Shown piece by piece: positions 1-64,000 of a stretch of DNA of 64,000 bases. The stretch comes from Erysipelotrichaceae bacterium (GTDB taxonomy: Bacteria > Bacillota_I > Bacilli_A > RFN20 > CAG-449), in NCBI GenBank assembly GCA_015059045.1, contig SVBD01000002.1, forward strand, positions 62,001-126,000, given 5' to 3'. The stretch's first letter is position 1, and each line of letters begins with the position of its first letter. Under the pieces are notes generated by a model. The model saw only the letters and a program-made list of their open reading frames with translations, made no database searches and was not told the origin of the DNA. Both the position numbers and the translations under genes were made by a program.

Positions 1-946
1 AAATATCTAATAAAGAATTATCTCCATCTTGTAATGCTGAAAAGCTACTAACGATTAAATCGTTAATAAATAGTAATTGTTTGTATTGATCATTAACATC
101 TTCTGGTAGTAGAGATGTTTCATCAACCTTTTCAACATCAAATCCACTCTTTTCATAACTTTCAATAAATTGCCATAAAATTAAGGCTTTTTTGAAATTT
201 GGTTCCTTTTTAATTACATTAGTTCTAGTAATTGGAGGACGAACTGGAGCCGAACTTCTCATTTCACGAGCGAAAGCAGAAGAAAGGAATCCATCGACAA
301 TATTCTTCATCTTCTTAACTCTTTCAATAGTTAAGTAATCGCTAGACTCACTAAATTTATTTTCATCAAAAGGAACATCAGTAGATGCTTCTAATCTAAT
401 ATTCATATCGTTACCGCGATGTTTATATTTACTATTAACGATAACTTTAATTTCTTGCATGTTGTTAGTTACAACACTCTTCTTAATTGCTTCATATCTC
501 TTATTAATAAACTCTTGTAACTTCTTTAACAAAGTAAAGATAAATCTATTTTCATAGACTTCATAACTTTCTTCTTTTGAAGTATTTAAAATCTTACTAG
601 GAGTTACTGAACCAGTTTTAGGATTAGCGGAAGAAATAAATTGAGTATGTTGGGCTAAATGCTTAACTGATTCAACAGAAATTTGCTTTGCTAAAGAGAT
701 ATCAATGATATCTTCTTCAACAGTAATAAAGCGTCTTGGGTTTCTAACAATTGCATCAAGAGAAGGTAAAATCTCTTCAATAATATCAATCCAATCGTGG
801 TCAAATACTTTTCTTAAGTATTTTTGATTAATTTGGAATGAGGACTTACCTGAATTTAAATCTTGTAAATAACGATTAAAATTAACATCTTCAATAAATA
901 GTTCTTTAATACGATCTAAATATGATAAATATTCATCTTTATTCAT
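1..946 (-). CDS. DUF2357-like protein, partner of McrB-type ATPase (3' end outside window)
   Basis: This reading frame is missing from the ORF track because it has no stop in the window. It starts at ATG 946 behind a strong AAGGAGGAAT ribosome site and stays open to base 1 (315 codons). The product begins MNKDEYLSYLDRIKEL and contains RNPRRF, LAKQISVESVKHLAQH and YEVYENRFIFTLL. These resemble the conserved core of DUF2357 proteins, which are usually encoded next to McrB-like AAA+ ATPases and often end in a PD-(D/E)XK nuclease fold. That C-terminal part lies outside the window, so nuclease activity cannot be judged. It is the last gene visible in the operon, 36 bp after the AAA+ gene. The family call is from memory of the motif, not from a search. 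Confidence 0.6.
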   Translation of the reverse strand, partial: MNKDEYLSYLDRIKELFIEDVNFNRYLQDLNSGKSSFQINQKYLRKVFDHDWIDIIEEILPSLDAIVRNPRRFITVEEDIIDISLAKQISVESVKHLAQHTQFISSANPKTGSVTPSKILNTSKEESYEVYENRFIFTLLKKLQEFINKRYEAIKKSVVTNNMQEIKVIVNSKYKHRGNDMNIRLEASTDVPFDENKFSESSDYLTIERVKKMKNIVDGFLSSAFAREMRSSAPVRPPITRTNVIKKEPNFKKALILWQFIESYEKSGFDVEKVDETSLLPEDVNDQYKQLLFINDLIVSSFSALQDGDNSLLDI

Positions 947-982
947 AATAATTCCTCCTTTCCTAAACTAACTACCTATAAA

Positions 983-2536
983 TTAGAATAATTTCTTTAA
1001 TCTTTCTAAGTATTCTTTACTTTCAGTCATATTCTCTTCACCAAAGTGATCATTTAAATATTGAATATAACCATCAACTTCATCACGAATATACGCTAAG
1101 TTTAAAGATTCAAATTTTCTTAAAATCTTATTACATAAGACGTAATCAAGTCCATCAATTTCAGTTCCACCACATGCAACATATACTGGAACGAATTCTT
1201 TTAATTGTTTAACAATACGATTACCGAATGCTAAACGGAAGTGTTCGATAACATAGTTATCCATTTCATCAAACTTCTTAATATTTTCTTCACTAACTTT
1301 ATATTTTTCTTGAGCATCTTTAAACATTGCTTCTAAATGTTTATAAGAAATATACATATGATCAGCGTTTCTATCTTCTTCACTTACTTCAAAAGCAATA
1401 CCCTTACTATTAATATTAATTGGAATAGCTCTATCATAAACTTTATCAGAAATTGCAAATGTAGAGTCGTCATTATTAATAGTACATACAAACCACATAT
1501 TTTCAGGTAATTTAAATCTACCTTTTTCAATATATTTAGGATCGCTATCCCAACCAGATGGACAAATATCTACAATCCAGTTCTCACGAGATGGCATTTC
1601 TAAAATAGATAATAATTCAGCAAAATAGTATTCAACACGAGCGATGTTAGCTTCATCAATTACTGTTAAGTACACTTGATCATTCCATCTTGCTTCATAC
1701 ATTTTCTTTAAAATTTGAGTTTCATTAAATCTCTTTGTAAATTCATTAAAGTAACCAAAGATTTCAGTTCTATCTCTCCATGAAGGTTGAACAGAAGCAA
1801 TTGTAGCTGGGTTATCTAACCATTGACCAATTGCATATGGAAGGGATGTTTTACCTGTACCAGAGATACCTTGTAAAATAATGATTCTTGTTGTTGCAAA
1901 CGCTGCGAAAAATAATCTAATAACTCTAGGTTCATAGAATAATTTCATTTCTGAACATGCCCAATTTCTAAATCTATCACAGAATTGTTCAAGAGTAATT
2001 TCGTTGTCAAAATTAATATCAAGAGGATGTTCACTAAATTGACGATCAACTTCAGTTAATTTATAGAATCTAGATTCACCAGTCTTTAATACTTTATTTT
2101 CTTGTGATTCTACTTCTTCTTCACCTTCTAAAATTTCTTGAGCAGCTTTACTATTTTTACCATTAGCTAAGCATAACCCTAATAATTTATCTTTCTTTTG
2201 GATTTCTTTATTTAATCTATTAACTTCAGTTAATAAATCTTCATCTAATGATTTGTTAACAAAGCATCTACGATATAACTTAATAATACCACGAACAATT
2301 AAATATAGAATTGCTAGTAGAATTAATACAAAGCCTACCATAACTGCAATAGCGCCAACTTTTTCTCCTGTAGTAAATTGATCTTTATACTTATTGAACA
2401 CTTCGATGTATAGAGGCACATTAAACATTTGGACAATACCACCAAATAAACCTCCAGACTCACCTGTTGCAATAAAGATTCCTAAAAATCCTGCAGCAAA
2501 TACCATAAGGAATTCGCCAATAAAATCTAATAACAT
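983..2536 (-). CDS. Membrane-anchored McrB-like AAA+ ATPase
   Basis: A 517-residue protein. Two hydrophobic segments (about residues 5-30 and 60-85) come first, then a short charged or coiled linker, then a AAA+ domain. Walker A is GISGTGKTS and Walker B is TVIDEANIA, followed by a sensor region VCTINNDDST; this arrangement is typical of the McrB/MoxR side of AAA+ proteins. McrB normally drives a nuclease partner in the cytoplasm, so a two-helix membrane anchor is unusual. The track starts at GTG 2545, but the GGGAG ribosome site touches that codon. ATG 2536, ten bases downstream of GGGAG, is the better start. It sits between sipW and the DUF2357 gene in the same operon. Its function here is unknown. 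Confidence 0.75.
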   Translation of the reverse strand: MLLDFIGEFLMVFAAGFLGIFIATGESGGLFGGIVQMFNVPLYIEVFNKYKDQFTTGEKVGAIAVMVGFVLILLAILYLIVRGIIKLYRRCFVNKSLDEDLLTEVNRLNKEIQKKDKLLGLCLANGKNSKAAQEILEGEEEVESQENKVLKTGESRFYKLTEVDRQFSEHPLDINFDNEITLEQFCDRFRNWACSEMKLFYEPRVIRLFFAAFATTRIIILQGISGTGKTSLPYAIGQWLDNPATIASVQPSWRDRTEIFGYFNEFTKRFNETQILKKMYEARWNDQVYLTVIDEANIARVEYYFAELLSILEMPSRENWIVDICPSGWDSDPKYIEKGRFKLPENMWFVCTINNDDSTFAISDKVYDRAIPININSKGIAFEVSEEDRNADHMYISYKHLEAMFKDAQEKYKVSEENIKKFDEMDNYVIEHFRLAFGNRIVKQLKEFVPVYVACGGTEIDGLDYVLCNKILRKFESLNLAYIRDEVDGYIQYLNDHFGEENMTESKEYLERLKKLF

Positions 2537-2579
2537 AATATACACGCTCCCTTCTTACATACATGTATAATTAATATTT

Positions 2580-2601
2580 AAAGAATAAATATTTATTCTT
2601 T
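2580..2601 (-). repeat. 22-bp AT palindrome at the end of sipW
   Basis: AAAGAATAAAT/ATTTATTCTTT is a perfect palindrome that covers the sipW stop codon. It contains only a few G/C pairs and has no T-tail, so it is more likely a weak mRNA structure between sipW and the AAA+ gene than a true terminator. Confidence 0.35.
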
Positions 2602-3528
2602 ATTTTCATCATTTTGTTTAGGTAATGAATTAGGATCAATACCCATTTTCTTCATATACTCTTCAACTGCTTTACGCTTAATTTCTTCCTCTTCTTCTAA
2701 AGAAATTCCACCAGCTTTAGCTTCTTCTAAAGCAAGTTTTTTAGCTTTTTCTGTTTTAACTTCAATTACATATTGAATAACAATCCAAACATTATATCCA
2801 AATAATAGAATTAATGGAACTAAGATAACGATAAAGAAATGTGTTGGATCTTGAATCCAAGTAATAACTCCACCTACACCAGAAAGTTTCTTTCCATTCC
2901 ATTTCCCGATGACCTGTTGAACACTAGGTTGATAATCATCAATTAAATCCGTGTTACTTTCTTTTATCAACTCGCCATTTATATTACCATCAACATAATA
3001 AATAGACTTATTATCACCCGATGTTATATATCCTATGATTTCAAAATTATCCCACCCTAAAGATTCAGCATATTCATAAGCGGATTCTTTATTTTTAACT
3101 ACACCTGAATCAAGTAATGTTTTATATCCTGCATAAGTTGTCCCGTTTTTATCATAAAGGTATGTGTAACCAACTATTCTATGAGTATTTATATACTGAT
3201 ATTCGGATATTTTTGGATCATTAACAATAAAAATAGCTACTTCGCCTACATCTAAAATTTCTACTACGACTCCATTTTCTCTTCTTGTTTTCTCACCAAA
3301 AATCAAATCGCCTTTTTCAAAAGTTCCTGACATTGATTCTGATAATACAGGCATATAACTCACATTTATTTTAGAATAATCTTCTTGTACTCCACCTGGA
3401 CTAGCAATCATTAAAATAGAAAATACAATACATCCAACTACTACTAATACTTGAACTATATTTTCAATCCATAATCTAAGATTACTTTTTTCTTTTTTTA
3501 CTTTGACTTTCTTTTCTTTTTTAGCCAT
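2593..3528 (-). CDS. sipW: SipW/ER-type signal peptidase I
   Basis: A 311-residue membrane serine peptidase of family S26B. A lysine-rich N-terminus precedes a membrane helix (about residues 25-45). The catalytic serine lies in VLSESMSGTF, the general base is the histidine of INTHRIVGY (bacterial-type enzymes have lysine there), and TSGDNKSIYYVDG supplies the acidic residue. This Ser-His-Asp pattern is that of SipW and eukaryotic or archaeal signal peptidases. A second helix (about 230-255) and a charged cytoplasmic tail follow. SipW enzymes mature TasA/camelysin-type surface proteins, and the gene directly upstream encodes a protein with such a signal. The start has an AGAAGG ribosome site. 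Confidence 0.88.
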   Translation of the reverse strand: MAKKEKKVKVKKEKSNLRLWIENIVQVLVVVGCIVFSILMIASPGGVQEDYSKINVSYMPVLSESMSGTFEKGDLIFGEKTRRENGVVVEILDVGEVAIFIVNDPKISEYQYINTHRIVGYTYLYDKNGTTYAGYKTLLDSGVVKNKESAYEYAESLGWDNFEIIGYITSGDNKSIYYVDGNINGELIKESNTDLIDDYQPSVQQVIGKWNGKKLSGVGGVITWIQDPTHFFIVILVPLILLFGYNVWIVIQYVIEVKTEKAKKLALEEAKAGGISLEEEEEIKRKAVEEYMKKMGIDPNSLPKQNDENKE

Positions 3529-3589
3529 ATAAAATACCTTCTTTCTATATTTCTTTGCTTTTATAAAGCAAATACCTTATAAAAACAAA

Positions 3590-3622
3590 GAAATCTCTAG
3601 GGCGAGATTAGTCGCCCTAGAA
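3590..3622 (-). terminator. Hairpin after the TasA-like gene, possible partial terminator
   Basis: CTAGGGCGA-N6-TCGCCCTAG is a perfect 9-bp GC-rich stem just downstream of the TasA-like stop codon. In the minus direction it is followed by AGATTTCTTTGTTTTTATA, a broken T-tract. No promoter is obvious before sipW. I infer partial read-through that lowers peptidase expression relative to its abundant substrate. Confidence 0.6.
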
Positions 3623-3648
3623 ACTATAATTTAATATAAAATTTTGTA

Positions 3649-4248
3649 CTAAGCAGCCGCAATACTTGTAACTAATCCAGCAGTTACTGTTGCTTCTACT
3701 GAATCAGCACCTGCAACTGAAACATAGAATGTTAAATCAACAGTATCAGATGCATTACCTTGAGATAATGCAGTAGTACCAATACCATATTGATTAATAA
3801 CTACTGTAAATTCTACTTTATCATTATCTTCTTCATCGTAAACATCACCAACTTCTAACGCAACTCTAGCTGCACCAGTTGCTGAAACAGTTACTGTATA
3901 TGTACCAGCAATTGCTGAATAATTTTCCTCATCATTTCCAACAGTAATTGTAACTGCTGTATATTTAGCATTACTACCATTATAAGTTACTTTTGTTTCA
4001 CCAGCGTCATATACCCATGCATTTCCATCTGTATCAGTTAATGCAAGTGTAGGAATTGAAGAATATGATACACCTAATTCTACCCCATTAATAGTATGAT
4101 CACTAGCAGATGTTTGAATTGTTCCAGAATTTGTTGCTGCTCCAACAGAACCTGAAGCTGCTTGATACCAAGCATAAGTACCTGTAGCTAAAGATGCACC
4201 TAAAACTGCTGTCATAAGTGCAGAAGTGATTAATAATCTTTTTTTCAT
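3649..4248 (-). CDS. Small exported protein with SipW-type signal (TasA/camelysin-like)
   Basis: A 199-residue secreted protein. It opens with a signal MKKRLLITSALMTAVLGASLATGTYAWY; the ATGTYAWY ending is characteristic of SipW-dependent signal peptides. The mature part is rich in T, S, V, A and G, has no cysteine, and looks all-beta, as in TasA/CalY fibre subunits. Sequence similarity to TasA beyond the signal is not obvious, so the fibre role is inferred. It is followed by a terminator-like hairpin and then by its likely peptidase sipW. The GGAAA ribosome site ahead of ATG 4248 is moderate. It is the most likely abundant product of this operon. Confidence 0.75.
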   Translation of the reverse strand: MKKRLLITSALMTAVLGASLATGTYAWYQAASGSVGAATNSGTIQTSASDHTINGVELGVSYSSIPTLALTDTDGNAWVYDAGETKVTYNGSNAKYTAVTITVGNDEENYSAIAGTYTVTVSATGAARVALEVGDVYDEEDNDKVEFTVVINQYGIGTTALSQGNASDTVDLTFYVSVAGADSVEATVTAGLVTSIAAA

Positions 4249-4540
4249 AATTTTTAAATTTCCTTTCCTTATAATTATTAATAGATTATAAATTTTTTTA
4301 TTTCCAATGCTTTATGTTCATATTCAATCAATTTGTAACAACCAGTGTGTCAACTCTTCTAATCATTAATCGTCTACACATTATTCTTTTAATAAAGTGC
4401 TTTCAGGTCTTTATTATTTAATAAGAATAATGTATTAATAACTAGATTTGTCTCCTCTTTCTTCTAACTTACTTAATAAGTTAACTTAAATTCTTACTCC
4501 TATCTTTCCTATTACTTATATCGCATAATTGAAACCTAGG
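4249..4540. other. 292-bp intergenic gap with one long imperfect hairpin
   Basis: No reading frame is credible here. The stretch separates the 387-residue membrane protein from the TasA-like gene. Bases 4379-4432 form an imperfect inverted repeat, CATTATTCT...AGAATAATG extended by TTTAATAAAG/CTTTATTA, around the loop TGCTTTCAGGT. It has no T-tail in the transcribed direction. It may be an mRNA-processing or stabilising structure ahead of the TasA-like message. No consensus promoter was found in the gap. Confidence 0.4.
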
Positions 4541-5704
4541 TTATTTACCTAATTGACTACCATGTGGTAACACAGGGTAGAAAGAGAATTGGAATGATAC
4601 GAAACCACCTTTGATATCGTTATTATGGTTAGGATCACTTCCTTCATACCAAGCTGCGATAACATAAGGCACTTCAGTATGAGGAGGAATACTATAAACT
4701 TTATTCTCATGAACTAAAGAGTCATATTCCCAAGTATTGTTTTTGTTATTGAAATGTAAATTTGTACATTTCCAATCTTCATCTTGTTTTCCTTTATTTG
4801 GATTTTTCATTAATGGAACATCTTCTTCATTTGTATATGTTCCAGAAGCAGTAGTAGCGACATATTCTTGAGAATCTTCTTCATGTCCTTGATAAATTAA
4901 TTTATCACCATTTTCTTGAACAATTGATTTAGGTTGAGCAAATACATCAATTGTAAATGATTCACCAGTTTGATCATAATGTCTTCCTTCTACATTGAAG
5001 ATATTTTCTTCATCATGAACTTCCATTAAAGCAAATCTACAAGCTTCTAATGCTCCTTGAGCGTGTCTAGTAATTGTTAATTTAACTGCGAAGAATACTG
5101 TACCTACTTCATATTCAACTCCATCAACAGTGAATGTTTCTTTTTGTGAAGTTAAATTATCTACTCTATTCTTCTTTAATGATACGTCTTCTGTAGAACC
5201 TTCATTATTATTATATAAATAGAACTTACCTGCTAGGAATTGATCTCCATTAGCCGAAGATGTTTGATCTTTTTTAGGTTTATCTGTTTTAACAGTATCT
5301 TCTTGATTAGATCCAACTGACATAATGTAATCAAGCATATTAGTATAGACTCTAGTTTCTCCTGTATCTTGATCAGTATATTCAACAGGAGTTTGTGCAA
5401 TACTTCCTCCATTACCACCAATAGGATTAGTATTACCTCTACCACTTAAGAAGTTAGTAGGGTTACCATCTTCACTACCTTTAAGTTGTAATTCATTACT
5501 ATCATTACTGACACTTACACTACCAGTACCACCTTCGACAAATACTTTATAAGCATTATCTAGAAGAACTGTATTATAGAGGTAATAACCAGAAGTAATT
5601 AATGCGAATAAAAGAACAAACACTGCAATGATAGAAGTTCTTCTTCTCTTTTTCGCATGAGCAGAAGCTTTTCTTTTTGTGTTTAACTCATTTCCATTAT
5701 ACAT
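4541..5704 (-). CDS. Membrane-anchored surface protein of the SipW operon
   Basis: A 387-residue protein. A basic N-terminus (KRKASAHAKKRRR) precedes one helix (about residues 25-45), giving a type II anchor or uncleaved signal. A Gly/Asn/Ser-rich linker follows, then an extracellular domain (about 150-387). The stretch HTEVPYVIAAWYEGSDPNH near the C-terminus resembles the end of SipW-substrate beta domains, in which a conserved W.EG turn is common. That hint and the neighbours suggest an accessory or anchor subunit for the TasA-like protein. I do not recognise a named family. It has a clear GGAGGTAAATCACC-ATG start and lies 38 bp from the EAL-like gene. Confidence 0.6.
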   Translation of the reverse strand: MYNGNELNTKRKASAHAKKRRRTSIIAVFVLLFALITSGYYLYNTVLLDNAYKVFVEGGTGSVSVSNDSNELQLKGSEDGNPTNFLSGRGNTNPIGGNGGSIAQTPVEYTDQDTGETRVYTNMLDYIMSVGSNQEDTVKTDKPKKDQTSSANGDQFLAGKFYLYNNNEGSTEDVSLKKNRVDNLTSQKETFTVDGVEYEVGTVFFAVKLTITRHAQGALEACRFALMEVHDEENIFNVEGRHYDQTGESFTIDVFAQPKSIVQENGDKLIYQGHEEDSQEYVATTASGTYTNEEDVPLMKNPNKGKQDEDWKCTNLHFNNKNNTWEYDSLVHENKVYSIPPHTEVPYVIAAWYEGSDPNHNNDIKGGFVSFQFSFYPVLPHGSQLGK

Positions 5705-5742
5705 GGTGATTTACCTCCTTCCTTTTTAAGCAACCTTATTAA

Positions 5743-6882
5743 TTACTTAAGTGCAGCAGCAAGTGTGCTTTTAGCTTTTTGAACAATATTACCTTCAATG
5801 AATCTTACACCATTTGCAAGCATCCATGATTTTTCTTCTTTAGCGTCTACATATTTAGCGCATAAATTAATTTTTTGATTTTTACAATATTCATTAACTA
5901 CTTTAATAAATGAAACTTTATTTTGATTTCTATCTCTAAAATATCTTCCATCAAGTCTTACATATTTAATTGGATAATCAAATAGAATTGACATTCTTTC
6001 AGTTTCAGGATTATCAAGCATAATATTTAACTTATATTTTTCTTGTAATTCGATTAAGTTTCTTCTTCCGATATCTCCAGAGATAGTTAAGGCTCTACTA
6101 TCAAAACATAGAATCACATTAGGAGTGATATGCGTAAATAGTTCATCTAATTTCTTTAATCCTTCTTTCTTTTCTAAGAATTTAGGAGAAACTTGAACTA
6201 CGAAGTTAGTCTCTGGATTAGATAAGGCTAAGCCCAAGGCTTGAGAAATTAATAATTCATTAATTAAGAAGATTCTATTTGATTGTTCGCTTAATGCGAA
6301 ATATTGAGGTTGATAGATTCTTCCAACAAACTTATCATTCATACATTGATTAACTACAACATAACCAATATGATTTGAAACATCTTTACTTACATTATAG
6401 TAATAACTAAATGGAGTTTTAGTAGCCCTTGCTACTCTTTCTTTAGAAGAACTTTTAGAAACTACTTTAACTTCTCTTGGTTTACTCTTTATAGCGAGTT
6501 CTTCATTTTTAGAAGCATCTTTTATTAACTTAGCTTTTTTTCTTTCTTTTCTTAAAGCTTGTTCTACTTCAATTTTTCTTTGCTTTTCTTCTTTAAGTTT
6601 TAAAGCTCTTTTTTCTTTTCTTTCTTTAGCTAAACGTTCCTTTTCATGAGTATCAACGATAACTTCTTTTGGTTTAGTAACTTTTTTAGTTTTCTTTGGA
6701 AGAACTTTAGCGGTAGATTTAACTGTTTCTTTAGTAGTTTTCTTTTCTACTTTAGTTTCCTTTTTTTCTTCTTTTACTTTAGGAGTGTCCTTTTTTTGCA
6801 AACGATTTTCCTTTGCTAATCTTTCCATAGGAAAATAACTCTTTTTAGAGGACTTGCTAGTTTTCTTAACTTCTTGTTCCAT
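5743..6882 (-). CDS. Lysine-rich protein with a degenerate EAL domain
   Basis: A 379-residue first gene of the operon. Residues 1-150 are extremely basic (runs such as KVKEEKKETKVEKK) and probably disordered. Residues about 165-379 follow the order of an EAL phosphodiesterase domain: GRIYQP near the start, FVVQVSPKFL (usual vNlSp), LNIMLDNPE (usual iaLDDFG), YVRLDGRYFRD (usual vKiDr.fv), LCAKYVD (usual iAEGVE) and GVRFIEGNIVQKA (usual G....QGy.f.kP). The EAL signature itself, the DD pair, the catalytic lysine and the AEGVE glutamate are all changed. It should not cleave c-di-GMP; binding a nucleotide or a protein partner is possible. It is the only operon member predicted to be fully cytoplasmic ahead of the McrB pair. 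Confidence 0.6.
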   Translation of the reverse strand: MEQEVKKTSKSSKKSYFPMERLAKENRLQKKDTPKVKEEKKETKVEKKTTKETVKSTAKVLPKKTKKVTKPKEVIVDTHEKERLAKERKEKRALKLKEEKQRKIEVEQALRKERKKAKLIKDASKNEELAIKSKPREVKVVSKSSSKERVARATKTPFSYYYNVSKDVSNHIGYVVVNQCMNDKFVGRIYQPQYFALSEQSNRIFLINELLISQALGLALSNPETNFVVQVSPKFLEKKEGLKKLDELFTHITPNVILCFDSRALTISGDIGRRNLIELQEKYKLNIMLDNPETERMSILFDYPIKYVRLDGRYFRDRNQNKVSFIKVVNEYCKNQKINLCAKYVDAKEEKSWMLANGVRFIEGNIVQKAKSTLAAALK

Positions 6883-6941
6883 GATGAGTATCTCCTAAGT
6901 TTTAAACAAAAAAATATGCGCAAAAAAGACAATTTACATCT

Positions 6942-6955
6942 TGTTAGCGCTTTCA
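6942..6955 (-). promoter_or_regulatory. Perfect cre (CcpA) site
   Basis: The minus strand reads TGAAAGCGCTAACA, a 14/14 match to the catabolite-response consensus TGWAANCGNTNWCA. It lies about +5 to +18 from the predicted start of the EAL/SipW/McrB operon, a position that normally gives repression by CcpA. A CcpA-like gene is present in this window at 34287-35285. Confidence 0.8.
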
Positions 6956-6966
6956 TTCTTAATTCT

Positions 6967-6995
6967 ATTATCATCTAAAGACACATTAATGTCAA
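6967..6995 (-). promoter_or_regulatory. Sigma-A promoter of the EAL/SipW/McrB operon
   Basis: On the minus strand, TTGACA (6995-6990), a 17-bp spacer and GATAAT (6972-6967) form a near-consensus promoter. The leader to the first gene is about 78 bases and includes the cre site. No other equally good promoter was seen before the downstream genes. Confidence 0.8.
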
Positions 6996-7054
6996 ATGAA
7001 AAATCATCATTTTAACAAAATTATATTTATAAAATATATTAATTAATCAATGAA

Positions 7055-8053
7055 CTAGATTATATCCCTATTATTTTTAACTAAATACTCTAATATCTGA
7101 ACCATATTACTCGCTGCACCTTTTCTTAAATTATCACTTACTACATATAGTAATAACCCTTTAGGGTTATTTAATGATTTTCTAATTCTTCCTATATAAA
7201 CTAAATCATTATTTAAAGCTTTCTCTCCTACTGGATAGATATGATTTTTTAAATCATCTAGTAAAATTATACTTTTATTTTCTAAATACTTACTTTTTAA
7301 TAAGTTTAAATCTAATTCTTTACTAGTTTCTAAATATATACTTACTGCATGAGTTCTTAAAAGTGGAACTCTTACACAAGTTGCATTAATATCAATATCA
7401 TTATCCTTTAAGATTTTTTTAGTTTCTTCTACCATTTTCACTTCTTCTTTAGTGAAGTTATTATCAAGTGGATTATCAATTTCTGGAATTAAGGATTCAG
7501 TAATTAAATATGGAAAGAAATGGTTTTTTTGATTAAGTAAAGAAGAATAATAATCTTTAATCCCTTTTACTCCTGCTCCTGATACTGCCTGATACGTAGA
7601 ATAAATTATCTTATTAATTCCAAATAGGTCATGTATTGGTTTTAAAGCCACTAGAGATTGAATTGTAGAACAATTTGGATTAGATATTAACTTACTATCT
7701 TTAATGTCCTCTAAATTGATTTCTGGAACAATTAAAGGAACATCATTATTCATTCTAAAAAAGGAAGAATTATCAATGACGATACATTTTGATTTTAAAG
7801 CCAAAGGAACATACTTTTTAGATACGCTTGCACTTGTGCAAAAGAAAACATAATCTAATGATTCAAAAGAGTGATCATCAATAGTTTCTATTTGATACTT
7901 CTGATTTTTAAAAGTGATAAATTTACCTTTACTTTTTTCACTTGCGAACAACCTTAATTCTCCAATATTAAAATTTGATTTCTCTAAAATCTCTAATAAT
8001 ACACTACCAACTAGACCGGTAGAACCAACAATTCCTAATTTAATTTTTTTCAT
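7055..8053 (-). CDS. asd: Aspartate-semialdehyde dehydrogenase
   Basis: A 332-residue enzyme that reduces beta-aspartyl phosphate to aspartate semialdehyde with NADPH, the branch point to lysine/diaminopimelate, threonine and methionine. The N-terminal Rossmann motif is GIVGSTGLVGS. The catalytic cysteine is in ISNPNCSTIQ, and TYQAVSGAG and a C-terminal VRVPLLRTHA (substrate-binding R and catalytic H) are present. The length is normal. It stands alone, without lysC or dapA next to it. The start has no clear Shine-Dalgarno sequence, unlike nearly every neighbour. It is transcribed toward the EAL operon and no terminator was seen after it. Confidence 0.93.
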   Translation of the reverse strand: MKKIKLGIVGSTGLVGSVLLEILEKSNFNIGELRLFASEKSKGKFITFKNQKYQIETIDDHSFESLDYVFFCTSASVSKKYVPLALKSKCIVIDNSSFFRMNNDVPLIVPEINLEDIKDSKLISNPNCSTIQSLVALKPIHDLFGINKIIYSTYQAVSGAGVKGIKDYYSSLLNQKNHFFPYLITESLIPEIDNPLDNNFTKEEVKMVEETKKILKDNDIDINATCVRVPLLRTHAVSIYLETSKELDLNLLKSKYLENKSIILLDDLKNHIYPVGEKALNNDLVYIGRIRKSLNNPKGLLLYVVSDNLRKGAASNMVQILEYLVKNNRDII

Positions 8054-8083
8054 ATCAATTAATGATATGCATTACTATCAAAC

Positions 8084-8117
8084 AAAAAAACTAGAAGTTA
8101 AATAAAACTCCTAGTTT
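8084..8117 (-). terminator. Terminator after the Rpn-like gene
   Basis: In the minus direction AAACTAGGAGTT-TTATTT-AACTTCTAGTTT is followed by a T-run. This is a good Rho-independent terminator between the Rpn-like gene and asd. Confidence 0.8.
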
Positions 8118-8127
8118 CCCAATTCAA

Positions 8128-8988
8128 TTATAACTTATTAATTTCTTCTACACTTAATGATGTAGCTTTAGAAATAACTTCAATATCTAATCCCATATCT
8201 TTCATATTTTTAGCGATTTCTAATTCTTTTATCCTAGATCCTTGTTCTAAGCCTTTTTGTAGACCTTTTTGTAGACCTCTTTGCATTCCTTTTTCTTCGG
8301 CTTCGCCCATGGCAATATTATAATCAATTGCATACATTTCTTGAGAGTCTAATCTCGCTCTTATCTTTTCATCAGCATTTACTTCAAAAACCTTTTTAAT
8401 AACTTCATCCATAATTTTGCTTTCTCCTTTAAAAGATTGAGGGTTTTCACTCTTTATTAGTTCTAACCATCTCTTTAATTCAAGATTATCACAAGAATCA
8501 CTTTTTGTTAAGTCAATAACATAGATTTCATGTTTGGAAACTTGTTTACCATCTTTTTTTCGATATGAAATAATATTTACACATTCTTCAAAATCCTCTA
8601 AAGAGAAATTTATAAATACAATAGAAATGCATTTCTTTCCTTGATATAAACTTCCTGGAGTCATGCTTTCTGATATCATTTTAGAATTATAGATGATCAT
8701 TCTTTCAATTAATGAATAATTATAATTCCGACTTCTTTGCATTTCTAAATTGATATCTAATCTCTTTAATACATTTAATCTAATATCAAGCAATGAGTTT
8801 TTAACATCTACACTTTCACCAAGTAATTCATTAGATGTTATAATTACTTCATCTTCTTTGATGTTCTCATTTAATATCTTATTAAGTAAATCACATGTCC
8901 CTTTTAAAGAAGAAGTAAATGTTTCTTTAAATACTACATCATAAGTTAAATTATATCGAATTGAATTTGTTTCTTTAATTTGAGTCAT
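8128..8988 (-). CDS. Rpn-family PD-(D/E)XK nuclease / transposase-like protein
   Basis: A 286-residue member of the Rpn (recombination-promoting nuclease, PDDEXK_2) family. The N-terminus has YDVVFKETF. The nuclease core has LLDIRL...INLEMQ, which gives the D and ExQ residues, and the family-typical QGKKCISIVFINF follows. The C-terminus carries a short amino-acid repeat (GLQKGLQKGLEQG) and ends in AKNMKDMGLDIEVISKATSLSVEEI, the usual helical tail. Such proteins are common in gut Bacillota and are linked to RecA-independent recombination or phage defence. It is a single-gene unit with its own terminator and a GGAGGTGATAAA-ATG start. Confidence 0.85.
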   Translation of the reverse strand: MTQIKETNSIRYNLTYDVVFKETFTSSLKGTCDLLNKILNENIKEDEVIITSNELLGESVDVKNSLLDIRLNVLKRLDINLEMQRSRNYNYSLIERMIIYNSKMISESMTPGSLYQGKKCISIVFINFSLEDFEECVNIISYRKKDGKQVSKHEIYVIDLTKSDSCDNLELKRWLELIKSENPQSFKGESKIMDEVIKKVFEVNADEKIRARLDSQEMYAIDYNIAMGEAEEKGMQRGLQKGLQKGLEQGSRIKELEIAKNMKDMGLDIEVISKATSLSVEEINKL

Positions 8989-9001
8989 TTTATCACCTCC
9001 T

Positions 9002-9020
9002 CCCTAATAATTAATTAGGG
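9002..9020 (-). repeat. Inverted repeat in the Rpn gene leader
   Basis: CCCTAAT-AATTA-ATTAGGG sits directly before the GGAGGTGA ribosome site of the Rpn-like gene. On the plus strand it is followed by TTTTTTG, like a terminator, but no plus-strand gene runs into it. A leader hairpin that masks the ribosome site, or an operator, are the two options. Confidence 0.4.
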
Positions 9021-9066
9021 TTTTTTGATAAAATTACCCAAATTTTTTTATTTTTTTTAACTAAAC

Positions 9067-9095
9067 AAAAAAAATCCCTTCCTAATGGAAGGGAC
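9067..9095 (-). terminator. Terminator of the hydrogenase operon
   Basis: In the minus direction GTCCCTTCC-ATTA-GGAAGGGA is followed by eight T residues. It closes the hydCBA transcript. Confidence 0.92.
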
Positions 9096-9104
9096 TTATA
9101 TTAA

Positions 9105-10817
9105 TTATTTTTCACTATATGTAGTATGTAATAAGTGATGCGCTTCTTTAGAATTAGGTTCTTTTAAGAATTCTTCATATAATTTCTTAATTGATTCATT
9201 TTCACAAGAAGCACGAACTGATTTATTTCTATCAATTGCTCTTAATCCTTCTTTTCTTAATGCAATTACAGTTCCCGTTTCCATATCTTTATGAACAGGT
9301 TGACCTCCACCATTAATACAACCAGAAGGACATGCCATAATTTCAATTACATCATAATGAACTTTACCTGATTTAACATTGTCTAAAACAATTCTTGCAC
9401 TTGATAAACCACTGACAACGCAAATATGAAGAGTAGATTCACCAAGTTCAACATATGTTTCTTTAGTATTTGGAACACCAAACACACCATGGAATTCAAG
9501 TGGTTTTGGGAATTCTCCATTTAACCAAAGTGAAGCTGTTCTTACTACTGCTTCAGTAACTCCACCAGTATTTCCAAAGATAGTTGCAGCACCAGTAGAT
9601 TCACCAAGAGGAGAATCAAATACCCCATCTTCAAGAGTAGATAAATCGATGCCAAATCTACGAAGCATTCCTGCAAATTCTTTTACTGATAAAACATAAT
9701 CTGTCGCTTGCTTTCCATTTACTTTTAACTCTTCTCTTTTTGCTTCTTCCTTTTTAGCGATACAAGGCATTAAAGAAACTACTACTAGATCTTCTTCTTT
9801 AATTCCTTCTTTTTCTTTGAAATATGTTTTACAAACAGAAGCAAACATTTCTTGAGGAGATTTACATGAAGAAGGAAGATGTAATAATTCTGGATATTGA
9901 GTTTCAATAAAGTTAATCCATCCTGGACAACAAGAAGTAATTAATGGTAAATTCTTTCCTTCTTTTAATCTAGAAACTAATTCTGTTGTTTCTTCCATAA
10001 TAGTTAAGTCAGCAGCAAAGTTAGTATCAAATACTTTCTTAAATCCTAACATTCTTAAAGCAGTAATCATTTTACCTGTAACATCAGTCCCAGGATTTAA
10101 ACCAAATTCTTCACCAAGAGATACTCTAACAGCTGGCGCGGTATTAATAACGCAATATTTGTTATTATATAGTTCTCTTTCAACACTTACTGTATCATCA
10201 ACTTGCATTAAAGCACCCGTTGGACAAACTTGAACACATTGTCCGCAATTAACGCAATTAAATGGCTCAGAAATAATAGTTTTATATCCTCTTTGAGAAG
10301 GAGATATTGCACATACTGATTGAACTTTTTCACAAATTGCTGTACATCTATTACATAATACACATTTACTTGGATTACGTTTGATAGCCCCACTTACGAT
10401 ACATTCATTATCTTGAGAAAGAGGTCCTTTAAAACCAATTTGTTTAATTCCAAGTTCAATAGCTAAATCTTGTAAATCACATCGACCACACTTATCGCAA
10501 GTTAAACAATCATGTGGATGATTTGATAATAACAATTCAACAATAATTCTTCTTTCACGTCTAACCTTTTTAGTATTTGTGAAGATTTCCATTCCATTAG
10601 TGATATAAGTAGCACATGCAGGAACAAGAGTCTTTTTACCAACAATTTCAACTAGACAAACTCTACATGAAGCTGGCTTATGTTCGAAGTGTGATTCTTC
10701 TTTTTTCAAATAGCAAAGTGTAGGAATTTTAATACCATGCTTCTTAGCGACTTGTAAAATAGTTAAAGACGAATCTTCTTGGAACTCGATATTATTAATT
10801 TTAATATGACATAACAT
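9105..10817 (-). CDS. hydA: [FeFe] hydrogenase catalytic subunit (HydA)
   Basis: A 570-residue group A [FeFe] hydrogenase that makes or uses H2. The domains in order are an N-terminal [2Fe-2S] ferredoxin-like part (PTLCYLKK, PASCRVCLVE), the His-Cys3 cluster motif HPHDCLTCDKCGRCDLQ, two [4Fe-4S] clusters (CVLCNRCTAIC, CVNCGQCVQVCP) and the H-cluster domain. The H-cluster motifs are TSCCPGWINF, MPCIAKKEEA and EIMACPSGCINGGGQP. All cluster cysteines are present; the third motif has S where G is usual. It is the last gene of hydC-hydB-hydA, 13 bp after hydB. With HydB and HydC it probably forms an NADH-linked, possibly electron-bifurcating enzyme. The maturases HydEFG are not in the window. Confidence 0.95.
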   Translation of the reverse strand: MLCHIKINNIEFQEDSSLTILQVAKKHGIKIPTLCYLKKEESHFEHKPASCRVCLVEIVGKKTLVPACATYITNGMEIFTNTKKVRRERRIIVELLLSNHPHDCLTCDKCGRCDLQDLAIELGIKQIGFKGPLSQDNECIVSGAIKRNPSKCVLCNRCTAICEKVQSVCAISPSQRGYKTIISEPFNCVNCGQCVQVCPTGALMQVDDTVSVERELYNNKYCVINTAPAVRVSLGEEFGLNPGTDVTGKMITALRMLGFKKVFDTNFAADLTIMEETTELVSRLKEGKNLPLITSCCPGWINFIETQYPELLHLPSSCKSPQEMFASVCKTYFKEKEGIKEEDLVVVSLMPCIAKKEEAKREELKVNGKQATDYVLSVKEFAGMLRRFGIDLSTLEDGVFDSPLGESTGAATIFGNTGGVTEAVVRTASLWLNGEFPKPLEFHGVFGVPNTKETYVELGESTLHICVVSGLSSARIVLDNVKSGKVHYDVIEIMACPSGCINGGGQPVHKDMETGTVIALRKEGLRAIDRNKSVRASCENESIKKLYEEFLKEPNSKEAHHLLHTTYSEK

Positions 10818-10830
10818 AATTCTTTACCTC

Positions 10831-12732
10831 CTATTTTACAATTGCTTTTGGTTTTGCTGGACATTTACCTACGCAAGTACCACATTTAATACATTTTTCA
10901 CTATCGATTGCATAAGCGTTAAGACGTGGATTCTTACCAGTTTCATCCGTTTTATAAATTGCATTAACTGGACAATTTCTTGCACACATACCACAACCTA
11001 AACAATTTTCTTTGATGATACGATAATTAACTAATTTTTTACAAGAACCTGCAGGACAACGTTTCTCAACGATATGAGCGATATATTCATCCTTAAATTC
11101 TTTTAATGTTGATAATACTGGATTAGGTGAAGATTGACCTAAAGCACATAAAGCGCTGTCTTGAATTGTTAAAGCTAAAGTTTCTAATACTTCTAAATCT
11201 TCAAGAGTTGCTTCTCCATCTGTAATCTTATTAAGAATTTCAAGCATTCTCATATTACCAACTCGACATGGAGTACATTTACCACATGATTCTTCAACTG
11301 TAAATTCAAGATAGAATTTAGCAATATTAACCATACAATCATCTTCATCTAAAACGATCATACCGCCACTTCCCATCATTGAACCTTTTTCTACTAAGTT
11401 ATCATAATCAATTGGAGTATCTAAATCTTTTTCAGAAAGACATCCACCACTTGGTCCACCGGTTTGGACTGCCTTAAATTTTTTACCATTTTTAATGCCA
11501 CCACCGATATCGTAAATGATTTCTCTTAATGTTGTTCCCATTGGTACTTCAACTAAACCAACATTATTAATCTTACCTGCTAAAGCAAATACTTTGGTTC
11601 CTTTAGATTTATCTGTACCCATATTCGCGAAGTTTTCTGCACCTTCTAAAATGATATAAGGTACATTCGCCCATGTTTCAACATTATTAACATTGGTTGG
11701 TTTTCCATATAGACCTTTTACTGCTGGGAATGGTGGTTTTAAAGTTGGTTCTCCTCTTTTTCCTTCAATTGAATGAATTAATGCTGTTTCTTCTCCACAT
11801 ACGAAAGCACCAGCACCATACTTAATATTGATATGGAAAGAGAAGTCAGTGCCTAGAATATTATCACCTAATAAACCAAGTTCAGTAGCTTGTTTAATAG
11901 CAATTTTTAAACGATTGACCGCTAGAGGATATTCAGCACGAATATAAATTTCACCTTCATTTGCCCCAATTGCATATCCACAAATAGCCATTGCTTCTAA
12001 TACTGAATGAGGATCACCCTCTAAAATAGAACGATCCATGAATGCTCCTGGATCACCTTCATCGGCGTTACAAATAACATACTTAGGTTTCTTAATTGAA
12101 GATTTAGCAAATTTCCATTTTAAACCTGTTGGGAATCCTGCTCCACCTCTACCTCTTAATCCTGATTTAGTAATTTCTTCAATTACTTGTTCAGGAGTCA
12201 TTTCAAATAATACTTTCGATAAAGCTAAATAGCCTTTATTCGCGATTGTTTCAGCGATGATTTCTGGATTAATTAATCCACAATTTCTTAAAGCGATACG
12301 TTCTTGCTTTTTATAAAAATTGATGTTTTCTTGTTTAAATACTCTTTCACCTTGTTCATTTTTATATAGTAAATGATGAATGATATCGTGATTACAAATA
12401 TGACGACGGATAATTCTTTCCGCTTCATCTTCTGTTACTTTTGTATAGAAAACATGATCTGGGAAAATCTTTACAATTGGTCCTCTTTCACAAAAACCAA
12501 AACAACCAGTAATCGAGATTTCAACTTTATCTTCAACATTATATTCTTTTGCCCAATGTTTTAAAGCTTCGACAATTTTAAGTGATGAAGATGAAGTACA
12601 ACCAGTTCCTCCACATACAGAAATATGATATTTTTCTGGTTCTTCAATTTCAGTTTTTCTAAGTTCTAATAAATCTTTAACATTTTCATAAAGATTCATT
12701 AATTCATCTTTAGAGTTAATTTTCTTACACAT
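10831..12732 (-). CDS. hydB: NADH-binding hydrogenase subunit (HydB/NuoF-like)
   Basis: A 633-residue flavoprotein subunit. An N-terminal thioredoxin-like [2Fe-2S] domain has SVCGGTGCTSS and TGCFGFCERGP. The NuoF core has the FMN/NADH motif GLRGRGGAGFPTGLKW and NADEGDPGAF, then the [4Fe-4S] motif ESCGKCTPCR. The C-terminus has two further [4Fe-4S] clusters (CLGCGMCARNCP, CIKCGTCVGKCP). It carries electrons between NAD(H) and HydA. This three-part layout is that of HydB in trimeric [FeFe] hydrogenases. It follows hydC by 11 bp, with an AGGAGGGATTTAT-ATG start. Confidence 0.95.
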   Translation of the reverse strand: MCKKINSKDELMNLYENVKDLLELRKTEIEEPEKYHISVCGGTGCTSSSSLKIVEALKHWAKEYNVEDKVEISITGCFGFCERGPIVKIFPDHVFYTKVTEDEAERIIRRHICNHDIIHHLLYKNEQGERVFKQENINFYKKQERIALRNCGLINPEIIAETIANKGYLALSKVLFEMTPEQVIEEITKSGLRGRGGAGFPTGLKWKFAKSSIKKPKYVICNADEGDPGAFMDRSILEGDPHSVLEAMAICGYAIGANEGEIYIRAEYPLAVNRLKIAIKQATELGLLGDNILGTDFSFHINIKYGAGAFVCGEETALIHSIEGKRGEPTLKPPFPAVKGLYGKPTNVNNVETWANVPYIILEGAENFANMGTDKSKGTKVFALAGKINNVGLVEVPMGTTLREIIYDIGGGIKNGKKFKAVQTGGPSGGCLSEKDLDTPIDYDNLVEKGSMMGSGGMIVLDEDDCMVNIAKFYLEFTVEESCGKCTPCRVGNMRMLEILNKITDGEATLEDLEVLETLALTIQDSALCALGQSSPNPVLSTLKEFKDEYIAHIVEKRCPAGSCKKLVNYRIIKENCLGCGMCARNCPVNAIYKTDETGKNPRLNAYAIDSEKCIKCGTCVGKCPAKPKAIVK

Positions 12733-12743
12733 ATAAATCCCTC

Positions 12744-13208
12744 CTAATATTTTGCCAAGATAGCATCAACATCTTCAGGAGTGATGTTACCATATGTCTT
12801 ATCATTAATTGTCATAACTGGTGCAAGGCCACAAGCACCAACACATCTTAAAGTAGTAATAGAAAATTTACCATCTGGTGTTGTTTCACCATTTTTAATT
12901 TGTAAAATTTCTTCAACTCTTTCTAGAATTTTATCAGATCCTCTTACAAAGCAAGCAGTACCAAGACAAATACTAATTACAAATTCTCCTTTTGGCACCA
13001 TTGTAAAGAATGAGTAAAAAGTTACGACTCCAAATACTTTTGAAACATTAATTTTTAATTTTTTTGCAATATGAGATTGAACTACCATTGGTAAATAACC
13101 AAAGATACTTTGAGCTCTATGAAGAATGGCAATTAATTCTTTTTCATCATAATTAACTTCTTCGATAAACTCATCTAATTCTTTAAACATTTCTTCGTTG
13201 GTTCTCAT
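12744..13208 (-). CDS. hydC: Hydrogenase [2Fe-2S] subunit (HydC/NuoE-like)
   Basis: A 154-residue thioredoxin-like [2Fe-2S] protein of the NuoE family. The four ligands are in SICLGTACFVRGS and TLRCVGACGLAP. It is the smallest subunit of the NADH-dependent trimeric hydrogenase and the first gene of the operon. The start has a textbook AAGGAGGCTTTATTT-ATG. The operon promoter and a Rex-like operator lie within 80 bp upstream. Confidence 0.94.
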   Translation of the reverse strand: MRTNEEMFKELDEFIEEVNYDEKELIAILHRAQSIFGYLPMVVQSHIAKKLKINVSKVFGVVTFYSFFTMVPKGEFVISICLGTACFVRGSDKILERVEEILQIKNGETTPDGKFSITTLRCVGACGLAPVMTINDKTYGNITPEDVDAILAKY

Positions 13209-13230
13209 AAATAAAGCCTCCTTAAAACTA

Positions 13231-13250
13231 ATCGATAATTTTTTATCGAT
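13231..13250 (-). promoter_or_regulatory. Rex-like operator of the hydrogenase operon
   Basis: ATCGATAA-TTTT-TTATCGAT is a perfect 8-4-8 palindrome that lies about -2 to +18 of the predicted hydC start site. The Rex consensus has the same geometry (TTGTTAA-N4-TTAACAA), with the same inner TAA-N4-TTA. Rex senses NADH/NAD+ and often controls fermentative hydrogenases. The outer bases differ, so another repressor is possible. No rex gene is in the window. Confidence 0.5.
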
Positions 13251-13254
13251 TTAT

Positions 13255-13283
13255 ATTTTATCATTTACCACTAATAAAGTCTA
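13255..13283 (-). promoter_or_regulatory. Promoter of the hydCBA operon
   Basis: On the minus strand TAGACT (13283-13278), 17 bp and TAAAAT (13260-13255) form a fair sigma-A promoter. The predicted start falls inside the palindromic operator. Confidence 0.6.
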
Positions 13284-13310
13284 TTTATTTATATAAATAA
13301 ACTTTTTTTA

Positions 13311-13337
13311 ATAAAAAAATCCATAAAAATGGATTTA
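13311..13337 (-). terminator. Terminator after the ABC permease gene
   Basis: In the minus direction AAATCCAT-TTTT-ATGGATTT is followed by a T-run. It separates the permease from the hydrogenase operon. Confidence 0.8.
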
Positions 13338-13346
13338 ATTACTATA

Positions 13347-14123
13347 TTAATTACCTATATCGTATTTCTTTTTTATTTTATTAACGATAAATTTTGTTAA
13401 TAATGAAACAATCAAGACAAAAATAATAACGATTAATGAGTAAGCAAATATTGGAGTCATATCAGTAGGATTATTAATTTGCGCCCCTAAGATAGCAGAA
13501 CCAATTCCTGAACGAGTATCACCTGTTAATATTTCCGCCATAATCTCGATTTTAAACGATAAGGCAAAACTACTTGTAATTCCAACAAGTAGATAAGGGA
13601 TTAATAAAGGTATTTGAATAAAGAAAACATTTCTTAATAAGGATCCACTATCAAGTTTCATTGCTTTAATAACATCTTTATCCATATTTTCAATACCGCC
13701 GACAAATGATTCGTAAAGTATTGGAAATGAAATTAAAATTACCATTAGTATTGGAGCGTTCTTTGCTCCAACCAATACTAAAAAGAGGAATACTAAAGAT
13801 GCTGTAGGAATTGACTTTAAAGATACTATTGTTGGGGTAAAAATCCTTTTTAAAGTAAGACTATTACCTGCAATAATTCCAAAGATTAAAGCGAGAATAA
13901 AACTAATTCCAAATCCAATTAATAATCTTGATAAACTATTTGCAAAGCACTTATATACATAACTTGTTTGAAGAATTCTTATCATTTCTACAAATGTCGA
14001 ATATGGATCAGGAAAAATCATTACTCTTTCATCGATGATTAATGAAATTATCCACCATAAAAAGAAGAAGAAAATAATTCCTATAACGTATGCTAGATAT
14101 TTATTAATAGTAAATTTCTTCAT
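13347..14123 (-). CDS. ABC transporter permease (SsuC/ThiX type)
   Basis: A 258-residue inner-membrane permease with about six helices. The cytoplasmic loop ending GGIENMDKDVIKAMKLDSGSLLRNVFFIQIPLL matches the EAA motif that docks on the ATPase in nitrate/sulfonate/taurine-type importers. The track starts at TTG 14162. ATG 14123, which gives MKKFTINKYLAY, is better and overlaps the end of the lipoprotein gene by 20 bases, although its ribosome site is weak. Its partner is the upstream binding lipoprotein. No ATPase gene is near, so the ATPase must be encoded elsewhere or shared. Confidence 0.82.
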   Translation of the reverse strand: MKKFTINKYLAYVIGIIFFFFLWWIISLIIDERVMIFPDPYSTFVEMIRILQTSYVYKCFANSLSRLLIGFGISFILALIFGIIAGNSLTLKRIFTPTIVSLKSIPTASLVFLFLVLVGAKNAPILMVILISFPILYESFVGGIENMDKDVIKAMKLDSGSLLRNVFFIQIPLLIPYLLVGITSSFALSFKIEIMAEILTGDTRSGIGSAILGAQINNPTDMTPIFAYSLIVIIFVLIVSLLTKFIVNKIKKKYDIGN

Positions 14124-15045
14124 TAGTTTGTTCCATTCCAAATAAAGAGATAAATTTATCAATTGCCCCTTTATTTTCCTTTGCCTTGATATATCCTAAC
14201 CCCATAGCATTATTATTGCTTATTACTTGGAAAGCTTCGTCGCCATTAATTCCAAATAAAGATGTCGCTTCTTCATTTGATAATTGATTTAAACTATCTT
14301 TTACTACTTCTGGAGATGAGATAGCTAAATTAATATCATCTTTTAAATTATCTAAATATGCATCCACTAATTTTCTATCGCTTGTATTTTTAACAAACAC
14401 TGATGCTTGAACTAAACTTAGATTATTACTTTTTTTCTTATATTCATCTTGGATATTAATATAGACGCTACTTTTTCCATATGTTGGAGCATTTTTATTA
14501 TTTAATACTTTACTTAATGCAGGTTCAGCGATAAATACATAATCAACTTTTGAATCTGTAATTAAGTTCTTTCCACTTACTAAACATTTAGCGGCATCTT
14601 GAGCGGACGCTACATATTCAATCGTAGAATCAAATTCATTACCATATATATAATGGAAAATATAATCTGGTGTTTGCTTTTCACCAAATAAGACAATTAC
14701 ATCATCTTGACTCATAATTTTATCTTCATCATTTCCAGTTGAAGCAATGTAAAAATTACCGAATGTAATATTACTAGCAAGAAGATAAGGTGCGCCAGTA
14801 TTAATTGCTTTAATTCCACTTACCGTATCAATAATAACAATATCTTTATTAGACTCTTTAGTCATCATAGAAATAATGTTCTTTGGTTTTGAATTAGTCT
14901 CAAAATTAGGATTCAATACTTCCTTATAAAAACAAACCGCTGGCGCGCCAGTAGGAGAAATAATATTTAAAGATGATGTATCTACTTCCTTATGACAAGA
15001 AGTTAATAATAACAATGGGATTAATAATAAATGTTTTAGTTTCAT
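14104..15045 (-). CDS. ABC transporter substrate-binding lipoprotein
   Basis: A 313-residue lipoprotein. The signal MKLKHLLLIPLLLLTSC ends in a lipobox with cysteine 17. The body has the two-lobe pattern of NMT1/SsuA-like binding proteins (LNIISPTGAPAVCFYKE, VDYVFIAEPALSKVL). The substrate cannot be told from sequence. It is co-transcribed with the overlapping permease and divergent from the Crp-type regulator. Its predicted promoter has a consensus -10 but a poor -35, with a perfect TGTGA-N6-TCACA site centred at -41.5. This suggests it needs activation by that regulator. Confidence 0.82.
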   Translation of the reverse strand: MKLKHLLLIPLLLLTSCHKEVDTSSLNIISPTGAPAVCFYKEVLNPNFETNSKPKNIISMMTKESNKDIVIIDTVSGIKAINTGAPYLLASNITFGNFYIASTGNDEDKIMSQDDVIVLFGEKQTPDYIFHYIYGNEFDSTIEYVASAQDAAKCLVSGKNLITDSKVDYVFIAEPALSKVLNNKNAPTYGKSSVYINIQDEYKKKSNNLSLVQASVFVKNTSDRKLVDAYLDNLKDDINLAISSPEVVKDSLNQLSNEEATSLFGINGDEAFQVISNNNAMGLGYIKAKENKGAIDKFISLFGMEQTNEEIYY

Positions 15046-15058
15046 ATTTCTTACCTCA

Positions 15059-15087
15059 TTGATTATTATACTAATAATATGTATAAT
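15059..15087 (+). promoter_or_regulatory. Promoter of the Crp-type regulator gene
   Basis: TTGATT (15059-15064), 17 bp and TATAAT (15082-15087). The predicted start, near 15094, lies inside the TGTGA palindrome, so the regulator probably represses itself. Confidence 0.65.
15065..15070 (-). promoter_or_regulatory. -10 element of the lipoprotein-permease operon
   Basis: TATAAT on the minus strand, with CATATA instead of a -35 box 17 bp upstream. It gives a 13-base leader starting TGAGG before ATG 15045. The TGTGA palindrome is centred 41.5 bases upstream of the predicted start, the class II activation distance. Confidence 0.5.
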
Positions 15088-15091
15088 TATA

Positions 15092-15107
15092 TGTGATTTG
15101 AATCACA
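15092..15107. promoter_or_regulatory. Crp-type palindrome TGTGATTTGAATCACA
   Basis: A perfect TGTGA-N6-TCACA site between two divergent genes, one of which encodes a Crp/Fnr-family protein. The recognition helix of that protein (RRETLSR) has the R-E-x-x-x-R spacing that CRP uses to read TGTGA. Confidence 0.82.
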
Positions 15108-15119
15108 CAAGGAGTACAT

Positions 15120-15695
15120 ATGGAACAAATATTTGAACTAGAAGATAACTTATTTATTACTAAAGAATGTCAAAAGGACGAAATCGTTTTTAAAGAGGAT
15201 GAAACGTGTAATTTTGTCGGATTTATTAAATCTGGTGATTTTATTATTAGTTCATATTCTTTTAATGGTAATGAAATAGTATATGCCAAGTTAACAAAAG
15301 GTGATTTATTTGGTAACAATTTAATATTTTCTAGTACTCCTAAATATAAAGGAAATGTCATTTGTACTAAAAAAGGAATTATTAAATTAATAAGCAAAGA
15401 TGACTTATTAAAATTGTTAACTAAGTACCCTTCTTTACTAGAAAAATATTTAGAATTATCTTCTAATGATATTTTAAAGCTAAATAATAAAGTAAAAATT
15501 TTATCTTTTGATAATGCCGAAGAAAGACTTATTTATTTTTTGAAGAACAATCAACGTAAATATCTCTTTAATTCTATTTCGTCGTTTAGTAAAGAACTTG
15601 GTTTAAGAAGAGAAACACTTTCTAGATTAATTACTTATTTAGTAAATAAAAAAGTTATCTCTAAACAAGATAACCTAATTACTCTTTTAGACTAG
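15120..15695 (+). CDS. Crp/Fnr-family transcription regulator
   Basis: A 191-residue regulator. An N-terminal cyclic-nucleotide-binding-type beta barrel (residues about 1-115) includes GDFIISSYSFNGNEIVYAKLTKGDLFG. A long dimer helix and a winged helix follow (SFSKELGLRRETLSRLITYL). The barrel lacks the arginine-centred phosphate cassette of cAMP receptors and has no N-terminal Fnr cysteine cluster, so the signal is unknown. It is shorter than E. coli Crp (209). An AAGGAG ribosome site precedes ATG 15120. Its last four bases overlap the convergent lipase-like gene. Confidence 0.85.
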   Translation: MEQIFELEDNLFITKECQKDEIVFKEDETCNFVGFIKSGDFIISSYSFNGNEIVYAKLTKGDLFGNNLIFSSTPKYKGNVICTKKGIIKLISKDDLLKLLTKYPSLLEKYLELSSNDILKLNNKVKILSFDNAEERLIYFLKNNQRKYLFNSISSFSKELGLRRETLSRLITYLVNKKVISKQDNLITLLD

Positions 15696-16465
15696 AATCC
15701 TTTTGTTTCTAGTTCTTTACATAAATCAATATAAAATTTTCTTACTTTTTCCCTTTTCTTTTTTGATAAAGAATAATCAATAATTTCGCTATGAGAAATA
15801 GATTCATTAATACAATCACCTCTATAGTTTTCAAATTTTGAAGATTCTTTACTGACTAATCCATCCGAAAGATCATTTTCAAACTTTTTCGAAAAGATTA
15901 AAGGGATTCCCATGATGAAGTCATCTCTACTCTTTTTTAATGTCGTTGAATAACTTTGACAATATACTTTATTTGAAAAACAAATAGTTTCCTCTTCAAT
16001 AGAATTAATTGTTGATAATTGTTTTGCAACTTCGATGCAATTTGGTTTTTTATCCTTACAAATTCGATAAAATAAATTAATCCAAAAAGCTAAAAATTTA
16101 ATAATCCAATTAGGTAATTTTAATATATTATCAGCGATTTTAGAACCTTTATGCGGAGTACATAAAGTAGTTAATGAAGCAACTTTATCCTCCATATTTA
16201 AATGTTTGATCATATATTTGGAATCTAATCCACCTTTAGAATGCGCGATAATATTAACTTTATCAACTTGATACTTATCTAATATTTTTTCAATTTGCAT
16301 CTTTAAAATAGAAGCGTTATGTTCAATAGTTCCAAACCCATCAGTTTTAGAAGTGAAAACTAAATAACCTTCTTTTCTCAATTTATTTTCAATTTTTCCA
16401 AAAGCCTTGATAAACAAAAAATCTTTGATTACAATGCCATGAACTAAAATAACTGGATACTTCAT
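15692..16465 (-). CDS. Alpha/beta-hydrolase, lipase-like
   Basis: A 257-residue cytoplasmic hydrolase with no signal peptide. PVILVHGIV forms the oxyanion region, NIIAHSKGGLDSKY carries the nucleophilic serine (AHSKG elbow), DGLVSKES probably supplies the aspartate, and ISHSEIID the histidine. The pattern matches the triacylglycerol lipase/esterase (LipA-like) group. The substrate is not known. The AAGGAG start is clear. It overlaps the regulator gene tail to tail. Confidence 0.72.
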   Translation of the reverse strand: MKYPVILVHGIVIKDFLFIKAFGKIENKLRKEGYLVFTSKTDGFGTIEHNASILKMQIEKILDKYQVDKVNIIAHSKGGLDSKYMIKHLNMEDKVASLTTLCTPHKGSKIADNILKLPNWIIKFLAFWINLFYRICKDKKPNCIEVAKQLSTINSIEEETICFSNKVYCQSYSTTLKKSRDDFIMGIPLIFSKKFENDLSDGLVSKESSKFENYRGDCINESISHSEIIDYSLSKKKREKVRKFYIDLCKELETKGF

Positions 16466-16508
16466 AATAACTCCTTGATATAAGTTTATTATAAAAAATA
16501 AATTATTT

Positions 16509-16543
16509 CAAAAAAAAAGAAGTAGTAATTACTCTACTACTTC
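16509..16543 (-). terminator. Terminator of the GH13 glucosidase gene
   Basis: In the minus direction GAAGTAGT-AGAGTAATT-ACTACTTC is followed by T8. The stem overlaps the stop codon. Confidence 0.85.
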
Positions 16544-18154
16544 AAATAATATCGTTTCAAATGGTTCAAGAACTAAATGTCTACTATTTAATTCCTTCTT
16601 ATAGTTAGATAAGATTACTTTATTTACAATAAATGGACTATCAATTTCTACTACTTTATTAGTCATATTACTGATAACACATAATTTCTTATCTTCTTCT
16701 CTAGTGTATACAAACACATCTTTATTTTCATTTAGATAAGATTCAAATTTTCCATATACTAATGTATTTGAATATTCACTATGCTTTCTAATTCTTAATA
16801 ATTCTTTATAGAAAGATAATATCGAATTAGGATCATCTTGTTGATTTTTAACATTGATATCAAGGTAATTTGGATTTACTTTAATCCAAGTTTCATGACC
16901 TTCATTAAATCCAGCATTAACGCTATCATCCCATTGAATAGGAGTTCTATTATTATCACGAGCTTCTTTATAGCAACCTTCTAGGAATTCTTCTTTAGTT
17001 AATACTTTTCTTTCTTCAACAAGATCTTTATATGAATTGAATACTTCGACATCTCGATATTCTTCAAGTCCATTCATTTTAATATTAGTCATACCGATTT
17101 CTTGACCTTGATAAATATATGGAGTTCCTTTTAAGCAATAGTTCATCAAAGCGATACCTTTACTAGAAACTTCACGATAATTTTCATCGCCAAAACGATT
17201 TATGCAACGACCTAAATCGTGATTTTCAACTACTAAGGTATTCCATGAACAATCATTTAGTGCATATTGATATTTACTTAGTGTATTTTTAGCAAATAAA
17301 GTGTCAATTGGTTTAGGTGTAAATTTACCACATCTAGAATGGTCATTCGTACTACTTGTGACTTCGAATTGGAAAGTCATATTTAACTCTTCTCTTTCTT
17401 CTAAAGAGAAATCTTTCGCATCTTGAATTCCACCCCAAGCTTCACCAACTGTAACAATATCATATTTACCAAATGAATTATGATTTAATTCTCTTACTCT
17501 TTCATGAAGAGTTGGTCCATATCCATATATATCATTATCAATTTCTTTTCCAATCATGTGAATGACATCAAATCTAATACCTTTAACGCCTTTTTCCATC
17601 CAGAAATTAATTGCATTAGCCATTTCTTGTCTTACTTTAGGATTGTTCCAGTTTAAATCTGGTTGTTCACTAGCGAATTCGTGGAAATAATATTTATTTA
17701 AATGTGGGACATAAGTCCAAGCAGGTCCTCCAAAACATGAACGATGATGTTCATTGACTGGATGATCTTTAAAGATATAGTAATCATAGTAAGGATTATC
17801 TTCACCTTTTAACGCTTCTTTAAACCATGGGTGCTCATTAGAAGTATGATTTGCAACAATATCAATCATGATATACATATCTCTTTTTTTGCTTTCTTCA
17901 ATTAATAAGTCCATATCTTCCATTGTTCCAAATATCGGATTGATATCACAATAATCCGCAACATCATATCCATTATCTACCATTGGAGATTTAAAGAATG
18001 GTGTTAACCAAAGAATATCAACACCTAACTCTTTTAAATAATCTAATTTTGAAATAATTCCTGGAATATCACCAATTCCATCATTATTTGAATCTTTAAA
18101 ACTACTTGGATAAATTTGATAAATAACTTTATCGTGCCACCATTTTTTATTCAT
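16529..18154 (-). CDS. malL: GH13 alpha-glucosidase (oligo-1,6-glucosidase type)
   Basis: A 541-residue cytoplasmic glycoside hydrolase of subfamily 31. Conserved regions are DIVANHTS (I), GIRFDVIHM (II, nucleophile Asp), TVGEAWGG (III, acid Glu) and VVENHDLGRC (IV). It starts WWHDKVIYQIYPSSFKDSNNDGIGDIPGI, the classic family opening. It splits maltose-derived or isomaltose-type oligosaccharides to glucose; trehalose-6-phosphate is a possible alternative substrate. Region IV has NHDLGR instead of the usual NHDQPR. No sugar transporter is adjacent. It lies 26 bp after the phosphoesterase gene. Confidence 0.87.
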   Translation of the reverse strand: MNKKWWHDKVIYQIYPSSFKDSNNDGIGDIPGIISKLDYLKELGVDILWLTPFFKSPMVDNGYDVADYCDINPIFGTMEDMDLLIEESKKRDMYIMIDIVANHTSNEHPWFKEALKGEDNPYYDYYIFKDHPVNEHHRSCFGGPAWTYVPHLNKYYFHEFASEQPDLNWNNPKVRQEMANAINFWMEKGVKGIRFDVIHMIGKEIDNDIYGYGPTLHERVRELNHNSFGKYDIVTVGEAWGGIQDAKDFSLEEREELNMTFQFEVTSSTNDHSRCGKFTPKPIDTLFAKNTLSKYQYALNDCSWNTLVVENHDLGRCINRFGDENYREVSSKGIALMNYCLKGTPYIYQGQEIGMTNIKMNGLEEYRDVEVFNSYKDLVEERKVLTKEEFLEGCYKEARDNNRTPIQWDDSVNAGFNEGHETWIKVNPNYLDINVKNQQDDPNSILSFYKELLRIRKHSEYSNTLVYGKFESYLNENKDVFVYTREEDKKLCVISNMTNKVVEIDSPFIVNKVILSNYKKELNSRHLVLEPFETILFEVVE

Positions 18155-18180
18155 AAAATTTTCCTTTCTAAAAAATGCAA

Positions 18181-19890
18181 CTAGTTAGAGTTTAAAGGAA
18201 ATACAATTTTATTTCCATAATTTATTTCTACAAATGGATTTACCATATTAATATGTTTTCCATTTGAGTCGTTATAAATACATGTTTGAGTATTATTAGT
18301 TAAGTCTACACTGACACTTACTCCAATTTGACTCTTCATGTTTTTTAAAGGAATACTATCAGTTTGAGCATATCCTCTTTTTGAAACTAATAAAGTTGGG
18401 AAAGTAAAATCAGTAACATAAGCTTTTATTGTCTTTTCTTTACCATAATATTCACTCGTATAAGTTAATTTTTCTCCTGGAGTTAATGTGCCAGGTTCAA
18501 AGATTAATAAATCATGTTGATGTCCCGAAAGAGAGATATCAATATTCATCTTATTTAATAAATCTGTCATTTGTTCTTTCCATGTTACATGATTATGACG
18601 AGTATTAACAAAAGGAATTGGAATATGACAAATTGCCATACGATATGAATAATTTAAATATTCACCTTTTAATAATTCTTCTTTTAAGAAATCAACTTGC
18701 GCTTGTCTATAACCTTCATAGAAAGCTGTATCGTAATATTCCCAATAATCATCTTCATGATCTTCGCCTAAGTCAAGAACAACACCATAAATATCTTTTC
18801 CTAAAGTAAATGAATAATAGAAATTTTCACCTTTAGCGCCTACTACTTTATGTAATTCTTCAGCCTTTTTGCCTTTTAATTCGTGATTACCACGAGCGTA
18901 AACTACAGGAATTTCTCCTTTAGTCATTTCATGCGCTAATTCGTTTGCAAGTAATAAATCTCTTTCCCATTCAACCATTGAACAGATATCGCCTGCTAAA
19001 ACGATAAATTCGTTATTGGTATAAGAAGAGGCTTTTACTGCAGCTTTTTTAGCTTCATGAACATCGCTAATTACATAGTAATTAATTCCATCAGTTGAAT
19101 CTACTGGTTTGAAATTATAAGACTCATGAATATCTCTTCCTAAATATCCTCCAAAAGGACCTCTATAAGTAATTTTTTGAGTATGAATTGTATATGCTTT
19201 TGCCTCATCTAAAACTGACATTGGAACTTCAACTTTATGATATTTAGTATATGATTCATTACTTCCTGCGTATGTATCAAAATATCTAACTCCATCTATT
19301 TCAACCCATCCTCTAGCGTTTGTATGACTTGTAAAAGCAATTTGATATTTATCTTCAACAGCATAAACTACTGGCTTTGTTTCAATTTTATTAAATGAAA
19401 CATCAAAGATTCCAACAGAAGCAGTTAATAAAGTAAGTGATAATAAGCTAATTTTACAAGCTTTAGAATCTTTTAAAGAAGTATGCGGATAAATAAAAAT
19501 AAAGAATAAAATTAGTGCAATTAAGGCAAAAATTTCTAGATAAACAAAGAACCATGGCCATATAAAATGCATATAATCTATAGCGCCTAAAGCGATAACT
19601 ACAATATTAAGAACTAGAAATACAATATTTACTCCTACCATAATAAAAGCCCAAATCTTTGAATCTTTTTTAAGTACAAAGAATAAGGTAATATTTGTAG
19701 CCATTACTAGTAATGCTACAACAGTTAAAATAACTGGTAAATTATAAAGTAACCAAGTAGGATTATCTTCATAACCTAGCTTTTTAGAAATACCTGACCA
19801 ACAAATTCTTAATGATAATAACATTAAGAAATTAAAAATTGATAAAGCAATATCAAACAATTTTGTTCCAAAAACTATTTTTTTAAACAT
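18181..19890 (-). CDS. Membrane metallophosphoesterase
   Basis: A 569-residue protein. Four to five hydrophobic helices (residues about 5-165) precede an outward-facing beta part and a calcineurin-like phosphoesterase domain. The metal motifs are YYVISDVHE, VLAGDICSM, YARGNHELK, AICHIPIPF and LSGHQHDLL. This corresponds to the D-x-H, G-D-x, G-N-H-E, H and G-H-x-H signature. The substrate is probably an extracellular phosphate ester. It is likely co-transcribed with the downstream glucosidase, with a 26 bp gap and no terminator seen between them. Confidence 0.83.
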   Translation of the reverse strand: MFKKIVFGTKLFDIALSIFNFLMLLSLRICWSGISKKLGYEDNPTWLLYNLPVILTVVALLVMATNITLFFVLKKDSKIWAFIMVGVNIVFLVLNIVVIALGAIDYMHFIWPWFFVYLEIFALIALILFFIFIYPHTSLKDSKACKISLLSLTLLTASVGIFDVSFNKIETKPVVYAVEDKYQIAFTSHTNARGWVEIDGVRYFDTYAGSNESYTKYHKVEVPMSVLDEAKAYTIHTQKITYRGPFGGYLGRDIHESYNFKPVDSTDGINYYVISDVHEAKKAAVKASSYTNNEFIVLAGDICSMVEWERDLLLANELAHEMTKGEIPVVYARGNHELKGKKAEELHKVVGAKGENFYYSFTLGKDIYGVVLDLGEDHEDDYWEYYDTAFYEGYRQAQVDFLKEELLKGEYLNYSYRMAICHIPIPFVNTRHNHVTWKEQMTDLLNKMNIDISLSGHQHDLLIFEPGTLTPGEKLTYTSEYYGKEKTIKAYVTDFTFPTLLVSKRGYAQTDSIPLKNMKSQIGVSVSVDLTNNTQTCIYNDSNGKHINMVNPFVEINYGNKIVFPLNSN

Positions 19891-19914
19891 AAAAAATCAC
19901 TCCTTGAAAATATC

Positions 19915-19933
19915 TTATCACATTTAGTGATAA
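19915..19933 (-). repeat. Small inverted repeat before the phosphoesterase gene
   Basis: TTATCAC-TAAAT-GTGATAA lies between the 76-residue gene and the phosphoesterase start. It has only a weak T-tract, so it is either a poor terminator or an operator. Confidence 0.4.
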
Positions 19934-19945
19934 AAAATATATAGA

Positions 19946-20176
19946 TTATCGATTATTATCATCTCTAATACTATCCAAATATTGTTCTTGTGAACCAATA
20001 CAAAGTAAAATTTGACCTACAGCTTCAAAAAAGTTTCCAATTGAGTTTTGCTCTTCTGGAGTTAGTCCTTGCGCGATAAAATAGCCACTTATCGACGCAA
20101 TAATAGCTAGTTCATTTCCACTTAATTTAGATAAAAAATTCGCGTAGTTTTTTATGTCTTTGCCATTTGAATTCAT
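19946..20176 (-). CDS. Small conserved-looking protein
   Basis: A 76-residue protein with one mildly hydrophobic stretch (ELAIIASISGYFIAQGL) and an acidic end. It looks helical. I recognise no domain. Similar short proteins occur singly in many gut Bacillota genomes. It sits between the phosphoesterase and an acetyltransferase gene on the same strand. Confidence 0.55.
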   Translation of the reverse strand: MNSNGKDIKNYANFLSKLSGNELAIIASISGYFIAQGLTPEEQNSIGNFFEAVGQILLCIGSQEQYLDSIRDDNNR

Positions 20177-20208
20177 ATAATAATTTTATGAATATATTAT
20201 GAAAATTA

Positions 20209-20234
20209 ACTAAAAAAGATTACTTATAATCAGT
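20209..20234 (-). terminator. Terminator of the acetyltransferase gene
   Basis: In the minus direction AAGATTACT-GATTATA-AGTAATCTT is followed by T-rich sequence. The stem overlaps the gap after the stop codon. Confidence 0.75.
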
Positions 20235-20238
20235 AATC

Positions 20239-20850
20239 TTATTTTTCTTCATATATTAATGTCTCTGGATGTGAAAAATTAAATTTAATTTTCTTATTAG
20301 GATTAATTAATAAATTTAATATCGATTCTTCTTTAGTATTAAAAGAAGTTTCCATTATTAATTTTCTATATGGTTTAAATCCACATTTTTCTTGCACTCT
20401 TTTTGATTGATTATTAAATGTAAAATAAGCACATAAAAGGAAATCATAATTTAATTCATTAAATAAATATTCAATTACCTTTCTTACTGCCTCTGGCATT
20501 AATCCTTTGCCCCAGTAAAATTTGCTTAAAACATAACCTATTTCTCTACCTTGATAGTTATAAAATTCAGATAACTTATCTTCTAATTTATAAAATTCAA
20601 TACCTAATGAACCTATTACTTTGTCATTTTCTTTTAGGCAAATAGCAAAAGTTTTATCTTCTTCGATAAACATTTTTAGTATCTTTAATGATTCTTCTTT
20701 ATCTTTATGATGAAGCCAACCTGCTCTTTCTCCTACTCCTTCAACAGAAGCATATTCAAAGAAATCATCTAAATCCGATAATTTAAATGATCTTAAAATT
20801 AATCTTTCTGTCTCAAGTTGTATCCCACTTATTTTAAAATCCGCGTTCAT
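20239..20850 (-). CDS. GNAT acetyltransferase (RimJ/RimL type)
   Basis: A 203-residue acetyltransferase. It begins with the RimJ/RimL pattern LETERLILRSFKLSDLDDFFEYAS, and has IGSLGIEF, REIGYVLSKFYWGKGLMPEAV (acetyl-CoA loop) and NNQSKRVQEKCGFKPYR. The acceptor is unknown; relatives modify ribosomal proteins or small amines. It is a single-gene unit with its own terminator. Confidence 0.82.
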   Translation of the reverse strand: MNADFKISGIQLETERLILRSFKLSDLDDFFEYASVEGVGERAGWLHHKDKEESLKILKMFIEEDKTFAICLKENDKVIGSLGIEFYKLEDKLSEFYNYQGREIGYVLSKFYWGKGLMPEAVRKVIEYLFNELNYDFLLCAYFTFNNQSKRVQEKCGFKPYRKLIMETSFNTKEESILNLLINPNKKIKFNFSHPETLIYEEK

Positions 20851-20914
20851 TCTTTCACCTACATAATTCCATCATAAATATAATTATTAATAATTGCAAT
20901 TTGTTTATTTTATT

Positions 20915-20968
20915 AATAAAAAGAACTTTAAATATCTATCAAATCCATAAATAATAAAGTTCTTTTAA
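20915..20968 (-). terminator. Probable terminator of the prs-like gene
   Basis: In the minus direction AAAAGAACTTTA pairs with TAAAGTTCTTTTT across a loop of about 25 bases and ends in T-rich sequence. The long loop lowers confidence. Confidence 0.55.
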
Positions 20969-20977
20969 TTTATTAAA

Positions 20978-22084
20978 TTATTTTAAGTTATATTTTGTTA
21001 AAACTTTTTCAATTCTATCAGCAGGATCAATTAATCTACCAATTGAATTGTCGTGATTTAATGTATCGATAAGAAGTGATACATATTTACACATATTTAC
21101 TTCACACCACCATTTTTTTGTTTCTAATTCAGGTTGATGGAAGACTAAATTAGTTGTGAAGATTTTATCGATAAGACCTTCTTCATAAGCTTTATCAAAT
21201 TTATCAAATCCATTTGTGAATAAACCAAATGTTGCAAAGTTGAAAATTCTTTTTGCACCTTTTTGTTTTAATTGTTTAGCTACATCAAATAATGATTCAC
21301 CAGAAGCAATCATATCATCAACGATAATAACATCTTTACCAGTTAAATCTTGTCCTAAGTATTCATGTGCTTCAATTGGGTTTTTACCATCTACGATAAT
21401 AGAATAATTTCTACGTTTATAGAACATACCAATATCAACACCTAGAACAGATGAATAATAAATACATCTTTGCATTGCACCTTCATCAGGTGAAATCATT
21501 ACTAAATGATCTTTATCAATAACAATATCTGGTATATTTTTAACAAAAGCTTTAATCATTTGATATGTTGGTTGAACATTGTCAAATCCATGAAGAGGGA
21601 TAGCATTATTAATTCGAGGATCATGAGCATCAAATGTTAAGAAATTTGTTACACCCATTGCAATTAATTCTTGAAGCATCACAGCGCAATCTAATGATTC
21701 TCTTTTACTTCTTTTATGTTGACGTCCTTCATAAAGCATTGGCATGATTACAGTAATTCTTCTTGCTTTACCAGCAATCGCGGCTACAACGCGTTTTAAA
21801 TCACTATAATGATCATCTGGACTCATTGGAACTACCATTCCATACATTTTGTAAGTGACGCTGTAATTGAAGCAATCAGTAATAATATAAACATCATCAC
21901 CACGTAATGTTTCGTGAATTACACATTTTGCTTCACCTGTACCAAAGCGTGGACATTCATGTTTAACAACAAATGTTTCTTCTGTTTCTCTCCATTCCTT
22001 AAGATAATTGTCAACTTGGGCTGCAAATTTTTCGCATCCTTTCATAGCAATTACTCTCAATTCGCCAAATAGTTCCTTTTTCAT
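20978..22084 (-). CDS. prs: Divergent ribose-phosphate pyrophosphokinase
   Basis: A 368-residue enzyme expected to make PRPP from ribose 5-phosphate and ATP for nucleotide, histidine and NAD synthesis. The tandem type I phosphoribosyltransferase folds show PMLYEGRQHKR (flexible-loop region), FLTFDAHDPRINNAIP and the PRPP-binding loop VIIVDDMIASGESL. It is about 50 residues longer than canonical Prs. The extra length is mainly at the C-terminus, KWWCEVNMCKYVSLLIDTLNHDNSIGRL, a form I associate with gut Bacillota and Mycoplasmatota. No other prs is in the window. Confidence 0.85.
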   Translation of the reverse strand: MKKELFGELRVIAMKGCEKFAAQVDNYLKEWRETEETFVVKHECPRFGTGEAKCVIHETLRGDDVYIITDCFNYSVTYKMYGMVVPMSPDDHYSDLKRVVAAIAGKARRITVIMPMLYEGRQHKRSKRESLDCAVMLQELIAMGVTNFLTFDAHDPRINNAIPLHGFDNVQPTYQMIKAFVKNIPDIVIDKDHLVMISPDEGAMQRCIYYSSVLGVDIGMFYKRRNYSIIVDGKNPIEAHEYLGQDLTGKDVIIVDDMIASGESLFDVAKQLKQKGAKRIFNFATFGLFTNGFDKFDKAYEEGLIDKIFTTNLVFHQPELETKKWWCEVNMCKYVSLLIDTLNHDNSIGRLIDPADRIEKVLTKYNLK

Positions 22085-22297
22085 AACAAATTCCCCACTT
22101 AAAATTAATAATTTTATATTCTAAAGATATCTTAACATATAAATTATATAAATACTTTTTTTAAAATGAATTTTTTTAATTTTCTTTGATTATCAACAAT
22201 TAAATTAATAAAAACCTAGTTGCAATAAAATATAAATATATTTACTTTCACTATAATTATTTTATTTCATATAATACCTTGTATTATGGAGATATTT
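22085..22297. promoter_or_regulatory. Divergent intergenic region before the NMT1-type lipoprotein
   Basis: About 213 bp, very AT-rich. A TATAAT at 22252-22257 is a likely -10 for the lipoprotein gene, but its -35 is poor. The inverted repeat ATAATAC-CTT-GTATTAT (22271-22287) lies directly before the GGAGATATTT ribosome site. I looked for a TPP riboswitch, because of the NMT1/THI5 family, and did not find its conserved core. Confidence 0.45.
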
Positions 22298-23317
22298 ATG
22301 AAATTTAAATTTATTAAAAAACTATTATTACTTCCTTTTATTTTAGGAATATTACCTTTAGGTAGCTGTAGTAGAAACGAAAATAAGCTAACCATTGCAG
22401 AAGTAACACATAGCGTTTTTTACGCTCCAATGTATGTGGCTAAAAATAAAGGATACTTTGATGAAGTTGGTTTAGAAGTAGACATCATCACCACTCCTGG
22501 TGCAGATAAAGTTATGGCGGCTCTTCTTTCCAAAGATGCTCAAATTGGATTAATGGGTCCAGAAGCAACTGTTTATGTATATCAAAACGGACAAAAGGAT
22601 TACGCAATTAACTTTGCTCAGTTAACTCAAAAAGATGGATCCTTCCTTTTAGGAAGAGATAAAGTAGATACTTTTTCTTACGACATATTAAAAGGTAAAA
22701 CTATAATAGGTGGAAGAAAAGGTGGAATGCCTGAAATGACTCTTGAATATGTATTAAAGAAAAATGGCTTAACAATTACTCAAAATGGTGAAAATCCAGA
22801 TGCAGATGTAAATATTAGAACCGATGTAAGTTTTGATGCAACTACAGGAGTTTTTGTCGCTGGTGAATCAGATTTTTGCACTGCTTTTGAACCAGTTGGA
22901 ACTCAAATTGAAAAACAAGGAAAAGGATATATTATCGCTTCGCTTGGAGAACTACTAAATGAAGAAGTTCCTTATACATGTTTTTCTTCACTTAAATCTT
23001 ATTTAAATAAAAATGAAGACAAATTAACTAGATTTACTAAGGCAATAATTAAAGGATTAGATTATGTTAATAACAATAAACCAGAAGATATTGCTTCTTA
23101 CTTACAAAAAGACTTTTCTTCATCAAGTAATGAAGAATTAATTAATGTAATTAATAACTATAAAAAAATTAAAGCTTGGCCGATAGAAATGAACTTCACG
23201 AAGAAAAGCTTTGATAAATTAATTGATATTGTAAAAGAGGCTAACGAACTTGAAAAAGATGTCGTTGTTCCATATGAAAAACTAGTTATCAATCAAATAA
23301 TTAATACCGCTAAATAA
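22298..23317 (+). CDS. NMT1/THI5-type substrate-binding lipoprotein
   Basis: A 339-residue lipoprotein. The signal KKLLLLPFILGILPLGSC gives a lipobox cysteine. The body starts LTIAEVTHSVFYAPMYVAKNKGYFDEVGLEVDI, a hallmark of the NMT1/THI5-like family (thiamin precursor, nitrate or sulfonate importers). Further family features are GADKVMAALLSKDAQIGLMGPEA and TVFVAG-type segments. The track start (22286) contains the ribosome site inside its first codons; ATG 22298, six bases after GGAGAT, is the real start. No permease or ATPase is adjacent. The final 65 bases are duplicated at 24714-24778, beyond an inserted two-gene cassette. Confidence 0.85.
   Translation: MKFKFIKKLLLLPFILGILPLGSCSRNENKLTIAEVTHSVFYAPMYVAKNKGYFDEVGLEVDIITTPGADKVMAALLSKDAQIGLMGPEATVYVYQNGQKDYAINFAQLTQKDGSFLLGRDKVDTFSYDILKGKTIIGGRKGGMPEMTLEYVLKKNGLTITQNGENPDADVNIRTDVSFDATTGVFVAGESDFCTAFEPVGTQIEKQGKGYIIASLGELLNEEVPYTCFSSLKSYLNKNEDKLTRFTKAIIKGLDYVNNNKPEDIASYLQKDFSSSSNEELINVINNYKKIKAWPIEMNFTKKSFDKLIDIVKEANELEKDVVVPYEKLVINQIINTAK
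23253..23317 (+). repeat. Direct repeat copy 1: 3' end of the lipoprotein gene
   Basis: The last 65 bases of the lipoprotein gene, from AAAAAGATGTCG to TAAATAA, recur at 24714-24778 with 63/65 identity. Both differences fall on third codon positions (GTT/GTC and ATC/ATT), so both copies encode the same residues. Confidence 0.95.
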
Positions 23318-23346
23318 AATGCTGGAACTTCCTCCAGCATTTTTAA
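23315..23346. terminator. Bidirectional terminator inside the cassette
   Basis: AAATGCTGGA-ACTTCC-TCCAGCATTT with A- and T-runs on either side. It serves both the lipoprotein gene (plus) and the nucleotidyltransferase gene (minus). Since it lies between the repeat copy and the cassette genes, it came with the insertion. Confidence 0.88.
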
Positions 23347-24038
23347 TCATTTTTTATTTTATTCAGAATATACTCAATATTATCTTCTGTTAAAAACCTT
23401 ATATCTTCATCGTTTTCTAGAATTCTATCCCTATTTATTTTTTCTATTTCGTTTATAGAAAAATAATCAAATTCTTTATCTTTTAAGCACTTTAATAATA
23501 AATCATAAGCTTCTTTTTTTATTAAATCAAATGTTCCATACAATTCAATAATTGCTCTATCAATCTCTTCAATTCCAATTATTCTTTTTTTACGAATTTC
23601 GTTTACTATTCCTATTATATCTGATAAATCATTTTTATATTTTCTGCCGGAGACAAGTTTCATTGCTATTAAATATTCGTCCTTAATAGTTCTTATTTTT
23701 AATGTTCCATTACCAAAAGATTTATAAAATGATGAATATTGAATAAGCTTATCACTATATGATTTTGTTAATTTAAAATCAGTGTTAATCCAATCTGATG
23801 GAAGTGAATACTTTTTCGCAACAATATCAATTGCATCATTCATCAAAATATTATCGACATCAATTACATCAATATCACTAGTCGAATTTCTAAAATCATA
23901 ATTTACAAGTATCGATGCCCCTCCTACTAAAATTAATTCATATGAGACATTATTTTTCCTATTATTCTTCCTTATAATTTTAGTTAGTTCTTTTAAATAA
24001 ATATCTAAATCTGATTTATTCATCAATTTATATGACAT
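23343..24038 (-). CDS. Nucleotidyltransferase-like protein (DUF6036/AbiEii-type toxin candidate)
   Basis: A 231-residue protein with the minimal nucleotidyltransferase signature ILVGGASILVNYDFRNSTSDIDVID, that is GG...S followed by D-x-D. Later YLIAMKLVSGRKYKNDLSDIIGIV is typical of DUF6036 and AbiEii-related proteins. In known pairs such enzymes modify tRNA or other targets and are held in check by an HTH partner. Here the upstream HTH gene overlaps it by 11 bases, which supports a toxin-antitoxin reading. Toxicity itself is inferred. It ends at a bidirectional terminator. Confidence 0.72.
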   Translation of the reverse strand: MSYKLMNKSDLDIYLKELTKIIRKNNRKNNVSYELILVGGASILVNYDFRNSTSDIDVIDVDNILMNDAIDIVAKKYSLPSDWINTDFKLTKSYSDKLIQYSSFYKSFGNGTLKIRTIKDEYLIAMKLVSGRKYKNDLSDIIGIVNEIRKKRIIGIEEIDRAIIELYGTFDLIKKEAYDLLLKCLKDKEFDYFSINEIEKINRDRILENDEDIRFLTEDNIEYILNKIKND

Positions 24039-24609
24039 TTTCTACCTCCGATTCAACGATGTTATGAATTAAAAATTCTTTTCTACATTCATTAAAGATC
24101 TTTGTTATATTAATTTGTTTATTTTTTAGCAAAAGAAAAATGCTTTCTGAAACATAGAGTTTATTTAATTTTCTCTTCCTTATATCTTCATATTTTTTAA
24201 CAAAAGGTAAATTATTTTTTAAACATATATAATCAATAAACGATAATAGGTAAAGAGCTTTATCATATTCTTTACTATTAATTAAATTTTCAATTTCCAT
24301 ATTAAGCAAATATTTTTTTAAAAAATTTGAATCACGTAATCTTTTATACTCATGACAAATTTCACTTTTATATAAATCAAATTCTCTATCAAAAGTAATA
24401 TAGCATAATTTTTTATAAGATAATATTTCATACAATTCATCAATAGACATGTTTAAAGAAGAAGCTATATTTTTAATAGTTAAAATAGAGCATTTATCGA
24501 TATTTATTTTTTCATTATAAATATCTGATAATGTCGAATGACTAATAGAACTTTTCTTTTCTAAACTATATAAAGATATATTCATGTTACTCAATATAAC
24601 TCTTAACAT
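24028..24609 (-). CDS. HTH regulator / antitoxin candidate
   Basis: A 193-residue protein with an N-terminal XRE-type helix-turn-helix (NISLYSLEKKSSISHSTLSDIYNEKINIDKCSILTIKNIASSLNMSIDELYE) and a helical C-terminal half (residues about 85-193). The track starts at 24684. That region, however, contains a TATAAT and the palindrome GTCGCTGTAGCGAC and must be promoter. ATG 24609, directly behind AAGGAGAGTAGT, is the true start. It overlaps the nucleotidyltransferase gene by 11 bases. Autorepression through the palindrome is likely. Confidence 0.75.
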   Translation of the reverse strand: MLRVILSNMNISLYSLEKKSSISHSTLSDIYNEKINIDKCSILTIKNIASSLNMSIDELYEILSYKKLCYITFDREFDLYKSEICHEYKRLRDSNFLKKYLLNMEIENLINSKEYDKALYLLSFIDYICLKNNLPFVKKYEDIRKRKLNKLYVSESIFLLLKNKQINITKIFNECRKEFLIHNIVESEVENVI

Positions 24610-24629
24610 ACTACTCTCCTTATCTATAT

Positions 24630-24643
24630 GTCGCTGTAGCGAC
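24630..24643 (-). promoter_or_regulatory. Palindromic operator of the cassette
   Basis: GTCGCTGTAGCGAC is a perfect, locally GC-rich palindrome just after the predicted start site and before the AAGGAG of the HTH gene. It is the natural candidate for the site bound by the HTH protein. Confidence 0.65.
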
Positions 24644-24651
24644 CTATTAAT

Positions 24652-24681
24652 ATTATATTCTAAAAGATGATTGATATTCAA
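24652..24681 (-). promoter_or_regulatory. Promoter of the HTH/nucleotidyltransferase pair
   Basis: TTGAAT (24681-24676), 18 bp and TATAAT (24657-24652) on the minus strand. The predicted start, near 24645, is next to the palindrome. Confidence 0.6.
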
Positions 24682-24713
24682 CATTTTAAATTAATTATAA
24701 TTATTAACATCTA

Positions 24714-24778
24714 AAAAAGATGTCGTTGTTCCATATGAAAAACTAGTCATTAATCAAATAATTAATACCGCTAAATAA
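24714..24778 (+). repeat. Direct repeat copy 2: orphan 3' end of the lipoprotein gene
   Basis: A 65-base copy of the lipoprotein gene end, with stop codon, that is not joined to any gene. It marks the far end of the two-gene cassette. Two synonymous differences from copy 1 show it evolved as coding sequence before the insertion. Confidence 0.93.
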
Positions 24779-24826
24779 TTATCTAGCTTCTTAATAAACA
24801 AAAAATAGAAAAAATTAAGACAAAAA

Positions 24827-24856
24827 TTGAAAGATGCCGAAAACATACGATATAAT
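24827..24856 (+). promoter_or_regulatory. Promoter of the DUF975 gene
   Basis: TTGAAA (24827-24832), 18 bp and TATAAT (24851-24856), 27 bases before ATG 24883 with its GGAGGAAAAATTT site. Confidence 0.7.
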
Positions 24857-24882
24857 TAAAATATATATAGGAGGAAAAATTT

Positions 24883-34286: not shown

Positions 34287-35285
34287 TTATTTCCTTGTTG
34301 ATGAACGAGAATTATATCTAGCGTCAAAATGATAATATCTATTCTTTAATTCATCTTTTAATAATTTAGTAACCATTCTCATTGCAATTGAACCAACATC
34401 ATAGAAATCTAGTTCACAAGAAGAAATTGTTGGACGAGAAACAATTGAATATTTTGTACCAATTACTGAAACAACTTCAATATCTTCTGGAACTTTTAAT
34501 CCACTATCAATAGCCGCATTTGTTAATGCGCACGCTAATGAGTCTCTTGGACAAACAAATTGTCCTTTTTTAACTTTTTTGAAATATTCAATAAATTGTA
34601 AATATGTTTCATGATATGAATCAGTTACAAGCATTTCATCATAACTATCCTTTAATAAATCATGAGTGATTTTACTTTCGATAGATTGAATCATTTTACC
34701 TTCATTAGTTGAATGAAGGAAAGTAACTTTTTCTCCACCATTCTCATAATGGCGATTAATTACTTCTTTAATTGCAGAAGCAAAGTTTAATGTAATATTT
34801 CCAACTTTTTCATCTTTAATATCAAATTTATCACCAATTAAGATTAATGGAATGTTGTATTTAATAATTGTTTCAATATCAGATTGTTCTAATTCATCAT
34901 CAAAAACTACTGCACCATCAACATGTGATGTAAGCAATTTAGCAATAACTTCTTTTGTATCTTGAGAAGAGTGCTTAGTTACAAATAATGTTGTTTGATA
35001 TCCATAAATTTTACCAATATCAATCATACCTGAAAGTAAATTTGAAATATGTACATAGTTTACATCAGGAATAACAATACCAATATTTGTAGTTCTATTT
35101 GTCGCTAAACCTTGTGCTAAAGCATTTGGTTTATAGCCTAAACGAGCAATTGTATCTTCAACTCTTTTCTTTGTTTCAAGAGTTACATTTGATTGATTAT
35201 TAATTACTCTACTAACTGTTGCTAATGATACTCCTGCAGCTTTAGCAACCTCATAAATTGTGACTCTGTCTTTATAAATCCCCAT
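34287..35285 (-). CDS. ccpA: LacI-family regulator, CcpA-like
   Basis: A 332-residue regulator. The DNA-binding head VTIYEVAKAAGVSLATVSRVINNQSNVTLETKKRVEDTIARLGYKPNALAQGLA, followed by TTNIGIVIPDVNYVHISNLLSGM, closely follows CcpA. The periplasmic-binding-protein-like core is full length. CcpA with HPr-Ser-P binds cre sites to control carbon use. The window contains one perfect cre (6942-6955) and two weaker ones, which supports the call. ATG 35285 behind AGGAGGTATTATT is chosen over the track start. Unusually, it leads an operon with a small membrane protein and addBA. Confidence 0.75.
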   Translation of the reverse strand: MGIYKDRVTIYEVAKAAGVSLATVSRVINNQSNVTLETKKRVEDTIARLGYKPNALAQGLATNRTTNIGIVIPDVNYVHISNLLSGMIDIGKIYGYQTTLFVTKHSSQDTKEVIAKLLTSHVDGAVVFDDELEQSDIETIIKYNIPLILIGDKFDIKDEKVGNITLNFASAIKEVINRHYENGGEKVTFLHSTNEGKMIQSIESKITHDLLKDSYDEMLVTDSYHETYLQFIEYFKKVKKGQFVCPRDSLACALTNAAIDSGLKVPEDIEVVSVIGTKYSIVSRPTISSCELDFYDVGSIAMRMVTKLLKDELKNRYYHFDARYNSRSSTRK

Positions 35286-35304
35286 AATAATACCTCCTAA
35301 CAGC

Positions 35305-35332
35305 AAAAAAAGCGCCTAGTCCGCGCTTTTAT
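35305..35332 (-). terminator. Terminator directly before the ccpA-like gene
   Basis: In the minus direction AAAAGCGC-GGACTAG-GCGCTTTT continues into TTT. It ends only about 20 bases before ATG 35285, which leaves no room for a separate promoter. It may act as an attenuator in a transcript that starts at 35689. Confidence 0.8.
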
Positions 35333-35349
35333 TAAGATATGCTAGCAAT

Positions 35350-35640
35350 CTACTTTAATTCGTTTAATGTAAATCTAACTCTATTTAAAGTCTTTTTTAC
35401 TTTATTAGGTAATGTTTCTTCATTAATTGAATCAATAGATTCAATAACTTCATCTAGTGCTTCTTTGGTAGAAGCGTCTACCTTACTCATTGAAGATCGC
35501 ATTTGATTTTTTAACTTTTCAAATGTTGTTTTCATTAGTTCGACCATTTCATTACGACAAGAGCATAAAGATTTAATCGTCATCGAACTTGTCGCTCCTA
35601 TTATCGCTCCTAAAGAAAAAGTTAAAATCATTTTGTGCAT
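35350..35640 (-). CDS. Small membrane-anchored helical protein (YtxH-like)
   Basis: A 96-residue protein. One N-terminal hydrophobic segment (MILTFSLGAIIGATSSMTI) precedes a cysteine pair (LCSC) and a charged helical body of about 70 residues. The plan is like YtxH general-stress proteins but the similarity is weak. It has the strongest promoter in the window, with operator-like repeats, and precedes the ccpA-addBA genes. Confidence 0.6.
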   Translation of the reverse strand: MHKMILTFSLGAIIGATSSMTIKSLCSCRNEMVELMKTTFEKLKNQMRSSMSKVDASTKEALDEVIESIDSINEETLPNKVKKTLNRVRFTLNELK

Positions 35641-35671
35641 TATCTTACCACTCCCTTAATGAAAATGGTTT

Positions 35672-35685
35672 GTTCAGCGCTTACT
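35672..35685 (-). promoter_or_regulatory. cre-like element at the 35350/ccpA operon start
   Basis: The minus strand AGTAAGCGCTGAAC matches 11 of 14 positions of the cre consensus and overlaps the predicted transcription start. Because a ccpA-like gene lies downstream, it may be an autoregulatory site. Confidence 0.4.
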
Positions 35686-35688
35686 TTC

Positions 35689-35717
35689 ATTATAAATGAA
35701 AATATTTTCATTGTCAA
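35689..35717 (-). promoter_or_regulatory. Perfect-consensus sigma-A promoter
   Basis: TTGACA (35717-35712), exactly 17 bp and TATAAT (35694-35689) on the minus strand. The spacer is the palindrome ATGAAAATATTTTCAT. So strong a promoter is expected to be held down by a repressor. Confidence 0.88.
35696..35711. promoter_or_regulatory. 16-bp palindrome in the promoter spacer
   Basis: ATGAAAATATTTTCAT is a perfect palindrome that fills the gap between -35 and -10. Further TTTCAT/ATGAAA copies lie at about 35660, 35685 and 35730. The binding protein is unknown. Confidence 0.6.
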
Positions 35718-35861
35718 TGCGCTGTTTTTTCATTTTCTTTCTTTTTTGTGTAAAGCAAATCATCTAGCAAGATGTAAAGAACTTATTTAGACTAGTAATT
35801 TTAGCAAATTAGCAAGGATCACATCTCAATAGTATTATTTATATTTTAGAAAAAAATATAC

Positions 35862-35887
35862 AAAAAAAGGAGATTTGCATCTCCTAA
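35862..35887 (-). terminator. Terminator of deoC
   Basis: In the minus direction AGGAGAT-GCAA-ATCTCCT is followed by T7. Confidence 0.9.
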
Positions 35888-35900
35888 AAGTAAATTATTA

Positions 35901-36548
35901 CTATTTTAAATCTTCCATAATTTGGATACCGCTAGAAGCACCAATTCTATCGGCGCCAGCAGCAATCATTTCTAAGAAAGCTTTAGAATCTCTAATTCCA
36001 CCACTTGCTTTAACATGCATTTTCTTACCAACTGTTTTTCTCATTAATTTAACATCGTGAGCAGTTGCTCCACCAGTTGAGAAACCTGTTGAAGTTTTGA
36101 CGAAATCAGCTTTTGCTTTTTTAGACAATTTACAAGCTCTTACTTTTTCTTCATCTGTTAAAAGACAGGTTTCAATAATTACTTTTAAAACTAATCCTTT
36201 ACATGCTCTTCTAATTTTTCTAATTTCGTTAAGAACGTATTCATCATCACCTTCATGAAGACGAGAAACGTTGATAACCATATCAATTTCTGTAGCCCCA
36301 TCTTTAACAGCTTGTTTTGTTTCAAAAACTTTTGATTCAGTTGAAGTAGCACCAAGTGGGAAACCTACTACTGTACAGACTTTAACATCTGAACCTTTTA
36401 ATTTTTCAGCACATAATTTAATATATCCTGGGTTGACACAAACAGAAGCGAAATCATATTGTAAAGCTTCTTCACATAATTTAATAATTGCTTCGTCTGT
36501 TGCGTTTGCTTTTAATAAAGTATGATCAATAAATTTATTATAATTCAT
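35901..36548 (-). CDS. deoC: Deoxyribose-phosphate aldolase
   Basis: A 215-residue TIM-barrel class I aldolase. It splits 2-deoxyribose 5-phosphate into glyceraldehyde 3-phosphate and acetaldehyde for use of deoxynucleosides. [12 protein letters not shown] is the family opening, VVGFPLGA and VIETCLL follow, and the Schiff-base lysine lies in DFVKTSTGF, with KASGGIR near the end. The length is normal. It is monocistronic; no other deo genes are near. Confidence 0.95.
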
Positions 36549-36621
36549 AAAAAATCCTCCATTTTTATTATATATTATTTAATCAATTTTGCAAAATATT
36601 AATATACTAATATATCTAAAT

Positions 36622-36646
36622 AAGAAAAAAGACCATAATGGTCTTA
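36622..36646 (-). terminator. Terminator of rpmF
   Basis: In the minus direction AAGACCAT-T-ATGGTCTT is followed by TTTTTC, a short-loop hairpin ahead of deoC. Confidence 0.75.
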
Positions 36647-36657
36647 AATTTCATTAA

Positions 36658-36840
36658 CTATTTGCTTTTTACTTCAACAACTTGTTTGCCATCATAGTAA
36701 CCACATTCTGGACAAACGCGGTGTGAAACGATTGTTGCTCCACAATTTGCGCATTTTGTTAAACCAGTAACTGTTAATTTAAAATGTGTTCTACGCATTC
36801 TTTTTGTTGTTTTAGATGTTCTTCTGAATGGAACTGCCAT
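36658..36840 (-). CDS. rpmF: Ribosomal protein L32
   Basis: A 60-residue large-subunit protein. It starts [22 protein letters not shown], typical of L32, and has the zinc ribbon [20 protein letters not shown] with four cysteines. The strong GGAGGTGTG ribosome site suits a ribosomal gene. It has its own near-consensus promoter and a terminator. Confidence 0.97.
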
Positions 36841-36883
36841 TTTTACACACCTCCTAAGTCATATTCAAATCGACACGTTGTTT

Positions 36884-36912
36884 ATTTTATATGAAATCAC
36901 TTATAGTGTCAA
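36884..36912 (-). promoter_or_regulatory. Promoter of rpmF
   Basis: TTGACA (36912-36907), 17 bp and TAAAAT (36889-36884) on the minus strand. Confidence 0.8.
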
Positions 36913-36967
36913 CTAAAATTAAAAATAATTGTCAAATAAATGTATATAAATTTTACTTATTATAATA

Positions 36968-38236
36968 TTACCTATTATAAATAACTTTTAAATATTTTCC
37001 CCTTACATCATTTTCTGAAGAAAGATGTACTTCTAAATAGTTAGACGAATAACCTTTGAATAAATTTGTCTTTGGATTATATGTTTCTACAATTACATCT
37101 ACTTCTCTTCCAACAAATTTGCTTTCATATTCTTCTTTTAGTTTATTACCAAGTTCAATCAATTTAGTTACTCTTTCTTTTTTCACTTGAGGATTAACTT
37201 GATTTTTCATTTTTGCAGCAACTGTTCCTGGTCTAATTGAATAAGGGAATACATGAAGATAATTAAATCCACATTCTTTTATAAAAGAATAAGTTTCTTC
37301 AAACTCTTCTTCAGTTTCTCCTGGGAAACCAACAATTACATCACAGGCTAAAGCAATTTCTGGAATAGCGTTTCTGATTTTAGTTAGATTTTCTAAAAAT
37401 TGCTCTTTAGTATATTTACGATTCATTCTCTTTAAAACTTCTTTGCTTCCAGATTGTAATGGAATATGAAGATGACGAGCAATTTGAGGAAAATCATTTA
37501 ATAAAGAAATAAATTCATCATCAATTAAACTTGCTTCTAAAGAAGAAATTCTTAATCTTTTTAATTCATTGTTATGTTCTAAAATTGATCTAATTAAGTC
37601 ATTAAATGAAGTTTCATTATTTAAATCTTCTCCATAACTTGCCATATCAATACCGGTTAGAACTATTTCTTGATATCCATTTTCTACTAAGCGATCAACT
37701 TCTGATAAAATATCTTCTTTACTTCTACTTCTAATATTTCCACGAACATAAGGAATTACGCAATATGAACAAAAGTTATTACAGCCATCCTGAATTTTTA
37801 AAAATGCCCTAGTGTTTTCATTATACGAAGAAATATTTAAACATTCATATTTTTGATTTCTATTATTTTTTTCAACATCGACAATTTGAGTTTTTGTTCT
37901 TTTAAATTCTTCTAATAAAGAAATAATATTATTTCTTTTTGAAGTTCCTATTACAATATCGACACCTTCAATAGAACTAACTTCCTCGCTATGAAGCTGA
38001 CTATAGCATCCCATAACAAAAAGAGTCGCATTAGGATATTTACTTCTTAATGATCGAATTTTTTGACGCGATTTAGATTCACTAGTTAATGTAACTGCAC
38101 ACGTATTAATAACTATTAAATCACATTGTTCATCCTTAGATTCTTGATATCCATTTTCATTTAAAATCTGACAAACTGCTTGAATTTCATAAGTATTAAC
38201 TTTACAGCCTAAAGAAAAACACTTATAGTACTTCAT
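36968..38236 (-). CDS. mtaB: tRNA (t6A37) methylthiotransferase
   Basis: A 422-residue radical-SAM enzyme that adds a methylthio group to t6A at position 37 of ANN-decoding tRNAs. The N-terminal UPF0004 domain has LGCKVNTYE, INTCAVT and VMGCYSQ cysteines for the second cluster. The radical-SAM cluster is CNNFCSYCVIPYVRG. A TRAM domain closes the protein. LGCKVNTYE rather than MiaB's GCQMN points to MtaB. Its start overlaps the preceding 277-residue gene by 14 bases. Confidence 0.92.
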   Translation of the reverse strand: MKYYKCFSLGCKVNTYEIQAVCQILNENGYQESKDEQCDLIVINTCAVTLTSESKSRQKIRSLRSKYPNATLFVMGCYSQLHSEEVSSIEGVDIVIGTSKRNNIISLLEEFKRTKTQIVDVEKNNRNQKYECLNISSYNENTRAFLKIQDGCNNFCSYCVIPYVRGNIRSRSKEDILSEVDRLVENGYQEIVLTGIDMASYGEDLNNETSFNDLIRSILEHNNELKRLRISSLEASLIDDEFISLLNDFPQIARHLHIPLQSGSKEVLKRMNRKYTKEQFLENLTKIRNAIPEIALACDVIVGFPGETEEEFEETYSFIKECGFNYLHVFPYSIRPGTVAAKMKNQVNPQVKKERVTKLIELGNKLKEEYESKFVGREVDVIVETYNPKTNLFKGYSSNYLEVHLSSENDVRGKYLKVIYNR

Positions 38237-39056
38237 CTGAAAATTTTCCTTTACTATAAATCTTATCTTGACGAATTATCGTTAGCGATTTTTTATTTTT
38301 AATATAATTAAATGTCTTTTTAGAGATAAATTTGTTTTTATATAAAGAATTCACAAATCCATGGTAATCATTATCATAAAATTTTTCCATTAATTCTTGA
38401 ATTTTGATTAGTGTATGATGCTTTTCTACATGTTTTAAATATTTATCATAAAGAGAGATTTCAAGATCTAATCTACCTTGATTATTAATAATATACACCA
38501 TTTCAAAATCAGGGTCATAAAAAGCTGATGATGTTTTATCTTCTTTAATTAATATTAATGAAGTAAAAGGCGAATCATATAATTTAAAATTATATGTATC
38601 AAATAAATCAACACAAGAACTTTTAGGGTTTTTTACTAAATTATCATATGGAAATTCTAATAATTTACTGCATTCTTCGTTATAAATAATGTTTAACGAA
38701 TGAGAAAAAATAGGAACATAAATTCTTGATTTTTCCAAAGAAAAATAAGGAGCATTTTCTTCTTCTAACAATTTCCAAACAGATTTTTTAATAAACTCAT
38801 CTCCTCTTAATTCAGTATTTTGAGTTGCGTCTAAGGAAATCCTTTCTAAATTGGATTCAATTAATTCTTTATTCATTAAAGCTTTAATGATAATGTTTGC
38901 TTGAATGATTTTTAATGGATTAGTTTCTCCTGTTGATAAATGATAATATGAAAGGACCGAAGAGAATTTTGTTGCGTTCTCCACATAAAAACGATATTGA
39001 TCCGAACTATTTAATTTAATTTTCTTTTTTCTTTTAGACAAAATTTTATATAACAT
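38223..39056 (-). CDS. Uncharacterised protein in the rsmE-mtaB operon
   Basis: A 277-residue soluble protein with a basic start (SKRKKKIKLN) and several paired aromatic/acidic patches such as AFYDPDFEMVYIINNQGRL. It shows no signal, helix or catalytic motif I can name. It overlaps mtaB and follows rsmE by 4 bp, so it is part of an RNA-modification/repair operon (nfo-rsmE-this-mtaB). It may help RNA modification, but this is only by position. Confidence 0.6.
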   Translation of the reverse strand: MLYKILSKRKKKIKLNSSDQYRFYVENATKFSSVLSYYHLSTGETNPLKIIQANIIIKALMNKELIESNLERISLDATQNTELRGDEFIKKSVWKLLEEENAPYFSLEKSRIYVPIFSHSLNIIYNEECSKLLEFPYDNLVKNPKSSCVDLFDTYNFKLYDSPFTSLILIKEDKTSSAFYDPDFEMVYIINNQGRLDLEISLYDKYLKHVEKHHTLIKIQELMEKFYDNDYHGFVNSLYKNKFISKKTFNYIKNKKSLTIIRQDKIYSKGKFSDEVL

Positions 39057-39060
39057 AATC

Positions 39061-39783
39061 TTACCTTTCAGTGATAAACGATATAGCGCTCAACGCATAG
39101 AATACCGCCGTTTCACTTCTTAAAATTCTTTTCCCTAACGATATAGAATGATAATTATTTTCTTTTGCAAATTCAACTTCTTTTAATGAAAAACCACCTT
39201 CAGAGCCAATTAAAATACCAATTGATTGACCTTTTTGTACATTTTGAAGTTTTTCAAAGAAAGTTTCTTCCTTTTCATTTTCATAAGCAATAAATTGATG
39301 ATCAAATTTGAATGAAGCAATATCTTTATATTGGATAATCTTTTCAACAACAGGGATTTTACATCTTCTAGATTGTTCACTAGCTTCTTTTACAATTTGA
39401 TTGAATCTTGCTAATTTTCTTGTTTCATCTTCTTTTTTAATTTTAGCGATGCATCTTTCAGATTGAACTAAAATGATTTCACTAACACCTAGTTCGGTTG
39501 CTTTTTGTAAAACTAAATCAAGTTTATCACCTTTTGGCAAACAATATAAAAGAGTAACCTTAACATCTAATTCATTATTTTCAAGAAGTTCTTCCTTAAC
39601 TTTAATAATTAGAGGTAAAGTAGAACTAATTTCACAAAGATAAACCTTACCTTCATTTACACAGGTAATTTGTTCTCCTACTCTCATTCTCATTACTTTA
39701 ACGATATGATGTTCTTGATCTTTAGAAATCACTACTTCATTATCAATAATCTTTTCAACAAAATATCTTTGCATATTACTCAC
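39061..39783 (-). CDS. rsmE: 16S rRNA (uracil1498-N3)-methyltransferase
   Basis: A 240-residue SPOUT methyltransferase. An N-terminal PUA-like part (QRYFVEKI, HHIVKVMRM) precedes the trefoil-knot end IGILIGSEGGFSLKEVEFAKEN and ISLGKRILRSETAVFYALSAI, which are the SAM-binding motifs of RsmE. The length is normal. It overlaps nfo by 8 bases. Confidence 0.95.
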   Translation of the reverse strand: MSNMQRYFVEKIIDNEVVISKDQEHHIVKVMRMRVGEQITCVNEGKVYLCEISSTLPLIIKVKEELLENNELDVKVTLLYCLPKGDKLDLVLQKATELGVSEIILVQSERCIAKIKKEDETRKLARFNQIVKEASEQSRRCKIPVVEKIIQYKDIASFKFDHQFIAYENEKEETFFEKLQNVQKGQSIGILIGSEGGFSLKEVEFAKENNYHSISLGKRILRSETAVFYALSAISFITER

Positions 39784-40603
39784 TCATTTCCTTTAACATA
39801 CGAATTTCTTCTTTATATCCATCTAATTCATTTGGCGTTTCAAGCACAAATGATAAATCTTTTAACTTTGGATGATTAATAATTTTTCTAATTGCTTCAA
39901 TAGATAAATTGCCAAGACCTAATTTTTCATGGCGATCTTTTCTACTACCTAACTCATTTTTTGAATCATTTAAATGAATTGCTTTTAGTTTGTCTAAGCC
40001 AATTATATCATCAAATTCTTTTAATACTTCTTCTAAATTGTCTTTGATATTATAACCCCCATCAAATACATGGCAGGTATCTAAACAAACTCCGATTTTA
40101 TCTTGATAAACAACTTTATCAATGATTTTCTTTAATTGAATAAAAGTATGACCAATTTCACTACCTTTACCCGCCATAGTTTCTAGTAATACCATCGTTT
40201 TTTGTTTTGGTGTTATTACCATATTTAATATTTCAGCAATTAATTCAATACCTTTTTCTTCACCTTGACCAACATGACTTCCAGGGTGAAAGTTATAATA
40301 AACATCATCAATCAATTCCAAAAGCGCTAAATCTTCTTTAAATACTTTTAAAGCAAATTCACGAACTCTTTCATCGCTACTGGCCGGATTTAAAGTATAT
40401 GGAGCATGAGCAATTAAAGGAGCAAAATTTGCTTCTTTTTTTAATTGATTGAATTTATTAATATCTTCCAAATCAATTTCTTTTGAGCTTCCTCCACGAG
40501 GATTTCTAGTAAAAAATTGGAAAGTATTTCCACCTACGTAGATAGTATCTTTATACATACTTACATATCCCTTATTAGAAACGTGACATCCAATATTTTT
40601 CAT
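39776..40603 (-). CDS. nfo: Endonuclease IV
   Basis: A 275-residue TIM-barrel AP endonuclease with three metal ions, for base-excision repair. Signatures are NIGCHVSNKGYVS, YNFHPGSHVGQG, GVCLDTCHVFDGGYN and AIHLNDSKNELGSRKDRHEKLGLGNL. The length matches the family. It is the first gene of the nfo-rsmE-orf-mtaB operon. Confidence 0.96.
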   Translation of the reverse strand: MKNIGCHVSNKGYVSMYKDTIYVGGNTFQFFTRNPRGGSSKEIDLEDINKFNQLKKEANFAPLIAHAPYTLNPASSDERVREFALKVFKEDLALLELIDDVYYNFHPGSHVGQGEEKGIELIAEILNMVITPKQKTMVLLETMAGKGSEIGHTFIQLKKIIDKVVYQDKIGVCLDTCHVFDGGYNIKDNLEEVLKEFDDIIGLDKLKAIHLNDSKNELGSRKDRHEKLGLGNLSIEAIRKIINHPKLKDLSFVLETPNELDGYKEEIRMLKEMSE

Positions 40604-40714
40604 AAATCTACATCCTCAAAGATATATTATCATAAATAAATATTATTATTAATAAAAATAATTTTAGTTGTAATTTATTTCTAATTACTGAATATCTTTT
40701 AATTGGGTGATATT

Positions 40715-41845
40715 ATGTTTTTTCATTTTGTAAAGAATGGTGATACTTTATATAAAATAAGTAAACAATATAGCGTTCCATTAAATACTTTAATTAAAGA
40801 TAATAATTTAGAAGAACCTTATTTATTACTTATTGGAGAATGTCTAATAATACGAGATAAAAAAAGTAAAGAAAGAAGAATTGAAAATAAAATAATTAAT
40901 GGCTTTTGTTATCAAGGAATCTCGACAAATACTTTAAATGAGTATTTACCAACATTAACTCATACAAGTATTTTTGCTTATCGATTAAATAATGAAGGTC
41001 ACTTATTAGATTTTAATTCTAATAGAATTATCAATCGAATTAAAGAATACGATAAGCAAGCGATGTTAACAATCGCAAACATTAAAGAAAGTGGTGGATT
41101 TTCTACTTCTTTAGCTAGTAGTATTTTAAATTCAAATGAGTATCAAAATAATTTGATTAACGACTTAAAAAGAGAGTTAAAAGAAAATAATTACGATTCA
41201 TTATGTATCGACTTTGAATATGTAAACGAAGACGAAAAAAATCTATATTCTTCATTTTTAAGAAAAATAAAAGATGCTCTTCCTTCCTATCCACTATTTG
41301 TTGCTCTAGCGCCTAAAAATAGTGATGAACAAAAAGGGCTATTATATACCGCTCATGATTATTATCAAATAGGTAAAGTTGCTGATTATGTCATTTTAAT
41401 GACATATGAATGGGGATATACATATGGAGAACCTCAAGCAATTGCACCATTAAATCAAGTTAAAAAAGTTATAAGATACGCTAAAACTAAAATCGACAAC
41501 GACAAAATAATTATGGGTTTGCCTAATTATGGATACGATTGGAATCTACCTTATCAAAAAAATACAAAAGCAGATAGTGTTTCAAATGTAGAAGCAATGA
41601 AAATTGCTAAAAAATACAAAGTAGAAATTAAATACGATAAAGTAAGCCAAACTCCTTATTTTAACTATAGAAGCGAAGGAAAAGAACATATTGTTCATTT
41701 TGATGATGCTTGCTCCATTAATCAAAAAATTAATTTAATGCTTGATGAAAATATTAAAGGATTATCAATTTGGACAATTTCAACTTATTATCCACAGCTT
41801 AAAATATTAATAGATTATTATTTCGACACTGATGATGAAGTTTAG
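40715..41845 (+). CDS. LysM-GH18 protein (spore-germination/YaaH-like hydrolase)
   Basis: A 376-residue protein. An N-terminal LysM domain (HFVKNGDTLYKISKQYSVPLNTLIKDNNLEEPYLLLIGECLII) binds peptidoglycan or chitin-like chains. A GH18 barrel follows with SLCIDFEYVNEDE, the catalytic DxxDxDxE strand, and VILMTYEWGYTYGEPQAIAPL. This layout is that of YaaH/SleL-type N-acetylglucosaminidases, but there is no classical signal peptide and no sporulation gene near. ATG 40715 behind GGGTGATATT is chosen over the track start. Confidence 0.83.
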   Translation: MFFHFVKNGDTLYKISKQYSVPLNTLIKDNNLEEPYLLLIGECLIIRDKKSKERRIENKIINGFCYQGISTNTLNEYLPTLTHTSIFAYRLNNEGHLLDFNSNRIINRIKEYDKQAMLTIANIKESGGFSTSLASSILNSNEYQNNLINDLKRELKENNYDSLCIDFEYVNEDEKNLYSSFLRKIKDALPSYPLFVALAPKNSDEQKGLLYTAHDYYQIGKVADYVILMTYEWGYTYGEPQAIAPLNQVKKVIRYAKTKIDNDKIIMGLPNYGYDWNLPYQKNTKADSVSNVEAMKIAKKYKVEIKYDKVSQTPYFNYRSEGKEHIVHFDDACSINQKINLMLDENIKGLSIWTISTYYPQLKILIDYYFDTDDEV

Positions 41846-41871
41846 AAAAAGTATTTATCAATTAAAACATT

Positions 41872-41882
41872 TATAATATAAT
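41872..41882 (+). promoter_or_regulatory. -10 region of tRNA-Thr
   Basis: Two overlapping TATAAT hexamers (41872-41877 and 41877-41882) lie 9-14 bases before the tRNA. The -35 match is weak. Confidence 0.5.
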
Positions 41883-41890
41883 TAAATGGC

Positions 41891-41966
41891 GCCGGCTTAA
41901 CTCAGTTGGTAGAGTAGCTGAATCGTAATCAGTTGGTCGGGGGTTCGAGTCCTCTAGCCGGCACCA
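41891..41966 (+). tRNA. tRNA-Thr (anticodon CGT)
   Basis: A 76-base cloverleaf read by eye. The acceptor arms are GCCGGCT/AGCCGGC with encoded CCA. The D arm is ACTC-AGTTGGTA-GAGT, the anticodon arm is GCTGA-ATCGTAA-TCAGT and the T arm is GGGGG-TTCGAGT-CCTCT. Anticodon CGT reads ACG, a rare codon in this AT-rich genome. Position 32 is A, which is uncommon. The next gene's ribosome site begins three bases after CCA. Confidence 0.93.
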
Positions 41967-41978
41967 TTGAGGTTTACA

Positions 41979-42590
41979 ATGTTTCCAACAAAGATTGAAG
42001 AATTAATTCAAGGAATAAATTTAAAAGAATTAGTTGACTTTCACGTAAGTGGAGATAAAGTCTTTTCTGTTGAAAATAAATATATATTAAAAATTAGTGA
42101 TAACACAAAAAGATTAGAAAAAGAGTATCAAAAAGATAAATGGATTAATAAATATATTCCTTCTCCCAAACCTATTTTATTCACTATCGAAAATAATAAG
42201 GGATACTATTTAAGAGAATATTTAGTTGGAGAAAATCTATGTGCAGATAAATATTTAAGTAATCCAGAACTTTTAATAAATCTTCTTGTAGAAGCAATGG
42301 AAATACTTCACAAAACAAAAGTAATTGAAGATAAATATATAATCGATAATGAATATAAAACATTAATTCATGGTGATTTTTGTTTACCAAATATTCTAGT
42401 TAAAGATGATAAAGTAGCAGGATTTATCGATTTAGGAGATTCAGGTATTGGTGACCCTTGGAGAGATTATGCTTGGTGCATTTGGTCGTTAGAATATAAT
42501 TTAAAATCTACAAATTATACTCCACTTTTATTAAAAAAACTAAACATCACTTTTGACAAAGAAAAATACAAAAGATATATTAATTTATAA
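41979..42590 (+). CDS. Small APH-family kinase
   Basis: A 203-residue protein of the aminoglycoside/choline phosphotransferase fold. LIHGDFCLPNILV is the catalytic loop (HGDxxxxN) and GFIDLGDSGIGDPWRDYAW is the metal loop, close to the APH(3') form. The N-terminus has ENKYILKISDNTKRLEKEYQKDKW (ATP lysine and glutamate). APH(3') enzymes have about 264 residues, so this one is shortened in the middle. The substrate, and any role in resistance, cannot be inferred. ATG 41979, with GAGG six bases before it, is preferred to the track start inside the tRNA region. Confidence 0.7.
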   Translation: MFPTKIEELIQGINLKELVDFHVSGDKVFSVENKYILKISDNTKRLEKEYQKDKWINKYIPSPKPILFTIENNKGYYLREYLVGENLCADKYLSNPELLINLLVEAMEILHKTKVIEDKYIIDNEYKTLIHGDFCLPNILVKDDKVAGFIDLGDSGIGDPWRDYAWCIWSLEYNLKSTNYTPLLLKKLNITFDKEKYKRYINL

Positions 42591-42649
42591 AAAAATATAC
42601 TTTATATAAATATATTAGATAAAAAAATATCTAAATCTTTTTGTATTGC

Positions 42650-42677
42650 TTGAAATATAAAAATAAAGTGTTATTAT
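42650..42677 (+). promoter_or_regulatory. Promoter of the CvpA-like gene
   Basis: TTGAAA (42650-42655), 16 bp and TATTAT (42672-42677), before the GGAGGAAATTT-ATG start. Confidence 0.55.
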
Positions 42678-42701
42678 ATTTTTAATAAATGGAGGAAATT
42701 T

Positions 42702-44156
42702 ATGGATATAATTAGTATAGCTATGCTTGCTTTAGGCTTAGTAGGCATATTATTTGGCTTTCTTTATGGCAAAAAAAGAGGTTTAACTAAAGCTATCGTA
42801 AGACTTGTTCTTATCGTTTTGGCAGTAGTAGGCGCTTTTGTCTTAAGAGAATCAGTAACAGAGACAGTTTTAAACACACCTATTGAAGAAGGAAAATCAA
42901 TTGTCGACTTAATTACCGAAGGTATTGCAAGTGGTGAAGATGCTGCTTCAATGCAAGGTTTAGTAGATGTCATCAAAAACATCTTAACTATGGTATTACA
43001 AGTATTTGTTTTTGTTTTGATCTTTATTATATTAAGAATTGCTACCTTAATCGTATATTGGATTGCAGCTGGAATCGTCAATTCAATTAGAAAAGGTAAA
43101 ATCAAAAGAGAACTTAATGCAAATCCTGAAAGCTTCGATGGTAATCACAAATTATCTAGATCACAAGTAAAACTTCTTAATTACGTAAAAGAAGATAGAG
43201 AATTATTATCAAATAGAAGCGAATTAAACAAAAGAGAAATCGCTAAAGCTGAAAGAAGACTTAAGAAGAATCAAAAGAAACTTGTTAAGAAAACCGCAAA
43301 AAGAGATAGAAAACCTTGGTGGGGATCTCTTGTTGGTTTAGTACAAGGTGCAGTAGTAGCAATTGTTATTATGGCTCCAATTAGTGGATTAGTTGCAAGT
43401 GTTGGTGGATTAGTAAAATCACTTGCAAATCTAGAAATGCAAGGTGAACCAATGCTTGATGCAGAAACAAAACAAGTTTTAGATGAGACAGGTTTATTAG
43501 AATATCCAGAATCAAATGTAGCAAAAGTCTATGATACAGTTGGTGGATGGTTATATCAAAGTATTTCAAAAGTAGAAAAAGCTGATGGTACAACAACAGA
43601 TATCAAAACTCAAATTGAAGCTATTGATGGTGGTGTCCAAATGGCTAGTGTAATAGCTAGAATAGCTGAAATTAATATGGATGATGGTTTCACTACCGAT
43701 GTTAGAGATTCATTTGTTGATATTTTTGACGATTTAGACGAAATCAAAGAAGGAATGTCTCCAGAAGGTGTTCGTGAATTAGATGCATTAATGAAAGAGG
43801 CACTTGGACCAATATTAAGTGAAGCTGGAGATGATTTACCAATCAACTTAGATGAAATTAGCTTCGCAGAAGTCGACTTTTCTACAGAAGGTCAAGTAAT
43901 CTCCTCTTTCTATAATTTATATGAGCAATCTGAAAATGGAAATTTAGATGAAGACCAAGTTATGGAAGATGTTGTAACTACACTTTCTGAAAGTACATTA
44001 ATTCTTCCTATCTTAAACCAAGTATTTGAAGATTTACCTGAAGAAGATAGACCAAATTTAGACGAAGAAGAAAAAGCTGAAATTGAAGAAATTATCAACA
44101 ATTTAGAAAACCAAGAAAACGCTGAAGAGTTGAAAAAATTATTCGGAATTAAATAA
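42702..44156 (+). CDS. CvpA-like membrane protein with long acidic tail
   Basis: A 484-residue protein. The N-terminal 130 residues hold about three helices with GLVGILFGFLYGKKRGLTKAIVRLVLIVLAVVGAFVLRE, which resembles CvpA (colicin V production) proteins. A basic stretch with RRLKKNQKKLVKK follows, then one more helix (about 210-232). The last 250 residues are acidic and helical (EEDRPNLDEEEKAEIEEIINNLENQENAEELKKLF). CvpA itself is about 160 residues, so the tail is an addition of unknown role. It is monocistronic with its own promoter and terminator. Confidence 0.7.
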   Translation: MDIISIAMLALGLVGILFGFLYGKKRGLTKAIVRLVLIVLAVVGAFVLRESVTETVLNTPIEEGKSIVDLITEGIASGEDAASMQGLVDVIKNILTMVLQVFVFVLIFIILRIATLIVYWIAAGIVNSIRKGKIKRELNANPESFDGNHKLSRSQVKLLNYVKEDRELLSNRSELNKREIAKAERRLKKNQKKLVKKTAKRDRKPWWGSLVGLVQGAVVAIVIMAPISGLVASVGGLVKSLANLEMQGEPMLDAETKQVLDETGLLEYPESNVAKVYDTVGGWLYQSISKVEKADGTTTDIKTQIEAIDGGVQMASVIARIAEINMDDGFTTDVRDSFVDIFDDLDEIKEGMSPEGVRELDALMKEALGPILSEAGDDLPINLDEISFAEVDFSTEGQVISSFYNLYEQSENGNLDEDQVMEDVVTTLSESTLILPILNQVFEDLPEEDRPNLDEEEKAEIEEIINNLENQENAEELKKLFGIK

Positions 44157-44161
44157 GGTAT

Positions 44162-44191
44162 CTTAAGGCTGTGAAAACAGCCTTTTTTATT
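44162..44191 (+). terminator. Terminator of the CvpA-like gene
   Basis: AAGGCTG-TGAAAA-CAGCCTT followed by TTTTATT. Confidence 0.9.
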
Positions 44192-44265
44192 GCGTTTTTA
44201 CAATGATAAGGGGTATTTGCTTTTTTTTAAAAAATCGATTATCATATAAAATGAGGTGATATTTT

Positions 44266-45093
44266 ATGGTAAAACCAGTAGTTGCATTAATTTATGACTT
44301 TGATAAAACATTAGCGACCGATGACATGCAAGCTTTTTCTTTCATTCCAAACTTAGGTCTCACAAGTGGCGAGTTCTGGGGATTAACTGAAAAATTTGCA
44401 AAACAAACAGGTACAGAATCAACTTTAGCCTATCTTCACACAATGATTGAAGAATGTAAAAAGAAAAACATTGCTTTAACAAAAGATTATTTATACTCCT
44501 TAGGTAAAGATGTTAAATTCTTTGAAGGAGTTACAACTTGGTTTAAAAGATTAAACCAATACGCTGAAGAAATCGGTTTAACATTAGAACACTATATCAT
44601 TTCTTCTGGAAACAAAGAAATTATTGAAGGAAGTTCAATCGCTAAAGAATTTAAAGCATTATATGGTTGTGAATTCTTATATAACAATGAAGGTATTGCT
44701 TACTATCCAAAAACAATTATTAATTACACTTTAAAAACTCAGTATTTATTTAGAATTTCAAAAGGTGTATCTCATCCAGGAGATGATCGTTCAGTTAACT
44801 CAAGAATCAATGAAAAGCATGTTGAATTTAGAAACATGATCTATGTTGGTGATGGATTAACAGACATTCCTTGTATGACACTTATCAAAGAAAAGAATGG
44901 TAAATCAATCGCTGTTTATCAACCAAATAAAAAAGAAGCGGTTGAACAATTACTTGATGACAACCGTGTAAATTATGTTTGTAGAAGTGATTTCAAGAGT
45001 AACTCTCCACTTGAAAAATTAGTTAAATTAATTCTTGATTCAATCGCTATTAATGAAAAACTAATTTCTAAAGAAGATAATCAAAACATTTAA
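44266..45093 (+). CDS. HAD-superfamily phosphatase
   Basis: A 275-residue cytoplasmic hydrolase. Motif I is YDFDKTLATDD (nucleophile and acid Asp), motif II IISSGNKEII, motif III a later lysine and motif IV VGDGLTDIPCM. The plan is close to phosphoserine-phosphatase-like HAD enzymes. The substrate is unknown. The start is GAGGTGATATTTT-ATG. A tight terminator follows the stop. Confidence 0.82.
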   Translation: MVKPVVALIYDFDKTLATDDMQAFSFIPNLGLTSGEFWGLTEKFAKQTGTESTLAYLHTMIEECKKKNIALTKDYLYSLGKDVKFFEGVTTWFKRLNQYAEEIGLTLEHYIISSGNKEIIEGSSIAKEFKALYGCEFLYNNEGIAYYPKTIINYTLKTQYLFRISKGVSHPGDDRSVNSRINEKHVEFRNMIYVGDGLTDIPCMTLIKEKNGKSIAVYQPNKKEAVEQLLDDNRVNYVCRSDFKSNSPLEKLVKLILDSIAINEKLISKEDNQNI

Positions 45094-45116
45094 AGAAGCT
45101 TCGGCTTCTTTTTTTT
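45094..45116 (+). terminator. Terminator of the HAD gene
   Basis: AGAAGC-TTCG-GCTTCT followed by T7, with a stable UUCG-type loop. Confidence 0.92.
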
Positions 45117-45147
45117 ATAAAAAAGATAGACATAAAGTCTATCTTAT
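45117..45147 (-). terminator. Terminator of metK
   Basis: In the minus direction AAGATAGAC-TTTAT-GTCTATCTT is followed by TTTT. The stem touches the stop codon. Confidence 0.88.
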
Positions 45148-46307
45148 TCTTCTAATAACTTTTTAATTTCTTCAACCTTATCTAGATATTCCCAAGGACA
45201 ATCTACATCCGGTCTACCAAAGTGTCCATAAGATGCTAAATCTACATATTTAAATGGAGGTTCAGTTAAACTAAATTTCTTAATAATTGCATTTGGTCTT
45301 AAATCAAATACGTTTCTAACAACTTCTAAGATTTTGTTTTGGTCGTATTTTGATAAACCAAATGTATCTACAGAGATAGATAAAGGATCAGCTTTACCAA
45401 TTGCATAACTTAATTGAACTTCAACTTTTGGAGAAACTCCGGCTGCGCATAAGTTCTTAGCGACATATCTAGCGGCATATGCTGCAGATCTATCTACTTT
45501 AGAAGGATCTTTTCCTGAGAAAGCTCCTCCACCATGCTTTCCTACTCCCCCATATGTATCAACAATAATCTTTCTTCCTGTTAAACCTGTGTCACCTTCA
45601 GGTCCACCAATAACAAATCTTCCTGTAGGGTTAATTAAAACTTGATAATCACTTGTAAAGCCATAGGATTTAACAACTTCGTCGATAATATTCTTTTTAA
45701 TGAAGTTTTGAAATTCTTCCATATTAACATCAGGATCATGTTGGATAGACATTAAAACTGTTGCGATTTCAGGTTTTCCACTTGTATAGTCAATTGTTAC
45801 TTGAGATTTCATATCTGGTCTAGAGCCTTTAAATTGACCATTTTTTCTTAATGTAGAAGCATATCTAACTAATTTATGAGCAATACCAATTGCTAAAGGC
45901 ATGTAGTTAGAAGTTTCATCACACGCATAACCAAACATAATACCTTGGTCACCAGCACCTTGATCTTCTTCTTTTTCTCTTACAACACCCATATTGATAT
46001 CTGGAGATTGTTCTTTAATACGATTAATAATTTCACATGTGTGACCATCAATTCCTTTTTCAGGTGAATCATAGCCAATTGAAACCATAATATCTCTAGC
46101 AATCTTTTCATAATCAACTTTAGATTTTGTAGTAATTTCCCCACCGATAACTAATAAATTAGTAGTTGCAAAACATTCACATGCTACATGAGATTTAGGA
46201 TCCCCTTTTAAGCATGCATCTAAAATTGCATCACTGATTTGATCACATAATTTATCTGGATGTCCTTCACTAACTGACTCAGATGTAAATAAAATTCTTT
46301 CCTTCAT
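45144..46307 (-). CDS. metK: S-adenosylmethionine synthetase
   Basis: A 387-residue enzyme that makes SAM from methionine and ATP. Markers are SEGHPDKLCDQISDAILD, GAGDQGIMFGYA, GGPEGDTGLTGRKIIVDTYG and GGGAFSGKDPSKVDRSAAY. The length is standard. No SAM riboswitch was seen upstream; the 18-bp space before it follows a small Rpn-tail gene. It supplies SAM to RsmE and MtaB. Confidence 0.97.
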   Translation of the reverse strand: MKERILFTSESVSEGHPDKLCDQISDAILDACLKGDPKSHVACECFATTNLLVIGGEITTKSKVDYEKIARDIMVSIGYDSPEKGIDGHTCEIINRIKEQSPDINMGVVREKEEDQGAGDQGIMFGYACDETSNYMPLAIGIAHKLVRYASTLRKNGQFKGSRPDMKSQVTIDYTSGKPEIATVLMSIQHDPDVNMEEFQNFIKKNIIDEVVKSYGFTSDYQVLINPTGRFVIGGPEGDTGLTGRKIIVDTYGGVGKHGGGAFSGKDPSKVDRSAAYAARYVAKNLCAAGVSPKVEVQLSYAIGKADPLSISVDTFGLSKYDQNKILEVVRNVFDLRPNAIIKKFSLTEPPFKYVDLASYGHFGRPDVDCPWEYLDKVEEIKKLLEE

Positions 46308-46325
46308 CGTACTACCTCGTACTTC

Positions 46326-46496
46326 CTATTTTTTCTTTTTATCTTCTTCATCCTCAAATTCGATTAAATCAATTTTATTCATCAACAATTCTTCTGAAGA
46401 AACTCCAGAAATTTGTTCGATCACCTCGAAATCAAGGCCCATTTCAAAAAGCGTACTAGCTATTTGAAATTGTTCTTTCTTTTTCTTTGTTTTCAT
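46326..46496 (-). CDS. Small protein resembling an Rpn C-terminal tail
   Basis: A 56-residue protein. IASTLFEMGLDFEVIEQISGVSSEEL closely parallels the end of the Rpn-like protein at 8128-8988 (AKNMKDMGLDIEVISKATSLSVEEI). A lysine/glutamine-rich start and an acidic/lysine end flank it. It has no nuclease core. ATG 46496 follows GGTGATAAAT, so it looks translated. It may be a decayed Rpn gene or a stand-alone partner that mixes with Rpn oligomers. It precedes metK by 18 bp. Confidence 0.6.
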   Translation of the reverse strand: MKTKKKKEQFQIASTLFEMGLDFEVIEQISGVSSEELLMNKIDLIEFEDEEDKKKK

Positions 46497-46546
46497 ATTT
46501 ATCACCACATAATAAATTATGGGCAATATATATCTTTATATACCTA

Positions 46547-46789
46547 TTAAATAGTTTTTAATGCTTTTGAAATTTGATCAGGACAAGATGTTGAACGCAT
46601 ACCACATCTAATGCCTTCTAAACGATTTATAACCTCTTTAATTGGCATGCCAACAAGTAATTTACTAATTCCTTGTAAATTACCAGAGCATCCTCCAAGG
46701 ACTTTGATTGAAACGATCTTTCCATCTTCATGTTCAATAACAAATTGTTTTGAACAAACTCCTTGTGGATTATATACTAATGTTTCCAT
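46547..46789 (-). CDS. TSCPD-domain protein (TIGR03905)
   Basis: An 80-residue protein with CSKQFVIEHEDGKIVSIKVLGGCSGNLQGISKLLVGM and GIRCGMRSTSCPDQISKAL. The TSCPD motif and the spaced cysteines match the TIGR03905 family, related to the C-terminal zinc region of class II ribonucleotide reductase. The function of the stand-alone form is unknown. It follows pduL by 17 bp and is probably co-transcribed. Confidence 0.85.
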   Translation of the reverse strand: METLVYNPQGVCSKQFVIEHEDGKIVSIKVLGGCSGNLQGISKLLVGMPIKEVINRLEGIRCGMRSTSCPDQISKALKTI

Positions 46790-46806
46790 TTACTATTTAA
46801 TCCTTC

Positions 46807-47379
46807 TTATTTAACGATTTCGCCATAAACTAATCCAGATAATGCACCTGCATTAGCTTCATCTGTATCAACGTGCATTGCTAAAGCAAAGTTAGGATGA
46901 ACTCTAACAATTGTATCATGAAGAGTAATTCCTCTTCCTGTTTCATTTGTTACTTTAACACTTACTACATCTTTATCTTGAACACCCATTTCTTCCGCAT
47001 CAGCTGGTGTCATATGGATGTGACGTTTAGCAACGATAACGCCTTCAGAGATTTCAACTTCCCCACATGGTCCAACTAATTTACAACCAGCACTACCTTT
47101 AACATCACCAGATTCTCTAACTGGAGCGACAACACCAATTGTTCTTGCATCAGTAAATGATAATTCTACTTGATCACTTGGTCTAGTTGGTCCTAAAATT
47201 GTACATGTTAATGTTCCTCTTGGTCCTACGACTTGAATTCTTTGTTCAGAAGCATATTGACCAGGTTGAGATAACATTTTCTTAATTGTTAATTCTGCAC
47301 CTTGACCAAATAATGTTTCTAATGTTTCTTTTGTTACGTGTGCGTGTCTAGCACTTGTTTCGATAATAAATTGTTTCAT
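46807..47379 (-). CDS. pduL: PduL-type phosphate acyltransferase
   Basis: A 190-residue phosphotransacylase that interconverts acyl-CoA and acyl phosphate and can replace Pta in acetate formation. Zinc-binding motifs are SARHAHVTKETLETLFG and VIVAKRHIHMTPADAEEMGV. It lacks the N-terminal microcompartment-targeting extension, so it is probably the housekeeping acetyl-phosphate enzyme. No acetate kinase is adjacent. The start has AAGGAGGTAAGTAATTT-ATG. Confidence 0.93.
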   Translation of the reverse strand: MKQFIIETSARHAHVTKETLETLFGQGAELTIKKMLSQPGQYASEQRIQVVGPRGTLTCTILGPTRPSDQVELSFTDARTIGVVAPVRESGDVKGSAGCKLVGPCGEVEISEGVIVAKRHIHMTPADAEEMGVQDKDVVSVKVTNETGRGITLHDTIVRVHPNFALAMHVDTDEANAGALSGLVYGEIVK

Positions 47380-47419
47380 AAATTACTTACCTCCTTGAAA
47401 TAAATATTTTCGCATATTA

Positions 47420-47448
47420 ATTCTACTATTAAGATGACATTTTGTCCA
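47420..47448 (-). promoter_or_regulatory. Promoter of pduL
   Basis: TGGACA (47448-47443), 17 bp and TAGAAT (47425-47420) on the minus strand, a strong sigma-A match. Confidence 0.75.
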
Positions 47449-47509
47449 TATTTTATGGGAATTTAAAATTTATTTTAAAATTATCCGTTTCATTTAAAAT
47501 TTTGAAAAA

Positions 47510-47523
47510 AGAAAACGCTTACA
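47510..47523 (+). promoter_or_regulatory. cre-like site between pduL and the ABC exporter
   Basis: AGAAAACGCTTACA matches 13 of 14 cre positions; only the first base differs. It lies just before a plus-strand -35 and about 100 bases upstream of the pduL start. In Bacillus, CcpA activates pta from an upstream cre, so control of pduL is possible. Confidence 0.55.
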
Positions 47524-47552
47524 TTGTCTATTTTCTCATAAGATTATATTTT
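47524..47552 (+). promoter_or_regulatory. Promoter of the ABC exporter pair
   Basis: TTGTCT (47524-47529), 17 bp and TATTTT (47547-47552), a moderate match. The cre-like site touches its -35. Confidence 0.45.
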
Positions 47553-47621
47553 ATGACAAAAATGAAAGTGATAGAATTAAAATAATCACGTTTCAATCTT
47601 ACAATTAAGGAGGTGTTTTTT

Positions 47622-49394
47622 ATGCTCTTTGGAAAACATGTAAATAAGTATTATTTAAAATACTTTTGGCACTTTTTCTTTGGCATCCTCGCTTTAATTA
47701 TTGTTGACTACGCTCAAATATTAGTTCCTCGAGAAATCGCTAATATTGGCGAAGCTATTTCTAATGGAGAAATTACTTCTTTAACATCAATCGCTTTTAT
47801 TAAACCTATTTCAATAATTTTTATTGTTGCAGTAACTATGTTTATTGGTAGATTTGCTTGGAGAAGATGTATTTTAGGCGAAGCAATAAGAATTCAAGCT
47901 GATATTAGAAAAGAATTATTTATGAAAACCGAGGTTTTAACTCAACGTTATTATAAGCAAAATAAAACTGGTGCTATTTTAGCGTATTTCAGTAATGACT
48001 TAGAAACAATTGAAGAAGTATTCGGATTTGGTGTTGTCCAATTAATTGATGGAGTCTTCTTAAGTGTTCTATCCTTTATTAAAATGTTCCAACTAAGTAC
48101 TATACTTACTTTAATCGCTCTTATTCCATTACTTATTCTATTAAGCTGTGCTTTCATCGTTGATAAATATATGGAAAAGAAATATGAAAAAAGACAAAAG
48201 GCTTTTGAAGATATGTCTGATTTCTCTCAAGAAAACTTTACTGGAATTCGTGTCATTAAAGCCTTTGTTAAAGAAGCAAAAGAACTAAGACACTTTGCAA
48301 AAGAAAATAAAAAGAATAAGGATGCAAATATCGAATTTGTTAAATTTGGTGCTTTATTAGATGTTGCTATTAACTTATTAATTTATTCAGTAATTATTAT
48401 CATCTTCTGCGTAGGTGGATACTTTGTCTATCAAGAATCTATCGGGGTTGATGTTGGTTTCTCTACATGGGACATCATTGAATTTATTGGATATTTCAAC
48501 TCAATCATTTGGCCAGTATTTGCTCTTGCTTCTATCATCAACTTAACTGCAAGAGGAAGAACTTCTTTAAGAAGAATTTCTTCTATCTTAGATGAAGAAG
48601 TAGAAATTAGCGATAGTGGAGAGGTTATCATTCCTTCAGAAATCAAAGGTGGAATTAAATTTAATAATTTCTCTTTTGCTTTCCCTGATGATCCAGAAGA
48701 AAAGGTATTAAAGAATATTTCATTTGAAATTAAACCAGGCGAAACAGTTGGTGTCATTGGTAAAATTGGTTCAGGTAAATCAACATTAGTTAACATGTTA
48801 TTTAGACTTTACAATGTTGAAAAAGGGACCCTATTTATCGATAACTACGACATTATGGATTTACCAGTTAAAGTGGTAAGAAATAGTATTGGTTATGCTC
48901 CACAAGATAACTTCCTTTTCTCTGATACAATTAGAAAAAACATTGCTTTTGCAGATGATACAATTCCTGATGAAGAAGTTGTTGAAGCAGCCGAATTCTC
49001 TGCAGTAAGAAGCAATATTGAAGAATTTAGCGAAGGCTATCAAACAATGATTGGAGAAAGAGGGGTAACTCTTTCTGGAGGACAAAAACAACGTATTTCT
49101 ATTTCTCGTGCAGTTGTTAAGGATCCTAAAATTTTAGTCTTAGACGATTCTGTTTCCGCGGTTGATATCAAAACTGAAGAAACAATTTTAAATAACATTA
49201 AAAAATTAAGAAAAGGTAAAACAACTATCTTAATTGCTTCAAGAGTTTCTACTGTTGAAAAATTAGATAAAGTTTTAGTTTTAAAAGATGGCCAACTTGA
49301 GTACTTTGGCACGAATAAAGAGTGTTTGAAAAATTCACCAACTTATAAAAGAATGGTTGAATTACAAACTCTTGAAAAAGAATTGGAGGGATAG
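47622..49394 (+). CDS. ABC exporter half, degenerate-site subunit
   Basis: A 590-residue type IV ABC exporter half with six helices and one ATPase domain. Walker A is GKIGSGKST, the signature is LSGGQKQR and Walker B is ILVLDDS, with Asp where the catalytic Glu belongs. That change marks the degenerate site of heterodimeric exporters such as BmrCD and LmrCD. ATG 47622 with AAGGAGGTG is chosen over the GTG of the track. The partner gene starts 3 bases after this stop. The substrate is unknown; drugs, lipids or peptides are options. Confidence 0.87.
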   Translation: MLFGKHVNKYYLKYFWHFFFGILALIIVDYAQILVPREIANIGEAISNGEITSLTSIAFIKPISIIFIVAVTMFIGRFAWRRCILGEAIRIQADIRKELFMKTEVLTQRYYKQNKTGAILAYFSNDLETIEEVFGFGVVQLIDGVFLSVLSFIKMFQLSTILTLIALIPLLILLSCAFIVDKYMEKKYEKRQKAFEDMSDFSQENFTGIRVIKAFVKEAKELRHFAKENKKNKDANIEFVKFGALLDVAINLLIYSVIIIIFCVGGYFVYQESIGVDVGFSTWDIIEFIGYFNSIIWPVFALASIINLTARGRTSLRRISSILDEEVEISDSGEVIIPSEIKGGIKFNNFSFAFPDDPEEKVLKNISFEIKPGETVGVIGKIGSGKSTLVNMLFRLYNVEKGTLFIDNYDIMDLPVKVVRNSIGYAPQDNFLFSDTIRKNIAFADDTIPDEEVVEAAEFSAVRSNIEEFSEGYQTMIGERGVTLSGGQKQRISISRAVVKDPKILVLDDSVSAVDIKTEETILNNIKKLRKGKTTILIASRVSTVEKLDKVLVLKDGQLEYFGTNKECLKNSPTYKRMVELQTLEKELEG

Positions 49395-49397
49395 AAT

Positions 49398-51236
49398 ATG
49401 GCATCATTTTCATATGAAAATTCCGACCGTAAAATGTCTGATATTGAGTTAATTAAAAAGACATGGAAATTCATTGCTCCATTTAAATTCCAATTATTAT
49501 TTGCGTTATTCTTAATGGTAGTTATGATTGGATTTGACTTATTAAATCCATTAATTAGTGAAGAGATCCTTCGTTTATTAACTATTCAAGTCGATGAAGT
49601 TACTGGAGAAAAAATTGCAATTGATATTGTTAAAGTATTAATCATTTCTGGATTATATTTTGTAACAATCCTTGTTCATAGCGTGCTTATTTACTTCAAT
49701 GCAATGCTATTACAAAGAATTGGTCAAAGTGCAATTTACAATCTAAGAATGGTAGTATTTGAACATATTGATAGTTTATCAGTTAATCAATTAAACGAAA
49801 TTCCAGTTGGAAGTTTGGTAACTAGGGTTACTAGTGATACAAACGCTTTATGTGATCTATTTACAAATACCATTGTTAATTTAATTAAAAACATCTTCAT
49901 GTTAATCGCAGTTGTAATTGTAATGTTTATCAAAAACTGGTTATTAGCCTTATCAATCTTTATTTTTGTACCTATCATTTTCGTTTCGACATTTATCTTT
50001 AGAAAATATAGTCGTGCAAACTATCGTATCGTAAGAAAGAATTTCTCTATTATGAATGCTTTCTTAAATGAAAATATCTCAGGCATGAAGATTACCCAAA
50101 TCTTCAACCAAGAAGAAAGAAAGAAAAATGAGTTTATTGAATTAAATAACAACATTGTCAAATCAAGACATAGAGATGTTAAGATCTTCTCAATATATCG
50201 TCCATTTATTTCATTATTAAACTTTGTTGCTATCGGGGTTGTATTTATCGTGGGTGTTTCTGAAATTCTCAAAGGTAACTTAGACTTCCCAGCAGTATAT
50301 GCATTCTATATGTTTATTTCTAGATTATTCAATCCAGTTCAACAAATTGCTGATTCATTCAACGGGCTACAAAGAGCATTCACTTCTAGTGAACGTCTAT
50401 ATAACTTATTAGAAACTAAACCAGAAGTATTAGATAGAGAAGATGCTGTTGAAATAAACAATTTCGAAGGCAAAATCGAATTTAAAAATGTTTGGTTTGC
50501 TTACAAAGAAGATAATTGGATTTTAAAAGATGTATCATTTACTATTGAACCAAAACAAGTTGTCGCTTTTGTAGGTGCAACAGGTGCTGGTAAAACAACA
50601 ATCTTACAATTAATTGTAAGAAACTACGAAGTCCAAAAAGGAGAAATCCTAATTGATGGAATTAATGTCAACAACATTAAAATTGAATCATTAAGAAAAA
50701 ACATTGGTCAAATGCTTCAAGATGTATTCCTCTTCTCTGGAACTATCAAATCTAATATTACATTAAGAGACGAAGATATTTCTGATGAAGAAGTTAAGGA
50801 AGCTTGTGAATATGTTAACGCTGATACCTTTATAAACAAGCAAGAACATGGATTAGATGAACCAGTTCAAGAAAGAGGAGAAAACTTCTCTTCTGGGCAA
50901 AGACAATTACTATCATTTGCTAGAACTGTTGTCCATAAACCTCAAATCTTGATTCTAGATGAAGCAACTGCAAATATCGATACTGAAACTGAGCAAGTAA
51001 TTCAACAATCTCTATTAAAGATGATGAACATTGGTACAATGTTAATTGTTGCTCATAGATTATCAACTATCCAACATTCAGATAATATTATTTGCTTACA
51101 AAACGGTGTTATCATCGAACAAGGAAATCATCAAGAGTTATTAAAGAAACGTGGATACTACTATAACTTGTATCGTCTTCAATTTGAAGATCAAGAAGTT
51201 CCTTCTTCACCTTTAAAGCTTCAAGAAAACAATTAA
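49398..51236 (+). CDS. ABC exporter half, catalytic-site subunit
   Basis: A 612-residue half transporter with six helices and an ATPase domain. Walker A is GATGAGKTT, Walker B is ILILDEATANID with the normal Glu, and the signature is FSSGQRQL, changed from LSGGQ. Paired with the previous protein, one composite site is intact (this Walker B with the partner's LSGGQ) and the other degenerate, as in known heterodimers. A GGAGGGATAGAAT start and a 3-bp gap show tight coupling. Confidence 0.88.
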   Translation: MASFSYENSDRKMSDIELIKKTWKFIAPFKFQLLFALFLMVVMIGFDLLNPLISEEILRLLTIQVDEVTGEKIAIDIVKVLIISGLYFVTILVHSVLIYFNAMLLQRIGQSAIYNLRMVVFEHIDSLSVNQLNEIPVGSLVTRVTSDTNALCDLFTNTIVNLIKNIFMLIAVVIVMFIKNWLLALSIFIFVPIIFVSTFIFRKYSRANYRIVRKNFSIMNAFLNENISGMKITQIFNQEERKKNEFIELNNNIVKSRHRDVKIFSIYRPFISLLNFVAIGVVFIVGVSEILKGNLDFPAVYAFYMFISRLFNPVQQIADSFNGLQRAFTSSERLYNLLETKPEVLDREDAVEINNFEGKIEFKNVWFAYKEDNWILKDVSFTIEPKQVVAFVGATGAGKTTILQLIVRNYEVQKGEILIDGINVNNIKIESLRKNIGQMLQDVFLFSGTIKSNITLRDEDISDEEVKEACEYVNADTFINKQEHGLDEPVQERGENFSSGQRQLLSFARTVVHKPQILILDEATANIDTETEQVIQQSLLKMMNIGTMLIVAHRLSTIQHSDNIICLQNGVIIEQGNHQELLKKRGYYYNLYRLQFEDQEVPSSPLKLQENN

Positions 51237-51278
51237 AAAAAGAGCTTTAGAAATTCTATTTTCTAAAGCTTTTTATTT
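51236..51278. terminator. Bidirectional terminator
   Basis: AGCTTTAGAAA-TTCTAT-TTTCTAAAGCT with A- and T-runs on either side, between the exporter and mscS genes. Confidence 0.92.
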
Positions 51279-51281
51279 GTT

Positions 51282-52151
51282 TTAATTTTCTTTTTTAATA
51301 TTAATATCAAGTTTGTTATATGGTACTTCAATATTGTTTTCATCAAATGCAACTTTTACTTGCTCTAATAAATCAAAATGTAGTGTCCAATAATCTTCAT
51401 TCTTTGTCCATACGCGACATACAATATCAATTGATGAATCGGCATAATCTTTTACTCTAATAAAGTGTGCAGGATCTTTTAAGGCTAAAGGATGTCTTTC
51501 TACTACTTTTCTAATAACTTCAATTGCTTTTGAACAATCACTATCATAATCAATTGAAAAGATTAACTCTACTCTTCTAACATCCTTAATTGAATAATTA
51601 ACAATAACATCACTTGATAAATTACCATTTGGAATCACCACTTGCTTATTATCCGGAGTTTTTAAATGAGTATAGAATAAATTAATTTCTTCTACTGTAC
51701 CTTCTTCTCCTTGAGCTTTAATATAATCCCCTAGTCTAAATGGACGAGTAAAAATAATTAATACCCAACCAGCAATATTTGATAAACTACCTTGTAACGC
51801 TAAACCAATTGCAACTGTTGCGGAAGCAATAATTGAAGCTACACCAGTCATATCAAATCCAATTACACTAAAGAAAGCGATAATTGAAATAAACTTCAAT
51901 ACCTTACGATAAACCGAGAAAATCGCATTAACGATAGTTTCGTCTCTTCCTCTTTTTCTCAATCGATTTCTAATTGCTTTTGATGTCCAGTTAATAATTA
52001 TAAAGACAACGATTAAAGCAACAAGACTAATTACAAACTTCAAGCCTGAAGTTGCACACCAAGAAACAATATTATTCCAAATCTCTTCCCAAGAAATAAT
52101 CTTTGGAGTTTCTGGAGTTTCTTGTGTTGCTTCTAAAAATTTAATAAACAT
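51282..52151 (-). CDS. mscS: Small-conductance mechanosensitive channel
   Basis: A 289-residue MscS channel that opens under membrane tension to release solutes. Three helices precede the pore helix TVAIGLALQGSLSNIAGWVLI and the beta domain FRLGDYIKAQGEEGTVEEINLFYTHLKTPDNKQVVIPNG. These are core MscS motifs. The length is typical. It is 15 bp after the DJ-1-like gene. Confidence 0.93.
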   Translation of the reverse strand: MFIKFLEATQETPETPKIISWEEIWNNIVSWCATSGLKFVISLVALIVVFIIINWTSKAIRNRLRKRGRDETIVNAIFSVYRKVLKFISIIAFFSVIGFDMTGVASIIASATVAIGLALQGSLSNIAGWVLIIFTRPFRLGDYIKAQGEEGTVEEINLFYTHLKTPDNKQVVIPNGNLSSDVIVNYSIKDVRRVELIFSIDYDSDCSKAIEVIRKVVERHPLALKDPAHFIRVKDYADSSIDIVCRVWTKNEDYWTLHFDLLEQVKVAFDENNIEVPYNKLDINIKKEN

Positions 52152-52166
52152 ATATTTACTCCTTAA

Positions 52167-52718
52167 CTATTCTTCACCCATTAAAGATAGTTTTAACTTT
52201 TCTTTTTCTTCTTTTCCATAGAAATATTCAATAATTTCTAATCCTAAATCAATAGAATAATACATTGATTTTCCGGTAATGAAATTACCATCTCTAACAA
52301 CGCCTTTATCTCTAAAATAAGTGCCTCCAACTACTTGCTTTTCAAAGCCGGGATAACAAGTAAATGAATGGTTATTCAAATGACCAAGTCTACCTACTAA
52401 AAATGGTGCAGCGCAAATAGAGGCTACTAATTTATTATTCTTAACAAAATGATCAATTATTAAATCAACTTGTGGAATATTACTTAAAACTTGGAAAGAT
52501 CCTGGACCCCCAGGAATAAATAAGAAATCAAAGTTATTTAATGAAACTTCTTCAATTAATTTATCATAATGAACCACTAAGTTTAATTTACTAGTTACAT
52601 CATTTCTCTTCATCATACTTGCTAAAACTAATTCTTCGTTATGACGAAGTAAAACATCAATAGTTGCGATTAATTCAGTATCTTCATAATAATCGCCAAT
52701 AAGAACTAAACCTTTCAT
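52167..52718 (-). CDS. DJ-1/PfpI-family protein
   Basis: A 183-residue protein of the DJ-1/ThiJ fold. FDFLFIPGGPGSFQVL and LVASICAAPFLVGRLGHL carry the nucleophile-elbow cysteine. YCP-type GFEKQVVGGTYFRDKGVVRDGNFITGK follows. Family members act as glyoxalases, chaperones or deglycation enzymes; which one applies here is open. It lies between gatB (7 bp) and mscS. Confidence 0.85.
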   Translation of the reverse strand: MKGLVLIGDYYEDTELIATIDVLLRHNEELVLASMMKRNDVTSKLNLVVHYDKLIEEVSLNNFDFLFIPGGPGSFQVLSNIPQVDLIIDHFVKNNKLVASICAAPFLVGRLGHLNNHSFTCYPGFEKQVVGGTYFRDKGVVRDGNFITGKSMYYSIDLGLEIIEYFYGKEEKEKLKLSLMGEE

Positions 52719-52725
52719 AAATCAC

Positions 52726-54156
52726 CTATTTAGATTTCAATACTTCTACTACTAATTTTGAAGTAATAGCAGGATTTACTTTACCTTTTGTCTTCTTCAT
52801 GATTTGTCCAACTAAGAATCCAACTGCTCTATCTTTACCATTTTTATAGTCAATAACAGATTGAGGGAATTCTTCAATTGTTTCCACAACAATTTGTTTA
52901 ATTTCATCCTCATTAGAATTTTGTTTTAAACCTAATTCATCAGCAAGTTTAGATGCGCTTTCATTATTAACCGTCATTCTTTCAAATACCGTTCTTGCTT
53001 GATTAAATGATAATGTGGATTTTTCTAACATTCCAATTAATTCATCTAAATTATCTGGTGTTACCTTCAAATCATTAATTGATATTTCATTTTTATTTAA
53101 ATACGCTAAAATGTCTCCATTTAGCCAATTCCAATAAGCTTTTGCTCTTGCCTTATTAACTTTAATACAATTATCAAAATAAGCTGCCATTTGACGATTT
53201 TGTAGCATTTGATTTGCTTCATCTTCACTTAATCCAACACCTAGATATCTTGCTAATTTTTCCGAAGCTAATTCAGGACATGTATCAATTGCATTTTGAA
53301 TAAATTCTTGACTTAATCTAATTGGAACAATATTTGGTTCTGGGAAGTATTTATAATCTACCGAATCAGTTTTCTTTCTCATTAAGACTGTTTCTTTTTT
53401 AAGTTCATCGAAACGTCTTGTTTCTTGATCGATTGCAATACCTTTTAAAAGAGATTTAGTTTGTCTTTTAATCTCAAAGTCAATTGCTCTTTGAACGTTT
53501 GCAGTCGAGTTAAGATTTTTAACTTCTACCTTAGTTCCAAATTTATCTGAGCCGTATGGTCTAATAGAAATATTAACGTCACATCTTAAAGAGCCTTCTT
53601 CCATCTTACCATCACTAACATCAGAGAAAACAACAATTGATTTGATTGCTTCAACATAACGCATTGCTTCTTCACCATTTCTAATATTTGGACGAGAAAC
53701 AATTTCAATTAATGGAGTTCCAGCACGGTTGTAGTCAAGTAAAGTATAATCCGCCATATGAAGTTGTTTACATGTATCTTCTTCCATATGAAGTCTTTCA
53801 ATTTCAATTCGTTTTACATTACCATCTGATAATTTTACATCTACATAACCATTCTTTCCAATAGGACGTTTATCTTGAGTGATTTGGAATCCTTTAGGTA
53901 AGTCACTATAGAAATAGTTTTTCCTATCAAAATATAATTCATTGTCGATTTCCATATTTAACGCATTACTTACTCTAATTGCGTTAATTACTGCTTGTTT
54001 ATTAACAATAGGCATTGTACCTGGGAAAGCGATATCAAGTGGTCTAACTAATGTGTTTGCTTCTTTACCAAAAGCGATTGGACTAGATGAAAACATTTTA
54101 CTTTTAGTTTTCATTTCAACGTGGATTTCAATTCCAATTACTGCTTCAAAGTTCAT
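52726..54156 (-). CDS. gatB: Asp/Glu-tRNA amidotransferase subunit B
   Basis: A 476-residue subunit that binds tRNA and activates the misacylated residue. FEAVIGIEIHVEMKTKSKMFSSSP is the family opening, and DYNRAGTPLIEIVSRP and EVKNLNSTANVQRAIDFEI follow; a C-terminal YqeY-like tail (DYKNGKDRAVGFLVGQIMKKTKGKVNP) binds the tRNA elbow. Its start overlaps the gatA stop as TAATG. Because asnS is also present, GatCAB is needed mainly for Gln-tRNA. Confidence 0.96.
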   Translation of the reverse strand: MNFEAVIGIEIHVEMKTKSKMFSSSPIAFGKEANTLVRPLDIAFPGTMPIVNKQAVINAIRVSNALNMEIDNELYFDRKNYFYSDLPKGFQITQDKRPIGKNGYVDVKLSDGNVKRIEIERLHMEEDTCKQLHMADYTLLDYNRAGTPLIEIVSRPNIRNGEEAMRYVEAIKSIVVFSDVSDGKMEEGSLRCDVNISIRPYGSDKFGTKVEVKNLNSTANVQRAIDFEIKRQTKSLLKGIAIDQETRRFDELKKETVLMRKKTDSVDYKYFPEPNIVPIRLSQEFIQNAIDTCPELASEKLARYLGVGLSEDEANQMLQNRQMAAYFDNCIKVNKARAKAYWNWLNGDILAYLNKNEISINDLKVTPDNLDELIGMLEKSTLSFNQARTVFERMTVNNESASKLADELGLKQNSNEDEIKQIVVETIEEFPQSVIDYKNGKDRAVGFLVGQIMKKTKGKVNPAITSKLVVEVLKSK

Positions 54157-55631
54157 TAGTCATTCACCTTCTTTCCTGCATAAATATTTTTTAATCCTAA
54201 TTTTTCTTCTAAAGAAGAAGCGATATTAAACATATTTACTTCATCAAATGCTTTACATGTAATATTGAAAGCATATGGGAAGTTATCATCCATTCCTACA
54301 GGAATAGAGATAGAAGGTAATCCACCAAAGTTACCAATAGCCATATGGTTTTCAATAATTAAATTATCAACATCAATCTTTGTTGCATCATCAGTATTAT
54401 TAACAATTGGATTTCTAACTTTACCAGTACATGGAGTTAAAATAGCATCGTATGTTGATAATACTTCATTTACTTTATCAACGATCAAGTGTCTAATCTT
54501 TTGCGCTCTAATGAATAATTCTTCTTTATTGCTACTTAATAATGAGTAAGAACCAATAACGAATCTTCTTTTAATCAATTCACCAAAACCTATAGTTCTA
54601 GCTTTCATCATAACTTCTTGATATGATTTTTCTTCACCAATTCTTGGACCAAATTTAATACCATCTAAATTAGCATTATTACTTGTTGCTTCTGCACAAG
54701 AGATAATTAAATATGTTGGATAAATTGCACCCAATAATTCTCTACTAATACTTACTTCTTCAACAAGAGCTCCTTCTTCTTTTAATAAAGAAACAACCTT
54801 GTCAAAAGATTCTTTAATGCAAGAATCAACAATACCTGCATTAATTTCTTTTACATAAGCAATTCTTTTTCCTTTGACATTCCCATCAATTAAACTAGCA
54901 TAAGATGGTACTTCATTAATAGAACTTGTTGCATCATTCTCTAAATCTTCACCTGCTAAAACTTCAAGTAAAATAGCAGAATCTTTTACGCTTCTAGTAA
55001 AATAAGCAACGTGATCTAAACTTGGTGCAAATGGAAATAAACCAAAACGAGAAATTCTTCCCCAAGTTGGTTTTAACCCTACTAATCCACCATATGTTGC
55101 TGGTTTTCTAACTGAGTCACCTGTATCACTTCCTAAAGCAAAAGGGACAATACCTTGAGCGCAGATAGAAGCACTACCACAACTTGAGCCACCGATTTTA
55201 TAGGTGTGAGATGGATCATAAGGATTATATGTAATTCCTTTATGTCCAGTTGTTCCTGTACCACCCATTGCAAGTTCATCTAGAGTTGTTTTACAAAGTA
55301 ATACAGCTTTCTTTTCTTTTAATTTTCTAATTACTGTTGCGTCAAATACTGGAACGTAATCTTTTAAGATGTCACTTGAAGCTGTTGTTAAAATATCTTT
55401 TGTTGAAAAGTTGTCCTTAGCAACATAAGGAATACCCCAAAGTAAATTATCTACTTCTGGTTCAACTAAAGTACTAGCAAACTCTAAAGCTTCTTGTTCG
55501 CAAATAGTTTCAATGGCGTTTGTCTTTTCTTCTTTCAAATAATTTAAAGCTTCTTTAGTTAATTCTAATGGTGTAACTTTTTTACTTACTAAAAGTTCAT
55601 GTAATTCTTCAATTGTTCTTCCTAAATACAT
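54156..55631 (-). CDS. gatA: Asp/Glu-tRNA amidotransferase subunit A
   Basis: A 491-residue amidase that frees ammonia from glutamine. The Ser-cisSer-Lys triad is present: YVAKDNFSTK (Lys), GGSSCGSA (cis-Ser) and GSDTGDSVRKPATYGG (nucleophile Ser). The usual GSDTGGSIR reads GSDTGDSVR here. The track start at 55676 runs into gatC. ATG 55631, with GGTGGTGGG upstream and one base after the gatC stop, is preferred. Confidence 0.95.
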   Translation of the reverse strand: MYLGRTIEELHELLVSKKVTPLELTKEALNYLKEEKTNAIETICEQEALEFASTLVEPEVDNLLWGIPYVAKDNFSTKDILTTASSDILKDYVPVFDATVIRKLKEKKAVLLCKTTLDELAMGGTGTTGHKGITYNPYDPSHTYKIGGSSCGSASICAQGIVPFALGSDTGDSVRKPATYGGLVGLKPTWGRISRFGLFPFAPSLDHVAYFTRSVKDSAILLEVLAGEDLENDATSSINEVPSYASLIDGNVKGKRIAYVKEINAGIVDSCIKESFDKVVSLLKEEGALVEEVSISRELLGAIYPTYLIISCAEATSNNANLDGIKFGPRIGEEKSYQEVMMKARTIGFGELIKRRFVIGSYSLLSSNKEELFIRAQKIRHLIVDKVNEVLSTYDAILTPCTGKVRNPIVNNTDDATKIDVDNLIIENHMAIGNFGGLPSISIPVGMDDNFPYAFNITCKAFDEVNMFNIASSLEEKLGLKNIYAGKKVND

Positions 55632-55632
55632 A

Positions 55633-55929
55633 TTAACCCACCACCTTTGGTAATTTGATTTGTCCATCGACAACATCTTTAGCGTTCTTTAAAACTTCTT
55701 CTTTAGATAAACATTCTCCTTCAACATCTTCTCTTAAGAAAGAAGAGAAAACTTCAAAAGGAAAAGTCATTGGAGTAACTTCGCTTAATCCTTCAATGTC
55801 GCCTAATAATTCCATTTGTTTGGTAATAGTTTCAAATTCTTTTAGTAAAACTTGATATTGTTCTTCTGACATATCAAACATCAAGTTATTCGCACATTTC
55901 TTTAATATTTCTAAATCGTATTTTAACAT
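55633..55929 (-). CDS. gatC: Asp/Glu-tRNA amidotransferase subunit C
   Basis: A 98-residue linker subunit that wraps GatA and GatB. CANNLMFDMSEEQYQVLLKEFETITKQMELLGDIEGLSEVTPMTFPF matches the family. The first gene of gatCAB, 8 bp after pcrA, with GGAGGCAGC-ATG. Confidence 0.9.
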   Translation of the reverse strand: MLKYDLEILKKCANNLMFDMSEEQYQVLLKEFETITKQMELLGDIEGLSEVTPMTFPFEVFSSFLREDVEGECLSKEEVLKNAKDVVDGQIKLPKVVG

Positions 55930-55937
55930 GCTGCCTC

Positions 55938-58142
55938 CTATAATTTCTTAATTGCTATATGTGATCCTAAGAAAGTTTTCTTTCCTAAGGATGTATCATC
56001 AAATTTAATTACAATTAGTTGGTTTAGTATTTCAACAACTACGCCATCGCCTAGTTTTTCATGATTTACTCTATCTCCAACATTCCATTTATCAACTCCA
56101 TTAGTCTTTCTCATATCAATTTGAGGTTTAGGAGCAATATCCTTCTTTATCATTCCTTGAGGTTTGTAAAAAGGTTGTTCTTCTCTTCTACCAAAGGTAA
56201 ATCGATCATCACTAATTAATCCTGCCTCTTTAATAAATCTAGATGGTCTTAATGGACCTTGAATTGAGAAGTTATAATCTTGGTTTGAAGAAAGATACAA
56301 TCTTTTCTTTGCTCTAGTAAAGGCTACATAAGCTAAACGTCTTTCTTCTTCGATTCCTCTTCTTGATTCTAAAACTGCTCTTTGAGAAGGGAACACTCCT
56401 TCACCTAATGAATAGACAAATACATAATCGTATTCTAATCCTTTCGCGGTATGAACTGTCATTAAAGAAACATAATCACCTTCGCTAACTTCATCTTGAG
56501 AAGATTGTAACATTGCTGAATTAACAAATTCTTCAAATGTTAAAGTAGGATCATCAATTAATTGTAATCTTAATGAAGTAAATAATTCTTCAACGTTATC
56601 TCTTCTATCTTCCCATGTGTTGTCATCATCTTCTTTTAAGTAATCAAAATAACCTAAATCATTAACAATAAAATCATGTAGTTCTTGAACAAATAACTCA
56701 TCGATACTTTCCATTTTAGTTCTTAACTCGTTAATACCTTTAATCATAGTAACTAACGAAGCTTTTTGTTTTACAGTAACTGGAGCTTCATTAATATTTT
56801 CTCTTAAATAAGAGAATTTAGTTTGTCCCATTTCTTCAGAAGCTTGGACAATTCTTTCTAATGTTGTTGGCCCCATACCTCTTTTTGGAACATTGATTAC
56901 TCGATCAAAAGCAGTATCATCTAAATCATTAATTAATAATCTAAAGTAAGCAAGTACATCTTTAATTTCTTTTCTTTGGAAGAATTTTTGTCCACCAAAT
57001 ACTTTATATTTAATTCGGTAACTAGACAAAGTTGTTTCTAGTTCTCTAGTCAAATAGTTTGCGCGATATAAAACAACAATATCCTTTAGATTTACATTTT
57101 TATTTTTCTTCAAATCAAGAATTGTAGAAACAATATAATGAGTTTCTTCTTTATTGGTTCTTGCATTATAGAATTTTACTTTTTCTCCATCTTCATTAAC
57201 TGCTTCAAGAACTTTTTTAATTCTTTCATTATTATGTTCGATTAACATATTTGAAGCTTTTAAAATTTCTTTTGTCGAACGATAATTCTTATCAAGAATA
57301 ATTGTTTCAACTTTACTTGTAGAATCAATTTCTTTTAAAGAGTCCTCTAAATTTAGTATAATTCTATGGTTTGCACCTCTCCAAGTATAGATAGTTTGAT
57401 CTGGATCGCCAACTACATATAAAGAAGTTTCTTTATCCATAAGAAGAGTAATTAAATCAAATTGAACATCATTAATATCTTGGAATTCATCAATCAGAAT
57501 GTATCTAATATATCGACAATACTTATTTCTTACTTCATCAAAATTTCTTAAAATTTCAATTGTCTTTAATAATAAATCATCAAAATCCAATGACTTTCTA
57601 TCCTCTAAAATTTGAGTATATTCACCAAACATTCTCATAAATAGTTTTAATTCTTGGTTTGGAATTTCATTGTCTTTAATGTCTTTGTATTGATAACCAT
57701 TTGTCTTTTTAGAAGAAATCCAACCAATGCATTGTTTAATTTTTGGATCTGATTTAGTAAAGCCATTATTAACAAATACTTCCTTCATTACTGAAAGAGA
57801 ATCCTCTTCATCTAAAATTGAAAAACTCTTTGGATAGTTAATATAACTTGCTTCTCTTCTTAAAAAAGCAGCACACCAAGAGTGAATAGTTCCTAAAAAT
57901 AAGCTTTTTTGTTCACCGCAAATTTTAGTTACTCTCTCTTTAATTTCTTTAGCGGCTTTATTTGTAAAAGTCCACGCTAAGATTTGATAAGGTAGTACTA
58001 ATTCATTAGCTAGTAAATGAGCAATACGATACGTTAAAACTCTAGTCTTACCAGAACCTGCTCCAGCAATAACTCTAACGTATTTACTATCTGTTGTTAC
58101 ACCTTGTAATTGTTCTTTGTTTAATAAATTAGTATAATCCAT
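55938..58142 (-). CDS. pcrA: ATP-dependent DNA helicase PcrA/UvrD
   Basis: A 734-residue superfamily 1A helicase for repair and replication fork clearance. Motifs are AGAGSGKTRVLTYRI (Walker A), ILIDEFQDINDVQ, VGDPDQTIYTWRGA, DKNYRSTKEIL, MTVHTAKGLEYDYVFV and RLAYVAFTRAKKRLYLS. The C-terminal Tudor-like RVNHEKLGDGVVVEI contacts RNA polymerase in PcrA. ATG 58142 behind AGAGGGAAAT is preferred to the track start. It is co-transcribed with gatCAB. Confidence 0.95.
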   Translation of the reverse strand: MDYTNLLNKEQLQGVTTDSKYVRVIAGAGSGKTRVLTYRIAHLLANELVLPYQILAWTFTNKAAKEIKERVTKICGEQKSLFLGTIHSWCAAFLRREASYINYPKSFSILDEEDSLSVMKEVFVNNGFTKSDPKIKQCIGWISSKKTNGYQYKDIKDNEIPNQELKLFMRMFGEYTQILEDRKSLDFDDLLLKTIEILRNFDEVRNKYCRYIRYILIDEFQDINDVQFDLITLLMDKETSLYVVGDPDQTIYTWRGANHRIILNLEDSLKEIDSTSKVETIILDKNYRSTKEILKASNMLIEHNNERIKKVLEAVNEDGEKVKFYNARTNKEETHYIVSTILDLKKNKNVNLKDIVVLYRANYLTRELETTLSSYRIKYKVFGGQKFFQRKEIKDVLAYFRLLINDLDDTAFDRVINVPKRGMGPTTLERIVQASEEMGQTKFSYLRENINEAPVTVKQKASLVTMIKGINELRTKMESIDELFVQELHDFIVNDLGYFDYLKEDDDNTWEDRRDNVEELFTSLRLQLIDDPTLTFEEFVNSAMLQSSQDEVSEGDYVSLMTVHTAKGLEYDYVFVYSLGEGVFPSQRAVLESRRGIEEERRLAYVAFTRAKKRLYLSSNQDYNFSIQGPLRPSRFIKEAGLISDDRFTFGRREEQPFYKPQGMIKKDIAPKPQIDMRKTNGVDKWNVGDRVNHEKLGDGVVVEILNQLIVIKFDDTSLGKKTFLGSHIAIKKL

Positions 58143-58214
58143 ATTTCCCTCTTTAAACTTCAAAAAAAATTATATCACGAATAAAGATTTCTTTTAACAA
58201 GTTTTTAATTATAT

Positions 58215-58631
58215 TTAAAACTTGGCATAGTTTTCTAAATATAAATGAATTGGAGTTAATCCTCCAATTTGATTAATTACTTTTTCTTTATCAACAACTA
58301 ATAATGTTGGCGAAGTATTTATTCTTAAATCTAGATAATTACTCACCCCTATATTGTTTTGTTGGCACGAGAGAATTCTTTCATCTAGTCCATTTAAATT
58401 AATATAAAAAATATCAACTTTTTGATAGATTTTTGATGATTTTATGTAATCTATTAAAGTTGAACAACTCATACATTCATCCAAATAAAATAAGACGTGA
58501 TATTCTTCAATTTTTTGATTGAATATTTCTTCTAAATGAATTGTATATTTTTCAATCTCGTAAGGATTGAATTTATAAACAGAAACAATAACAACAATGA
58601 GTAATTTAAATAACATATAAAAAAACTTCAT
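58215..58631 (-). CDS. Membrane-anchored thioredoxin-like protein
   Basis: A 138-residue protein. An N-terminal hydrophobic segment (FYMLFKLLIVVIVSVYKF) acts as a signal or anchor. Then YHVLFYLDECMSCSTLIDY gives a CxxC motif in a thioredoxin-fold context, and INTSPTLLVVDKEKVI supplies the cis-proline region. It is probably an extracytoplasmic thiol protein. No partner such as CcdA or DsbB is adjacent. Confidence 0.65.
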   Translation of the reverse strand: MKFFYMLFKLLIVVIVSVYKFNPYEIEKYTIHLEEIFNQKIEEYHVLFYLDECMSCSTLIDYIKSSKIYQKVDIFYINLNGLDERILSCQQNNIGVSNYLDLRINTSPTLLVVDKEKVINQIGGLTPIHLYLENYAKF

Positions 58632-58710
58632 TTTTTTACCTCCTAAATAATTAATTACTTATTTCGAGTGAAAATTACTAAAAATATGTTAAAATAGTTT
58701 TGGTGATAAA

Positions 58711-59628
58711 ATGAAGAAACATCGTTTTGAAAATGTAAAAGCTTTAACATTTGCTTCAATCATGAGCGCTATTTCAATTGTTTTAATCCTTTTTTCTCAC
58801 TTTGTTGGAGATATAGGAATTCTTTTAATGTTGTTTCTTCCTCTATGTGCGGCTTTAGTTTCTGTATGTGTCGATTTTAAATATTCACTTATTTATGTAG
58901 TATCAACATTTTTAATATCTTGCATTGATTTTCAACTAGCTTTATTTATTGTTATCCCTTCTTTAATAGCCGGCTATATTTATGGCAAATTAATCAATGT
59001 CTACGTTCAAGGTCATTACATAATTTTAATTAATTCCTTGATTCTTTTAATTCTTCAATTTTTTGCCACTTACCTAATCAACTTTATTTATCAAATTGAT
59101 TTTGTATATACCTTAGCCCAAATCATTAGGATTAGCGAATCCACATTTAAAGATAGTTATTTACTCTTCTTATTTTTAATTGCTTTGATTCAATGTAGTT
59201 TATCTTACACTATCATTACTTCAGAATTTAAAAAATTCGATATTGAATTTAATGAAAAGAAAAATAAGTTTACTTTAAATATCACTTTAGAAGGATGTTT
59301 AATTCTATTTAGTGGGTTATTTATGTTTGTTTACGCCCCAATAGGTTATTTGCTTCTAGGAGTAAGTATCTATATGGGAATAGTCGTTGCTTATTATAAT
59401 TTTTCATATTATAAACGAAAAATCATCGTCCCTTTACAATTAATTTTATACTTTATCAGTCTAGTTTTAATGCTAGTTTTATTATCTTATGTTAAAGTAA
59501 TTTATCAACCATATTTAATTTTAATCCCTCTAATTAGTCAACTTGGAGTTTCATCTTTTATAATTTTTTATCAAAAAGTTATAAAGAAAAGCAAAATTAC
59601 ACCTTGTTTATTTGATAAATTAGATTAA
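58711..59628 (+). CDS. Multi-helix membrane protein (YybS/DUF2232-like)
   Basis: A 305-residue protein with about eight helices. The start RFENVKALTFASIMSAISIVLILFSHFV resembles YybS (DUF2232), and also the S components of ECF vitamin importers. No ECF motifs are strong enough to decide. It begins a run of three plus-strand membrane genes. Confidence 0.55.
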   Translation: MKKHRFENVKALTFASIMSAISIVLILFSHFVGDIGILLMLFLPLCAALVSVCVDFKYSLIYVVSTFLISCIDFQLALFIVIPSLIAGYIYGKLINVYVQGHYIILINSLILLILQFFATYLINFIYQIDFVYTLAQIIRISESTFKDSYLLFLFLIALIQCSLSYTIITSEFKKFDIEFNEKKNKFTLNITLEGCLILFSGLFMFVYAPIGYLLLGVSIYMGIVVAYYNFSYYKRKIIVPLQLILYFISLVLMLVLLSYVKVIYQPYLILIPLISQLGVSSFIIFYQKVIKKSKITPCLFDKLD

Positions 59629-59660
59629 AATAGGTAAAATAATCTAAAGGAGTCTTATAG

Positions 59661-60131
59661 ATGTTTGATTTTTTAAAAACTTTTGGACAAGGTTTACTAT
59701 ATTTAGTTCTATCACCATTTATTTTACTTATGGTAGTTTTATACACTATCTATTCCTTTTTTGTATTCTTCTTTATGTTCTTCAAAAGAATCTTCCTTTT
59801 CTTTGGAGGATACGATATGAAAGAAGAAATGAAAATTGATCGTATTGCTAAATTCCACATTGATCAACAAGATGAGGAAGAAGAAGTTAAAAAAGCTGTT
59901 CAACCTACTCCAATTATTGAGAAAAACAATACCACTGTCGTACAACCAATTATTATTCAAACAGATCAAAATGGTATTTTAAAATCAGTCCAAGTTGGTC
60001 AAATCACTAATACTACTAATGAAGCTCCAAAACAAATCGAAGAAGTCGTTGAAAGTATCGAATCACACGAAGAAGAATATGTAGAAAACGATTATTCAGA
60101 AGATAAAGAGGAGGATGAATATGATTATTAA
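59661..60131 (+). CDS. Membrane protein with long acidic tail
   Basis: A 156-residue protein. Residues about 8-48 are very hydrophobic (one or two helices, rich in F), then comes a basic/acidic linker. The last 60 residues are strongly acidic (EEVVESIESHEEEYVENDYSEDKEEDEYDY). I do not recognise a family. Its end overlaps the next gene by 17 bases, and that gene's ribosome site (GAGGAGG) lies inside its acidic tail. Confidence 0.6.
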   Translation: MFDFLKTFGQGLLYLVLSPFILLMVVLYTIYSFFVFFFMFFKRIFLFFGGYDMKEEMKIDRIAKFHIDQQDEEEEVKKAVQPTPIIEKNNTTVVQPIIIQTDQNGILKSVQVGQITNTTNEAPKQIEEVVESIESHEEEYVENDYSEDKEEDEYDY

Positions 60132-60816
60132 TTTCTTAATTCAATTATCCGAATCTGATAAAAGAGTTTTAATTGCTCTTTGCTTAGTATTAATTATTTT
60201 AATTATTTTATTTGGTTATTTAGTTAAACTTATTAAATATATTCTAGGTAAAAAAGCAGATTACGTTGATAATTCAATGTATGACTTATTAGACGCTAAT
60301 GTGATTTTAGATAAAAAGCATTTTAGAAGAGTTTCATGGGAAAAGAATAGAAGAAAGTTCTACTTTGAAGCAAGACTTCCTATCTTCTTCTTATTATTAT
60401 CTTGGTTTATGATTTTTATCTATATGTGCGTTGTTGGATTTGATTTATCATTTATTGCAAAATATAACAATGATCTGGTTTTAAAATTAGATTGGTCAGA
60501 ATCAATGATTCTATTATTAGATTTTATTCCAGCATTTGCTAAATGGCCAGAAGTAGTTAAAGTACCAGTTTTCCATTTTAATAAAATTGATGCATGGCTA
60601 ACTTATTTATTTGATATTGGATTTATATATAGTATCATTCATTTCATTCTTTGCTCTATTGTTTTACTTGCTAGAAATATCAGAACTATTAAAACTTCAA
60701 GCGAATACTTCAAAAAAGATTTAAAACAATTAAAAGAAGCAAAAATTAAAGCTCGTGGGGTTCATATCAAACAACCAAACGAAGAAATGAAGCAAATGAT
60801 TAAAGATGAAACTTAA
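60115..60816 (+). CDS. Three-helix membrane protein
   Basis: A 233-residue protein with helices at about residues 18-40, 84-110 and 165-190 and a basic C-terminus (RTIKTSSEYFKKDLKQLKEAKIKARGVHIK). I recognise no domain. The 17-base overlap with the acidic-tail gene suggests coupled translation, and the opposite charge of the two tails suggests the pair interacts. Confidence 0.6.
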   Translation: MNMIINFLIQLSESDKRVLIALCLVLIILIILFGYLVKLIKYILGKKADYVDNSMYDLLDANVILDKKHFRRVSWEKNRRKFYFEARLPIFFLLLSWFMIFIYMCVVGFDLSFIAKYNNDLVLKLDWSESMILLLDFIPAFAKWPEVVKVPVFHFNKIDAWLTYLFDIGFIYSIIHFILCSIVLLARNIRTIKTSSEYFKKDLKQLKEAKIKARGVHIKQPNEEMKQMIKDET

Positions 60817-60848
60817 AAAGCATACGAGCTAAATCGTATGCTTTTATT
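60813..60848. terminator. Bidirectional terminator
   Basis: AAAAGCATACGA-GCTAAA-TCGTATGCTTTT between the convergent membrane-gene and galE operons. Confidence 0.92.
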
Positions 60849-61830
60849 CTAATCCATCTGGGTTATTTTTGTGGAAGTTATATGCTGAAGATATAATATC
60901 TTCTAAGTCTTTTTTATTCTCCCAACCTAGAATTTCTTTAGCTTTTTTATTTGAAGCTACAAGAATTGAAGGGTCTCCTGGTCTTCTTGATGCTAATTCT
61001 TTTTTAATAGATTTTTCAGCTATTTTTTCACTTGTATTTATTACTTCAAGAACACTATGGCCAACACCTGTTCCTAAATTAAAGATGTTTGAATCATTTC
61101 CTTTTAATAAATAATCAATTGCTTTAATATGCGCAGAAGCTAAATCTTCTACGTGAATATAATCTCTAATACAAGTTCCATCATTAGTAGGATAGTCATT
61201 ACCAAATATTGAAATATGGTCTCTTTTTCCAAGTGGTACTTGTAATACTAATGGGATTAAGTGAGTTTCTGGATTATGATCTTCTCCTAAAACTCCATCA
61301 CTACTTGCTCCTGCTGCATTAAAGTATCTTAATGACACATATTTAATTCCAATACATTTATCACACCATTTCATAATGGTTTCCATCATTAATTTAGTTT
61401 CTCCATATACTGAAGTTGGTTCTGTTTTACTTTCTTCAGTAAGGATTTGATCGTCTTGTTCTCCATAAGTAGCCGCGCTAGAAGAAAAGACAATTTTATT
61501 AACCCCAACTTCTTGCATTGCTTGAAGTAAACTAATCATTCCATAGACATTGTTATCAAAGTATGAAAGAGGATCTTTCATACTAACACCAACTAGAGAC
61601 AAAGCAGCAAAATGAACTACAGCATCAACTTTTTCTTCTTTCAAAACTTTTACCAATTCAGTTTTATTCCTGATATCTAAATTATAAAATTTTGCTCTTT
61701 TATCCACACTTGAAAGATGTCCGGTATTTAAGTTGTCAACAACAACAACATCGTATCCTACATTTAAGAATTCTCTTACATTAATTGAGCCAATATAACC
61801 CGCTCCACCAACAATTAATATTTTTGACAT
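60844..61830 (-). CDS. galE: UDP-glucose 4-epimerase
   Basis: A 328-residue SDR epimerase that interconverts UDP-glucose and UDP-galactose for sugar use and surface polysaccharide. The NAD motif is GGAGYIGSINV, the catalytic residues are SSSAATYG and VYGETK (YxxxK), and NLGTGVGHSVLEV is near the end. The length is standard. It is the last gene of asnS-orf-galE. Confidence 0.95.
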   Translation of the reverse strand: MSKILIVGGAGYIGSINVREFLNVGYDVVVVDNLNTGHLSSVDKRAKFYNLDIRNKTELVKVLKEEKVDAVVHFAALSLVGVSMKDPLSYFDNNVYGMISLLQAMQEVGVNKIVFSSSAATYGEQDDQILTEESKTEPTSVYGETKLMMETIMKWCDKCIGIKYVSLRYFNAAGASSDGVLGEDHNPETHLIPLVLQVPLGKRDHISIFGNDYPTNDGTCIRDYIHVEDLASAHIKAIDYLLKGNDSNIFNLGTGVGHSVLEVINTSEKIAEKSIKKELASRRPGDPSILVASNKKAKEILGWENKKDLEDIISSAYNFHKNNPDGLE

Positions 61831-61841
61831 AATTTTCTCCT

Positions 61842-64000: not shown

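Follow-up and report, generated by a model that had tools for sequence, protein, structure and literature searches.

A repeated lipoprotein gene end around an integrase-free HTH/nucleotidyltransferase gene pair: structure, age and possible origin

Introduction

How toxin-antitoxin pairs move without a visible mobile element is a long-standing question, and the locus described here raises it in compact form: two genes resembling such a pair lie between two copies of the end of a lipoprotein gene, in a window (the whole stretch of DNA analysed, 64,000 nucleotides) belonging to a genome of 1.44 Mb (G000). What duplicated the gene end, and did the two-gene cassette bring the duplication with it? 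A first-pass annotation had proposed that the incoming element carried its own version of the gene end and rebuilt the gene on entry, in the manner of integrases that use gene ends as attachment sites.

Structure of the locus

The features of the locus are collected in Table 1. The 65-nt direct repeat shows an identity of 63/65, the copies differing by T/C at repeat position 35 and by C/T at position 38; both differences fall on third codon positions and are silent, so that the repeat, as first described, has been confirmed by repeat search and by codon position. The chance that both changes are silent under random mutation is 0.05, or 0.12 if transitions only are considered, which is a weak hint that the second copy was recently a real gene end. 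The lipoprotein gene, whose 3' end is duplicated, is itself intact and has been matched in 19 other related genomes (57 searched).

Table 1. Coordinates, strand and supporting evidence of the features at the lipoprotein gene end (positions of the window)
Feature	Position	Strand	Evidence
Lipoprotein gene, 343 aa, NMT1/THI5-like (SsuA-type) ABC-transporter substrate-binding protein	22286..23317	+	PF09084 E=4e-19
Repeat copy 1: 65 bp at the end of the intact lipoprotein gene, including the TAA stop	23253..23317	+	repeat search
Two-way intrinsic terminator, common to the lipoprotein and NT genes, which lie tail to tail	23316..23343	.	folding
DUF6036 nucleotidyltransferase (NT), 231 aa, putative toxin	23343..24038	-	PF19502 E=7.5e-10; model pLDDT 85.5
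HTH protein, 193 aa, Cro/C1-type N-terminal and helical C-terminal domain; putative antitoxin/autorepressor	24028..24609	-	PF13443 E=2.7e-8; pLDDT 88.5
Predicted palindromic operator GTCGCTGTAGCGAC, directly downstream of the -10 box of the cassette promoter	24630..24643	.	
Cassette right end, from operator to copy 2; A-rich tail runs on into the repeat	24644..24713	.	
HTH-NT promoter-like site TTGAAT-18-TATAAT	24652..24681	-	consensus match only; total such sites at shuffle level
Repeat copy 2: 65-bp lipoprotein gene end with two silent differences, no terminator behind	24714..24778	+	
Promoter-like site TTGAAA-18-TATAAT and DUF975 membrane-protein gene (24883-25596), now behind copy 2	24827..25596	+	

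A search with the 65-bp sequence found no third copy in the whole of G000, while the scans for repeats, operators and motifs covered 1.04 Mb of this genome (72%). In this sequence, taken regardless of the HTH family, repeats of at least 35 bp and at least 85% identity with a spacing of 0.2-8 kb were confined, apart from a KilA-N terminator pair described below, to internal repeats of low-complexity surface proteins; the gene-by-gene assignment to surface proteins covers contigs C1, C8 and C17, and C5 contains one more cluster of such repeats. Since no third copy exists and comparable repeats are of these kinds, the cassette repeat is not due to chance, and a chance origin was rejected. A decayed tandem lipoprotein gene, named in the first-pass annotation as one case that would overturn its reading, has been discarded as well: the similarity of copy 2 to the lipoprotein gene is confined to the 65 bp (residues 323-343) and stops there.

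Only two genes lie between the repeat copies, encoding a DUF6036 nucleotidyltransferase (NT) and a Cro/C1-type HTH protein. The former has a pol-beta-type core, GG-x14-D-x-D, in which G39, G40, D55 and D57 are invariant across nine aligned sequences. The HTH gene probably starts at 24609, and not at the first ATG at 24684, as a Shine-Dalgarno sequence stands in front of this start and the relatives begin at the matching methionine. The terminator shared with the lipoprotein gene has folding z values of -6.3 and -4.8, strong on both strands, and a similar terminator is found at the same place behind the lipoprotein gene of a same-genus genome, G003. The earlier description of an integrase-free cassette of two genes, placed beside a gene end that has stayed intact, is supported.

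The close relatives examined share the operator pattern GTCGS-N4-SCGAC in front of their HTH gene, G109 departing from it at a single base, and the operator sequence of the window occurs a single time in 1.04 Mb of G000. The position of the palindrome, upstream of the HTH start and following a -10-like box, together with this single occurrence, would fit repression by the HTH protein of its own operon. The same palindrome also precedes HTH genes without an NT partner. Such genes have been observed upstream of an infC-rpmI-rplT-like cluster (L092, L093, L096) and of a nusG-like gene (L094), these neighbours being read from the sequence, and may possibly be orphan antitoxins or regulators.

Gene order and operator make a toxin-antitoxin role for the pair likely, and a defence function is plausible. 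No known defence family was recognised, neither gene having a PADLOC match; furthermore, neither protein matches the AbiEii or AbiEi families in Pfam or PADLOC, and a PDB structure search gave no confident relative of either except for the HTH domain. A phage or plasmid home for the NT was also rejected, given no match in phages and two weak matches in plasmids. One viral contig carries an HTH-NT pair at 41%, and an alignment search of viral contigs with the HTH protein yielded nothing.

At its right end, the cassette can be aligned with that of G003 only as far as about 24658. The A-rich stretch there is possibly a microhomology, which at the join consists of a run of A plus GATG and nothing more. 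The DUF975 gene behind copy 2 has no orthologue at the corresponding place in the relatives, its best in-family match being at 44%.

Age of the cassette and of the repeat

The HTH-NT pair is present in one of the seven same-genus genomes besides that of the window, namely G003, and the lipoprotein gene has been retained by most of the seven. A comparison of relatives, as proposed in the first-pass annotation, thus shows the cassette to be missing in most same-genus genomes; those relatives that lack it at the window locus also lack the DUF975 neighbour. Behind its orthologous lipoprotein gene, and in unchanged orientation, G003 has both the HTH gene (75%) and, in truncated form, the NT gene (80%). 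An AbiLi/RloA-like AAA ATPase gene and two small genes replace the 3' half of this NT gene, after codon 110 (L070, G003:C17, 7473-10262).

The synonymous divergence between G000 and G003 amounts to 1.21 for the lipoprotein gene and 0.87 for the HTH gene, and is saturated for the NT gene. As the G003 copy of the cassette is as diverged as the lipoprotein gene, the cassette was probably already downstream of this gene when the lineages of the two species separated. The repeat copies, in contrast to this saturated or high synonymous divergence, differ at two sites, so that the repeat is much younger than the association. It therefore records something that happened later at the cassette's right end, or else a loss and recent return, and is not the scar of the first insertion; the view of the repeat as the mark of the cassette's first arrival is not supported.

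Where synteny holds, the 3' end of the lipoprotein gene faces addA over a variable gap. This gap measures about 0.7 kb in G013 and G016, two genomes of the same family, and contains 5.5 kb of metabolic genes in G004 and acyltransferase- and kinase-like genes in G005 (labels read from sequence); G007 has an AbiE pair two genes further down from the lipoprotein gene. No recognised integrase was found among the genes adjoining the lipoprotein gene end in the relatives compared. As a separate observation, the orthologue in G010 (C3, about 14923-43486; L080/L020, L021) is split in two, the parts lying ~28.5 kb apart, and a resolvase-like gene adjoins the right junction.

Recurrence at other gene ends

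Related cassettes have been found between copies of other gene ends in further uncultured bacteria. In the distant genome G109, an HTH-NT pair has a complete tRNA-Val(gac) gene and its terminator on one side and, on the other, a second copy of the 3' part of this tRNA and the terminator, 105 bp long (92%). The tRNA-Val/terminator region is 98% identical between G109 and G141, and the latter shows an empty junction, in which tRNA-Val and terminator are followed by a TTAGCACTC promoter without HTH-NT; the flank behind the second copy in G109 matches this TTAGCACTC-type promoter. Thus, the search for empty sites called for at the outset has been borne out for this homologous cassette, and the search for other cargo between the same repeats has also been answered at the tRNA-Val site, since in G141 copies of the tRNA end, the terminator and the promoter flank a lipoprotein gene. 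The lipoprotein-gene promoters behind tRNA-Val contain a CIRCE-like inverted repeat with the TTAGCACTC sequence (L204, G141:C12, 3582-3626 and 5270-5314; L082, 10465-10510).

In G141 the rplQ terminator is also present twice, as 49-bp copies (92%) that enclose an HTH gene of the family; at this site its relatives G200 and G109 show one terminator only, with another gene behind it. Moreover, in G000 itself (contig C21, L251, 7162-8180) a lone KilA-N gene (7254-8078) is flanked by 43-bp copies (98%) of the terminator belonging to the five-tRNA operon of tRNA-Leu(taa), and is the second integrase-free cassette of this kind in the window's genome. The repeats thus measure 65, 105, 49 and 43 bp, each of a different gene-end sequence; three of the five instances come from one other family. 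In 497 kb comprising the window and related loci, which were partly picked for the HTH family, the only direct repeats of at least 40 bp and at least 90% identity with 0.3-4 kb spacing were three that flank genes of this family. Longer and less similar repeats, between paralogous neighbouring genes, occur in L085, L087, L113 and L114.

The viral and more distant HTH-NT loci checked (L139-L154 left out) have no such repeat beside the cassette, which indicates that the gene-end repeat is not constant in the HTH-NT family. That related cassettes stand between copies of different gene ends suggests that small cassettes can enter by duplicating the tail of a gene, without an enzyme of their own.

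Two further observations concern G109. The sequence left of its HTH gene recurs directly upstream of two other toxin/defence modules (L205, G109:C20, 4903-4957 and 7326-7411), a Polbeta nucleotidyltransferase/HepT-like pair and a DUF1016/nucleotidyltransferase pair, and one copy includes part of the terminator. It is possibly a shared cassette end or a promoter; a shared cassette end was rejected for the window, since 1.04 Mb of G000 yielded no convincing second copy of the corresponding sequence. In another contig (L241, G109:C11), a 168-bp repeat (92%; 435-602 and 5432-5598) resembling the 5' end of a nucleotide-sugar dehydrogenase gene flanks a 4.8-kb block with a restriction-endonuclease-like gene.

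Origin of the repeat

The best explanation for the window, to which we give an even chance of being correct, is a recent exchange between a cassette-bearing and a cassette-free allele, homologous at one end and illegitimate at the other. Recombination between alleles is favoured here because the association is old and the repeat copies have only two differences, both silent. An autoregulated, toxin-antitoxin-like HTH-NT pair would have occupied the variable gap downstream of the lipoprotein gene for long, though with interruptions, and a recent additive recombination at the end of this gene would have left the 65-bp repeat as its footprint. We infer the route and the donor: the cassette-bearing allele would have had the order lipoprotein gene, terminator, NT and HTH, and the cassette-free allele the lipoprotein gene followed by the DUF975 gene. 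The left join would result from homologous exchange within the lipoprotein gene, and the right join from an illegitimate event at the A-rich stretch, 65 bp before the gene end of the other allele. An intact lipoprotein gene would thus be rebuilt with the cassette behind it, and the old gene end would remain as copy 2.

Integration with one homologous and one illegitimate end is known in competent bacteria and in E. coli conjugation (PMC3240628). Transformation as the route is without support in G000, since motifs of neither DprA nor ComEC turned up in the 72% of the genome scanned, a weak test. Against the exchange of alleles stands the fact that the junction between the lipoprotein and DUF975 genes occurs in none of the relatives compared, where DUF975 has no orthologue at this place.

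The same outcome recurs in relatives at other gene ends, and for this reason small cassettes of toxin, defence or phage type may enter gene ends with long and variable duplications and without a recombinase of their own. In its stricter form, which we regard as rather unlikely for the window, the cassette would be the moving unit and a more specific process would duplicate about 40-105 bp of the target on entry, as for restriction-modification (RM) systems. Long, variable, target-derived repeats do flank cassettes of 0.8-1.7 kb at four or more unrelated gene ends, and the G109 cassette has its empty junction in G141, but the cassettes have neither common ends nor a candidate enzyme; moreover, the association in the window is older than the repeat, which could be the original scar only if the cassette had left and returned.

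An integrase would be accommodated by the remnant of an integrated mobile element (CIME): an IME or phage satellite would have used the gene end as attB and later lost its tyrosine integrase, the repeats being attL and attR. Gene-end targeting, an intact gene and att sites without integrase are all known of tyrosine-integrase elements and CIMEs (PMC5704250), and distant relatives of the cassette adjoin a phage-type integrase (L112) or have a resolvase-like gene nearby (L111). This origin is nevertheless improbable. The repeat differs at each site, so a separate integrase would be needed for each, every element having decayed to one or two genes; a 105-bp repeat containing a terminator would be an unusual att core; and G000 has no third copy of the 65 bp. 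The tyrosine recombinases detected in 72% of G000 by motif scan, again a weak test, are two only, both of XerC/XerD size. An integrase att site as sole explanation was consequently rejected, and a single attachment site used by an integrase is not supported; as both the sequence and the length of the repeat differ each time, a long variable target duplication fits better than one integrase.

Finally, a local duplication, in which an error of replication or repair copied the 65-bp gene end past a resident, unmoved cassette, would agree with a cassette that predates the repeat, but is very improbable, for it leaves unexplained both the repeats around such cassettes at several unrelated loci, always at a gene end or terminator, and the empty junction of G141.

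Beyond the window, the exchange of alleles preferred here may be set beside a broader and quite improbable proposal, that very small mobile cassettes without an integrase (toxin-antitoxin, KilA-N and surface-protein genes) form a class of their own in these bacteria, and that a dedicated process would insert them preferentially behind terminators and gene ends with a target duplication of 40-105 bp, the HTH/DUF6036 pair being one of them. Their search could use a cheap signal, namely two copies of a gene end or terminator within about 2 kb of each other.

Comparison with known systems

AbiE and MenAT consist of two overlapping genes, with the DNA-binding partner first and a pol-beta-type nucleotidyltransferase second, and with likely autoregulation at an operator. 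Both are nucleotidyltransferase toxin-antitoxin systems; they are the subject of PMC3985639 and PMC10435456. The cassette resembles them in its overlapping HTH and NT genes, in that order, in the pol-beta-type core and in the predicted operator, but its NT belongs to DUF6036 and not to the AbiEii family, and the partner is a Cro/C1 HTH protein which is not AbiEi-like and whose C-terminal domain is unassigned, with no confident fold match in the PDB.

The minimal mobile elements of Neisseria are variable genes between conserved neighbours, without mobility genes. The same holds for the locus studied here, where, unlike in those elements, a gene end stands in duplicate around the insert.

Tyrosine-integrase elements target the 3' ends of tRNA and housekeeping genes, leaving the gene intact between repeats of 8-60 bp, and in CIMEs the att sites are kept and the integrase is absent (PMC5704250). 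Here, too, the direct repeats come from the 3' end of a gene, whether for a tRNA or a protein, the gene stays intact and, as in CIMEs, there is no integrase; the cassettes differ in having no common att site, no relics of integrase or relaxase, and two genes only.

The insertion of RM systems with long (order of 100 bp) and variable target duplications has been attributed to Nobusato et al. 2000 and Furuta et al. 2010 in the passages of PMC3874152 and PMC3031569 that cite them. Our cassettes differ in their cargo, an HTH/nucleotidyltransferase pair in place of a restriction-modification system, in their targets, which are all gene 3' ends or terminators, and, in the window, in a repeat that is younger than the association of cassette and gene. 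They agree with the RM insertions in the small, selfish-type gene pair, in the lack of a recombinase, in the long, variable direct repeats derived from the target and, for G109, in the empty site of a relative. Thus, the kind of long-duplication scar known for RM systems is met here around a nucleotidyltransferase/HTH pair, at unrelated gene ends and with one empty junction, which makes the question of how such pairs move testable in another lineage.
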